Shown here: one piece after another, positions 1-64,000 of the stretch | Layout of the letters: each line of letters begins with the position of its first letter | Position numbering within the stretch: the stretch's first letter is position 1 | The notes under the pieces: generated by a model | The model's database searches: none | The model's input: the letters and a program-made list of their open reading frames with translations, nothing else | Told to the model about the DNA's origin: nothing | Source: Diplosphaera chodatii | Taxonomy: Eukaryota; Chlorophyta; Trebouxiophyceae; Prasiolales; Stichococcaceae | Length of the DNA stretch: 64,000 bases | Direction of reading: 5' to 3' | Assembly (NCBI GenBank): GCA_032358165.1 | Contig: JAALGY010000031.1 | Location: 310,001-374,000, forward strand | Made by a program: the position numbers and the translations under genes

Positions 1-2131
1 CCTGTGTCATGCTGGCGCAGGAGCGCGTTGCTGCACGCTGTGCACGAGCCAGCCCAAGCTTCCCGGCATGAACTCTTTCAAACCTTGAGTGGTTTCCTGG
101 TTGCATCCCCTGCAGGCTTTGTGTACACGGTGGCGGACAGTGTCGAGGACCTGATGAAGGGTCTGGGGGTGGAGAAGTATGAGACGAAAACGCGCGGCAC
201 CCGGGAGCAGCCGGCGGCGCGCATCGCGGGCGAAGGTGTGCACGCGAGGACTGCAGTTGAACCACTGACGGAACTGTGCAACAGGCATGTCATCCCGCAG
301 GCTGCATGGCGCCTGCGGGCGGCCATCCGTGCACGCTGCTGATGCTGTTGGCGCGGGAAAGCGGCAAGTGTCCGCAGTGCAGTCGGCGCTGTCGGTACAC
401 CATGGTGCAGAGCGGGCGGCTGGCCAGTCAAGAGCAAACTTGCCACTGGAGTGGAGCACTATGTCTGTGTGGCTGTCCTGCAGGTGTCTATGCCCTCACG
501 GGCAAGGCTGAGGGCGGCGACACGCGGCTGGCCTACAAGCTGGAGCTGCCTGAGGTGCGGGGCTGCCCTGTGGCAGGATACTGTGTGCAATGTCCGTGCA
601 TGCACAGTGTGTGCAGCATCGAGCAGCGAGTGTGCATGCCGCACTGCCATACCTGCAACCCTTCTGTGCGCACATGAGGGCAGCCAGCAGCACAAAGCTC
701 GTCAGTCGGTAGCACATCGCCTCCAGACGCGATGCAAGCTGTGACAATACTTTGTCCTGCACACTCGATCGTATGCGTTTGGCAGGAGCCAGGGGAAGTG
801 CAGAAGGACCTTGAGATTGAGAAGGAGGCGGCATACCAGATCTCTATCAAGGTATGCGACCTATGTACGTTTGCTGCACTGATGCTGAGCTGCTGTAATG
901 TTTCGGCTGTGATCACAGTGCAATCTGCTTGTGGCAACCTGTATCATTGACATGAGGCATTGACTTTCGTTGGTCCACCACTGCAGAACCCAGATATTGG
1001 TTCCCCAGGTGCTATGCTTGACCCTGATGTCAGCCCCATGCATGCAAACCGTGCACATCCCTGTGGACGGCAGGTGCCCTGGTCCTGCACCTAAACCTTG
1101 GTCTAATGCATGTGCTGCTCGTGCTGTGCAGCGAATGCCGGCCTCAAAGACAAGGCCGACTTCATCAACGACGACGAGAAGATGAAGCAGTTTGGTGCGC
1201 TTTGCAGCTCCAGCTGCACCGCTGTGCGCACCAGCTTGCTGGGCTTGCAGCACGAGGACCGTGACTTGCGACGCTGCTGCAGCAGCCTGCAACCCTACAC
1301 GCAAGAAGCTGGACGCACCGCGCGACGGGTTGCAGCAGCCCTACCTGCCGCACCCCTGGCGCTCCAACATGGGCTGCCCCCAGCGGCGCTGATGTGCTTC
1401 CCATGTGCGCGCCTCTGCAGGCAACTACCGGTGGATCGGCGCGCATGACCCCACGCTGCTGGACTACCCGCGCTGCGAGCTGCTGCTCATCGGCGGGGGC
1501 GCGGGGGAGAAAGGTCCGGCAGACCGGCTGCTGCCAGCTGCCCACCCTGGGCCCACTGCACCGCTGGCTGCCCATGCACCGGCGCACTGTGCCCCGCGGG
1601 CAGGCAGCTGTGATGCCAACACCACAGGCATGCGGCGCCGCTCTGACTTCAGTTGCTAGGTTACTTTCGTTGCACTGCTGTGTGCAGGACATGTGGACGA
1701 CGAGACCAAGAAGCACCTGGACGACGCGCTGCACGAGGAGGTGAAAACACCTGCACCAGTACTGTTCAATGGTCTCTCGGTGAGTGCAGCGTAGGGTCCC
1801 ACTGCGTTGCTCCGCATGCAAGGGGAGCAACAGGTGACAGCAGGTGCGTCGCTCGCGCGCTCACCTGCGCCATAGGTGTCGGTCGAATCAACGAAACGAA
1901 CTCAGGCAATGAGCACTGACAGGTGCCAGCCCGGCCAGTCGTGTCCCGGAGGTGTCCGAGCTCTGTGCCAATGCGCAGGTGGTCAAGGCGCTGCACGCGG
2001 CGAAGAGGGAGGACCAGGAGGGCGATGTGGAGGCGGAGGAGGCGGCGCTGCTGGCCAAGATGCGCTCGGAGCTGCGCCCCGAGGCCGAGGGCGTGCCCAC
2101 CGGGCCGGCGGCGGAGGGCACGTGGGAGTGA
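1..2131 (+). CDS. Unrecognised multi-exon gene, 5' end outside the window
   Basis: A chain of short exons in consistent frames is visible: about 116-235 (FVYTVADSVEDLMKGLGVEK), 484-554 (YALTGKAEGGDTRLAYKLEL), 785-851 (GEVQKDLEIEKEAAYQISIK), about 1131-1191, about 1301-1340, 1421-1514 (YRWIGAHDPTLLDYPRCELL), 1688-1740 and about 1951-2131, ending at TGA 2129-2131. Most are bounded by TGCAG acceptors and GT donors. The last exon encodes a charged, probably helical tail (AKREDQEGDVEAEEAALLAK) followed by a Gly/Pro/Ala-rich end. I do not recognise the family, and no signal peptide or membrane segment is seen in the visible part. The start lies upstream of the window, so targeting cannot be judged. 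I am fairly sure this is a real gene because of the acidic and amphipathic exon content and regular splice signals, but exon edges are approximate. Confidence 0.55.
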
Positions 2132-2268
2132 CGGGCGGCGGCGGGCGGCGGCGGGCAGGATTAGGGAGCCTTGGCCCATGGTGGTGCTGCCCGGGTGCTA
2201 CAGGGTGGTCAGCCGACGCCCACCGAGCCGGCGGCGGAGGGCAAAGGGGAGTGATGGGCGGCGGCGGG
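2098..2268 (+). repeat. Imperfect direct repeat spanning the stop codon of the first gene
   Basis: Two copies of a roughly 48-bp unit lie about 122 bp apart, one at 2098-2147 and one at 2221-2268. Both contain the run CCGGCGGCGGAGGGCA, then GGGAGTGA, then GGGCGGCGGCGGG. The first copy encodes the last residues and stop of the upstream gene. The second would encode an almost identical tail with its own stop (PTEPAAEGKGE). It looks like a local tandem duplication of the end of the coding region. Confidence 0.7.
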
Positions 2269-2271
2269 CAA

Positions 2272-3300
2272 CGATGGGCAGATTCGAGCGCTATGCCCAC
2301 TGCTGATTGCCTGCGGTGCTGCAGAGGAGCTTCCTGTAGTCACAGCACACTGAGGCCAGCTTTTGACCAGAGGGCCTGGGGTCAGCTGATGACCTGGAAG
2401 TGAGCCAGCTCCGGCATACGCAGACATCATGCTGCATGTTGGCGCGACAGCATTGGGCAAAAGGCGACTGGATACAGACCAGCCTTGCAGGTGTGCACAG
2501 TGACCTCAGCATCTAAATTTCGGCGTGTTGGCCATGAATAAGAAAACAACCATTCTGTTCTGTTCTAGTATGTGTTCCATAGCAAGCGCAGCATGCTGAT
2601 GTTCCGCCAGCATTATGTGCGAAGGCCGCATCATGCACGCATATGCCTGCCTGAATGATTGAATGACGATGCACTGTGAAGCCCCAAAACGCTTGAAGAA
2701 ACACCGAGCAAGCTGGACAACCCCGAAGTTTTTGCAACAACAAGTGAAGGTGTTGGCCGGTTCCAATCCTCGGTTGAGAAAACCACGTAGAAAGCTGCAT
2801 TGTGACTCCAATTCCTGATTGCCACATCGGCGAGCCAGCTTAGAGTCTCAGTCCCACAGCCGGCCTGGCGCCACGCGTAGGCTGAACTCCGCCAGCGTGA
2901 GAATCCCCACCGCCAGGCCTGGCGGCACCGCGGCTGGGCAGGGGAAGGACGTCAGCAGCGCCAGGCTGCACATACCACGGCGATTGGGTCAGTACGGTGA
3001 GACAACATTTGGAAGAGACCAGAGCAGCAGGCATCGCAGCATGGTTCACACAGGGCATGGTTCATACAGGGCACGTGATCCCAGTGTGCATGCGGTCAGT
3101 TACTGCTGCAGCCGCAAGCCGGGCGCGTGCCTGCCGAGGCGGCGCGCCCACCAGAGCGTGCTGGCCATCGCCGCGCGCGGCTGCCACACCTGCGACAGTG
3201 GGCAGCCAGGGATCTGCAGCGAGGGTGGATCTCAACGTTTGACCGCAGGGCGTCTATTGGGTCACGTAGCACGTGATCAACACGGTGCTCTGTCAGCTGC
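2272..3300. other. Gene-poor stretch, possible 3' exons of the minus-strand gene
   Basis: No convincing gene was seen here. Two minus-strand stretches are open and hydrophobic: 3198-3110 (VWQPRAAMASTLWWARRLGR, after an acceptor-like CGCAG) and about 2980-2848 (CSLALLTSFPCPAAVPPGLA, then a stop). They could be terminal exons of the Gln/Ala-rich minus-strand gene, but the joins could not be proven. From 2510 to 2800 the sequence is AT-richer than its surroundings and holds no coding signal I trust. Confidence 0.3.
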
Positions 3301-3477
3301 TCAGACAGCGCCCAGCCGGTGGTGGGTGAGGCAAAGGAGCAATAAGCAGCAGCAGCAGCAGCTTCCGCAGGTGCTGCGCCCCTGACGCAGGGCAGCCACA
3401 AACGCCAAAGCCTGCGCCCCATCCAGCAGGTGCATTGATGTTGCGTACACACACACAGAAACGCAAAAACAACTCAC

Positions 3478-5700
3478 CACCAGGTCGAGCAGCTGGCGCA
3501 GCGGCAGCGCCACCAGCGACGCCCGCAGCAGCCGCGCCCACCCGCGCTTGCCCAGCGGCCGGGGCTCCCGCCACACGAACGGCCGCCCAGCTGCCCACCC
3601 GCCTGCTGCCGCCAGCTGCTTCCTGCTGCCGGGCACGCCCTCCAATGGGCAGGGCGCGGGGGACGCCGGCTCATGCTGCTGCCTGCTGCTGGTGCGCAGC
3701 CGCTTGGCACGCCAGGCCAGTCCCAGCGCTGGATCTGCTCTTGCTGCAGGGTGGGTCGGGGTGTGGTCCGCAGAGTCACGACCCGCCTGCCGCTGCCAGC
3801 TGCCGCTGCTGCTGCCCGACTGGTGCGACGACAGGCGCTGCAGGCTGTCGCACAGCTGCGCCGCTGGGACCACTGCGTTGGACGACGCGCTGGCCAGGAC
3901 AGCTGCCAGCGTGAGGTGCTGCTGCTGCTGCTGCTGTGCCACCGCCGCTGCCGCTGCCGACGCCGCGGCTGCCAAGGCGGCCTGGTGCTGCTGCATCAGG
4001 CCCCCTGGCGCAGCAGACCCAGCTGCAGCCCCGGCCAGGGCTGGCGGGACTGGTGGCTGCAGCTGCGGTTGCAGCGCCGGGAACTGCGCTCCCGAGATCG
4101 CGGCGGCCAGCAGCGCACTGGACGGGTACACAGGCTGCACATGCTGCGCGCCCCCGGCCCCGGCTGGCGCCGAAGCGGGCTGCGGAGGCCGCGACGCCCG
4201 CCACTGCTGCATGATGCTGCCGAGAGCCCCGCTGGGGTCGCTGGCAGCCCGCCAGCGGTCGGCTGCTTGCGCTGCTGCACGCGCTGGCGTCTGCGCCGCT
4301 GCCGCTGCACTCGCTGCACCTGCGGCAGCAGCTGGTGCTCCAGGCACAGCCGCTGCGCCCGCCACCAAGCCGTCTGCCTTCCGGCGGCGGTAGTCGCTGA
4401 TGGCCGCAGCCCACTCCAGGGCGTGTGCCGAGCCCCGCAGGTCGGGCGGCAGCTGCTGCTGGAAGCCGGGCGGCGGCGGCTGCAGGGCCGCGGGGCGCTG
4501 CAGGCGCTGCAGCAAGGCTGCGCTGGTTGGCTGCGGCTGTGTCGTCCCTACAGACGTCCTGCCAGCATGTGGTGTTCCGCTGGCGTCGCCCCCGGCCCCC
4601 GCGCCAATGCCGACGTCACCCTCCCCGCTGCCGCCGCTGCTGCTGCTGCTGGTGTGGCGTGTCGGCGGGACCCGTGGCTTGGGCTGTCGCTCAGCATGGT
4701 GCCGCGGCCCGTCCGCCGTGGCTGCTGCTCCCTCGCTGGCGGGGGCAGCCCTCGGCTTGGCCTTCCGCTTGCGCCGCCGCTTCTGCACATCTGACGCCTG
4801 CAGCTGCCGCTGCATCTCCAGCAGCATGCGCTGCACAGCCGGGTCGGAGGCATAGGACGGGGCGCCGAGAGCCCCCCCTGCAGCGGCCGCTGCGCCGGCG
4901 GCGATGTCATGATGCGCAGGCCTGTGATCCAGCACACGAGCAGGGCACTCAATCTGGGATAGAGCTTGTCAGCGCTGAGACAGTGCTCAACTGCCGCACT
5001 GCTGAATATACACATCCATATGCGCCTCCAGGGTGTCTCCTCAGGCGGTCGCACCCCTGGTGGAAGGCTGCTGGATTGCTGCCGGCGCCGCGGTTGATGG
5101 CCGGCAGCTTGCGGCGGGGCGGTCGCGGCAGCGGCTGCTGCTCAGTCACGCCGGTATGGCCGAGTCGGTGGGGCTGCGACGCCTGGTGCGGGGACGCGCT
5201 GGGCCCTGCTGCTGCGCTGTCGTGGCTGGCGGCGGGCAATGATCGCATGCTGCCAAGCACTGATGCCGCCACAGCGGATGTGCCCTGTCGCCCCTGCGAC
5301 ACACAGGAAGTGGTCAGAGCCAGTGGCGCAACTGAAAGTGAGGTTGGTCCCTCTATGGGTGGCCACACACTGCACACAGTCTACACTGCCTCCACGCTCT
5401 GCAGTGCACGACTGACCTGTCCCGCCACCTGGTCTAGTCGCTGCCGCTTTGGGCTCGGGCCAACGCTGTCCTGCTGTGCGCCGTGGCTCCAGCTGCCCCC
5501 ACGATCGCCGCTGGTTGAGGAGCTGTGCAACATTGCAGAGGGCCAGAGGCCACTAGCCTCATGGACCGCAGGCGTCAGCCCGGTTACTAATGCCACTCAG
5601 GCGTCCCACTGTTGCCGGGTCCATGTGCTGGCCGCCCAACAACGGCGATCCTGACGCACTCAGGTTCCCTGCAGACGGGGACATGCTCTGATCAGCAGGA
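3478..5700 (-). CDS. Low-complexity Gln/Ala/Ser/Pro-rich protein, possible nuclear regulator
   Basis: The core is one long exon, 4953-3478 (about 490 codons), starting after a good acceptor (TCTATCCCAG) and ending at a GTGAGT donor. It encodes alternating Ala/Gln/Gly/Pro-rich sequence, a seven-Gln run, and a very basic cluster (QKRRRKRKAKPR) that could be a nuclear localisation signal. Upstream exons at 5293 to about 5058, about 5527-5417 (SPKRQRLDQVAGQ, also nuclear-signal-like) and about 5672-5580 continue in similar Ser/Gly/Pro-rich style. The exon ends with a more ordered piece (VWREPRPLGKRGWARLLRAS). No known domain is recognisable. This composition is common in algal transcription or chromatin regulators, but that is inference from composition only. 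The start codon and the 3' end are unresolved. Confidence 0.5.
3916..3937 (-). repeat. (CAG)n tract encoding poly-glutamine
   Basis: An uninterrupted GCT/CTG triplet run on the plus strand reads as seven consecutive glutamines on the minus strand, inside the long low-complexity exon (context AAVAQQQQQQQHLTLAAVL). A second CAG run lies at 3343-3363, outside the confident exon. Both are candidates for length variation between strains. Confidence 0.8.
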
Positions 5701-6891
5701 GTTGGCAGCTGGTGGTCGGCTGGTGCCACCAAGTGCGACTGCCTCCTGCCTCGCATTACGAGCTCTCTGCACCATAGACTGCTCGTATAGCCTGAGAGTG
5801 TATCCTGAAGTTGGTAGGTGGCGAGTCTCGCGCGACAGCTGTGGAAGCAACTGAAACGATGGCCCCTGGGTAACGTCGATGACACAGGCTGCCGCTTGAA
5901 GCAAGAGCCCAGCTAGCAGGGGGCAAGCCTCTCAAACGTCTCCAATGTGCTACTGCAGACCATACAGAAAGCTGGGTGGGCCCGGCAGCGGCTGTGGCGG
6001 CGAGGCTGGGCCGTACCATACATTGACGAGTAAAAATGTACCATGTGTGCCTTCAGACTGATCGAAACGTGGCGAAACGTGCGGAGGAGGTATGCCGCAG
6101 GTTCGGCACGGTCAGGGGAGCGCCCCACGGGTGAGCCTGGCCCAAGTCACCAGATGGGGGCTGTTGATGTCGTGTCGCGTGGCACACATGCTGGTACTTA
6201 CAACAACACACCGAGGCCTAAACACCGTCGCTTTTGCCTGAACTCGTGCATATGGTCGTAAGACGATAGAGTTACTTGCCAGTAAGGGTTCAGTAAGGAG
6301 CCAGGTGCAGGAAGGGGCCGGCACACCTGGATGACGCAGCCGGTGGGACGTGCGAGGACACCCGGCGCTGACGCACAACGCCGATCAGGGATCTCCGGCT
6401 TCGAGCGAAGGCACAGGACGGCCGATAGTGCCAGCTTCTGGCGGACAAGAGCCGTCTGAAAGGCCGCGCACGGCGCCGATGCACGACTGCAGCTGTGGCC
6501 GGGGTTGACTCAACCTTTGGTCCCGGCTCACCAAATGCCCCGGCCGGCGCAGGTCTTGCAGTCTTGTCACTCTGAGCTGGCCAGGGCAGTCGGAAGCAGC
6601 TGGTGCCCTGGTGGCATCACACAGGGAGGCCCGTCCCTTCACCGACCAGGCGGCACGGTGGCACTGCAAGGCATGTGCAGCACGGACTTGGCGCGTGATC
6701 GTCTGCACGCTGGCCATGCAGTGCTGGCAGGCCCCGATGTCATGCTCACATTTTGTCGATAGCACTCGTGATCAACGTCCATCAGATTGCGCGATTTTGC
6801 GGCAATAACGCTGGCAGGCAGGGTACACAAGCCTGATGACCAGTGATAGTTGTGTACCGGTCAACCACGTTTGATCAGCAGCCAGATTGCA
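5701..6891. other. Region between divergently transcribed genes; no confident gene
   Basis: Short open stretches occur on both strands but none is supported by splice signals plus recognisable protein. The first exon and promoter of the minus-strand Gln/Ala-rich gene may lie here, and the promoter of the glucosyltransferase must lie just before 6892. Confidence 0.35.
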
Positions 6892-9800
6892 ATGCCGTGT
6901 TCCCGCGGCATAGCATGTGCGCTGCATGCCGTGATGCTGCTCCTCTGCATGGCGCTGGCGCCGCAGATGGCGCATGCCCAGGCCAGACAGTCTGGCAGAG
7001 GCGCCAGCGTCGCGCTGACGGCCAAGTGGAACAGCACCGCAGCGGTGCTCGAGGCTGCCGAGTTTCTGGTACGCCCGCCATTGCACATCCCTCTGGATCC
7101 GGCGCACCGCCTCCACAGACATACGTGCATGCCTTCCGATGGGATGGGCAAACTTCCAAACCACTGCCGTGCAAACATGCACACCATCCGCTTCGGCTTT
7201 CGAATGATGCAGGCAGATGAGAGCCCGGCGCAGTTCTGGGCCTTTGTGGAAGGATGGTCCAGCCGCGGCGGTGTTGCTGAGGGGACTGATGAACAGGACT
7301 GCTGGGGGCAGATCACCACCGCGGCGGCGGCGCACGTGTCCCCCAGCCTCGGCCGCCTGCTGCCGGTGGTGGTGGCCAGCCGGCAGTATTCCCCGCGCCT
7401 GGAGCTGTTCGCGACGCTGGCTGAGGATGCCGCCCCCTCGGAGCAGGTCGGGCCACTGCTCCATGCACTCTAGTCAATCCAGCATGCATGCCTTCCCGGT
7501 TGGGAGAACGCATGCTGTGCCAGCGTCTCAGGAGAACCACGGGGACTGCTGCAGTGTCATCACCTGGCCATGGTGATGTAGACGCATGTAAAGTGGTGCA
7601 GGCTTGCTGCTGGGTGGATGTGCACGGCCGCAGCGCGACCACAGCCGCAGAGCTGGATGGGTTGCTATCTCAGCCAGCTGACAGCGGCGCAGCCCCTGAG
7701 CTGTACGAGATCGACCATGTGTATGGCGGCAGCAGCGGCAGCGCCTCGGCCACCACAGCCATCCTGTATGGCGCGGCTGGCACGCAGTGCTTTGCGGCGC
7801 TGCATGCAAAGCTGGCTGCAGCTGCAAATGCGTCAGGTGGGTCAGCAGCACATCACTGCTGTGGCTGATGGTCTCAGTTGCGGGGCTTTGTGGCAACCTC
7901 ACATAGGCCATGGGGTATGCACTGCCATGCCGGATATGCAAGATACCCTGCACTTGTCAGAACAGGAGCACTGCATCGCACAGGCTCATCCCTCAGGTAC
8001 GTGCACCGGCCGGTGCTGCGGGAGGCGTGTCGCTCCGGGGCATCCGCCGCCGCTGCATGCAGCTTCCACGGCGCCGGCGTGCCGCTGCAGCTGCCGGGCT
8101 TCGGTGTGGAGATGGCCATCAAGAACATGGAGTACTCTGCGCTGGACGACTCGAAGGCGAGGAACACGCAGCTGGGTTGTAGGAGGATGCACAACAGTCA
8201 GCGAGTGCAGTGCCGCAGATCGTGACACTGCTGCACCTGATGCGGCTATCAGCCATCCCTGTTTGCAGCCCGACCCTCCTGTCATGCACTGGCTCAACGC
8301 CCAGAGCATGGTGAGGCAAGGAGGGGAAAGCACAGGTCTGCGGGATGGAACACGGCCGTGTGCACAGAGTCAAAACGCAGGCGTCGTGGCGGACGGTGAA
8401 GTTCACGGCAGTTCACTGTGCAGGCGAAGAAGGAGGCGGCGGATGCGGAGGCGGAGGCCCTGGAGGGGGGCGGCGAGGCGGAGGGCTTCCACTTTGGGCG
8501 GTTATTAGAGCGCAAGCCGGAGGCACGCCCCGAGCTGCTGGCCTTCCGGGACGCGCTGCTGGCGTCCGCCAACCAGGAGCAGAAGCTCAAGGTGGGCCCT
8601 GCTTCCGGCTGTTGCTGCGCTCTGAATGACAAACACCCTTGTGAGGCCGCTCACCATCCATGCATACGGACTATGTTCCGTGACCACCATTGAGGTGGTT
8701 CAAAACACCAGCTGCAGATTGGCGCTTGAGAGATTTCGGCTTTCGCGACCGTATCTGGGCGCGATCTGACTGCTTTCTGATTTGAAGTCTGAAAATCTGA
8801 AGTCTTACCAGGCAAAACCCTGTCCCGCTGCAGGTGTGGGACCTGAAGGACCTGGGGCTGCAGGCGGCGCAGCGCATCCTGGACTCTGCCGAGCCGCTGC
8901 GCCTGCTGTCCGAGCTGGCGGGCAGCTTCCCGTCGCACGCCGGGCCGCTGTCGCGGCTGGAGGTCGCGCCCGAGAAGCGCACCGAGTGGGCCATGAACCG
9001 CCGCATCATGCAGGTCAGCCCCACCAACCGCGAGATATTTGTTTGGAGCTAAAGTACAGCTTTGTCAGAAACGCTTCCTTTCAGTTCAACCATGCACGTA
9101 CATCAGCTGAAGCGCCTGCAGACACGAGTGCACATCACGACTTCTCCACAATGAGAACATGTGGGACACAGGCAGAGATCAGTGCTGAGCCTCCCTGTGC
9201 CGCCTGCTGGCTGTGACGCCATTGAGCACAGGCTGCCCCCCCAACGCAGGTCGGCGCCAATCTGATGCTGCTGAACGGCCACTTCATTGACGCATCAAAC
9301 CTGGACCTGTTCTCGATTCTGGACCGGGTTCGCAAGGAGGTGAGCCAGAGCTGCAGCAGAGTGTGCAATGCTGAAGCATCCACACGCGACTAGCATGGTT
9401 TCCTGACGCTGCATGCTTGAAGCACTGTCTGCCTTGTGCATTTCTTACCATCCCCTTCTGGACAACGTGGAGTAGTGCCTTTTGCAAATGCTAGGGCTTG
9501 GTGCTTGCCTGTTTTGTGACATGACGCCCGACTGACATTTCGCCATCGCACGCTGCATCATAGGTGGCCCTCACAGGGCGGCTGCAGGACACCGGACTGG
9601 CGGGTGCCGATATTGCGAGTCTGCTGGCGCTGCGAGCGGAGGCGGCAGCCGCCGCCGAGGTGCGCCAGCTCCTCGACAGTAAAGCTTCCAAATGGTCTGG
9701 CGGCCAGGGTTTTGCCGCCACATGGTCTGGCGGCACAGCGAAACAGCAAAGGTTGCACCGCTTGCGCTTGCCGATACCAGTGACGGCAGCGCTCCACTTC

Positions 9801-12800
9801 AGGTAGTGTCACACGCGTCCCACAAGCATATCGCTGGCGTGCGCAGGCGGAGCAGCGTGTGAATATAACAGCCCCGGCGGGAGCCGTCACGTGGCTGAAC
9901 GATCTGGAGTCGCTCACGGACGTGCGCTATGCCCGCTGGCCCCGCCAGCTGCGGGAGCTGCTGCAGCCTGTGTTCCCGGGCCAGGTGCTGGTTTGTGCTG
10001 CCTGTGTGCGGTGACTTGCATCACTCCGACCAGGGCCACCATGAGGACACTGCTGTGTGGCTGGAGCGGCATCTGCTGGTGCACTGCTGGCAGCAGGCAA
10101 GCAAAGGTTAAGGCTCGGAATTGTGACGTCCCAGAGCAGGCTGCAGCGTGCCGATGGCCATCTGGTGCACTCAACAGAGAACCTGCGCTTGTCCTCCTGT
10201 GCAGATGCATGCTGTGGCGCTGAACATCTTCAACTACATTGCCGTGGTGGACCTGGCATCGTCAGAAGGCCTCACGCTGGCCGCGGCGCTGGGCGAGATG
10301 GTGGCGGATGAGTACCCCGTGCGGGTCGGCCTGCTGCCGAGTTTGCCGCCAGGTGCTGTACAGGATGACACAACCCAACAACCTCATCAGCTGGGCCCAC
10401 CACTGCTCCCCATGCGGGGCAGCGCTGCTGTGTCTCCTTGGCTTCAACCCTATCGTAATGCTGTCTGTAGATGCTGGCGCGGTGCCCTGGCATCAGCAGC
10501 CACCAGCGCAGCAGGCCGCAGCGGCGGCGGCGGCCATCCAGCAGGGCCTGGGCAGCGCGGCTGCCGAGCTGCTGGTGGCGCAGCTGGCTGCGGCGGCGGC
10601 GGTGGATGCCGCGACTGAGATGGCGCCGCCACACAGCGAGCTCACCACTCAGCAGGTGTCCCCACCATCAGCCCTGCATCTGGGCAACATCTCACGGGGT
10701 CTGGCTGGCGTGCGATAGCTTGCTGCACGCCTATGGTGTCGTCCCAGGCCGATGCCATCCATATTGAAACCCGCTTGACTGCATCTGCAGGTGGAGACGG
10801 CATTTGAGAGGGTCTGGCAGCAGGCGCTGTCTGCGGGGGACGACCTGGATGTCGAAGTGGATGACGAGGATGTCGCACAGCTGGCGCCGGCAGCAGCCTT
10901 GCAGCACCTGCAGAACGGTGTGTGAGATGTGCGACGGATGCTCCACACCCGTCTTCCACAGTGGCAAGTGATTTGAGTGCTCCGCAATGTATGCGGTGTG
11001 CGTCAATGTGCGTCAGTGCAGTCCATACCGCTGATGCGCATGTCTGTCCGCAGGCACAAGCTTCGCGACAGGCGTTCAGGAGGCCGTGGTGGCCGCAGCC
11101 AAGTTTGCAAGGGCAAAGGGGCTGTCAAGCGGTGCGGCACACGTGCATACAACAAAAACTACAATGCAACGACCAGCCTCCTTGCCCATGCTTTGCACGG
11201 CTGCTGTTCAGGGGCATCAGCTGCAGACCCATGGTCCACCATCCTGCCATGTAGTCGAATACTTCAATCCGAGCCTGCCAGCGATGCAAGGCGGCTGGCC
11301 TGCTTTGCACACAGGGTCCGGCACGCCGCTGCTGTCGCTGAACGGCGTCGTGGTCGAGGTGCCGCCGGGCAGCTCGCCGTCAGTGCTGATGTGGCGCCAG
11401 CTGGCGGGCGCTGCGCTGCAGCAGGAGATGCGCCAGGCACGGCCCCAACCTTTGCCCCAGTCATGCCAATCAATGCGGCCGTGCAGACGCGTCACCGTCA
11501 GTCGGCGAGAACAGAGGTTGACGGCTGAGCCATCTGTCGCCGACCCCAAAATCCTTGTGGTTGCATCATCACCAGCCATGCTGCAAGTGGAGCAGGTGCA
11601 GCAGTGGACGTACTACGGGCGGCTGGACGATGCTGGCCGCCCAGCCGAGCCGCTGCTGTCGACGGTGCTGTCGTTGGGCGCGGCGCTGCCGCGGCACAAC
11701 CCCCGCATCCTGCCCAGCGTCACTGCAGGCGCGTCCCCGCCCTATATACTGCACCGCCCCCTGAACATCGTTTTGGGCTGCGTGCCACTGCTGGACCAGC
11801 GTGCAGCAGCAGACGCGTAGATGTCGATTTTGCGCATGCCCCCCTGCAGATGAGGACCCAGCAAAGCAGGTGGCGCTGTCGACAGAGCAGCTGGCGGCCA
11901 TCAGCGGCGCCAGCGAGCAGCCGCCGTACCTGCACGCAGCCGGCAGCGGCGAGGAGGTGAAGGCCGCCACGCACTGGGTGGCTGCAGACCCCGCGTCGAA
12001 GGTATGTCGTGGTTGCTCTGTCACGCTCTCTGTGGCATACATGCAGATGGCAAATCGTGGCACCAGACCAGGGTTGTGCATCACCATGTGGGAAATCCAG
12101 ACTGGCGTCACATTGCGTATTTGCACCAGTGAGGAGGGTGTTCTACATGCGTATTATATCGCCACGCACAGAGTGGCAGGGAGCTGGTGCTGGCCGCGCT
12201 CGCCTTCATCGGCGGCGAGGTGGGCGACGCCTCGCGGTCGCGGGTGGCCATCCTGCACAACCCGGCCGCCGCCGCCGCGGGGCCGCCCAGCCAGCTGCAG
12301 CGCCTGCTGCTGGCGGCCGCGGCCGCGCCCAGCAGGCGCCCCAAGCTGCCGGGTACGCGCCCTCCTTCCCCAACACAACTGCCAACAGTTTAGCAGGGAG
12401 GGCTGCTGTGCACTGTATGAGGTTGTGTTGTCAGGGTGCGTAGGGCGAGCAGAGTAAGGGCCCCCTGCTGCGGTGCCTTTACCTGACCCAGCCTGGGATC
12501 TGCAGGCTTCCTGGCGGCCCTGCTGAGGCGAGATGACTTGGTCGATGCACTGGCGGCGGCGGACGGTGGGTCAGCGGCGGAAGCGGGAAGCCCTTTGTCC
12601 ACGGCCCTGGGCCTCGCCGAGGAGACCGGCCTGAATCGGAAGGGCCTCGAGCGGCTGCTGGCCGAGGAGCCGGCGGATGCTGCGGCCACCCTGCAGCAGC
12701 ACGCCCGCCTGGCAAGGTACCTGCAACGTTGAGGGATGCCCCACCATTGCAGCTGACGCAGCGCATGCGCGGGCCAACATCAGTTGTGTGAACCAGTGCC

Positions 12801-15800
12801 TTACTCCCGGGCTGAGCAAATTTGAGGAGCCCCACCTCGGCAAAGTCTGAAGAGAGTCGTATGGCCACCTTTAGAGCCTGCTTTAGTTGCAGAAACTGCT
12901 TGAGCATATCCTGCCCGCTGCAGGGAAGCGCTGGGACTGGCGCCGGGCGCCGGCGCGGTCATCACCAACGGTCGGCTTGTGCTGGCGGATGCGCCTGCGC
13001 CGGACGGCGCTGCTGCGCCGGAGCCGCTGGTCACCGGCGACTTTGCGCTGCTGCAGGTGCATTTGCAGCCGCAGTGGCAGCAGGCAGCGAGCGCATCTTG
13101 CCTGCTGGCAACACTCATGCTGGCCAACCTTTGCTGACGCGCCGCCACTGTCAAACGTGCTCAGATGTGCATCTGCCGCCTGGTGTACGATGTTCAGACC
13201 AATCGTCAGCGCGGCAGGCGTGCAGTGGGATGCGCACACCGACTGGCTGGCCCGCTTGTCGCTGCAGGCGCACGCGCTGGTTGCCCAGATGGCCCAGGGC
13301 ACCGTCAAAGTGGCGGAGGCGGCGCTGGACGAGGGCCGCATCTCCAGCGACGGCGCCGAGGTCGACGAGGAGGGCCCCACCAGCGAGCAGCTGAGCGACA
13401 TCGTGGCGTCGGCGTCGTCTGTGCTGGCGGCCCATGGCGGCAAGGCGAGTGTGAACCCGTAGAACACCAGTGCATTTCCCATCGCTTTGCGTGTATCACA
13501 ACGACAAACCAGCTGCAACCTGCTGAGAAATCTTCTGGAAAGCTGTGGCGTCTTGCATGAGAACAGGTCGACCCGCGGTCGGCGCGCCTGTCCAAGGCGA
13601 TGCAGCAGCTGCGCACGCAGCACGTGGCGGTGCAGCTGCCGGCCCTGGAGCAAAACGGCGAGGCGTCCGCCCTGCAGGCCAGCGTGCTGCTTAACCCCCT
13701 GTCAAAGGCAAGCCTTTCGCTACTCAGATGTGAGCATGATCGACTGCAGCACTACATGGCAGCACAGTGGGCGTTCACTGTCACTCCAGGGATCGTCAGG
13801 CAAGTGCGGTCAGAGCGTCTGCAGCGTCGCATGAAGCATCGCAACTGTTGGACATGGTGCTGTGGAGCGTCTATTTTTATGCTGTGTCCCCGTCTTGCAG
13901 GCGGCCCAGAAGCTGGCGCCGGTGCTGGACTTCCTGCGGCGGCACACCGGCCTGGCGCTGCAGGTGGTGCTGCACCCAGAGCACGAGCTGTCCGACCTGC
14001 CGCTCAAGTCCTACTACCGATTCGCCCTCCCCGAGTTTGCTCACCGCGGTGAGCAGCCGCCCCCTCGCCTCATGTCGTGGATCTGTCACGCATCCACATG
14101 CCCCGGCTCCATGGCGAGTCCCATAGCCAGTGGCATGCTGTGCAGACCTGATGCATACTTCGTCATAACACATCTGCTGGGCTGCATGCGCTCATCCTGC
14201 GCCACACTGCCTGTTCCCATGCATCTGCAGAGGGCGGCGGCGGCGCGCCGCTGCCGCCGGAGGCGTCCTTCGCATCGCTGCCGGGGCGCCAGGTGCTGAC
14301 GCTCAACATGGACGTGCCGGAGGCCTGGCTGGTGGAAGCGGTGGAAGCCGAGGTGCGGTGCAGATCGCAGCGTGCACGGCAGCGCGACCCTTTATACCAG
14401 CGCTGGTCTCCTCATATGCACGGCACGGGGTTGCAGGGGCACAGGCAGCTCCGCTCAGGGTCCGGCAGAATGTGCACGGTGGCAGCTGCACGCATGTGCA
14501 TGGGCTTGCTGATATCTCATCGTGTACTCAGCATGCTGGCGTGGCGCAGGCTGACCTGGACAACCTGAAGCTGGGGGAGCTGCCGGTGCCGCTGGGCGGC
14601 CGGGTGGCCCTGCATGCGCGCTTCCAGCTGGAGGCGCTGCTGATCACGGGCCAGTGCATCGACCCTGGGGCGCGGCGCAGGGAGCAGGTGGGGTGCTGCT
14701 GCGGGTGGCACAGAGGAAGCTCGTTCTGGTCGGGCATTTGTCTGTGCGTGTCGCGCACATGCGGTGCCAGCTGGAGATGTCCCTGCTGAGAAACAGGGGC
14801 CCGCCATCAGGGTCCCTGTCTTTGAGCTCCTCTGCCGGCTGACAGCGCGACCTCATCCAGTACTCGGCGTGCGAGTGTGTAACGTGCGGCCGGCAGCCCT
14901 CGGCAGCAGTTGCACCGGGCGCTGCTCAGCAGCGGTTTTCCACCCGCAGATGACGCCGCGGGGGGTGCAGCTGTGGCTGGGGCGCGGGCGGCGGCGGCAC
15001 CTGCGCGACACGCTGGTCATGTCCAACCTGGGCTACTTCCAGCTGCAGGCGGGGCCGGGCGCCTGGCAGCTCCACCTCGCACCAGGTACCCATGAACTGT
15101 CTCACATGTCACTTGCAGTTCAGACTCTACTCAATGTTGACCAATCGCTGCCAGCAAGTGGCTGGGGCTCTGCAGCTGCGCGTCACGGTACCAGGTCGAG
15201 GATGTACGACGAGCTCGTCAATTGCTTGCCTCATGCTTGCTGACGAGCGAACGAAGCGTGCGAGTGTGCCTGCAGGCCGCTCGCAGGAGCTGTACTATGT
15301 CACGCCGGATGGCAGGGAGCTGGAGCAGCAGGACACGGCCTCCACGCCGCCCATCCTGCTGGACAGCCTCCTAGGTGCCAAGACCAAAACCCTGAGCCAT
15401 GCTCAACGGGACATGCTGCATATCATCACGCGCAAGTTGAACTGGCATTTCACCTGCAGGCAGCCGACAACCTTTGCACCCACGACTTAAGGGCTGACCA
15501 TACGACGGTGCGTGTGATGGGTTGCAGGGCGGAATGTGCAGCTGCGAGTGCGCAAGAAGACGGGCATGGAGGCGGAGGATGTGCTGGATGCAGACGCGGG
15601 CAAGTCGGTCTGGGACAAGCTGTGGAGCGCGCCAGGTGCCAACCTGTACTCCTGCATAATCTGAGCGCATCTAGGCTTTTTGCAGTGCATGAACCTGGCT
15701 GATGGACAGCACCAGCGACTGGGGTGCTGTGCTGTGCTTTCCTATGTTCTGTGCATGCTACGTAGCCCGGTTCGCAGCGCTTACGGCGCGGGAGCTGTCA

Positions 15801-18800
15801 ATAACAGCATTGCGGTTGATGGCGCCCAAGCTGACCACGCTCATGCCGCAGGCGAGGCGGCCAAGGGGGAGGAAGCAGACGACAGGGTGCACGTGTTCAC
15901 GGTGGCGTCGGGCCACATGTACGAGCGCCTGCAGAAGATCATGATCCTCAGCGTGCTGCGCAACACCAGGTCAGTTGCTTTGGCCTCTGGTAGCCTCAGC
16001 GCACCTGTCAGCTGCGGTATGCCTATCGTAGCACCTCAGGCCCAGTACAGAAGAGCAGGCACGTCTCGGACGGAGTTTTGAGGGTGCAGGGCAACGCGCG
16101 CCCGCCTTCAGTTGGTTTGTATCCCGTCAGACAGCTCAAGCTACTGGAGGCCGAGGCTGGCACCCGCTGTTTTGCAGGTCGCGGCTGAAGGTGTGGTTCA
16201 TCAAGAACTACATGTCGCCGCAGATGCGAGCATTTGTGCCGCGCATGGCAGCACACTACGGCTTCGACTATGAGTTTGTGACGTACAAATGGCCATCCTG
16301 GTTGCATAAGCAGGTGCGGGAAGAACCTCTGTACTCTGTGACACGTGGTGCAGCACATGTCCTTTTCATGCCGCAATAGCACATCTTTCTCATCGAGCAG
16401 GACCAGTCTCAGACATAGCATAGCATGTGTGCAGACCGAGAAGCAGCGCATCATCTGGGCATACAAGATCCTGTTCCTGGATGTGCTGTTCCCGCTCAAT
16501 CTCAAGAAGGTGAGGTTTCATCCGACAGTCAGTCTGCCTGTACATCCAAAAGACACCTCCGCAGCGATCCTATCCATTTGCTTGATGTCGGTGCCAGACC
16601 GACGATCTGACAGCGCACACTCAGCATCGTATTGAAATCGCTACAGGTCATCTTCCTGGACGCTGACCAGGTCATCCGCACCGACATCAAGCAGCTGGCC
16701 GATCTGGACCTGAAGGTCGGCACCTACTCAGCGTGCACACACCTGACAGCGGCATGGAGTGATGTCGTGCTGCGCCCAGCAACAGCAGTGCTGCAGGCCT
16801 GCCTCGGCTGTGACACGCGATGTGGTCGTGCGGGCGCTGGAGCACTGCCGCCTGCAGCACGCGCCGCAGCTGGTCCCCGGAGAGCTCAAACTCCTCGGCA
16901 TGTGCTGCAGGGCGCGCCGTACGGCTACACCCCCTTCTGCGACAACAACAAGGACATGGACGGCTTCCGCTTCTGGCGCACCGGCTTCTGGAAGGACCAC
17001 CTGCGGGGCAAGCCCTACCACATCTCCGCCCTGTACGTCATCGACCTCGCGCGCTTCAGGTAAGGCTTAAGGGGGTCCTAGTTCGCTGACATCGATGCCT
17101 TTGGGAGTGTGTATCACCAATGGACTGGTCGCCGCCTGGTCGTCATGTGCTGAACCCCTGACAGAGGCTTGCCAGCTGTCAGCGGCGCCCGGCCCCCGAC
17201 AGGCTGTCAAACGGCTGCTGCGGCGGCAGCACAGTCGATTGGTGTGGGACCATGGGGCTGCCCCACTGCCGAGCAGGCAGACGGCGGCGGGCGACCAGCT
17301 GCGCGTGATCTACGACAACCTAAGCAAGGACCCCAACAGCCTGTCCAACCTGGACCAGGACCTGCCCAACTACGCGCAGCACCAGGTCCGCTGGGCTGTC
17401 ATGCCAGGAGCTTGCGTACTGAGATCTGAGCTGTGGACGCCACATGATAAATGGCTGCTGCGGTGTTTTCAGGTCGAGGCGAGCGGGTTGCTGTGCTGAC
17501 GCGCATGCTGCTGTGTGCACAGGTGCCGATCTACTCGCTGCCGCAGGAGTGGCTGTGGTGCGAGACGTGGTGCGGCAACACCACCAAGCCCGCCGCCAAG
17601 ACCATCGACCTGTGCAACAACCCCCTCACCAAGGCACGCCCTTGCTCCCAACTCACTGCAGGTCCATGAACATAATTTTGGGCTCGACGGCATCGGTAGG
17701 AGCTGCCAGGCCTTACTGTGCCCCAGCATGAGACCCTGGTTCCCCTCTGGAGCACCACCAATGCACTTGCAGCCCTCTCACAGCCGGCGCGGATGCAGCA
17801 CACACAATGAAGGCCGCCCCGATAGGCTGACGGGCGGCGTGCTGGGGTGCAGGAGCCGAAGCTGGACAACGCACGGCGCATCGTGGCGGAGTGGCCGGCG
17901 CTCGACGAGGAGGCGCGCTCCTTCACCTCCCGGGTGCGTCCGGCGGCCTCCGAGTCCTAGCCAAATGCGGTCGTTCTTGAGCATAGTCGGCAGGAGCGCT
18001 GCACAGTCGAGGCCTGCGAGTGTTGTGCTGCAGCTTCGAGGCTGAGAGTCAATGCAACCCCTGCGCTGTCCGCTGCCAATCCGCTGGCTGTCAGCATCAT
18101 CCAGTGACCACTTACCGTGCAGGTGGAGACCCAGCTGGCGGAGGAGGCCCTGCAGCAGCAGGAGCAGGGTTTGGGCTCCGGCAGCGGGCAGCCGGCCCAT
18201 AGTGCTGGCGCTGCAGCCGCGGCTGTTGCGGAGGACGCAGTTGCGACCCCGGCCAGCAGCAGCAGCGGCCCGGGGTTCGCGGCTGAAGGGACAGCCGATG
18301 CAGCCGCAGCGGGGCAGGCCGCCGGCAGCAGCAGTCGGCCAGCAGCGGCCGCGGGCGCGGCAGCGGACACCGCAGCGTTAGACGGCGCCGCTGGAGACGG
18401 CGGTGCGCCAGGGGAAGACGCGGATGGAGACGTGGATGAAGACGCGGGTGGCGCCGGTGAAGACCAGGGCTCCTGCCCCGCTGGCACCGACGAGGTCACG
18501 TGGGACTCGGACTGGACCGATGAGCAGGTCGCCGCCGCCGCCGCCGCGGGGGAATATGACGACGACGGCCCGGAGGGCGACGAGGTGTGAGCGTCCAGGG
18601 TCACCACGCACCTTGGCCGGCGTGCCTGTCGAGAATGCATGGGGCGTCCGCTGACGGCACGGCAGTGCTGCAGGGGCAGAGGCACTCTGCAACTCTCCAG
18701 CAACAATACCCAACATGTGTGTCCGTTCCAACCTGTGTCTCCGTCTGCGGTGCTCAGGACGGCGAGCTGCAAGACGACGGTGCGGAGGAGGGTGCAGCGG

Positions 18801-19878
18801 GTGCAGGGGATGCGTCAGAGGCGGTGGCGGCGGCAGGGGATGACGGTGCCGCAGCGGGGCAGCAGCCGGTGCTCAACATCGGGGACAGCGCCGGACTGAA
18901 GGACGCGGTGTCCAAGCTGAAGCAGAAGATCGAGGTGCGCTTCCCGGTGCTCTCTGGCGCTCTCCTGCTGCAGGATTTGCGCTGCGGCCTGCATGGTGGC
19001 ACAAGACCGCCAGCAGACCACGATTGTGCGAGGCGCTGCCTGCTGCCACCAAGCTCTGATTGCCTGCGAAGCTCACTTGTGATATGCTGTCGTGCACCCC
19101 CTGCAGGACGCCAAGAACAGCGACGCGTACGTGGAGCTGTCGGCCGGCAAGCAGGAGCTGCTCAAGCGGCGCATGAACCTGGCCGCCCGCTGTGTCATGC
19201 AGGTGCGCTGCCCAGGCCCCGCAGCCTGATTTGTGTCTGCGGTGCCACCTGAGCCGGATGTGCTCACAGTGATGCACACCCTGGCGGAGTGCTTGCTTCC
19301 AGAGGGGCCGATTTGGCTCCGCACCCTCGTCCACTGCACGATCCTTTTGCCCCCTGCAACCTGTCCAGAAACAGCAGGACGCGTGCCGGGAGGTGGAGCG
19401 GATGCCGGAGCTGGATGAGGTGACGCCCGACATGTCGCCGGCGGACGTGCGGCAGCTCATCGTGCAGCGCGGCGGCAACATCCCGAGCGCGGAGTCGCAG
19501 GTGCGCGCATCAGCCTGCTGAGGGGGGGACCTCAGCCATGCTCAGAGCAGCGTTCTGCCTTGCAGCAGCCGATGTCCAGGCAGCGGCGTGCTGTCAGACG
19601 CTCTGCTCACAAGATTTGACAGAGCCCGATAGAGGATGCGCTGGTGAATCGAAAGGTGCAGGGCTGTCACATTCAAACTGGACATTCCTGCCATCAAAAG
19701 GCTTTCTATATGGCAGGCGGAAGAGGACAGGGAAGCCGCAGAGGAGCAGCGCATTTTGGACGAGGCGCAGGCGATTGTGAGGAGGAAGAAGGACAAGCTG
19801 GCGCGGCTGGCGGCGGCGGCAGCTGAAAGCAGCGACGAGGATGAGGACGGCGGGCCGCATGATGCGGATGAGCTGTGA
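6892..19878 (+). CDS. UGGT: UDP-glucose:glycoprotein glucosyltransferase (ER folding sensor), ~40 exons
   Basis: This ER-lumen enzyme re-glucosylates misfolded N-glycoproteins so that calreticulin/calnexin bind them again. Exon 1 (6892-7068) starts at ATG 6892 with a hydrophobic signal peptide ending near AHAQA, followed by the family start [10 protein letters not shown]. Exons follow at 7213-7446, 7602-7831, 7997-8175, 8424-8591, 8834-9013, 9250-9339, 9564-9678, 9847-9983, 10205-10352, 10471-10655, 10791-10917 and on through the thioredoxin-like and beta-sandwich regions. The C-terminal GT24 catalytic domain is unmistakable: [12 protein letters not shown] (16178-16313), [20 protein letters not shown] (about 16433-16509), [11 protein letters not shown] with the DAD metal-binding motif (16648-16714), [12 protein letters not shown] (16910-17059), [14 protein letters not shown] (about 17278-17383), and [13 protein letters not shown] plus DLCNNPLTK (17521-17633). 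After [10 protein letters not shown] (17853) an unusual acidic and coiled C-terminal extension runs to TGA 19876-19878 and ends DADEL, an HDEL-like ER-retention signal. Several introns have GC donors. Identification is certain; individual exon edges vary in certainty. Confidence 0.97.
11436..11594 (+). other. Probable GC-AG intron in UGGT
   Basis: The exon ending EMRQ (11435) is followed by GCACGG rather than GT. The next in-frame conserved block, [12 protein letters not shown], begins at 11595 after AG, phase 0. No GT donor nearby preserves the frame into this block. Confidence 0.55.
11729..11849 (+). other. Probable GC-AG intron in UGGT
   Basis: ACTGCAG at 11728 is followed by GCGCGT. Joining to 11850 (ATGAGGAC, after CCCTGCAG) keeps phase 1 and gives [10 protein letters not shown]. 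The alternative GT at 11719 would break the frame. Confidence 0.5.
13708..13900 (+). other. Probable GC-AG intron in UGGT
   Basis: NPLSK (ending 13707, CAAAG) is followed by GCAAGC, the GC version of a strong GTAAGC donor. Splicing to 13901 after CTTGCAG gives [14 protein letters not shown], matching the family pattern, in phase 0. Confidence 0.65.
17634..17852 (+). other. GC-AG intron in the most conserved part of UGGT
   Basis: The exon ends DLCNNPLTK at 17633 (ACCAAG) and is followed by GCACGC. The next exon starts [10 protein letters not shown] at 17853 after GGTGCAG. The family reads NNPMTKEPKL without interruption, so the splice sites are fixed by the protein and the donor must be GC. 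Confidence 0.8.
18123..19878 (+). other. Extra C-terminal segment of the glucosyltransferase
   Basis: Five exons (18123-18584, 18759-18933, 19108-19200, 19369-19500, 19717-19878) join in the same phase after the catalytic domain. The first is acidic and Ala/Gly/Ser-rich. The next ones encode heptad-like, Lys/Glu-rich sequence ([49 protein letters not shown]) and a very acidic tail before DADEL. Known plant and animal enzymes end soon after the catalytic domain, so about 200 or more residues here look lineage-specific. The alternative is a separate small gene, but the unbroken phase and the ER-retention-like end favour one protein. Confidence 0.65.
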
Positions 19879-19969
19879 TGCACAGTGTGACGGCATATCC
19901 CCTTGGAACTCAGACGACATTGCAGGCAGGCAGTGAGCTTTCCTAGCCATGGGTCCTTGTCCGATCCAA

Positions 19970-19974
19970 TGTAA
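19970..19974 (+). promoter_or_regulatory. TGTAA polyadenylation signal candidate for UGGT
   Basis: TGTAA, the usual green-algal polyadenylation signal, lies 92 bases after the UGGT stop codon, a normal distance. Confidence 0.45.
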
Positions 19975-20185
19975 GGTTGCACCGTGCAATCGTGCAGATG
20001 TCCACGCACTCCTGCGTCCAATGCTGCTTCACACAGCGTCAGATGTGGCAGCTGTCGCTCAACTCGCTACCAGCAAGCCATTGCCCGGCGGCCACTGAGC
20101 CCCCAGTTACTTCCCGCCGCCACTGTCAAGGTGCTTTGCGGCCGCACTTCCGCTGCCGCCGCATCACCAAAGGCCGGGCCCCGCG

Positions 20186-23100
20186 CTACTTCCTGCCGCC
20201 GCCGCCCCGCCGCCGGTGGGGCGCCGTGCCGCCGCCGCCCACGTTGCTGAAGCCGGGCCGCTCCAGGTCGGGCGCCAGGTCGGGCACCATGGCGTCCCGG
20301 GTGGTGATGGCCACCCCCTCCAGCGCCCACACCCTGCGCAGGCCCCCATGTCCAGCTGTAGCATGTGTAGAGGAGTGTATCGAACGTTCAGCAGAATGGA
20401 TGTAGACAGGCTGGAACTTGAACACGGTGAGACACCAGGGTGGGAAGCACAGCAGACAGCGCTGTCGCACCGCAGCTGCACGTCGCCGGCGGCAGCGACG
20501 CTGAACCAGCCCAGCCCGGCGACGGCGATGTCGGTCGTGCTGCTCCTGAAGGTGGCGCCGCTGACGGACACATCCGCCGCCGCGAGCCGCGGCAGCCGCT
20601 TCATCCGCTTCTCGTCGCCCAGCGGCGGCGTCAGCCGGCTGCCGGCGTGCTGCGCCTGCCTGCGGCGGTAGGGGGACATGTGTCGGGCAAGCCTCGCTGG
20701 CTGGCCCAGTCATGCGTGCTGCGGGCCGTGAATAGTGAGGCGACATCGCGCAGACACACGAGCGCTAGCCACTAGGCGAAGCGTTTGTGCGCGTCTGCAG
20801 ACGTCGCCGCACCAGTGACAGCACCACCCCAGATGTTGTGCGATGGCGCATCCACACGTGGACACTGAGCACAATTTTGCAGGTCCGCAGGCATGTGCCT
20901 GCAGATGCCAGGTGCACAGCTACGACTTTGGCATATATTGGCAGGACTGACAGCAGCAGGGAGGACCCCACTTCTCGGCGGCGGCGTCGGTGCGGCCGAA
21001 GTGCGTGACCAGGTCGGCGGACGCCCACAGGGTGATGTAAATGGTGGCGGCGGGGGCGGACGCCACGTCCAGGCGGGCGACGCCGCCGACCAGCACGCTC
21101 TGGCCGGCCGCGATGCGGAAGGTGCGCGGCTTCAGCGGCTTCCGCGGCAGCAGCATGCGCACCTGCGGGCGGCGGGAAGCGGAGGTTTGCACAGCGCCGC
21201 GAAAAGTTTCCCTGCTCGCAGGCTGCCCTGCACAGCTACAGGCCGCCGGAACAGCAGAAGCCAAAAAAAACGCTCAAACCAATGTCTGATACCACACCAG
21301 ACTGTTGACGGCAACGCTGAGTTGGAGAGAGTGGCTGCACCTTTTCGGGTCCCACCAGACTGTTGGACACACAGTGCTCAATTTGAAAAGCTGAATGGAA
21401 AGAGTGGCTGCACCTCCTCGGGGTCCAGGTACGCCGCCAGCTGGTGGGGGTGGGGAACGCCCGGCGTGTCAAACATGCCGCACTTGACGGGCATGAGCCC
21501 CTCCACCTTGAGCATGCCTGCGCATGAGCAGCCGGCGCCCGTCGCACATGGGCATGGTGGGCGGCCACATGCGCATTGGGGCTGCGCACTACTCTGCCGG
21601 AACGCCTGGCACAGCAATGGCCATCTCGGATCAGCACCCTAGTCAGCCGGATGCTCAAACGCCGCCTCATTAATCCACCAGGTCTGGTGCATTGACGCTG
21701 CAGCTGCTGGCAGCGTCGCAGCGGATAATTGGACCGGCAGGGGAAAGATTCGCACCCAGGGTGGTGCCAGGCAGAGCAGCGGTGGTGATATTACGGCCGG
21801 GGCCCAGGCCCACCGCCTGCCGCATCGCGTTGATCAGGCTGCTCTTGCCGGCATTCTGCAGATGTGTGCAAGCCACCTCATTGCCGGGCGCTCCGCCTGC
21901 AGACATGCCTGCTGCGTGCTGCTTGCTGCACCGCTGCAGGGTGGCAGACGCATCCCGCCAGGGCATCGGCACAGGCATCACGACGGAAGAGTCCAAGCCA
22001 GGCCAGCCAGAGTGCTGATTGGCGGGCACCTGGGCGCCGATGACCCAGACGTCGCCCTTGGCGCCCGCCGCGCCCCGCAGCTCCTGCAGCAGGCGCGCCA
22101 CGCCGGTACCCTTCACGCTGCTGACCAGGTGCAGCGCCGACAGCCGCGGGAAGCCGCCCTGCTTCGCGCGCGCCCGCACCCATTGCTGCGCAGCAGCAGG
22201 CGCCGGGCGGTCGGGCCAGGCTGCTGTGTCCCACGCGCATGTGGCAGCGTCTCGGGCTGGGAAACACTCAGAGACACCGATCGCCACGGCGCTCGACGCA
22301 ACAGGAAGGCGGCAGGGCCGAAGCGGCCCCAAATCGACCCTGCAGATGTGCGCCTACAGGCAGCGCCGCCCCTACCCACGCCGCGCCCTGCCCCGTGCAG
22401 GGCGCTGCGGGCCTGGGACACTGCAGCAGCTGCGAGATTCGGCCGGGTGCTGTCAGGCTCAGCAGTGAACAGGGGTTCAGCGCTGCCGCCGCACCTCCAG
22501 GCGGGCGCGGGGGATGTGGTGCGGCAGCAGGTCCGCCTTGTTGGCGACCAGCACCAGCCGGAAGCCCCCCGACAGGTACTGCGCCTGCCCGGCCGGCCCG
22601 CCCGCCTGCGCCTCGTCCCAGGCGCCTGCACGTGCAGGACGGCGTGCTCGAGCCCGCGAAGCAGACTCCCCCTGGAAGACCACGCTGCCCAACCCTGCAG
22701 AAGCCGCGCCAGGATGCCGCCCACGCTTCTCCAGCCCTGAAAGCGAGGGTCCACCCACGGATGCCGGCCTAGGAGCAGCGGCAGCAGAACAGGGCGCCTG
22801 TGCACGCAGGCCGGTCGCAGCATGTCGCAGCACACGCCTCGGGGCACGATGGCGGACAGCGCGGCGCGGGGCAGGCTGCCGTCAAAGTCGGCCAGGTCCA
22901 CGACGCACAGCACCACCGCCCGCCGGTGGGGCGTCGCCGCGATCCTGCGCCCCACCTTGCGCCCCAGGTCGAACGCAGGCATCTGCGCCTCGGCCGCCCT
23001 GCTCTTGACGGCCCTGCGGTTGTTGACTTGAAGGGCTGGTTAAAATGTCAGCTGCTGCGGAACACGGGGCCAGGTGTCAAAAGGCCGGCATCTTGGCTCT

Positions 23101-24062
23101 CGATGACTCAGCAGGTGCTGGTGCTCAAGTCTGAGCTGGGGCGCCATTAGTGAGACGTGTCAACAGTTCGATACAGGGTCTGGCTGTCCAGAAGGTACGA
23201 CGTTCGTTGAGCCGCGGTCGGCACCCACCCGGAGTGGGTGAGGGAGTGGCAGCGGGCGCACAGCACGGGCACGCCGGCAGCCGCCTCCGCCGCTGCAGCC
23301 GCCGCGACCTCCGGCAGCTGGCCCAGGGAGGGACCCGCCTCCTTCCTGCCGCCCGTCCCGCCGCCGCCGCCGGCCTCGTCCCCCCACTCGGCCGCCATGT
23401 CGTTGAACACGTCCCACTGGTCGGCTCCCCTGTGGCTCCCACCCCGGCCGCTGCTGTCGTCATCCGACGCTGATGAGCCGCTGCTGCTCGCGGCTATCCG
23501 CTCCGCAAGTCGCGCGGCGGCCGCCTCAAGGGAGTCATCACGCGGGCCCGCAAAGTCATCTGCGTCTGCCGCTCTGCCCTTTCTCCGGCTGCCTGCTGCT
23601 GGTACTGTTGCTGCTGGCTCTGCTGCATCAGGGTCAGCGCGGGTGCCGCCTGTTTTGCGGCCGCTGGCTGTCTCATTCAATCCCATAGCAGTCATTGCTT
23701 CCGGTTGGGCACCCGCAGCCGCCTGCTGCAGCTGCTCCAGGAAACGCTTGGGCAGCTGGAAGTACCTGTGCGAGCCAACGAGGCTTGTGAGGCCGGATAG
23801 CAGGTAAGAGCGTGGCACGCCCAGCATGTGGCAGGAGCTCAGCGCAGGCGTACCCTGGGGCGTCTGCATTCTGCTGCTGGAGCTTCACGCCACAGCCCGA
23901 GCAGTACTGCGGGGTGGCCCTCTGCAGCAGCTTCTCGTCGATGGCTGCGGTTTGGGATGACCCTGGCGGCTGTGCGTCCGCTGCCTGCTTCCGAGCAGTC
24001 GCCGCTGCTGCTGACGAACAATGCCGCAGCGGCTGCAGCATGCACGGCGCCGCCAATGGCAA
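20186..24062 (-). CDS. BPG2: Circularly permuted YqeH/BPG2-type chloroplast GTPase
   Basis: Proteins of this family act in chloroplast ribosome (16S rRNA) maturation. Exon 1 (24062-23854) holds a short Ala/Ser-rich, transit-like N-terminus and the first zinc knuckle YCSGCGVKLQQ. Exon 2 (23765 to about 23232) begins GYFQLPKRFLEQ, contains a long Ser/Asp/Gly-rich insert, and ends with the second knuckle CARCHSLTHSG. The GTPase motifs then come in the permuted order typical of the family: VDLADFDGSLP (about 22.9 kb), G4 NKADLL (about 22.55 kb), an exon ending DVWVIGAQ (about 22.04 kb), G1 NAGKSSLINAM with PGTTLG (about 21.8 kb), and G3 FDTPGV with LDPEE (to 21414). The C-terminal domain follows: VGGVARLDVASAP with ITLWASADLVTHFG (about 21.0 kb), STTDIAVAGLGWFSV (about 20.5 kb) and EGVAITTRDAMVPD to TAG 20186-20188. 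The start is the first ATG before the zinc knuckle; a longer transit peptide upstream is possible. Family assignment is firm, the BPG2 paralogue choice less so. Confidence 0.9.
21294..21425 (-). repeat. Tandem duplication covering a splice donor of the BPG2-like gene
   Basis: Two adjacent copies (21294-21352 and 21353-21425) share CACCAGACTGTTG and AGAGTGGCTGCACCT. On the minus strand the second copy is the end of the exon encoding LDPEE with its GTGCAG donor at 21413-21408. The other copy, inside the intron, keeps the same donor sequence after GAAAAG and so forms a decoy donor. Confidence 0.7.
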
Positions 24063-25047
24063 GCGTCTGCTCCGCCTACAGCGGCACCGTGCAAGCCGTC
24101 ACGGGCTGGGTCGCCCTCCAGACTGCTGCATTTGGATGCGGTGCCAGTATGTTCGCATGCCTCCGCAGCGGGCCTTGCCTTTACGATGCGCACCTCAACA
24201 AGGGCGGCGGCCCATGCTCAGCGCATTGATGGAGCGACACGGCTGATGAAAGCTGTCTACTGTGCGCGCAAGCTGTCTGACCACACGGCAGCTGCCTGCT
24301 GAGAGACATGCCCCTGCCGAGGCCGGCGCCGCAGAGCCGACGCAGCACCCGGTTGCCTACAAGCTGCAGCAGCATGCGCGACTGCGGCTGAGGTCGGCTC
24401 AAGTTTTCTTGCGAGGCTGAGTGCAAGTGCTGTCACTGCTGTCGGAACTGTGGTTGCCTGGTGCTCGCCGCCCGTATCTCAGCCGTCAACGCCCCACAAC
24501 TGGTCCTCAGCGGTGCGACCTGTTGACGCTGCACATCATGGGCGCCTCACCTGAACCAAGAGGCGTACTGCTGCTGTAACGATGCGGAAATGGCGAGAAA
24601 AGCGAGCAGATTTGGGCATCAACTTGTCAACTCCGGAACCTCGTGTGGCACAGCAGGGTCGTCAGACGATGTGATCTAACCGTTAACCTTGCATCTGCGT
24701 TTATGTCGTCGCAACAATGCGATGTGAGCAACTTGCAATGCCATCGTGCGCTCTCCGTGCTGCCGGCGGGGCACCACGAGCGTACAGACGCCCTGTGGTG
24801 AACTTGAGGGCCGTGACAACAAAACTGCCACGACCTCCTGGCTTGCTATGCGGTGCCTGCTGGTTGATGCAGTATGCCTTGCTTGTCTTTAGAGGTGAGA
24901 GCGTCTGATTTGTTGTTATGCAAAACCCGCTGCGGTGCGACATGGGCACCAACTGTTGTCGCCTGGTTTGCAGCTAGTCGGTGCTGTGCCAGCACAGTGA
25001 CACCTACAACGCCCCAACAGCGCTGTTGTGGGCCGGCAGCCATGCGC
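24063..25047. other. Intergenic region, no gene seen
   Basis: It lies between the 5' end of the BPG2-like gene and the tRNA gene. Only short unsupported open stretches occur. It presumably contains the BPG2-like promoter. Confidence 0.5.
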
Positions 25048-25051
25048 AAAA
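25048..25051 (-). terminator. Pol III TTTT terminator of the permuted tRNA
   Basis: A TTTT run on the minus strand directly follows the trailer strand of the outer helix, 13 bases after the 5' half ends. Four T residues are a minimal RNA polymerase III terminator. Confidence 0.55.
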
Positions 25052-25159
25052 TGCCAGATTCTGCCCAAAGCGAGAATCATACCACTAGACCACTATCCCA
25101 GAAACCGAGGGGACAGCCGCGAATCGAACGCGGGACCTCTCGCACGTTTGAGTTGGCAC
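25052..25159 (-). promoter_or_regulatory. Bulge-helix-bulge-like fold that joins the permuted tRNA halves
   Basis: The leader upstream of the 3' half pairs with the trailer after the 5' half. An outer helix forms between GTGCCA (25159-25154) and TGGCAT (25056-25051). A central helix forms between CTCAAA (25152-25147) and the loop bases TTTGGG (25069-25064), with one G-U. Between the central helix and the anticodon stem lies a 3-nt bulge C-G-T (25146-25144), to be cut after its second base. The other cut, after G at 25064, falls in an internal loop (CAGAATC opposite A). This is the arrangement tRNA-splicing endonuclease recognises. Confidence 0.85.
25064..25144 (-). tRNA. Circularly permuted tRNA-Pro(UGG) gene, 3' half before 5' half
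   Basis: On the minus strand the first segment (25144-25109, 36 nt) is the 3' part of a tRNA: anticodon-stem strand GCGAG, variable AGGTC, T arm CCGCG-TTCGATT-CGCGG, acceptor strand CTGTCCC and discriminator C. A 9-nt spacer TCGGTTTCT (25108-25100) follows. The 5' part (25099-25064, 36 nt) comes next: acceptor strand GGGATAG, D arm GTCTAGTGGTATGAT, anticodon-stem strand CTCGC and loop TTTGGG. Joining 5' part to 3' part gives a 72-nt cloverleaf with a full acceptor stem (one G-U), a 5-bp anticodon stem, a 7-nt loop TTTGGGT with anticodon TGG, and a 5-bp T stem. It is nearly identical to plant nuclear tRNA-Pro. The junction lies between G37 and U38, exactly where eukaryotic tRNA introns sit. 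No normal-order copy is present here. Expression would need splicing into a circle followed by trimming at both tRNA ends. Confidence 0.96.
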
Positions 25160-25186
25160 AAGCTACCGATTGGCAGAAATTCTGCA

Positions 25187-25194
25187 GATATATC
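25187..25194 (-). promoter_or_regulatory. TATA-like element upstream of the permuted tRNA
   Basis: The palindrome GATATATC lies 43 bases upstream of the 3' half on the minus strand. Upstream TATA-like elements are common at plant and algal tRNA genes and could help here, because the internal A and B boxes are in reversed order. Confidence 0.35.
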
Positions 25195-25522
25195 TCAGAG
25201 CAACCATTTTTCAAAGTGTTGGCGGTATTAGGGTTTAGTCAGAAAGCTTCTGCCTCATGAGTAGAGTGGAGAGTGTTTCCTTGAACCGAGAGGGCGTGCA
25301 AGGCACAAGGTCGATGCGACTCACTGGTATGCTGGGCACCGATGAGCTCAGCGACACAAGCGGTGCAGGTTGGGCATGTCTATGTAAGGAGCGAACGGAG
25401 GAAGTAGGAGAAACCGCCGATCAGGAAGTTGCACAACCTTCATCTCGAGTGAGACGGGGGTGCGGGACGTTCACATCTACATGATCGCCATATCCACTGA
25501 AGTCAGACAGCTTCCTGCAGAT

Positions 25523-27358
25523 ATGAGGCGAGCTATTGCGCTTGGGGGCCTGCTGCGCCAGCTGGGCGAAGCCTCACGGTCGACATCACTACCAGCAGCA
25601 TCAACGTGCCTGCAGACGATTGCAGCAGCGTCCGCAGATGCCCTTGCAGAAACCACTGGCGCCTTGCCATCGAGCCCATGCCGACACATCAGCACCAGCC
25701 GTGCCGCAGCAGCTCCTCTGCATATAGAGGATGAACCCTACAACAGGTGCATTTACGCAGCCTGGGCCTGGACCCACTGGCTGTATGTGAACTGCCTGGA
25801 ATAAAAGTGATCTGATTGAACGGTTCTCATCCTGACGCGACACCAGCGCTTGAGGCCAGGAGCATGTATCACCTCACCATGCCGAGTGTGAGCGGCAAGC
25901 AGCGAACACATTCGTGCAGGCAACGGCAGCTCATAGCGCTGGGCAATCGGCTGCCAACGATGGCGCCGGACACCTGGATCGCGCCAGACGCCGTGATCAT
26001 CGGCGATGTGGACCTGTATGACCGGGTGCATGCTGTCGCCTACTATCAAGGCTGCGCAGCGTCCGGCAGGCAACTGCTGGCAGCATTGGCATGGTGCATT
26101 GCGAGTGCTCTCTCAGCATGGAATGTGTCCTCCGCCCCCTCACAGGTGTCGGTGTGGAGCGGCGCGGTGATCAGGGGCGATCTAAACAGCATTCGAGTCA
26201 ATGCCTTTTCCAGCATCGGCGACCGGAGCGTCCTCCATGCAGCCAGGTGCAGAACAGTTCCCGCCTGATGCTGGTGCATCAGAGTACATCAGCATGTGTC
26301 CTCAAGGGCTCGTGGACTTGTTGCGGCCTGCCCTGTGTCAGGAAGTGTGCGCTCTCAACACGAAGTCATCCGCCGCTATGATCTTGCAGGAGTTCACCGA
26401 CAGGGCTGCCAGCAAGCACCATCATTGGGCGGTACGTGGTCGTGGGGCAGGGCTGCCTGCTGCGCAGCTGTCAGGTCCAGCACGAGGCGGTGATCGGGGA
26501 CAGGTGCGTGATATACACCGACCTCGATACTGGTTTGCTGACGGCAGCTTCTTGCATCGAGCATCACGCCCAGCTGGACTGGAGAAGCTGCTGAGAAAAG
26601 CGAGGGGTGATGTCTGGGCTGCTTGGACAGGAGCAGCCCGCTTCAGGATGGTGGAAGGCCAGCCAGTGCGGGTTGCCCACGTCTATATGGTGCAGTCACA
26701 CACCTGCAAGTGACCTCTGCAACAGGAGCATCCTGCTGGAGGGGTCGGTGGTGGAGGGGCAGTCGGTGCTGGCCCCGGGGTCGCTGCTGCCGCCAGGGCG
26801 CCTCATCCCGCGTGGCCAGCTGTGGGCCGGCTGCCCGGCGCGCTACGTGCGGGACCTGACCGCCGACGAGGTGGGGCGCCCTGCCCCGCCTCTGTTGACA
26901 TGTTCACAGGGCTGCCTGGCAACAGTGCGATCACATGCTGGATGGTACTCAGCAGCAGCAGCAGCAGCAGCAGCACAGTGCTGCACAGCGCCATTCTACA
27001 GTTTGTCGGCGGACACTGAAACTGCAGGTGGCAGCTGCATGCGTCGTGTTGACGGCCTGGGTACTTGCGCTGCAGAAAGCATCCATCAAGGAGCTGGCAG
27101 AGTCGCTGTTCCCGCTGGTGGACGCGCGGATTGACGAGACGCTGCCCAACTCGGAAGCCTACAGGTGGGTCCGCAGAGCAACTGGGCTGACGACACGACC
27201 ATCGAGCTGAGGTTCTGTACAATCAGGACCGAGACTGGTTGTGTCTGTTGCGCAGGGAGGCAGAGGCGGCGCGGGCTGCACTGATCGCCAAGTCACCTGA
27301 GTACAGCGCGCTGCTATCGGGCTGGGAGGACACCGAGGTCACTCCTAACGACATGTAG
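25523..27358 (+). CDS. Gamma carbonic anhydrase-like subunit of mitochondrial complex I
   Basis: This left-handed beta-helix protein belongs to the matrix-facing gamma-CA domain of plant and algal complex I. Exons: 25523 to about 25620 (MRRAIALGGLLRQLGEASRS, presequence-like), about 25921-26024 (LPTMAPDTWIAPDAVIIGDV), 26146-26246 (VSVWSGAVIRGDLNSIRVNA), 26390-26503 (STIIGRYVVVGQGCLLRSCQ), 26726-26870 (LEGSVVEGQSVLAPGSLLPP, then LWAGCPARYVRDLT), 27028-27163 and 27255-27358 ending at TAG. Hexapeptide repeats are clear. The active-type motif GHxxxLHGC is replaced by GQGCLLRSC, so two of the three zinc-binding histidines are missing. That makes it the CAL (inactive-like) type rather than an active gamma-CA. 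The first-exon donor and the start are uncertain. Confidence 0.87.
26951..26974 (+). repeat. (AGC)8 microsatellite in an intron
   Basis: Eight consecutive AGC triplets lie in the intron between exons ending 26870 and starting 27028 of the gamma-CA-like gene. Confidence 0.9.
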
Positions 27359-27396
27359 GCAGCAGGCAGCTGTGGCTGCCCTGTTGGCAAGTAGCA

Positions 27397-27401
27397 TGTA
27401 A
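27397..27401 (+). promoter_or_regulatory. TGTAA polyadenylation signal candidate
   Basis: TGTAA lies 39 bases after the stop codon of the gamma-CA-like gene. Confidence 0.45.
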
Positions 27402-28340
27402 GCAAACCCATGCGGGGGGTGGGGTACAGATTTGAAGCTGCGGTCGGCAACAACGGCACACTGGAAGGAATGCACCTGAGACTAGTGTTTTACAGCAAGC
27501 TCAGCTTCTAGCTGTGATCAGAGTGTCGACAAGTCGCTGACAAGCTGCTGGCAAAGCAAGTAGACAAGCTGTCACAGAGCTTGCACATTTGGGCCATGTG
27601 ATGGCGCATCCGGCGCTGTGCCCAACCGAATGATGTAGGCGTTGCAACGATCGTCTTGCCTCGTGTTGCCTCGTGATATCGAAGGCAGCAAATGCGGCGT
27701 GAGCCTTTCTGATGCTCATCTATCGGCATAGTGCAGCAGCTTCTTACAGCCTGGACACAGGCATTGCCCAAGGTTCCTGGAGGTTACTCATCACCTGATC
27801 ACGGAGCTTCTGCACAGCACGTCAACTTTCCTTCGATTGCACAGCATCGGCGGTCAGCCTTCAATGTATATCCGAACACCCTGGGATGCACAACATGACT
27901 GCAGGTGGCTCATGACCGCTCTCGACCTGCCCACCTGGCCGGATCATCGACAGCAACAAACCGGATCAGCACAGCTACTGCGGCGCTCAATCAGCATGCT
28001 GATGAAGATCCATGATTGATGGCTTAGCGCCACATTCGTGGCGCATACGCGCGGCAGTTGTCTTAGTGATTGCCGTGGCGGTGAGCGCTGCCGGACATCA
28101 GCGCCAAGCAGCACAGCAACCTGGGTGCGTCGCATCACCCCGTCGCATCGGGGTGTGTGCTGTGCGTGTAAGTTACTTAAGTCGCACACGACACCGCACT
28201 TGTGCCGCAGGAGCGTGGCAGTGGCATCACCGCGACTGCCTGAGCTCTGCGAGCAACCAGAAGTGGCACAATGCCAGCAGCCTCCAGCATTGTCGCAGGA
28301 CACCGGCGGCATGTGGCAGGTGGGATGAACCTGCTAGACC
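27402..28340. other. Intergenic region, promoter side of the channel gene
   Basis: No coding signal is convincing here. Earlier 5' exons of the CASTOR/POLLUX-type gene may start within the last 300 bases. Confidence 0.35.
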
Positions 28341-31300
28341 GTGCCTGCGTTGGCAGCGTGTCATCCAGCGATGCGGATCGTGGTCTTATATCGTGGTCTT
28401 ATATCATCTACAACTGCCATCTGGCCGCTGCGCCGAGGCAACATCCATTCTCGGGTCGGATGGCAGGTCGGTGGCCCCCTGGCTGGCGTGCTGAGCGCGG
28501 CGGCATGTGCGCTGCTGGCGTGGAGGCATGCAGACAGCCTGGCACGTCTCTCTAACAGCCTAACAGCAGGCGTCTCGGCAGGCCGGAGGTCAGCGATGCC
28601 AGCACACTCGCTCCAGAAGCGCCTCGCCTACAACGTGGACTCATGGTAGGTGGACGTAAGGTGGACACCTCCTGGTGTATTTCGTTCTGCTAATGCTTGA
28701 GTGCGACTGTTGTGACATAGCGCCCCTGGCTGTTGGCCGTCTAGGACATGCATGTCCTCAACCATCACACGCTGCCTTTGCCTGTTGGTGGAGGCACCAG
28801 GTAGTGTGCAAGCGCGCTGCCGTCGGCTTACATGCACTACATGACAACCGGCAACCGCCTCCGCAGGTTCTCGCGCAGCCCGTACTCCAAGGTGCTGGCG
28901 CTGCTGTACCTCACGCTGGCGCTGGTGCTGGTCGGGGCGCTGGCGCTGCGCGCCGTGACGCAGCAGTCCCTCTACTCCGCCGTCTGGGAGACCATTGCAG
29001 GTGCTGGTCGCGGCTGCTGTGCACGCTGTGGAGTCGGCAGCAGGATTATAAAGCGAGGGCAGAATGGTCGCGCTGCTGGCTGACGACAAGCAGATCCAGC
29101 AACCCTGCACAGCTTGGTGACGGCACGTGGTGCATTTGCAGGCGTCGGGATCGACTGGACGTTTGCGTCGCTGGACGAGGATGCTGCACACACGGTGTAC
29201 GGCTTTGCGGGCCGCGCCGTGGCGGTGTTCGTCTCGCTCGGCGGCGTGTGCGTCACCGCCCTGCTGCTCGGCATCGTGTCGGAGCAGATCAGCCACTGGA
29301 TCGAGGACCTGAAGCGTGGGCGCTCCGAGGTGCACACCCAAGTATCTGAGTACCTCGTCTCAATCACCGATTGGCGGCCTTAAAAGAACCATGCAAACAG
29401 CACATGGCCGCTCTTTCGTCCCCAGCAATGGCGTGTTGTGCGGCACTTGCCAGCGGTGTTGGTTGTCTGCACCTCGCGTGCCACTGACATGCCTGGCATG
29501 ATGCATTCAGGTGCTCGAGAATGGGCACACCTTGATTCTTGGGTGGTCTAACAAGGTGTGTGTGCTTTGTGTGCCACCTTCACAGTGCTTATGCAACCCT
29601 ACATGGGGCTGGCATGCCCGATGAGCTGCCACAGAGCTTGTAACACACACAACATGCAGGTGGTCACCATTGTGGACCAGCTGTGTCTGGCGAACATGTC
29701 TGAAGGAGGTGCGTGCCGACGGCATCACCGCTGCATGCAGCATCATGCTCGGTCTCCAGCTGGCACTCTGCTGTGCACGTGCAGCATGCGCCCTGAACCA
29801 TACCCGTCCAGCTGACAGGCAAGGCCAGGCTGTTCGACTGTGACACCACACACTGCACGCAGCAGCTTCTCGCCTGCAGGACGGCCAATCGTGATATTGG
29901 CAGACATGGAGAAGGAGGAGATGGAGGAGGAGCTGCGCAATCACAACATAGACTTCCTAGGTTCCCATGTGGTCTGCAGGTCTGTTCCCTTGCATGCATG
30001 CATGCCATCCAACACCCTGCGATGAGCAAAGCCGACAGCTGCTACAGGTGACCATCGAGGCTTACCAATCTGCCAATGGCGCGGAGACTGGCAAGGACGG
30101 CAAGCTGATGCTGGTCATACTGCAGGAAGGGCAACCCGCACCTGGAGAACGATCTGCGGAGGGTATCGGTAGAGACAGCACGAGCAATCGTGGTGCTGTC
30201 CACCTGCGACCACGCTGATCAGGTCAGTCATGCAGCCCGAAGTTCTGCCGCTTGCCAAGGGCTCATTTTCTGAATACAATATCGGTTCGTGTGAACAAGA
30301 CAGGGACAAGTGTCACCAGCTTGATCAGGTGCTGCCAGCACGCATGCTTTGCTTAATCTGTCAGTAACCGGTTTTCCTGCCAACGATGCAGGCAGACTCG
30401 CGGGTGCTGCGCACGGTGCTCAGCCTGATGGGCGAGAACGACCGGCTGCTCAAGGCCGGCCGGCGCGGGCTGCGGGGCCACATCGTTGCGGAGCTGGCCG
30501 ACATCGACAACGAGCCCCTCGTGCGCATGGTCGGCACCGACAACTGCGGCGTGTACACCGTGACCAGGTATGTCAGGTCTAGGATCACTGCGGTGTATGC
30601 AGGGCGTGGATTATGACTGCGCTGTGCAGCCTTGTTGAGGCTTGTGGCATGCGATATGTGCAGCGGCAGCACCCTCAGCTTATCGAGCGCTCTCTGCCTG
30701 CAGTCATGACATGATCGGACGAGTCATGATCCAGTGCGCACGGCAGCCTGGCCTGGCGGCCGTGTGGGAGCAGCTCATGGGTTTCCGCGGGGTGAGCGCC
30801 TCTGCACAGTGCCCACCCGGTCCGCCAGTCAGACAACAAGGGACTGCAACCCCCTTGCAAACATGCAACATGCGTGCAGCGTAGCCAGTATAAAATCATG
30901 GGATCTGTCATTGCTGACTGTTGCATGCGTGAGAATATGAGAACAGCCCCGTTCGACATCAGGTGGAAGACGGTCCAAACGCAAGATCATCCCCTGCAGG
31001 ATGAGTTCTACCTGCGGGAGTGGCCCAGCCTCGTCGGCCGCCGCTTTGCAGAGGTGCTGCTCATGTTCGAGCACGCGATGCCTCTGGGCATCCGGTCTGC
31101 GGCTACAGGGGAGGTGCTGCTGAATCCCGCAGACGACTATACTCTTGCACAAGGTGCGCACGGCAAGACGAAAGCGCTAAACTGACACAACAGCCTGGTC
31201 CCCACCCCTGCAGGCGTGCCACTCCAGGACACCTCTTCTGAAAGCAGAGCGCAAAGCCACCGCCTTGAGCATCACACGATACTCAAGCCGGGCGCCCCAT

Positions 31301-34252
31301 GTGGTGCAGGGGATGAGCTGTTGGTGCTGGCGGAGGACGATGACACGTACACAGCAGCCGCGAAGCCAGCAGCCGCCAAGCCTGGCACCTGCCCCTCCTG
31401 GAGCTGCAGCGCCAAGCCCGAGCGCCTGCTGTTTGTCGGCTGGTGAGTCGAAGTGCCATCGTGTGCGGTCGTCCGGCAGGGCGGCAGCCCATTGCAGCAG
31501 CAGGCACGCACAGCCAGCCAGCCTGGGCTCCTGCCCCAGGCTCTGCATGCATGCGGGAGTCTGCGTGTCTTGTCAACTTGCGCCGAAACCAAGTGCTCCT
31601 CGCCTGCAGGCGCCGGGACCTGGACGACCTCATCATGGCGATGGTAAAACTCTTTTTATGGAGTTCTCCCTTTTTCTGTCCGTAGTAAATGATAAATTGT
31701 TAACATCAAAGTTTTCTCCTGCAATTGAGCTAAGATTCCGAAGTATCTAATCCAGGACGAGTTTGTGCCCCCTGGGAGCGAGGTGCACCTGTACAACGAT
31801 GTGACGGTCGCGGACCGGGAGGTGATGCTGCTCAACGGGGGCCTCAACGTGGACAGCCTGCAGGTGAGGCACACGCGCTCAGCATGTGCAATAGCTCTGT
31901 GCAGGTGCTACCAATGGGCCCTGGTCAAACCAGCATGCACCAGTCTGAGGTGCAGTTTCTCGTCCAGCAAGATCAGTAGGAGGGCAGGTGCTGCTGGCAT
32001 CGAAAGCTGGTCAGCAGTTGGCAGCGTATTGCAAGCACCCAACATGAGTTCCCACGCTCAATATGTGTAGCCATGCAACAATTGGCCCACACGAGCAACC
32101 ATGTTACTGGAATGCTGTGGACTGGACGCGCGACACAGGCAAGCCGCTGATGTGCTGGCCCTGCCTCCCCGCAGAACCTGACGGTCGTGTACAAGGAGGC
32201 GATGATGCAGGGCGACGTGGTGGACCGCAAGCGGCTGGAGGACCTGCGCCCCGAGCAGTACACCAGCATCCTCATCCTCAGCGACGCCGACAACCTGGGC
32301 ACCGTCGACTCCGACTCGCGCTGCATCGCAGGCGCGCCAGCGGGCACTGACTCGCTTCCTGCGCACACGCCTGTATGTAAAATCCGCGCACGTGTAACAC
32401 TTTCACAGCCATTCCGACGCACCATGTAGTGGCCTCGGCCAGCATCTCGGCCGAGCTGCATGATATGAAGCTGTGTCCGTGGCCCAGCAATGTCCACAGT
32501 TGTGTTCGATCACATGGGACATGCAGTCTGGCTGGATCCTCACTGCTATGTCTGTGGTTCTGTGCAGTGGCGCTCCTGCTGCGGGACATCCAGTCGGCGC
32601 GCCTGTCCCTCTGGTCGATCAAGCCGCAGCAGCACAGCGCAGCAAGCAGCGCCGAGGCCGGCGCGACAGCCCGTGGTCATGTCAACAGCCCAGGCGCTAC
32701 TTCTGGCGCGACAGACAGCCATGCAGATCGTGGCGACCCAGCAGATAGCCTCAGCGTGGCAGACGCCCGCACAGACAGCCAGCGTGCCACATCGCAGCTC
32801 GCGGAGCTCAGGTCGGTGCCTGTCTGACGATGGTCAACCTTTGCCCGCACAGGCTGGCGGCAGGCAACTGGCAGTTCAAGCAAGTGCGCTGTCGGCAAGT
32901 GGACTCGCCTGTGTCACGTACAGATCGAGGTTCAGCCTGAAGCGCATGCGTGGGGGCTCTGGAAAGAGCTTCACAACCTTCAGCAGCTTCAGCGGCGGCA
33001 GCCGCCACGGCTCGTACGGCAGCCTGCCCAGCAGCGCGCAGAACTCCTTCACCAGCGTGCGGTCAGGTGAGGAATCAGCTTTTGAAAACCATATCCAGCG
33101 ACCGCTTCTGCCAGGAAGTCTGGTGGATGCTGCCGGATGTGTGCAGTAGCGACAGCATCACTGTTGCCTTTTGGGTATAGGTGGGGGCGCCGGCAGCCCG
33201 AAGCGGGTGCAGCCCAGCGCCAGCGTGCTGCGGCGGCTGCGGCGGGCCAAGCACCACACCGTCATCATCGCAGGTGACATGTTGGTGCTGGTGCTTGCGG
33301 CTCATTTGTCCAGCTGTCAGCTCTGGACCGCAGGTTGTGCAGGTCGTCAGGACGTATCGCCTGGGTGTAATTCTCACTCGATGTTTCCTGCGGACCTGCT
33401 CATCTCGGATGCTGAAGTCGACATGTAACTTTGCAGAGATACTGGAGGCTCGTGCCAAAAGGATAGTGTCGGAGCTGGGCATCTGCGAGTTCATCCTGTC
33501 CTCTGACATCGTGTCCATGGCTTTGGCGATGTGCGCCGAGAACCCGGCCGTCATCTCCATCCTGGCGGTGGGTGCACCGCGCCACCTTGTACTCCCTCGG
33601 GACATCTTATCCTTACAACAGTGTTCTCGCAATCAGTCAGCATGCTCTTTGAATAGCACTGCAGACAGGATTGCTACCTACGAAACACATGCTCCCTTCT
33701 CTCTGCAGGAGTTGTTCACGGAAATCGGCAATGAGGTGCGCTTGATTGCTCTTCATTGCTGCATCGCCATCATGCTGTACAACATTGCAAGAGAATCCGC
33801 TATATCGTGCAAAGCTGCATGAACACATTGATGAAATCTTGACGTGTTGCGATGGCTTGTGTCGCAGTTATATGTGAACCCTGTGGAGCGGTACCTGCAC
33901 CCAGAGGAGCACCTGACATTCTACGACGCCATCCTGCGGGGCCGACAGAAGGGGCACATTGTTTTGGTGGGTCGAAGACCACGCCCAGTGTCCAGACGCA
34001 CTCTCCATGACCTGCTGTGATGCTTGCGCAGGGAACATTGTATGCGTGTGCATGACTCTGCAGCATCCGTGCCTTCTCACACACTGACGTGCTCCTAACA
34101 TCCTCTTATGCGTCCAAGCTTGGTCGCTATAACTGCAGGGATATAGTGAGCGCAGCAGCGGCAGGATCGTGTTGAACCCCAAGAACAAGGGCGAACGATT
34201 CGTGAGCCACGAGAACACCGAGGCGCTGGTTGTGCTGGCTGAAAGCCCGTGA
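28341..34252 (+). CDS. CASTOR/POLLUX (DMI1)-type ion channel
   Basis: In plants these membrane channels sit in plastid or nuclear envelopes and carry RCK-like ligand-sensing domains. An N-terminal membrane segment (PLAGVLSAAACALLAWRH) precedes RLAYNVDS (to 28645). Exon 28867-29000 encodes SKVLALLYLTLALVLVGALA. Exon 29142-29329 carries the pore region DWTFASLDEDAAHT and the following helix. The RCK part follows in many exons: NGHTLILGWSNK (29511-29555), VVTIVDQLCLANMSEGG (29659-29709), PIVILADMEKEEMEEELRNH (29879-29980), 30126-30222, ADSRVLRTVLSLMGENDRLL (30391-30568), HDMIGRVMIQCARQPGLAAV (30704-30791), DEFYLREWPSLVGRR (31000-31152), GDELLVLAEDDDTY (31309-31442), RRDLDDLIMAM (31609-31643), 31755-31863, 32175-32331, 32568 onward, and later EILEARAKRIVSELGICEFI, SDIVSMALAMCAENPAVISI, VNPVERYLHPEEHLTFYDAI and IVLNPKNKGE, ending AESP at TGA 34252. 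The family is firm; the first exon and the 5' end are not. Confidence 0.93.
32332..32567 (+). other. Probable GC-AG intron in the channel gene
   Basis: VDSDSRCIA ends GCAG at 32331 and is followed by GCGCGC. Joining to 32568 after GTGCAG keeps phase 1 and gives CIAVALLLRDIQSARLS, matching the family pattern SDSRSLATLLLIRDIQS. No suitable GT lies nearby. Confidence 0.65.
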
Positions 34253-34665
34253 TCTGTGCTGACCAGCATGTCAGGCGGGGAAGGTAGACGAGGCTAGATG
34301 CCACTACTCTCGACGTTGGAATGGTGTGTAGCTTTGTGCGCTGTGTGCTTGGTCCTGTTTATCTACCTCTCTAAAACTGCTGCTGTTGCACCAGTTGAAC
34401 GTATGAGAGGATGGCGAATGAAAGGAAAGGATGTTTGAAGCGGCATCATTCACCCATGCTGCAGTACAAACAGGCAAGCAGTACAGGGTGTTTCAGCGCC
34501 TCCATCGCGAGGCATGTTATGCAAATTCGGTTTCAGTCCAGTGATAGCTTATGTACGGAAACGTATCCAGGCTTCTGCCAGCATAAATCTCTGCCGTTTG
34601 CCGGCAAGACGGGTCGGCATGCTGACTGGAGCTGTGAAGTCTGTACCACCATTGTAGCACCTGCC
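34253..34665. other. Short intergenic region
   Basis: It lies between the channel stop and the carboxypeptidase start, both on the plus strand. It holds the 3' UTR of one gene and the promoter of the next. No further gene was seen. Confidence 0.5.
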
Positions 34666-37600
34666 ATGTTGTCGCTGCGCACGTTCATGCTTTGCGTAGC
34701 GCTGATCACTCTGCAACCTCATCTACTCACCTCAGCGCAGGTGCGGAGTATTGCCCGTTTCGCAAGAGAACTGCGGCGCCAGATCATCCTGCTGTCTGCA
34801 AGTGCTCGCACAGCAGCACAACCATGTTGACACGGGTGCAATGTGTCGCATGTGCCACCAGGACCAGATCGACACCGCGGGCAACGACAACGGTGCCGCA
34901 GCCGCACCAGCGGCAGAAGGTGCCTCAGCGCGCCCAGGCCAGCAGCGGTCGCCATTGGAGGCTGTGCTTTCCCAGTACTTCACCAACGAGGAGCTGGTGA
35001 ACCTCTAGCAGATTTGATGACGTCGTCAAAGTGGTTGTGAACTGTAGCCAGCTCCTACACAGAACTGTCAGAGCACCGGAGTGTGCAGTATGGGCGCGTC
35101 AATCAGCGTCTTCTGGCACGATCATCTGCAGGAAGGGCATCTGCAGGAGTACGCCAAGCGCTGCGCTGACATCTCACGCCTGGACAGCGTGGGCAAGTCG
35201 GCGGACGGCGCCGACCTGTGGGCGCTGACGCTCGGCAGCGGGTTGGCGGCGGACAAGCCGCGCCCGGCATTCCGCTACATTGGCAACATGCACGGCGACG
35301 AGCCCAGCGGCCGGCAGCTGCTGCTGGGCCTGGCGGAGTGGCTGTGCGTCAGGTGAGAGCCGGCCTGTTTGCAGGCACGCAGCTCGCCGTTTCTCTTGTG
35401 CACGCTCCGGCGTCTGCTGCTGAGCGAGGCAGAGTGAAGGGTCGCAAGGGATGGGGGCTCTCTCATGAACATCCGTGTGACATCAGCTGATAGACAGAGT
35501 CCACAAACATGTATGCTGGGAGGGTCAGCACGCTAATGCACATGCGCGCATATGCGCTCAGTATAGCCTCAGTGCACACGTGCATCAGGTATGCTCAACT
35601 GCGGCCTCTGGCGTTGTGCCATCCCCACAAGTGCAAAGGCAGCGGCAGGCTGCTGCATACATAGGTGTATCCAAGCCCTAACCAGGTGAAGCATGCTGCA
35701 GGCGTGGCAGCGATGCAAAAGCGGCAGCAGTGCTGGACGGCATGCAGCTGGCGCTGATGCCCACCATGAACCCGGACGGCTTTGCAGCCAAGCGCCGCGG
35801 CAACGGGTGAGCTCCTTCGTCTCGCACTCAAGCTGCACCACAGTGTGTCACACCAGCAGGCCGATCGCACCCAGGGCGGTCAAGCAACTGCCGGTGCGTC
35901 GGAGAGGCCAACACCAGTTCACGGTGTCACCGCAGCAATGGCAAGGACCTCAACCGGGACTTTCCGGACCCGCTGGCGGGCGGCGAGGGGCGGTCCAGGG
36001 GTCCGCTGCCGGCGGTGGGGACGGAGCAGCCGGAGACGGCGGCGGTCATGCGGTGGGCGGCGTCGCGCCCCTTCGTGGCGTCCGCCAGCATGCACGAGGT
36101 GGGGTCACTCAGGCTGAACCCTGAACCCTGAACTCACGACTTGATCAGCCATGCTACGACGATGTGTGGGGTTCCTCCTCGCTGTTCTCCGTCAGCCTGA
36201 AGCACCGTTGCATGCACACGCAGCCCTCTGCAGATGGCGGCGCACGTAGACAAGAGTGTTGGTCTGCCTCATGCAGCCATTGCGGGTGACTTGCTCCCGC
36301 TTGCGGGCCACGCCATGATGGCAACTCACACTGGCACTTCTCATGCTGCAGGGCGCGCTGGTTGCCAACTACCCCTGGGATGCTAATGACCCCGGGGAGA
36401 GCGGCTACGCCGGGTCCCCTGATGACGGCACCTTCAGGTGCGGCCCTGCGGACCCAGCCGGGTACATCGTCAGCAGATCTGGTGCCCACATGCGCTTCTT
36501 GCAGCATCCGACCAGCTTGTGTTGATGATAGTGGTGGCGGTCCAGCAGTGGGACAGGTCTTCTGGGCCAGAGGAAGTGGAGGTTGCATGGCGCTCAGGGG
36601 AGAGCGCCAGTATGACCCACAGTCGGCATGTGCTCCCCACGCACAGGCACCTGGCATCGACGTATGCCAATGCGCACGCCGGCATGACGCAGGACCCAGA
36701 GTTTGCGGTGTCCCACGGCATCACAAACGGCGCCGCCTGGTACCCTGTCTACGGGGGGCTGCAGGTCAGCTCCTCCCCTGCCTGTCCTGCAGCACACGCT
36801 GGTCTGAGCATGTGCCTGGGGTATGGCATGCGCTGCCGCACCCGCACAGCGGCATTTGCGCTGTCTGTGTGTCACCCTGTGGGACCAAAATGTCAGCAGT
36901 GTCAGCCCGCGCCGCGCCAATGTGGCAGTTTACATCCGATGCCCCAGGACTGGAGCTACATCGACCGCCACACCTTCGAGCTGACGCTGGAGCTGAGCCC
37001 CAGCAAGTGGCCGGCGGCCGAAACGCTGGACGCGCTGTTCAATGCCAACCTGCAGGCGATGCTGGCGCTCCCCATGACGGCGGCGTTTGGCGGTCTCAGG
37101 TGTGCACCAGCCCAGCGACACTCCGATGGCCAGTGCACTCTGCAGGGCATCGATCCCCCTACCAATACCTTTCTGCACATCTGCAGGCGGCATCTGCGCT
37201 GTGTCAACCGTTGGTGCGTCTCGGGTAGCCTACTGTCCAGGCACTGCAGCACATGGGCCTGCTGCGTGGCAGGGGCTTTGTGCGGCGGGAGGCGGCGGTG
37301 GCAGCGGGCAGCAAGGCAGGGGCAGCGATCGCGGCGGAGGTCAGGGTCGACGGCATCGACTCGTTCGTGGCCAGCGGCGCGCAATTCGGCGACTTCTACA
37401 GGTGACAGCTTTTCGTCAGCGTGCGCTACAGCCCAGCAGCGGGCTTTGCCGTCAACCTCGCACCCCAGCCCTGCTGCCGCACGTGACGTGGCACGCTTGG
37501 TGCGAGTGGCAACAAGGGATGGCGCATTCAGGGTCAGATTTCAAAATGCAAGTTCTGTTGCAAACTTCACGGGGTGTGTGGCTACGATGCACAGGCCGCT

Positions 37601-38210
37601 GGCACCGGGCAGCTACAGGGTGGTCGTGTCCGCCCCCGGCTTTGCCAACGCCACAGCGGACATCACAGTGCCGGAAGATGGCTCGGGCGCCCAGCGGGTG
37701 ACGCTCTTTGCTGGCTGCTGATGAGGACACACCCTTGTGCTGTTCTGTGTTCGACCATACACTGCCGCCAGTGCAAGCCTGCCACCAGGATGCAGCTGGC
37801 AATGCAGGGCATGTGCAGACAGCACGGGCCACCAACTGGTCTGAAAGCTGGCTGTGCAGGACTTTGTGCTGGAACCCGTCGGCAGCGGCAGCATCCAGGA
37901 GGTGGTTGACCCCCTGGCGGCAGCAACTAAAGGGCAGTCGGCGCCCAAAACAGGGGCAGGTGGCAGCGGCGGCGGCGGCGGCGCCGGCCGCGGCGCAGCG
38001 GACCAGGCGCTGCTGGAGACCAGCATGGAGACCGCCGTGGCAACCGGCCTCGGGACCGCTGCGGGCTCGCTGCCAGCAGCTGGTGGCGGGCTCAGCATGA
38101 AGGTGCTGCTGTGCGCGGCGGCCGCTCTGGCGGCGCTGGCAATTGTGCTGTGGGCTGTGCGGCGGCGGCGGCGGAGGCGGCGAGGATGGGGCAAGGAAGC
38201 ACACGTATAG
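34666..38210 (+). CDS. Membrane-anchored M14 metallocarboxypeptidase, carboxypeptidase D / SOL1 type
   Basis: This secretory-pathway enzyme trims C-terminal basic residues of proteins and peptides. ATG 34666 opens a clear signal peptide (LRTFMLCVALITLQPHLLTS), exon 1 to 34740. Further exons: about 34801-34996 (SQYFTNEEL), 35146-35352 (RYIGNMHGDEPSGRQLLLGL with the H-x-x-E zinc ligands), 35701-35808 (MPTMNPDGFAAKR), about 35936-36099 (NGKDLNRDFPDPL; FVASASMHE, third zinc-binding His), about 36352-36437 (GALVANYPWDAND), 36647-36764 (HGITNGAAWYPVYGG), 36949-37098 (TFELTLELSPSKWP with the catalytic Glu), 37240-37401, about 37593-37717 (transthyretin-like PLAPGSYRVVVSAPGFANAT) and 37860-38210. The last exon has a Gly/Ser-rich stalk, one membrane helix (KVLLCAAAALAALAIVLWAV) and a short tail of eight or more arginines ending at TAG. 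There is one catalytic domain, as in plant SOL1, not three as in animal CPD. Confidence 0.92.
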
Positions 38211-38833
38211 CGTATGTGTGAAGTCCCGCAGTAGTTTGTGCATCTGACCGATCTGGCTTGTGACCGGGCGGTTTCTTTCAGAGTTGCAGAAAACTCTGGC
38301 CGTTCGGGTGTGTGAGAGCCTCGGTAACTGCATTCGGTCGCCAGCCAACTGCCTATGGGCAATAATGCACTGAATGCTGTGTGCAGTCAACATCATGGCG
38401 GTCTGGCTGGATTGACATCATGGCGGTTTCAGAAGTTCAGATGTGCTTGACATGACGTCATGGCCATACGACACAAATTCAGGATTGCCTGAAGTTGACA
38501 ACAGCTTCTAGGTGCAAAGTCCCCGTATTGGCTGTCAATGCTGAGGTGGTCATCCAGCCAAATGAAAAAAACTCAGCACCCATTGCGCTGCGCCTGCTGC
38601 AACTGCACACCGCTCAACCTGTTCCAAAAGACTAGCCACCTCCGCTCTTATTTCATTGCTCTCTGTCAGCACATCCTGCAACGAACGAAGATTGAAACAT
38701 CATCCGAAAGAGTGCTCACTATAACTGGTCTACTACATACATCAGTGGGTGCAACAGTAGACCATACAATGTAGAGCTTGTGAACCCATGTCGTGCTGGA
38801 GCGGACAAGCCGGACAACAACATATGTGACAGC
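38211..38833. other. Convergent intergenic region
   Basis: It lies between two genes ending toward each other. Two short copies of CATCATGGCGGT occur near 38390 and 38417. Nothing else was recognised. Confidence 0.45.
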
Positions 38834-40930
38834 TCACGCGTTAATAAGATTGTTGATGACGTTGACAAAATTGTTGTTGGGACCCATGTCCCATGAGGAG
38901 CCATCTGCAGAACACCATCAGGGCTTGTTGGCATGGCAATCACGATTGCAAACCACATCTGTGGCATCACCTGCAGTGCACTCACACCGGCAGACACGTC
39001 ATCCTGCCGATGTTGTGCTCTGGTGGCCCCATGCATTGCAGCACTGCAGGATACCAGTACATATGTGCATGCATGTGGACGACTCCCGCCAGCAACAGAA
39101 CAGAGGAGCATGAGACATGAAGACGGCATGTTTCATGGTGCCTACCATTTCCCTGCAGCAGCCGGCGCTGAAGCAGGCGATGACGCTGCGGCCAAAATAT
39201 TATACCGTAGCCCTGCAGCGCCCTGCGCGGCACCTGCAGCATGCGCCGCCGCCGCTCCCCAGCATACGTGGCGCTTGCTTGGTATGCCAAGCCCGCTGCC
39301 GTGATGCTGACGGTCTGCAGCACCCGCAGAAGGGTCAGGCTGAGGTCACAGCAGAGGCAATTTGTTTGGTCAGGCGGTTCGGCAAGCTCGTTACGGAGGG
39401 CTTTTTGACCGATGCATGTGATCCCAGCGGTCACCGCGTTGCTGTAGGCCACGGCTGTGCTGAGGTGCAGCACCAGCCCCGGTTCTGACGTCAGGAACCC
39501 CTGCGGCATGCAGCCACACCTCAGAGCCCCACCCTTGCCGTCAATGCTACCCATGAGCCGCGACTATGCGTGGAGTGCTCGCACTTCCCAAGTGTTTCTT
39601 ACGATACCTTCAAGTGTGGAAAGCGCTCTGCAAACTTGAGGTCTGCCTTGAAATCGTTGACGAGGGCGACATTGGCATCAGTGTGGTGCCCAGCGGCAGC
39701 TGCCAGCTGCATCGCACGAGCGGAGGGCATTGTCACAGCAGTACCAGAGCAGCACCTGTGCAGGTGCTAGCACGAACGTTGACGGCGAACAGAGGCACGT
39801 GCTTCACGGGACAACATACCTGTGTGCCGGTGGTTGTGCCCACGAGCTGTCCGGCATCCTGCAGCGCCGATGTCACTTCGTCAGTGCCAGGCCTCCTAGT
39901 CATCTCAGCCACATCAGCTGCACAACATGGCATGGTGCTTATGAAATGCAACACGTTCGTGGTCCCAGCCCTCCGTATCAGTTTCATGTGCAGAGATTTG
40001 CAGAATGTTCAAGACAGTCCGCAATGGTGCACACCAGGCTCCTGCACGGCTCACCAAGACCAGCCGCCTGTTCACCGCTGCCACGATGGACGTCGCCAGC
40101 AGGGCGGCGATCTCGCTGCGGTTTGCCGCTGCTCTGTTGTCGGCCTCATACGTAAGGTCGAACGGGAACGCTGCGTCGACGTTGCCGTAGCCGCGCCATG
40201 CGTCTGCCCCGCTGGCAGTGAGCGCATCCATCAAATGCGCAATGTAGCTGCCGTGCGCCCGGATGGTGCCGTTGAGTAAGTCCTGCAGACGTCAGGAAGC
40301 TGATTACTCGGTCATCTGGTCGTACAAGCTGGTGTATGAGCAATTCTATGTGCACATGAGTACGACACACTGCACCTGTATCCGGTCCAGTTGTGGGGCG
40401 CTGATGATCCTGCGCATGTTGCAGTATGATATCGGTCAAACGGCCGCACACCGACAAGATGCCATACCATCGCTTGCACTCTCGAAATGTATCCCAACGC
40501 ACACCAGCTCCTGTTCACCTGTTGAGCAATGCATCCTGGAAAGCCGCTGCCCGCAGCAGGTTGGAGTAGACCACAACTTCGCTCTGATTCAGTACCTGTG
40601 AGAGAGGAAGCCGGGGACGCCACTTGTATGAACATGACTTTGTGATGAGCTGGGCCTGTCTGATGCCAGTAAAACCGCAGAACGATATTGCTGCCACTGC
40701 AGGTCCCCATTGGGACGGTCCAAGCACCTGAGTGCTGACGACCTCTGGACTGCTGTGGCTGCTGCTGCCACTGCCATTGTGGCGGCTGTTGCTGGTGCTG
40801 AAGACGATCGCAGGGACGATGGTGACCACCGCCACCACCAGCAGCGCTGCGGCAGTGATCAGAAGTGCGCCGCGCAGCGTGAGTCGGCCACAGTAGCGCC
40901 TGTGCTCGCCTGCACAAGGCCAGTCGCATG
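38834..40930 (-). CDS. Unrecognised protein with an N-terminal membrane anchor
   Basis: Minus-strand exons join into a plausible but unfamiliar protein. The N-terminal part (about 40.9-40.7 kb) has a basic stretch then a membrane helix (LRGALLITAAALLVVAVVTI, ending VPAIVF), followed by a Ser/Asn-rich linker. Then come 40597-40521 (VLNQSEVVVYSNLLRAAAFQ), 40288-40052 (DLLNGTIRAHGSYIAHLMDA, then FPFDLTYEADNRAAANRSEI), about 39900-39820 (TSALQDAGQLVGTTTGTQ), about 39.7-39.6 kb (HHTDANVALVNDFKADLKFA) and a last exon 38904-38834 (SSWDMGPNNNFVNVINNLIN, then Ala and TGA). The stretch near 39350-39230 may hold more exons. The layout suggests a single-pass protein with a lumenal or extracellular domain, possibly a sensor. 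No family was recognised and the start codon is unresolved. Confidence 0.5.
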
Positions 40931-42240
40931 CTCTGCAGCACTTCCCCCCTTACGCGGGGCTACACTGAGTATGATCTCTATGGGGACTCTGTCATGCTTG
41001 GCTATGTTTGTGCATGCAAGCATGCAGCGCTCACCCTTGCATGCTGGGCTGCCGCTGTCTGCGGGCGGCTGGCTCGGGCCTGCCGGATGCACCTTGGCAC
41101 CAGCCACTTGTACCTCTGTCACAATACCCATGCGAAAGCCTCACGGCTAAGCCGCCGGTGTTTCAGACGAGCCCGCATTGCCGGCAGCCATGCCCCATGG
41201 TCGATGTCGTGAGGTGGCGGAGCGGTGCCGGAACCCCGCCCATAGGCTTCAGGGGGAGTTGAGCGCCGGACAACACAATTAAGGCCAATAGCCGATATGA
41301 TGTGTGCGATGTGACCGCGTGTTGACGTCGGCTCAGGCTGGTTTGCTAATCGATGACTCTTGTGTAATGCAGGATTGCGCAGAACGTCCACGGGTCATGT
41401 CAAGTGGTGTTTGTAACACTCGAAAACTGATGCCGTGTGGTTCTACAGGTACGCATGCGCTCTGGACGCCTCAACCATGTCGCGACCGGGGCGTCATGGT
41501 AACACTCGCGAATACGGAAACAGTGTACGGCAACGCTGCAAGATTCATCTGTACGGCTTGAGGATACTGTCACCATTCAGCTCATCATCTGGCAGCGCAG
41601 ATATTGGAGAGCTGCCCTCTCAATTGTTGGTAAGTGACGGAAGGCTTGCTATATTCCAATGTCGATCGGTTGGACCCATCCATGACAGCTGAGCCTGAAC
41701 GTCCTTACTGTGTATGCATGTTGCACCATGCTGGGTCTCGCCAGCCTGCGGACAGAGCAAGTGCAGATGTGACGTCTCCATCGTGACAAATTCGTTGCGT
41801 GCTGACAACTTCACACCGCCTGCGGCCACGAGGCCGAAGGGGTGTCACTGGCGCAACTCAGTCATCTCTGCAGGCAATGGCCACGGACAACACGCCAGCC
41901 AACTCTCGCGAATGTGGTGCTGCACAGTCCCTCTTGAAAGTGCGACGATCCAGACGGCAGCCGCAGTGGCGGTGGTACAAAAGGGAAGGCTGAGCCACAG
42001 TGCCGCAAAGCGCGGTGTTGCAGACACTGATGGCGGCAATAATTGTCAGACTTGAGGCTTTTGTTGCTCGCACACGACGTGCACTGTGCAGCTCTGTACA
42101 TGCGTGTCCTTGCAGCCTTGTACATTCTCGGAAAGCTGATTGCCAGAGTGGCACCGTGATCTCCATGCAGCAGCAGACTATCATGACATCACATGCCGGT
42201 TGCGAAATCACATAATCAGGTGCTGCGACTACATGCAGCA
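40931..42240. other. Divergent intergenic region of about 1.3 kb
   Basis: It separates the minus-strand membrane-anchored gene from the plus-strand sulfurtransferase. Only short unsupported open stretches are present. It presumably holds both promoters. Confidence 0.4.
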
Positions 42241-44634
42241 ATGCTGAGCCGACTGGCCGGCAATGCGTTGAGGCTTGCATCGGACCAGGCAGTGATCCAG
42301 ACCCCTGCAGCTGCACAACCCTGCCTCCAGGTGTCGCTCGGCAAATGCCATGGCCGCTATCAACGCTTCTTGTGAATTTTACATCGGGGGGCAGTTCCGC
42401 CATTCAAGCTGGGATCCTTTGACTGACCCTCTGCGAATGCGTAGGTGCATGCGCGCCGTGCGCTGCATGTGGCAGCCTCCCAGCATCTGAGGCAGACTTG
42501 GAGGTAGATCGCACGTCCTGGTTTTGCTCATGCAGCATTGCACACCAGCGCAGCATCGTATGGCCAAGCGTGGACCCGTAGCCAGGCGTCCTGGTCATGC
42601 AGGGCGCAACCGCACCAGAGGACCCGGTATCTGCTGCCACAGCATCCACTTGCACCGCGTCGAGCCTCTGGACGCGCAGCTATGGCCAGCACCACGCCAT
42701 CGCTGGTGTCGACAAGCTGGCTTCACGATCGGTGAGGTGGTGCACAGCACCCTGCCGCGCCTGCCATGCCGCGTCATAGGTTCTTGTAACCACACTGCCA
42801 CGTCCGACACGCCCCGACCCATGTGGCAGGCTTGACGACAGCAATCTGCGCATACTTGACGCGTCCTGGCACCTTCCGACGGCAAGTGAGCAGAGACGGC
42901 ATGCATAATGACTGTCTAGCACCTGATGGCGGCAGCTTCTGTTACATCTGGCCTCGCATGTTGCACAGTGGCAACCCTTCACATGCAGATCGGAACCCCG
43001 GAGCAGAGTTTCAGGAGGAGCGCATCAAGGGCGCGCAATTCTTTGACGTTGACATGATTGCCGACACCCAGTCGGGGCTCCCGCACATGCTGCCGACTGA
43101 GGCAGCCTTTGCAGCTGCAGCAGACGCCCTGGGGATCACCAACGACAGCCAGGTATGAACCTCGCATCACTGGCATGTCAGGGTGAGTGCTGCCGTTCTG
43201 CAGGTAGCGAAACATCTGGAACAGTAGCGCATGGCTGCCTGCAGCAGGTGGCTCGGGCCGCAAGCTGTGCATGACCCCCCGACGCCACTCTGCCCACAGT
43301 GTTGTGGAGGGTGTTGGCCAACAATGGCGCTGTGGATCCTGTGTAGGTGGTGCTGTATGACAAGTCGGGGGTCTTCAGCGCGCCACGAGTGTGGTGGACC
43401 TTTAGGGCATTTGGGCATGAGAGGTAACCTGGCGAGAGGCGCATAGCAATGCTGGGACTAGGCAAAGCAAACACCTATGCGCCACACCTTAGCTTGGGCA
43501 CCTGGGCACAATCTTGTCTGCAGGTCAACACTGTGTCACGAGCCCACTGCATGTTTGTAAACACGTTGTGCCATGCCCCTGTTGCTGCAGGGTGGCCGTG
43601 CTGGATGGCGGCTTCCCAGCGTGGTCCGCAGACGGCCTGCCTATCGACACCTCCCCAGTGCCAGAGGAACAGCTGTCAGCGCCAGGCAAGGCTGCCGCTG
43701 CGCCTCCTGCAGCGCCGCGCTACCGTGCAACCCTGAACGTGCGTTGTGACGTGCCTCAGCATGTCTCAGCCTGAGCTGTCCAGTGGTCACGCACTTGCTC
43801 GGGATCGCTATTAACTTCAGAAACACATCCACTTCGTTCAGAGCCCTGCGGTGGTGGCTGCCTTCGGTCGACTATCTGCTGAAACTGTGTTGACCCGACA
43901 AGTCATGGCAGCCCATATGGGGCTCTCCAGATGATAGCGCATACCGAGAACTGGCCAGCCGTACCTAATGCTGACCACATGAACTGACATGGTGATGCAG
44001 AAGGCCCTGGTGCGGTCGGCGCAGCAGCTGGTCGACAACATCGACAGCCGGCGGGAGGGGGTTGTGGACGCGCGCTCCCCTGGGCGCTTTGAGGGGACTG
44101 CCCCGGAGCCGCGGCCCGGCATCCCCTCCGGCCACATCCCCGGCTCCCGCAACGTGCCCTTCGCCGAAGTGCTATCCACAGACGGCAGGTGGGCCAAGGG
44201 CTGGGGAGTATGCTGCTCGCACATCAAGGCGTCGGGATGCCCAGGGCTGGTGTCCATGACGCAGTTGCAGGATTCATTGAGGGTACATGATGGCAGCATG
44301 AGCCTGGGGCCTCTGCATGTGCCATAGGTCATGACCGTGCTGAAATTGTATGGCACTCGTCACTGTGAAGACCGTGCCGGGCTGTACGAGGACAGTTCAT
44401 CCATCTGTGCGCAGGTTCCTGCCGCCGCAGAAGCTGCAGCAGGTGTTTCAGGACGCGGGTGTTGATCTGACCAAGCCGGTGGTGGCGTCGTGCGGGACCG
44501 GCGTCACGGCCAGCGTGCTGGCGCTGGCGCTGGAGCAGCTGCCGGAACCACCCCCATCGGTGGCGGTGTACGATGGCAGCTGGACGGAGTGGGGCGCCCG
44601 GGAGGACCTGCCCAAGGCCACCGGCAAGGCGTGA
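42241..44634 (+). CDS. Thiosulfate / 3-mercaptopyruvate sulfurtransferase, two rhodanese domains
   Basis: The enzyme moves a sulfane sulfur from mercaptopyruvate or thiosulfate to an acceptor. ATG 42241 opens a mitochondrial-type presequence (MLSRLAGNALRLASDQAVIQ). The join to the next exon (about 42680-42731, PSLVSTSWLHDR) is out of phase as read, so an alternative start at ATG 42682 is possible. Following exons: 42830-42885 (LDDSNLRILDASWHLPTA), 42989-43152 (IKGAQFFDVDMIADTQSGLP; HMLPTEAAFAAA), 43347-43433 (LYDKSGVFSAPRVWWTFRAF), 43591 to about 43738 (VAVLDGGFPAWSADG), 44000-44187 (GVVDARSPGRFEG; GIPSGHIPGSRNVPF) and 44415-44634 (FLPPQKLQQVFQDAGVDL; active-site loop SCGTGVTAS; VYDGSWTEWGAR) to TGA. 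The inactive N-terminal and active C-terminal domains are both complete. The CG-T-GVTA loop is of the mercaptopyruvate type. Confidence 0.93.
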
Positions 44635-45280
44635 GGGAGTTGCCAACATTTTAGGTGTTTGGGCAAGCTGCTATCTAGCGGTATGATCTGTTGCAATCGC
44701 GCTGGATAGCGTGCTTCTGGCTTGTGCATGACACCATTCCTGACAAGCAGTGGCGAGTTTGCTGAAAGGCAGCACAAGAGACAGGGTCACGGTCTGGTCT
44801 ACATGAACTACATCCCTACGTCTTCACACGAAGGTGGCGACCTGCGGACGACGATCTCCTCAGCCACAGATATCAAGATCGTCCCTGCGCTGCACGCCCC
44901 GATGCCCGGCTCGCTGCACGACTTGACTGCAAACTCCTGTGATACAGCTTGCGCAGCAGCATTTCACTCTGCTGCCGTCGTGCATTGCGCTGTTCCTGCG
45001 GAGGCCCAGACGACGCACGGTGCCTAGCCATCATCGTTGGACTAACTAGCATTCCAGGTGCGTTCAGGCAGCGGACCCATTGTTGCGTCTACGCCACAAC
45101 ACTCTCACGTCCCATTGTGATCAGCGTGTTGCTCCTTGACCATGCACGAATCAAATACCAGAATTTCTGCACAACATGCATGTTGATTGGCATCCCATCT
45201 GTCTGCAGGTCTGGCCGGAACACGCTGTGGAAGGCCAGCCGCCGCAGCGCGGGTAGCTTCTCCTCATACTGATCCAATCA
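44635..45280. other. Intergenic region
   Basis: It lies between the sulfurtransferase and the DUF1118-like gene. A short plus-strand reading SGRNTLWKASRRSAGSFSSY (ending just before 45272) follows an acceptor-like TCTGCAG, but no upstream exon could be linked to it. Confidence 0.4.
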
Positions 45281-46506
45281 ATGATGGCGGGCAGCACCGT
45301 CATGCAGCAGAGCCGCGTCCTGGGCGGCGCACAGCTGCCGCAGCAAAGGCCATCCGCAGCACGGCCCGCCGGCCGCGCTGGCGCAGTGCGCACAGTCGCC
45401 ATGGCCAAGCGCAAGGTCAACACCTTCGATGAGGCGTGGAAGAAGGTGCGGTGGAGCCCTCACTTAGCAGCTCGTCAGAGATGGTCAACGCCCATGACGC
45501 TGCAAGAACCTATCAGCTGCCGTTGGACTGTGAAACGCCACACCTTCCAAAAGCCTTCTTCGATGCCCCACTCCTCTTGTTGTCACGCAACGCCAATGCA
45601 CCTTCGGACGCCTTTCGTCGTGCTCGATCGTCGTATGGCATGGCATGCTTATGTTTGGGCCGGAATGACCGGCGACAGTGGATCGCAGGGCTTCTGGGGC
45701 GGCGGCTACTTCAACGAGGACTCGGAGCGGGCGCCGCCCAACCTGCTGCGCGCGGTGGAGAACAAGAAGCTGCTGTCCACTGCCGGCAAGCTCAAGCTGC
45801 TCAGCAGCGCAGACAAGGCCGGCTTCAACCTCGCCAAGGTGGGTTGGCAGCGGATCGCACCTGTCTGCTGCCCAAGCAACGGCAGGCGGCATACATTCTC
45901 TGCCGCTCCAGACGGCTGTTGCAGCTTGATGGGCTTTCTGCATGGCTCAATGCTATGTGTAGCATATGTCGCGGAGCTGGCTCGTGCTATGCCTGACGAG
46001 CCTGCTGCGCATTCACGGATCGGTGGTCCTTGTGTGACAGCTCCTCAGCAATCCTGTTGCCTGCTGCCGTGCAGCTGGAGCAGCTGAAGCTGCTGAGCAC
46101 AGCGGAGAAGCTGGGGCTGTTCAGTCTGGCAGAGCGCGTGCTGACCACCGACCCCGGAGCCATCTCCTCGGCCAGCATCCCGTTCTTCCTGGCCGCCATC
46201 GGTGCGTCGCCCGTACAGCCCCAGCACCTCTTGTATGATCCGCTGGCACGTTCACATGGCAAAAAGTTAGCAATGCTGTGCAGCGTGCCAAAACCAGCAG
46301 TCTGCAGATGTCTGTGGCAGGGTCTCAAGGCTTCAAGTGTCTGATGGTCGGGTCCTACCCACTGTGGCGCAGGCTCGCTGGTGTTCATCCCTCAGGACAC
46401 CCTGCTGCAGTCAGTTGCACACTGGACAGCCTTTGCTACTTTCTTCACGGGCTTCGCCACGCTGTTCATTGGCGGCTTTGTCGTCGCAGCAGTGCAGGAG
46501 GAGTGA
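45281..46506 (+). CDS. DUF1118 / RIQ-like chloroplast thylakoid protein
   Basis: Four exons: 45281-45445 (transit-like, Ala/Arg/Gln-rich, then VAMAKRKVNTFDEAWKK), 45689-45838 (GFWGGGYFNEDSERAP; NKKLLSTAGKLKLLSSADKA), 46075-46201 (LEQLKLLSTAEKLGLFSLAE; SIPFFLAAI) and 46373-46506 (SLVFIPQDTLLQSVAHWTAF; TLFIGGFVVAAVQEE, TGA). The repeated KLLSTAEKLGLxSxAE units followed by two hydrophobic segments are the pattern of the plant DUF1118 family. Its Arabidopsis members RIQ1 and RIQ2 affect grana stacking and non-photochemical quenching. The assignment rests on recalled family pattern, not a search. The role here is inferred. Confidence 0.7.
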
Positions 46507-47064
46507 TGCGACACATCTGACCGATGTTGCCCTGGTGGCGACACAGCAGCAAGCACGCCATGCTACGCACTGGTAGAATGAGATGGTTTGAGGTTGTGAG
46601 CGATGTTTTGGGATCTGAAACGGTGGTTTGCATGGTGGAACATTGCATCGCAGTTTGGTCAGATGTTGGCATGTATGCATGCACAGCTGCCCATGCCGCT
46701 TGTGTCATCCGCCAACACTTTAGAATGTTTCGTGCTCGTGTTGCTCCCTTCTCGCAGTGTTGCACATGGTCAGATCCGCTCTTTCACTTTGTTGAATGTT
46801 CCGTGAATCTGTTACCCTGCTGATGAACCGGTTTCGTGGGAGGGCACCTTGGCTGGCGGCGCATGCTGCACGCGGCAGCATAGTTGATTTGCAGGTGCGC
46901 CAATCGTAAGCAGCAACACGGTGATCCTCATCAAGTGTGTAGCTCGGATCGAGTCACTACGCCAAGTCGAAGCATTGCTGGGGTCCAGACGCTGCTGAAG
47001 GTGAACTGGCAAACAGAAGGATTGGCTGTGCCAGCGGCTATATTGACGGCTTGGAGGTATTCAC
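46507..47064. other. Intergenic region, no gene seen
   Basis: The spacer is AT-richer than its surroundings. It contains the 3' UTR of the DUF1118-like gene and the promoter of GET4. Confidence 0.45.
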
Positions 47065-49436
47065 ATGGCTTCTCCGGTGCAGAAGGTGAGAAACCTCAGT
47101 CGTTATGAGCTTGCTGTCCCGGCTGAGGTGCTTGCCATGCAGCAAGCTGGTAGAAACTGGACAGTGGCGCATGCGCCAATGAGATGGTCGCAGCAGCCAC
47201 ACTCCTCACAACCTACAGGATCTTCGTTGTATGCTGGGGCTGATCACAGCGCATCTGAGCTCTTACGAGCTCATCCTAAGCATGCACACACGCTGCACGC
47301 GACATGCATCAACCTGCGTCGCCACATCTGCAGGCAATCACGCGACTGCGCAATGGCCTTGCCGCTGGCGACCCTTACGAGGCGCAGCAGGGCGTGAAGA
47401 CGACGTACTACCGCCTCAAGGCGCGGCGCCAGACACGCGACGGCTACGACCTGCTGCAGCAGGCGGCTGTCGTGCAATTTGGCGCCGGCCAGTTCACATG
47501 CGGAGTGGAGCTCGCTAAGCTCCTGCTTGAGGTGTGGCACCCACGACTAGATGTGCCTCACGCAGCATTATTGCATGTGTCTGGCCGCCGTGGCATGGTC
47601 TGGATGCTGCCTACGGATGGAATGTGCAGGTCATGCTGGGCGCTGCGTCCAACATGTGCAGCGAGGCACTCCTCCCCCACCATGTCGGCAGGCGTACAAG
47701 GACGACGCCGTGTCGGCGACGCCAGAGGCCGTCGACGGGCTGTACGCGATCATGGCGGCGCTGCCGGCGCCGTCGGCAGGGGATACGGCTTCCAGGGACG
47801 CGATGGTGGAGTCCGCGTCAGCGTGGGCGGAATCCGCCATCGCCTGGGCTGCAAGGTGGCGTCCATATGCGCACAGCGCTCCCTGCTGTGCCGGTGCCAC
47901 CCTTTTCTGCAGCCGATGGTGATGCTGGTGACATCGTGTCACAAGCGGCGTCATGGCATGTCGTCATGACACCTGTGACGGCTCTGTCCGCTGCCCGCCT
48001 TCAGGAACGGCGTGGGCAGGAGGCAGCTGCAGGCCCTGCACTGCGCGGCCGCAGACTGGCAGTGGGGCATGCGGGACGGGACCACGGCGCTGGCCTGGGT
48101 GTCGCGTCACTACGCAGCCGCCTGCAACGCCGAGGCCTTGTTCCATGGTGAGGCCAGGGCTGCCGGGAGCAGAGTGTGCAGAAAGCATGTGGAATGTGCA
48201 AGACCACAGGCTCGCACGGGCATGCGCATGTGCCAGCACCGTGTCACTACGCTTTCACAGTTGTTCACCCTGCTGCAGTGCTGTCAGACGGGCTGGATCC
48301 CGCCAAGGCTCGCGAGTGGGACTTGTACGTGTGCCGCGCAGTCCTGCTGGTGCGGCGGAATTTTGTTCTGAGTGTAATTTGCACTTTCAATCTTTCACAC
48401 TGCTCTAGTGCAGTGTGTATACACGGATTGTGACGCTCGCGAGTGGATGCTTGGCCCTTCATATGACTCGGTGTGCGTTGTATAGGTGCTGGCATCAGCG
48501 CCGCCCCGGCCGCCGGCAGCCAACATCGGCACAGCGCAGGCGGCAGCAGCGGCGGAGGCAGCGGCGGAGGCACAAGCCAGCCACAGCAGGTGGAATACAG
48601 CGGTGGAAGCCAAAGCATCACACATCGGGCGTGCGCGCAGTACAGCGCTTCCATGTCTCGGGCGTCGCATGCTTAGGTGCCGCGTGCATGATGCAGGTGT
48701 GCCGGCGAGCTGCTGCAGCGGTGCGACCGGGAGACCACTGAGCCCGAGTTCAGCGGCATCCCGGGCTTCCCGCTGATCAGCCTCTGCCGCCAGCTGCTCC
48801 AGCTGCTGCCGCCGCAGCCGGTGAGCACGGCGAACAGTAGGAGGGAATGACCTCCCGCCTCATTGGTCAAAGGAGGGAAGAGAATTGGCAGCAGGATGCT
48901 GGCGCGGCATAGGATGACCTGCTGCGCAGCAAGGATTGCAGACCTCTGCTGCCGCCGCTGCGGCTGCTGTCCAATGTCCAGTCCCCTTTCGAGCCTTGCT
49001 GACACCGTTGGCAACCTTGCTTTGCAGCTGCTTCCGGTGCAGAAAGGGGCACGAGTGCTGGGCGCGCTGCGGCAGCACTACCACCCCGCCTTGCAGGTGG
49101 GTCCCTTTCTAGCGTGCACAGGGGTCTCGCTGTAAGTAGAATACGCCTCACATATGCATTGTGGGTGCTCAGCCTGTGAGTATGTCTGTCTCGGAATGTT
49201 GATGTTTGCGTACCAGCGGAAGCATTATCTGATGAATCTAGCAAGCTCCTGTCGAGCACCTCACTTTCTGAACCCTGCAGCACGATCCGGAGCTCGGGCA
49301 GATGCTGGACACTGTGGCAGGGACCTACTTTGGCGTGCAGCGGGCGAATGCTGGAGGCGGGATGGGCGGCATGATGGGCGGGCTGCTGCAGATGCTGAGC
49401 GGCGGAGGCGGCAGCCAGTTGCAAGTAGCCGCGTGA
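47065..49436 (+). CDS. GET4: GET4, tail-anchored protein targeting factor
   Basis: GET4 is a cytosolic helical-repeat protein that works with GET5 and GET3 to load tail-anchored membrane proteins for delivery to the ER. Exon 1 (47065-47085) is only MASPVQK. Further exons: 47334-47531 (AITRLRNGLAAGDPYEAQQG; GYDLLQQAAVVQFGAGQFTC, then GVELAKLLLE), 47692-47855 (AYKDDAVSATPEAVDGLYAI), 48005-48147 (RRQLQALHCAAADWQWGMRD), about 48278-48348, an Ala-rich exon from about 48486, about 48696-48822 (GFPLISLCRQLLQLLPPQP), about 49027-49096 (LRQHYHPALQ) and about 49280-49436 (DPELGQMLDTVAGTYFGVQR; a Gly/Met-rich end). The C-terminal DPEL..ML..VA..YFGV pattern and the N-terminal CGxELAxLLLE pattern are characteristic. 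The Ala/Ser/His-rich linker near 48.5 kb is an algal addition or a mis-read exon. Confidence 0.85.
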
Positions 49437-50191
49437 GCGCAGGTGGTGCGCACACAGAGTCGGCAGGCCGCTTGGCTGCTGATGCATGAGTAGCTGCTCA
49501 GCAGCTGCGCATCGGCCACCACAGCATCTTGCGGGCCAGGCTTTTGGCTTCGCCACTGGGGAGGGGCCCGCAACTGCTGTCGAAACTTACAGATCGTTGC
49601 GTTGAGCTATACCGTTGGAAGTGAGTGTTGATGAGGGTAGATATGTTACACCGAAGTTGAGTGCAGCATAGTGGCTTACAGCGTTGTTGCTCTGCACAGA
49701 TGTTGTTGCCCAATCAAGACGGAACAACTTCAAGAATATGTTGCAAAGCTGATGGTCCACATGTCACTGTCGTCTGATACAACAGCCAGCAGTCTGGCCA
49801 AGATATGCCCAGGATGGTGCAGGAATGACGCCCTCAAGAATGTTGGGACTGCGTCCAATGGGAGAGTCGACAAATACCTGGGCTTGGGGCCTAGGTGCAC
49901 GCAAGAATGTGTGCGTGATGCTGCGCGGCGTATATCAGTTTGACAGTGTCACAGTGTGGCGACCATACAAGGCCGCCACGAGCACTTCGTGCCTCTTGCC
50001 ATGTCGCGCCTCACAGCAACTTCCTCGACACCCGGGGCAGTGGCTTGCGCCGAACTGGTTTGCGTGTGCCGCGCGACTGCAGCAGCATCGAATGTAGGTT
50101 GTTGAAGCCTGCAAGCTGATGAAGCCTGCAACTCCGCACATTGACTCGCGACGGCCAAAATGCAACACATGAAGCATTGCTGTGTGTGTGC
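49437..50191. other. Convergent intergenic region, no gene seen
   Basis: It lies between GET4 (plus) and the DUF4239-type gene (minus), both ending here. It probably contains both 3' UTRs. Confidence 0.45.
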
Positions 50192-53185
50192 TCATGCCCC
50201 CCAAGCGTGGCAACACTGCCAGCAGGCCGACACGGCGCCTGCCTGGTGCACGTCTCCCCACATCGACCCCTTGCACTGTTGTCCAGCAAAGCACTCGAAA
50301 AGGAGGGGACATCGGCAGAGGCGTCGCCAAGCGGACAGAGCACCCACCGGCAGCACGATGGTGCTGGCGCCATTGGAGCCGTTCCGCGCCGCCACGTCGT
50401 CGGACTCGGGGCCCGCCGGCCGCCGGTTGAGGTACGCATTGTTGGAGCGGTTCTGGTTGCCGATGCCCGCCTCCGGGATGATCGTGGTCTTCTGGTGGCG
50501 CGCCAGCATGCGCTGCGTGTACCCCAGCCGCTCCTCCATCGCGGCTGCAGACCCCAGGAGTTCGCATCTGAGTATCTGAGCTCGAGCACGTCGGACGCCA
50601 GCAGAAAGCAGGCGTCTGACGGCTGGGTGTACGGCTTACCCTAATAGCAGAGTGAAGAGATAGTGCGCAACTGCGTTTTGGTCCGACATGTGTCAGGGTC
50701 CGAAGGCGCACCTGTGGCTGCGTAGACGCCCTCGCTGGGGTCCGACAGATCTGTGATGACCTGGGCAGTGCAGGTGTAGACTGTCACAGGCCGGTCATGC
50801 AGATCCTGTGCCAGGTGTCCGTGCTGCCAATGTTCGGTGCTGCAGTCATATGCCAGCAGGACACCCATGACGCGAGAGCGCGAGTACAGACCCAAGCTGG
50901 AACACCCTCAGTCGGGCGAAAGCCTGGGGCGCACCATCAGCACGAAGGTCATGAGGGAGGAGGTGGCGGAGAACAGCACGTGGCGCCCCTCGTCGCTGAA
51001 GTTGCCGCCCGCCTCCAGCAGCAGCAGCGTCAGCACGAAGGTGTTCTGCACGTGGTGGCAGTCAAGACGTAGGATGCTGCGAACTGCGTGTCATCCACGA
51101 CATGTGCTGTCCCAACAGCTGGCCGCCGCCATTGCCAGTGGTGGAGCATCGATGCCATTGCCCCAAGACGGATGTTGTGTGCGGTGCAGTGGCCAAGGCG
51201 CAGCTACCGCTGCAGGCCGGCCAATAGATTACATGCTGCCGACGCCGCCCTGCACCCTGTGCACCATCTGCAGGCCGCGAGGCCACCAGCGCAAAGGGGC
51301 ACCCACCGCGATGATGTACAGCAGGGCCCAGTGCACGAAGGGCAGCGCCTGCAGCGAGGTCGCCTGCCGCATGGACTGCGCCTCAGCCAGGCGGCTGGTG
51401 GCCGACATCACCTCGTCCACCTCCGCGCCCATCTCCCTGCCACATTTGGAGGTCGTCCCCCTCAACAACTGAAGGCGCATGTTATGGAGAAGATTGTGCA
51501 TGTCGAGCACCTTGGCGTGAGTTCTGGGGCGGGAGCACACGCCTGTAGCGGCGGCACTCGGAGCGGATGATGTTGAGCGCCAGGCCGTCCTCGAGCGGCG
51601 GCAGCTGGTTGCTGGGTCCCCTGATCTCCTGCGGCCACCCACCACACGCCGGGCTCACTCGCACATCAAGAAATGCTGTGCCCCGGGAGCAGCTCCCTAC
51701 CAAGTCAGCTCAGCAGCGATGGTCAAGTCTGCCAGCAAGCAGCTGGCTGTCCACATAATTGGACTTCAACAACAGGAGTTTTCAGCTCACTTTATTGAGA
51801 CCGCTGAACAGGAAGCCCACCTGGTCAATGTACTTGCGCACTTGGTTGAGCACGCTGTACGCCTCGTCGCCCAGCGCGTAGGCGGCCTCCTCCATCACCT
51901 CCTCCAGAGAACCCACCTCCGTGTAGAACTGCTGCACCATGAGGCGCTGCCGCTGCAGGCCAGACGGGGAGAAGGCAGGGTAAATGCTGGTGTCGTTGGC
52001 GTGGGAGCTGAGCCAAGGCATGCTTCAGGTTATGTGTGCATGCAGTGCATAGATATCAGGTGCATCCAGATGCGGCTCGATATATGAAGAGCAACATGGA
52101 AAGGACAGCATGCCGTCTGCACAAACACAGCAGGATGCCAGGTTTGGTTTTCAGGACACTCTGCATGCATGTGCGACTGGCACAACGAGAAAGTGCTCTG
52201 GGTTGGCCTCACATCGTACAGGAAGCCCATACTGTTGCCGCTGAAAATGGCGAAGAGCAGACTCAACACTGAGAAGAAGCTGTTCTGGAAAGGCGTGACG
52301 GACGTCCTGCGAGACAAGTTGTGAAATGAGGTGACATGATACCCCAGGTGTGCTTGGTAGCATCGACTGGCTGCTGCCTGCTGACGTGATGTCCTGCACC
52401 AGATTCACCTGGAGTTTGCCGTTCACAGCAGCACGCATGCGCAGGCAAGCGCCAGTCATAACACTCACTCTTTCCAGTTGAGGTCCAGCACGTAGCCAAT
52501 CGCATCCAGCAGGTACGGGTGCGCCTGCCACGCGATGAACCCCGCAAGGCTGGTGAACAGCGTGTACCGGACCAGCGTCTTCAGCCCCGTGTACTGGCTG
52601 CTGCCCAACACCCTGTCGACAGGCACGCCCGTGTACCGTCAGCTGCGCCACGGCACCGTTGTCGAGCTGCAGGCCACATGTGCAGATGCGGGCACGCTAC
52701 ACACGAAGGCGGGCACACCCGGCCATCGGGAGGGAGACAGTCCAGCATTACACTTACGGTGCCTTCCAGGAGGAGCCGGTGTCGCTGCCTACGCCCGTGG
52801 GCTTCTCGCTGTTGGGCCGCGTCCTCTGCTTGCCGTTGCCGTTGGCGAACAGGCCAACGCCGGCGCCGTTGCCACCGCTGCCAAAGCCGCTCACGCCATT
52901 GCCGCTGCTGCCGTTGCTGCTGCTGCCGTTGCTGTGCTGACTCCGCACGATCAGGCCCCCGCCACGCTGCCGGCTGCTGCTTGGCCATCTGGCTGCAAAG
53001 GGCTGCCAAGTTTGCTGTAATGGCGCCACCGTCGGCGCCTCTGCTGCGCGGCCTCCAATGCGAGCATCACACCGCTGCGATGACCGTGCCGGTGTCGGAT
53101 GCCCTGCACGAACGAAGCATCTTACCCGTGTGTCCCCCCAAAGAAAGGGCGTAGCCCTCGGGTACAGCACTGAAGGGTTCATCAT
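50192..53185 (-). CDS. DUF4239-type membrane protein with long N-terminal region
   Basis: Exon 1 (53185-52758) starts at ATG 53185 and encodes a long Arg/Ser/Gly/Asn-rich region that could hold a chloroplast transit peptide. Exon 52612-52469 has a membrane segment (LVRYTLFTSLAGFIAWQAHP). Exon 52305-52213 has a second (SFFSVLSLLFAIFSGNSMGF). Then come about 52015-51791 (LMVQQFYTEVGSLEEVMEEA; DEAYSVLNQVRKYIDQ), about 51631-51553 (EIRGPSNQLPPLEDGLALNI), about 51440-51311 (EMGAEVDEVMSATSRLAEAQ; LPFVHWALLYIIA), about 51040-50937 (NTFVLTLLLLEAG; VLFSATSSLMTFVLM), about 50761-50713 (DLSDPSEGVYAAT), and C-terminal exons after 50644 (MEERLGYTQRMLARHQKTTI). Helix-cytosolic helical region-two helices followed by D-x-SDP-x-EG fits DUF4239, a bestrophin-like family of unknown function in bacteria and plastids. 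The end of the gene is uncertain. Confidence 0.68.
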
Positions 53186-53808
53186 GCATCAACACGTCAG
53201 CTCAGCTACCTCGGAGGCTTTGGAGCGGCTGCAGCGAAGGGAATGCATGCTGGTGGTGCTGTGGTGTGTAGGTTGCCAGCTGGTGCATGGCAGCCCCACT
53301 GCCGGTGACCCTGGAGCTGGCAGGTCCACACTTCCCCTTGCAGCGACTGGCTTCCAGCGCTTCGAATGGCCCAGATGCGCGTACGGGTGATGCTGACTCA
53401 AGTGCAAGCATTCAGGTACTGATCAGCGTAGTTTCTTACCCCACAACATGTGCATCAATGCTGAACCGTGAGCCTGGCGAGCTTCAGGCTGGCGGAAGGT
53501 GCCACCTCAGCTTGACTGAGGATGCAGGGTTGCGATCGGTAACGGGGCGGTGGTAATGAAGCTGTACTGAACCTGGGCTTTGGTGCGAGGGCTGCTGGCT
53601 GAAGGCGAGCCACCTCAAAACCTGACACATCGTGCATGCTATTCATCGCCCGCTTTCTTTACGAAGGCTTCAACATGGTGCGTCTGTGCGATAAACAATC
53701 GTAGCAGGCGTGGCATGCCAGCATGCACCACTTTGCAAGCAGGAACGCTTGCGTATGTTCCTTGCAGCTGGCAATCCACTGATCGAATACTGAGGCGCTC
53801 TGTTTTGA
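53186..53808. other. Divergent region upstream of the DUF4239-type gene
   Basis: No firm gene was seen. It should contain the DUF4239 promoter, and possibly 5' exons of the small plus-strand gene that follows. Confidence 0.35.
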
Positions 53809-54151
53809 TGCACAGAGCGGAATCAACAAGCTTGCCGAGGCAGCCGGCGTGGAGGCCAAGGGTGCGCTTGAGGGAAAGCTGACTGCATTCAAGCCTTACT
53901 GACCGGATAAGGATCGATTGCTTCCCCAAGAAGACGCAATGATCTAGTCGCGTTGTGTGCACAAACGCTTGAGTAGGCACCTGCTGTCGTCAGCCTGCTG
54001 GGCGTGCTGCGCAGGCGACTCGTCAAAGCAGGAGCACGATAAGAAGGAGACACACAAGATCACGGACCCGAAGGATGAGATGTCGCTGAAGAACAGGGTG
54101 GCAAAGGAGAAGGCGCTGGAGAAGGAGGAGGAGGAGGCTGCCAAGCAATGA
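53809..54151 (+). CDS. Small, highly charged hypothetical protein, 3' exons only
   Basis: Two short segments look coding. About 53819-53860 reads RINKLAEAAGVEAK with a possible donor (AAGG|GTGCGC). 54009-54151, after GCGCAG, reads GDSSKQEHDKKETHKITDPK followed by a Lys/Glu-rich helix (KNRVAKEKALEKEEEEAAK) and TGA 54149-54151. Joined, they would end a small, soluble, strongly charged protein. No family was recognised and the 5' exons were not found. Alternatively the first segment runs on to its own stop near 53901 and belongs to a different transcript. Confidence 0.35.
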
Positions 54152-54783
54152 CCGATGACCGCGTCAGACGCAGGGTCCATGCGGGGTGTGCAATGCGACA
54201 CGTTATGCCCAGAGTAGCAGTCTCAGCGTAGCACGCAGATACAAAAACTCTCGGCACATTGCCGATTCTGTCAGGAGTGCAAAGCCCTTCATGGGCGCTG
54301 ATATGGAGTAAGCATACAACCTGAGGGATGGTTGGTACCGAATGAGGTCACCAGTCCAAGGCCCGTCTCGGATGTCCCGTCGCTGCAATAATCAGCAACA
54401 TCACCACAAGTACCCTCGCCCTCAATGCCAGTGTTTCCCCGGATCTCTGCAGCTCGGCACTTGTGTATTAAAACTCGGATCAGCAAGCTATTCCGTGGCA
54501 AACAGGTCTGTTGATGAAAAGTGCCTGACACGGCAGTTGTACACACAGCCTGAACATTGGTTGATGGCATCACCCAAGCTGGGTGTCTACATCGTCGTGA
54601 TGTCGCAGCCAAGCGCTGAGCAGGTGCTCCTCCCTAGTGATGCTGACACCTGACATGACGACAGCCGTGCTCAGCACTGCATGACACCCAGCGAGGCAAA
54701 GTGGCAAGCATGCCAAGCAGCTGCCCCTATGTGTGCTCTTTGTGCTGAAAAAAGGTTGGAGTGTGACGAGTGGAGTCGTTCAG
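54152..54783. other. Region upstream of HEN1
   Basis: The first exon of HEN1 is probably here but could not be fixed. No other gene was recognised. Confidence 0.35.
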
Positions 54784-57700
54784 GTGATCACTGGGTTCTA
54801 CCGCCGCTGCGGGGCGCCAGCGCCAACCTTCGAATTCGGCACCGGGGAAGATGAAGAGCACCGCCCGGTGCGAGTGCTACCATATCGAGCTGTGAGTCAA
54901 GCCTTAGCGTTTGCAGCAAGTGCAGTGACCGAGTTACCAGCTGCTCTAGCTTCTGACACACGTTCTGTCTGCAGGGCCATGCGATAAAGGCATCGGGTGT
55001 GCATGCACAGCCGAACAGCTGATGACACAACACTGTGTACCCAGTGAGCACTGCCCCAAAGCAAACTGGCGAACCTTGGTGCAGGTGCACACGTGTATAC
55101 TGACGTTGGCGGATGCGGTGTGGGATGGGCAGCCGGTGCCGGGGGACCGCCACATCGCCTCGGCAGGGCGGCGCAAGGCCGCTCGCTGCGCCGCTGCCGA
55201 GGTTATGCTTGATCGTGACACGGGCTTCTGCGATGCGATCCCCTTGCTGCTTGGTTTCTCATAAGCAAGCAAGGTCTGTGGGTGTGCTCACCCAATGACA
55301 ATGTCATGCGCTGCGCTGCTGCAGACACTGTGAACCCTTCTCGGCTCTGTTCGCTGGTGTCCAAAGTGCACACCTGTGTTGTGAAGTTGGACCTGTTAGG
55401 CGGCTGCAGATGGAGTCCAATGTGTGCAGCATGTTCTCACATGTACAGCTGCTGGCAGATCCGACTTCAGTCGTTCAGAAACATGCACTGTCGGGATCAT
55501 CAGCCAGCAGGCTGCCAACATAACTCCTGGCAGGGAAGCCCCAGCGCACCCGCTGTGCTGCACATGCAGGCGGCACTGGAGGCTCTGAGGGACCATCCGG
55601 CGTTCGAGGCTGCGCAGGATGCGGTGTCAGAGCGGGTGCAGGAGTCACCACTGGCCACGCTCGCCACCATGTTGTCCGATGAGGTGCCTGCCTTTCTTTG
55701 GCATTGCCGTCCACATTGTGCCTCCAACACAGTCACAATGGTGGCGGAACGAGACGGCTTGCACCCCCTGATATCAATCTGGCATCTGGTGGCACCATCC
55801 CCGCCGTGCCTCTACTACAGGCTGTGAGAATGACATGGGCATTCTGCTACACAGGGCTGTCAGGCAGCATGGGTGTAGCACGCCGGGTGTCTCGTTCGAG
55901 GCTTGCGTGTGCTGCGTTGACTGGTTCTGATGTACTTCGCATCACACTCACAGGAGGTGCGGCGCAACACGGAGGTGGAGGCGGCGGTGCTGCTGGCGCA
56001 GCGCTACGCTGATGGGTGGCTGCCGCTGACCGCCCTGCTGGCGCCAGCGAGGCGCACGCTGCTGGCGCAGTGGGGGCGTCGCTACCTCCCCAGCCTGCTG
56101 CACGAACAGGCCAGCATGTTTCACCTTGGACCCTGCGCCCGGTAGCTTTTGGGCTTGACCAAAAACCTGCATGCATGTCGACATCGTCATGTGCTCGCCC
56201 TACAAGCCACTCGATGGTGGCAACTGGTTCCCACAGGCCGACTTCCTGTACGGACTGCGGTGCCGCCTGGCAGATGAGGCGCCGCTGCCAGGTGCGCCCG
56301 TTAGCAGCACCTTCCACTCGGGCTGCACCCGAGCAGACGCCTGGCTTGACAACCTTGCTGGTAGCAAGTGTTCATCAGATGACTGCAAGCAAGCAGCATG
56401 CCATGTGGCAAGTGACCTCAGAGGCACTCCTGCCTGATGGTGCACGTGGACCAGTGCCCCAAAACATACACAACTGGTGTCGGACCTCATCTGGATGCCA
56501 TGCCAGAAGGCCAGCCTGAAACAGCACAGCGCAAGTTTGGCCATGGAGCAGTGTGCTGGCGAGCATGGCGACGAATCTTCTGGCATGCCCTGCGCCACTG
56601 TGAAACCGATGGAATGCAGCTTGCATTGCATGCAGTGGCTCATTAGGTGTTAAAGGCCACAGGCACATAGGGTATCTATGTTGAAAATGGCTTTGGAAAT
56701 GCTTTAGGTGGCTTTGGAATTGGGTTAAACACCAGTATAAGTGCCGCAGCCTGCTTATGACCTGTGGGTCTGGAGTGCTGCAGGTGGCGCCCTGGAGTTC
56801 GGCGGGGACTACAGCGCCGTGCGGCGAACGCAGGCCTACATTCCCAGCGCCGGCAGCAACGCTCTGGCGGCGCTGGAGGCCAGCCTGGACCTCGCGGCAC
56901 GGCGCCACCTTGCAGCTGTGCTGGTGCCTGCTGACACCAGGTGGCAGCTGATGCATGACGTTGTGCCGGTGCTTTGTCAGTGTACACATGCAGACTGGAG
57001 CGCGGCTGCTGCCACGGTGTCTGACATCTTTGCTGACGGTGTCTGCCGTTGCTGCTCCTGGTCTGCATGCTGCAGTGACTCATTTCATTATCAAGAAAAC
57101 ATAAATCCAGCTGCCTTTCCACAACTGAGCAGCCCCCCCATGACAGGGCTGGCATCAAGCCATCAACTAGGCACCCATTGCGTTCCGACCTGCAAGTTCA
57201 GCAGTTGCTGATGTCGCACAGCATCTGGAACCTCTGGTGACACAAGGCATCCCCATTCTACTGCTGGCGGCAGCCGCGAATACCGCTGAAGGCTCTTGAT
57301 CAAGCGTCCACCTGACATAAAGACGGTCGTCTTTGTGTCCCCCTTGCAGACTGCCCCCGACAGAAGTGAGCCTGAACGGCGGCGGCTACTATCTGGACGC
57401 CGTAGCGGCGGCGCTGGGCTGCGCGCCAGACCAAGTGTGGCACTGGGGCATCGCCAACCGCAACTTCAGGTGTGTCCGCAACACTTCTGAGGCGTCGTAG
57501 AACATGGTATAGTCCACGGGCATGCGCTTGCATGACATGATGAAGCTGAGAAGGTCATACTGTGCCTGTGCCTTTGGTGCTAATCTGTAAATGAGATGCT
57601 CAAGGAGCCGGTTGAGGATCATGTACCAGTACATGTTACTGACTATGTATCTAAAGTCGTCAACGCTGGCAGAAGCCCTTCTTCGTCACGATCTGCAATA

Positions 57701-60700
57701 CCATCCAGGATCCCAAATGTGTTCGTGCGCAAGGTGCTGCTGTGCTGCAGGGTGCTGGCGCCACTGGACATTGCTGCGGCAGCGGCTTCTGGTAACGCCG
57801 AAAGTGGCGGGGCTGCTGGCACTGAGTGGGCCAGCCGAACAGGCGGCGACAACGACACTGTGGAAGCACCAGACGACCTGGAGGTGGATACACTGTGATT
57901 TCGATGCAAAGCACGCACCTCAGTAAACACATCAGTGACAGTGTGCTGGTCACCATGCTCATACGACATCTTGCTAAGGACATCCAACAACAATATATAG
58001 CAAGGCCATGGCGTGATCTCCTAGGCAAGTTGTGTGTACTCTGGCTGCACGCGTGCAAGCACCGGGATCTTTTGGTGCACTTGCGTTCGAGCATCAGAAA
58101 GGCAGAGCTGCCTAGAGTTGAGCTGCTATGATTTGCAGCATGACACAGAGCAGCTGCCGCGCTGCTGTGTGTGATTCTGCGCCATGCGCAGCGGCTCATG
58201 ACGAAGATGTTCCTGATCGTAGGTAGCATGTTGCATTCAGTACATCTGGCAACACCTGTGTTCGAGGTTTGTTGGGGGCCAAGCGTCATTGGGAGCCCTA
58301 ACGATTCTGCCCAGAGCAGTTTGAGCGGCTTCTCCTCCCTTGCTTGCAGCTCAGCCTGTGCCAGCGATTCGGCTACCCGCCGCCGACTTCGGGGGCAGCA
58401 GAGCCGGACCCACTGCCCGAGCACCCAGGCCTCTTTGCCGAGGTAGTGGAACTCAGTAGTGAGACCTGTCGCCGTGAATGCAGGTTAAGGATGGCTGATG
58501 TGCGCACATCAACTTCTGCGTGAGGTGTGAGCTGCATGACCATCGTGCAGGCTGAAGAGCAGCCGCTGGTGGGACTGGCCAAGGGGCTCACAAACCTACA
58601 GCTGGTCACTGCCGAGGACCTGGCGGCAGCAGTGGCCGACAAGCACAACGAGGCACCTGTGCCTGAAGGTGGCATCGCCTGGACAGTGATTCTGTGCTGC
58701 TCACCAGTAGATGGCAGTGTTTGCACCTTCACAGCCGTCGTTGGATCCTGCAAACGTTTCAGATCGATTGATGCTTGCATGCCTGACGGCCCAGGCGCAA
58801 TGGAGTGGCCGGCACGCGCCTCGCTGCACCCCAGCATGTACTCCGCGCTGCCGGTGGCCGCGGAATCGCTGCAGCAGTGGAATGCGCGGGCTGGCTGGGT
58901 CACAGGTGTGTGCCAGATCCAGCACGGTAGGATGCTAAGCAATTGCATCGCTTCAGGTGGCCCAGGATACTAGCCATGGCATGCTGTACACTGCTGCACC
59001 AGCGAAACCCTCCAAAGAAGCTGAGCATGTTCGCACCACTGCCTGAGAGCAACCAAACACTGAGCAAGCAACCACTGCCTGCTGGGCTAGCTGTTCGGGT
59101 TCCACAGCGGCTGCAGCGGGGCACCCAAACCTTGCTGTGGGCTGCAGGCAAGGCGGTGCGGGGGGATGTGCTGCTCGCCCGGGTGCGGCCCCGCCCCTGG
59201 GTCGTCAAGGTGCGGCTGGAGCGAACAGTGCCAATCCTTGCCAAACTCTCAAGCAACATCTGGGGAACAGTGAGCACCTGCTGGCTTCTGCAAGGGGGCT
59301 AGCTGAGCATTCTATATGGATTGCAGTTGGGGGAGCTGCGGCGGTCGCACCCGGTGCTGCGCGCCAGCAGCTACCCGCTGCCGGAGCTCGCTGCGGCGGC
59401 CGCTGCATGCGCGCCGTCGCAGCTGTACGCCCGCCACCTGGGCGCAGTTTTTGTCGCGCGCCTGCCAGCAGGCATCAGGTGCAGCTGCTTCTGCATAAGA
59501 AGAACTCCAGCCTCACTGCCTGTAGTTGTTTTGCTGATTGTGCTGCCAATTTTGTGGGGAGGTGCAGAGGCTGCAGGCCCTGGTCGTGGACCACCACCTC
59601 AGCAGCGTCCACTCCGCCTCAGGTCCTGCGACGCGTGGCCGGGGCGGCTGCCGAAGGCGCTGCTGGAGGAGCTCAGCTCGCCGGGCGTGCTTCCTCCCGG
59701 CAGCAAAGAAGCCGCCTTGGGGCTGGCAGACGCCGAAGCAGACGAGGCGCCTCCTGAGGCAGGTGCGCACGTGCAAGTTGGTGCCCCAAGCGCTCCGGCC
59801 AATGAGCACCGCACCTGGGCTGTGGCCTCGTGAGCAGCAGCAGCACTGGCCTATTGCATAGCATCAGCGACCAGCGCAAGGGCGCAGGCAGCAGAGCTGG
59901 TGAGTGGGCTGCTGGCACAGATTTGTGCCTGCTGTGTGTGTGCTCACTCTGAATTGGAAGCTGGCAATCACAGCGTGATATGAGTTGTTGAACAGCACAT
60001 TGCTCGCACAGCCACCCAGAAACAACTGTTTGGGCGTCGATTTCTTCAATTCAATTCCAACGTCTTGTAGATTGCGGCTCCAAACGCAAGTCGAGCAGCA
60101 GCCCGGTGTCCGACTATGGCGCGCCAGTCCACAAAGCTGCAGCCATCGAAGCCGAAGGCAGTGCGGCCGCTGCCCCGACCATCATGTCAGCAACAATCAA
60201 GTGTGCACTTTCCCTTCTGTACAGCTTGGCCTCTGCAAATCATACAATACCACTGGCACTGCGACGATGTTGTTCCAGCGGGGCTGTTTTGCCACGCTGG
60301 ATGTCACATTTTTGGTGCTTGCCTGCAGTGACGATGGGGTGACAGAACAGCAGGAAGCGCTACGGGTGCTGCACATCCTGCAGAAGCGGCACGCCACAGC
60401 CTGGGCCACAGCATTCTCCGAGCCCGGCGCAGCCGACGCCCCTGGGCGCCAGCACCGGGCCAGTCCCGTTGACGGTGCACACGACGCAGCCGGGGCGAGC
60501 CGCACAGCTGCGGCGGCCTCTGGCGACACACAGACAGGAGCTGGGGGCGTCCAGGTGCTCCAGGGTGGGCGCGGCCTGCACCGCCCCATCCAGCCGGGCA
60601 GCAGGGTGAAGGTGTGCACCATGCTTTTTGGCGATCGCCTGCAAGGTCGCATGCCTCGTGTCACATGTACCGCCAGGTTGCATGCACTATAACATCGCCA

Positions 60701-63700
60701 CATTGCACATGCCTGCTGTTTGCAGCCTGGGGAGACGCAGCAGACCTCACTCGGCACACACCGCCGTGTGTTGCAGGTGGCGTACAGTGTCACAGCAGTT
60801 CCTGCAGCAGGCCACGGCCCGCTGGTGCTGGAACGCCACGACGGCTTCACATTTGAGTGGAACACACACGGTGCAACACGTGACCTTTCGATGAGGCGTC
60901 AGGATGGCAGCACCAGCCCAGCACCCATGGACTCAGCGGCAGCGGCTGCGGCAATATGTATCAGTTACTTGCAACATAGGCTGCAGGCGCCTCAGATTGC
61001 ATCATCAGCGCTGCATAGAGATGGTGGATGCCCTGAATCCAGGCGTGCTGCCGGAGGTTGAGGCGGCGGCGGCAGCGGTGGCGTTGCATGGCGTCGCGCG
61101 CTGCAGCATCAAAGTTGCGCTGTCGGCAGGCAGCGGCTGCGGCGACGGCTGCAGGAAGCTGCTGCTGCCTGGGACGCTGGCGCTGCGGCTGCTGGACGTC
61201 GCGCCGCCGCTGCCTGCGCCGGCACCAGGTGCGCTGTGCACCAACGAAAGCCACTTTCCAGCGCCATCACATCATCTTGCAGAACGGGCACGTGGCTGGG
61301 GTTGTATGAAGTAATTCATCTCGTCTGCAGAAGTCAACTGCGCATGGTTCAGTACCTCCGAGCAGGGTTCCAGCGCTGCACGTGTGCCTGTTATGCTGTT
61401 GCATACATGCACATAAAGTACACTCAGCAGCTAGTGATAAATCTTGTAAGCATGTCCATGCTGATCCCTGCTGCACATCACCACCTGGACATGTTCAGCG
61501 GTTAGCACCACGATCATTAGCCGCTGAACGCGGCACGCTCAAGCTTGCAATTGCCATCACCAGCTGCCGAAAGTCAGATCAGATGCCCAACTCTGATCAT
61601 CACCCGTGTACGGACATCAGCACAGGACCCCAGTGTCAAACAGACCGTCTTCGAACGTTGAGAATGCCTTGTCTGCCACTTCGCAGTACCCTGGGTAGTG
61701 CATGTCGAGCGTACTTTCATCCAGCGCAGTCCCAATGCTGGCTGCAGGGCCGCTGTTCGCGCCGCCGGCCGCGGCGCAGCGCTACGCGCTGGTCACGTCG
61801 CTGGCTGTGGCGGCGGGGGCAAAGACCGTGGTTGATCTCGGCTGCGGTGACGGGAAGCTGATCCAGGTGTGCCAGCAAGGACTTTCGGGTTCTATATCAT
61901 GTGTATCATACATGCAACCGACCCTGTTAGCAGCGCCGGTGCCACACTGAAAGCATGGGCCGACCCTGACAGCCCATGACGTGGTGCAATCGCACGCCTG
62001 TTAACAGATTGTGTACTGAGATTGGCGGCACTTGACGTGCTTCTTCAGCTCTGAGTTGCCCTGCTGTCGCTGCGGTCTGACTCATTGCTGCTAGCATCAG
62101 CTGAAGCTGTGGGTGCTGCGCAACACACCAGTGTACCGTTGCAAAGGCGTGGTAACATGTTTGTGGTCGCAGCACCTGGCGTCAGACAATGCGGTGGCGG
62201 CAGAGGCCCTGGACCGTGTGACAGGCATCGACATCTCCGCAACCGCACTTGTCCGGGGTCGCAAGACCCTCGAGGTGCGAACCGACTGCCCGTCTACGCC
62301 CTTCCAATGATGCTGGCAAACATCCCTGCACACAACACCTTGCACAAAGTTTTGGCCATGTGATGTCTGCTGTAGTGGCGCTTACATAACACAGTAGTGG
62401 CACATAGTGAACAGGATTGTGCATATGGCTGCACAGCTGGACCAGCAGCTGACCAAGGCGGTGGGGGCGCCGCGACCGCAAGTCGACCTCATCCTGGCGG
62501 ACATGTGCCAAGCGCAGCCGGGCAAACCCTTCAAATGCTCAATATGCGTGATGGGAGCCTCGCAGTTTGGAATGCAGCGCCTGCAGCGGTCGACAGCACA
62601 CTGCAAAACAACCGGAACCCTGTTTGCCAGAGTCGACACGACTGTGCCGAATTGCAGAGCTTCCCTGTTGGTGACAAATGCTTGCAACGTGTTCAAGGCT
62701 CGTCCTCACACCCATGCAGGCGACTGGGGAGAGTTGCAGGGGTCAGACGCAGCTGCCATGGTGGAGGTCGTCGAGCACCTGGACCCAGGCGCGCTCTCAG
62801 CGGCTGGGCCAGCGCTGCTGGGCGGCCTGCGCCCCAGGATCGCCATCGTGACCACCCCCAACATCGAGTACAACCCGGTGCGCCACACCAGCATGTGAGC
62901 AGGCGTACTTGGGCGCCACTGGTAGCCTGCGGCTGTGAACCCGTGCTGTTGGCATCGGCATGCCCACAGTTGGCCAGCGCAAGTTGGTGCTGTGCCGTGC
63001 CGTCAGTGGGCCATCTGCTGTTCCAGATGCATCTAGTATCACTTTGCACAGCTGGACACGATGCACGGGGCGCTGCGGGCCATTGCAAAGATGACCACCT
63101 TGCACAGGACTGCACAGCATGATGAAGTTCATGTCGAGGCATTCCTGTAAAGTGGTTGCAGATTGCAATGGCCTGCAATGGCTGTGTGCTCAAGATTGTG
63201 GCAGGCAGGCAGCCTGTCCAGCATCATTGCAGCTAGAAAACCGGTCACACTCACAATTTGGTGTAGACAGGCAGGACAGACTGACCTCCTAGTATATACC
63301 GTATGCAAAGAACATCGCAGTGGGTGCTGGTGGGATCCTAGTGCCCCAACTGCACTGCAGGTGCTGGCGGCGGCAGGCGGCGGCCAGCTGCTGCTGCACA
63401 ATGGCCTGCGCAACAGGGACCACCGCTTTGAGTGGTGCGGCTCCAGGCTGAATCAGAACAGATACACCCGCTTCATGAAGTGCACCTTGCTTTAGCTGGC
63501 ACCTCTGCAGACCCTGCGCATTTGCTCTACGCAAGGGTGTCTTGGTGCCCCAGCCCCAGGTCTCACTCCTATGTTTGCACTTCGCTTCCAGGACGCGTAC
63601 CGAGTTCCAAGGCTGGGCGCAGCCACTGGCAGCGGCGCACGGCTACCAGGTGCACTTCGAGGGTGTCGGCCGGCTGCGGCCCGAGATCCTGAAGCTCATG

Positions 63701-63787
63701 CCGCCGGCGTATGCCAACTTTGTTGCGTCTGAGCCGGAGTTGGGCTGTGCTACGCAAGTTGCCTTGTTCGTGCGGCAGCAGCAGTGA
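54784..63787 (+). CDS. HEN1: HEN1-type small RNA 2'-O-methyltransferase
   Basis: The enzyme 2'-O-methylates the 3' ends of small RNA duplexes (miRNA/siRNA), protecting them from uridylation and decay. It has the plant-type full-length layout. N-terminal exons: 54784-54896 (VITGFYRRCGAPAPTFEFGT), 55084 to about 55214 (dsRNA-binding-like end GRRKAARCAAAEVMLD), about 55569-55683, about 55952-56125 (EVRRNTEVEAAVLLAQRYAD), about 56785-56940, and about 57350-57471 (EVSLNGGGYYLDAVAAALGC, resembling the plant segment before the second RNA-binding part). Middle exons at about 58.3-60.9 kb are Ala/Ser-rich. An FKBP-like region (NPGVLPEVEAAAAAVALHGV) lies at about 61.0-61.23 kb. The methyltransferase starts LFAPPAAAQRYALV with the SAM motif VVDLGCGDGKLIQ (to about 61866). 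It continues TGIDISATALVRGRKTLE (about 62.2 kb), EVVEHLDPG with metal-binding Glu/Glu/His (about 62.77 kb), TTPNIEYNP, RDHRFEW with the fourth metal-binding His (about 63.42 kb) and HGYQVHFEGVG, ending at TGA 63785-63787. Start codon and several middle exons are uncertain. Confidence 0.92.
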
Positions 63788-64000
63788 GCAGCCCAGGCGG
63801 CAGCAGCAGGTTTGCATTCAATGTTTGTGTCAGCGCATCATTGGAGCAGGGCTAAATGCTGCTTGCTTATCAGTGGCGCTTCCACCACATGATGTCATGA
63901 ACACCAAAGAGGTGAATCAAATTACAATCTGGGCACAGATCATACTAATTTCTGCACATCAATGCTGCGCACTGTACACCGGTGCTGTACAGATCCAGTC
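63788..64000. other. 3' flank of HEN1
   Basis: The sequence is AT-richer and holds no coding signal before the window ends. It is likely the HEN1 3' UTR and the spacer after it. Confidence 0.5.

Follow-up and report, generated by a model that had tools for sequence, protein, structure and literature searches.

A very probably functional nuclear tRNA-Pro(UGG) gene in circularly permuted order, among at least nine permuted tRNA loci of a trebouxiophyte genome

Can a nuclear tRNA gene whose 3′ half is encoded upstream of its 5′ half still be a working gene? The question is raised by a minus-strand locus in a 64,000-nucleotide stretch of algal DNA (the window; C25:310001–374000 of an 85.6-Mb, 55-contig assembly), which an earlier note had read as a circularly permuted nuclear tRNA-Pro(UGG) gene. 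The gene order described there is present: on one strand, minus 25144–25064, the 3′ half is followed by a 9-nt spacer and then by the 5′ half, and the break falls at 37/38, where the note had placed it (Table 1). The rejoined halves form a 72-mer that is called as tRNA-Pro(tgg); in native order, neither ARAGORN nor Rfam calls a tRNA at the locus.

Because circularity was to be avoided, the locus was searched with a covariance model (R2) built from artificially permuted non-Pro tRNAs: 23 colinear nuclear, chloroplast and mitochondrial tRNAs of the same assembly, rearranged at 37/38, with no Pro tRNA and no naturally permuted gene among them. Its sole match in the window at E ≤ 10 was 25064–25144 on the minus strand (54.4 bits; E = 3.7e-19, under a rough calibration). 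Across 47 other loci, the seven permuted loci supplied scored 50.4–62.5 bits, and the remaining 33 matches (E ≤ 0.01) scored at most 27.4. A rule-based scan returned one match in the window and none in 40 simulated 64-kb first-order Markov windows.

The rejoined halves fold as a canonical cloverleaf, with 7/7 pairs in the acceptor stem, 5/5 in the anticodon stem and 5/5 in the T stem, and with the usual invariant bases T8, A14, GG, T33 and C73 in place. The claim that this complete 72-nt tRNA has all of its stems paired holds for these three and falls short in the D stem, where three of four positions pair (by eye). The D-arm letters are the same as those of the colinear Pro(CGG) gene of this genome.

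Table 1. Features of the permuted tRNA-Pro(UGG) locus, in the direction of transcription (positions are those of the window)
Feature	Position	Strand	Basis or remark
Upstream element AAACCCTAATACCG, first half of bipartite motif	25223..25236	-	common to other nuclear tRNA genes
Second half of bipartite upstream motif (GAAAAATGGT)	25203..25212	-	sequence
TATA-like ATATAT, upstream of leader	25188..25193	-	by eye; putative function
Proposed outer-helix leader strand GTGCCA	25154..25159	-	partner TGGCAT at 25056-25051
Central-helix leader strand, leader -3 to -8	25147..25152	-	pairs with anticodon-loop positions 32-37 (25069-25064), 6/6
3-nt bulge CG/T, predicted 3′ cut before position 38	25144..25146	-	read from sequence; putative cut site
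tRNA-Pro(UGG) 3′ half, positions 38-73, first in transcript	25109..25144	-	36 nt; 36/36 identical in paralogue L002
Spacer, 9 nt, discriminator base to position 1	25100..25108	-	no internal TTTT
tRNA-Pro(UGG) 5′ half, positions 1-37, anticodon TGG	25064..25099	-	36 nt; 36/36 identical in L002
TTTT, likely Pol III terminator just past 5′ half	25048..25051	-	sequence

Across the assembly, four tRNAs are encoded in permuted order, at no fewer than nine loci: two for Pro(UGG), three for Pro(AGG), two for Phe(GAA) and two for Cys(GCA). A DNA search of the genome for Pro genes gave nine matches, namely the window gene (L001), a second Pro(UGG) locus (L002), three Pro(AGG) loci (L003–L005) and four half-matches that make up two colinear Pro(CGG) genes (L006/L007 and L008), each with a 32-nt intron at 37/38. 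The anticodon and half order of L001–L005 were read letter by letter. The permuted Phe(GAA) gene L086 and the permuted Cys(GCA) gene L087 score 64.6 and 58.9 bits, respectively, with a model (R1) built before either was known. Both tRNAs have permuted copies on C17 and C45, the second Cys copy being seen by coordinates only. In all eight permuted genes that were read, the junction is at 37/38, the only position for which the models searched. That the assembly artificially swapped the halves has next to no chance of being right, as the same order recurs on five separate contigs for Pro (C25, C11, C10, C3 and C38) and on C17 and C45 for Phe and Cys, and the spacers differ between the copies read.

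The note had proposed looking for a normal-order Pro(UGG) gene elsewhere. The genome DNA search (7/7 candidates scored), which did detect the colinear CGG halves, found two permuted Pro(UGG) genes and no colinear nuclear Pro(UGG) or Pro(AGG); the chloroplast contig carries its own Pro(UGG) (L017). Colinear copies of Phe or Cys were likewise absent from the two matches that each search returned, both of the candidates scored being permuted; such searches score the best candidates only and might overlook a colinear copy that has diverged. An RF00005 search of the genome, in which the best 63 of 1132 candidates were scored, placed 24 of the 63 outside the two organelle contigs, including one weak match (C41) that ARAGORN does not call. 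A plant-type tRNA query, with only six candidates scored, recovered genes for initiator Met, Trp and Lys; those for Phe, Tyr, Cys, Ala, Ile and Asn did not appear, absences that carry little weight at that number. Separately, C1 carries an array of eight Trp-tRNA-like matches spaced 227–264 bp apart (1790116–1791977); of the three loci checked there, ARAGORN calls one full gene only.

The duplicated loci permit a comparison of the parts of each gene. Window positions 20001–30000 (L055) align in a single, inverted order with a stretch of C11 (L056), with an identity of 71–74% in the three longest pieces and 86–97% in shorter ones, and many nuclear tRNA genes sit on paired contigs. This single-order 10-kb alignment, together with the paired occurrence of tRNA genes on partner contigs, points to an ancient whole-genome duplication or to a hybrid origin as a possible background. 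Between copies, the halves are identical in Pro(UGG) (72/72), in Pro(AGG) a/b (72/72) and in Phe (73/73). In the same three pairs, 7/8 (the 8-nt spacer of L002 being the shorter one), 11/13 and 6/11 aligned spacer bases match, as do 84/103, 79/99 and 75/89 aligned leader bases, with 14, 22 and 27 gap columns. Given identical halves against diverged spacers and flanks, the permuted order is therefore probably older than the duplication, and both halves appear to be under selection. A SINE-type repeat with a permuted tRNA-like head would also leave dispersed copies, and tRNA-derived repeats do exist. However, only nine matches (a lower bound, at least nine) occur in 85.6 Mb, the L055 and L056 copies lie within collinearly aligned 10-kb stretches (approximately 71–74% in long pieces) that are duplicated segments rather than insertions, and the acceptor, anticodon and T stems are perfect; we give this explanation almost no credence.

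The note had claimed that the flanks supply a 6-bp central helix with the anticodon loop, a 3-nt bulge and a 6-bp outer helix. The central helix and the bulge are there, and both are conserved in L002. The outer helix is also present at the window locus, but it is poorly conserved and is the weakest part of the junction, because four of its six pairs are kept in register in L002 and none is found in strict bulge–helix–bulge register in the Phe genes (both by eye). The central helix includes an A–I pair, position 32 with leader −3. In an A–I pair, position 32 is paired with the intron base that is third from the 3′ end. The term is used for eukaryotic pre-tRNAs, in which the pair marks the cut (excerpts of PMC4090602).

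Treating the leader as the end of an intron, we compared five representative permuted genes with 20,000 sets of shuffled leaders. Positions 32–37 form 26 of 30 possible pairs with leader −3 to −8 over the five genes (which are not fully independent, the Pro representatives being related); the shuffles average 13.1 and none of the 20,000 reaches 26, and 11 other registers give 10–14 of 30. The A–I pair is present in all eight permuted genes read, and 154 of the 20,000 shuffles have it in all five genes tested. Leader −5 tracks the wobble base: it is A opposite U34 in Pro(UGG), U opposite A34 in Pro(AGG) and C opposite G34 in Phe. The permuted Cys gene breaks this pair (G with A), so that the covariation holds in four of the five genes. 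The Pro(AGG) gene L005 breaks the pair at base 36, and the Phe genes have only three contiguous central pairs. The junction is compatible with the tRNA-splicing endonuclease, as the note had maintained, by its central helix and A–I pair, and by a strict outer helix in part only.

Two readings other than a permuted gene bear on this evidence. The rarity of permuted tRNA genes and the abundance of tRNA fragments in genomes would favour a rearranged pseudogene or two fragments juxtaposed by chance; this is extremely unlikely here, where the halves are identical in three pairs while the spacers have diverged, the helix keeps its register and follows base 34 in four of five genes, and four different tRNAs are arranged alike with no colinear copy found. 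A split, trans-spliced tRNA, in which each half is partnered with a half elsewhere, has in its favour that leader and trailer could in principle pair between molecules. We consider it very unlikely, as the halves lie 8–30 nt apart across the permuted genes without an intervening TTTT, the 7-bp acceptor stems match in the four tRNAs checked, and the matches of the Pro DNA search include no lone halves. To judge from its sequence, the window locus is very probably a functional nuclear tRNA-Pro(UGG) gene with a type II (37/38) permutation; the trebouxiophyte that carries it has at least nine permuted loci, which between them cover four anticodons.

At the window locus, promoter-like sequence lies upstream, a T-run follows the 5′ half and the spacer is free of terminators. 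TTTT begins 5–20 nt past the 5′ half in seven of the eight permuted genes read (in L107, the remaining one, the sequence read extends just 10 nt beyond it) and occurs within none of the eight gene bodies. Several nuclear tRNA genes, colinear and permuted, are preceded by a bipartite motif, approximately AAACCCTRAAWCCG followed after about 8–11 nt by GAAAAAYGGC. The first half of this motif has 51 matches in the genome versus 11 for a reversed control pattern. Forty-one of these 51 sites were read: 6 precede permuted tRNAs (L001, L002, L005, L086, L087 and L107), 15 precede colinear tRNAs (13 called by ARAGORN; L105 and L106 by eye), one stands before a probable elongator-Met gene (L088) and one before a Y-RNA-like candidate (L077), and 18 have nothing recognised downstream; one of these 18, L079, is 181 bp upstream of a further site that belongs to the same tRNA gene. 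The motif occurs within 200 nt of 10 of 27 colinear genes found independently of it (one weak variant; two Trp rows left out) and of three of the five permuted Pro genes found by DNA search, L003 and L004 having no exact match. It is neither universal nor specific, and the upstream elements are best regarded as putative promoter elements.

The genome has no match to the TFIIIC B-block domain (PF04182), which introns may split; 4 of 14 control genomes match it. Tau95 (PF09734) also has no match in any control genome, so that search is uninformative. A loss of TFIIIC could have permitted permutation, an idea that these searches neither favour nor disfavour. An A-box pattern occurs at 29 sites. 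Three pairs of identical A-boxes lie exactly 65 bp apart (C17:1956658/1956723, 1957568/1957633 and 1974021/1974086), a spacing shorter than a tRNA; these may be 5′ halves that have been repeated, which would represent an intermediate step towards permutation.

Some loci met along the way are of interest in their own right. L088 (C17, near 2,009,261, minus strand), called by neither ARAGORN nor Rfam, is by eye a probable elongator tRNA-Met(CAT) gene; its anticodon intron is long, and its D loop is unusual and lacks GG. GTGCCTTTC in this D loop is complementary to GAAAGGCAC just upstream, possibly a sign of an ectopic intron. The Y-RNA-like candidate L077 (1444–1353, minus; C9, near 268,738) lies downstream of the tRNA-type upstream motif, scores 32.4 bits (gathering threshold, 38; E = 0.0023) with the nematode sbRNA family RF01656 and carries GGTCCGA and GGGTTATC. 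A TROVE/Ro60 domain was not found in the genome, in which introns could hide it. YrlA, a bacterial Y RNA, carries a tRNA-like module; the permuted Phe precursor (L086, 1574–1692) matches it weakly (27.3 bits; gathering threshold, 69).

The permuted genes are most likely matured through a circle. By analogy with known systems, RNA polymerase III would start at an upstream promoter, read through leader, 3′ half, spacer, 5′ half and trailer, and stop at TTTT. The transcript would fold as a cloverleaf, its leader pairing with the anticodon loop, and the tRNA-splicing endonuclease would cut after G37 and before U38. A ligase, possibly RtcB-like given the exons present, would join G37 to U38 into a closed circle, in which the 9-nt spacer of the window gene is predicted to form the acceptor loop. 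RNase P and tRNase Z would then take out the spacer, and CCA would be added. We infer the polymerase, the enzyme roles, circle formation and charging from known systems. Partial matches above the cut-off to the splicing endonuclease family PF01974 occur on C47 and C15 (30.6 and 29.3 bits), and 20 exon matches to the RtcB family PF01139 occur on C29, C30, C36 and C8. The excerpted text of PMC3978253 describes such a pathway for Cyanidioschyzon merolae and green algae: a linear pre-tRNA is cut by the endonuclease at the junction and ligated into a circle, and the spacer is taken off by RNase P and tRNase Z.

Two contigs, recognised by their tRNAs and, by eye, their proteins, carry mitochondrial (C54) and chloroplast (C55) genes. 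Among the 120 matches listed for mitochondrial atp6, the best has 95% identity and those with names are Prasiola crispa (89%), Lobosphaera incisa (88%), Prototheca wickerhamii (84%) and Picochlorum (83%). We take these four to be Trebouxiophyceae and the host, on this one gene, therefore to be a trebouxiophyte.

Permuted tRNA genes are a known kind of gene. The note knew of no described case in core chlorophytes; Auxenochlorella, however, is a trebouxiophyte. Its permuted tRNA genes were reported in 2025 (excerpts of PMC12636532; preprint PMC12633428), which contradicts that statement. The genes described here share with those of Auxenochlorella the algal class and the nuclear order of 3′ half before 5′ half (PMC12636532, in part); the two hosts differ in that atp6 of ours is nearest, among the named matches listed, to Prasiola and Lobosphaera. 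As in the type II genes of Ostreococcus and Micromonas (excerpts of PMC3978253), the junction is at 37/38, spacer lengths are of the same order and Cys(GCA) is permuted, and some of those genes also have an AT-rich upstream region. Pro and Phe are permuted here, and neither is listed in the table of 34 permuted tRNA genes in PMC3978253. Cyanidioschyzon merolae, as covered by the same excerpts, shares the gene order, the upstream TATA-like sequence and the downstream T-run, and the circle pathway is expected here as well. Its junctions also fall at 20/21, 50/51 and 59/60, unlike those of the eight genes read here, for which only 37/38 was modelled.

Permuted genes for Pro or Phe do not appear in the titles and abstract openings of the mostly non-subscription literature on permuted tRNAs, green algae and trebouxiophytes that we surveyed. 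Within the same scope, we found no published precedent for these isotypes, for the covariation of leader and anticodon, for paired permuted loci or for the near-identity of a permuted UGG gene and a colinear CGG gene. Standard tRNA finders under-count permuted genes: ARAGORN, in native order, called none of the seven permuted loci on which it was run.

The origin of permuted tRNA genes and their importance to the cell are described as open questions (PMC3978253, in part). Here the duplicated loci let selection on each part of a gene be read, and one genome holds colinear and permuted forms of a near-identical tRNA-Pro, with a leader that follows the anticodon. Tandem duplication of an intron-bearing gene predicts an intron-like leader and trailer; when the 32-nt Pro(CGG) intron was compared with four leaders and four trailers, similarity was not in excess of chance, as shuffles reached the observed score in 613–1948 of 2000 trials, a result that does not count against the model with sequences this short. 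The permuted Pro(UGG) gene differs from the colinear, intron-bearing Pro(CGG) gene at 2 of 72 positions and from the permuted Pro(AGG) gene at 8. As UGG is thus closer to colinear CGG than to permuted AGG, the order of the Pro halves would have changed, in one direction or the other, at least once since the family diversified, unless gene conversion has intervened. We propose only tentatively that permutation is changeable within one tRNA family in this way, and that, for Phe, Cys, Pro(UGG) and Pro(AGG), the nucleus may have no source other than circle-forming genes. If this is true, it would be an upstream promoter element, present before colinear and permuted genes alike, that lets the order of the halves change while expression is kept.
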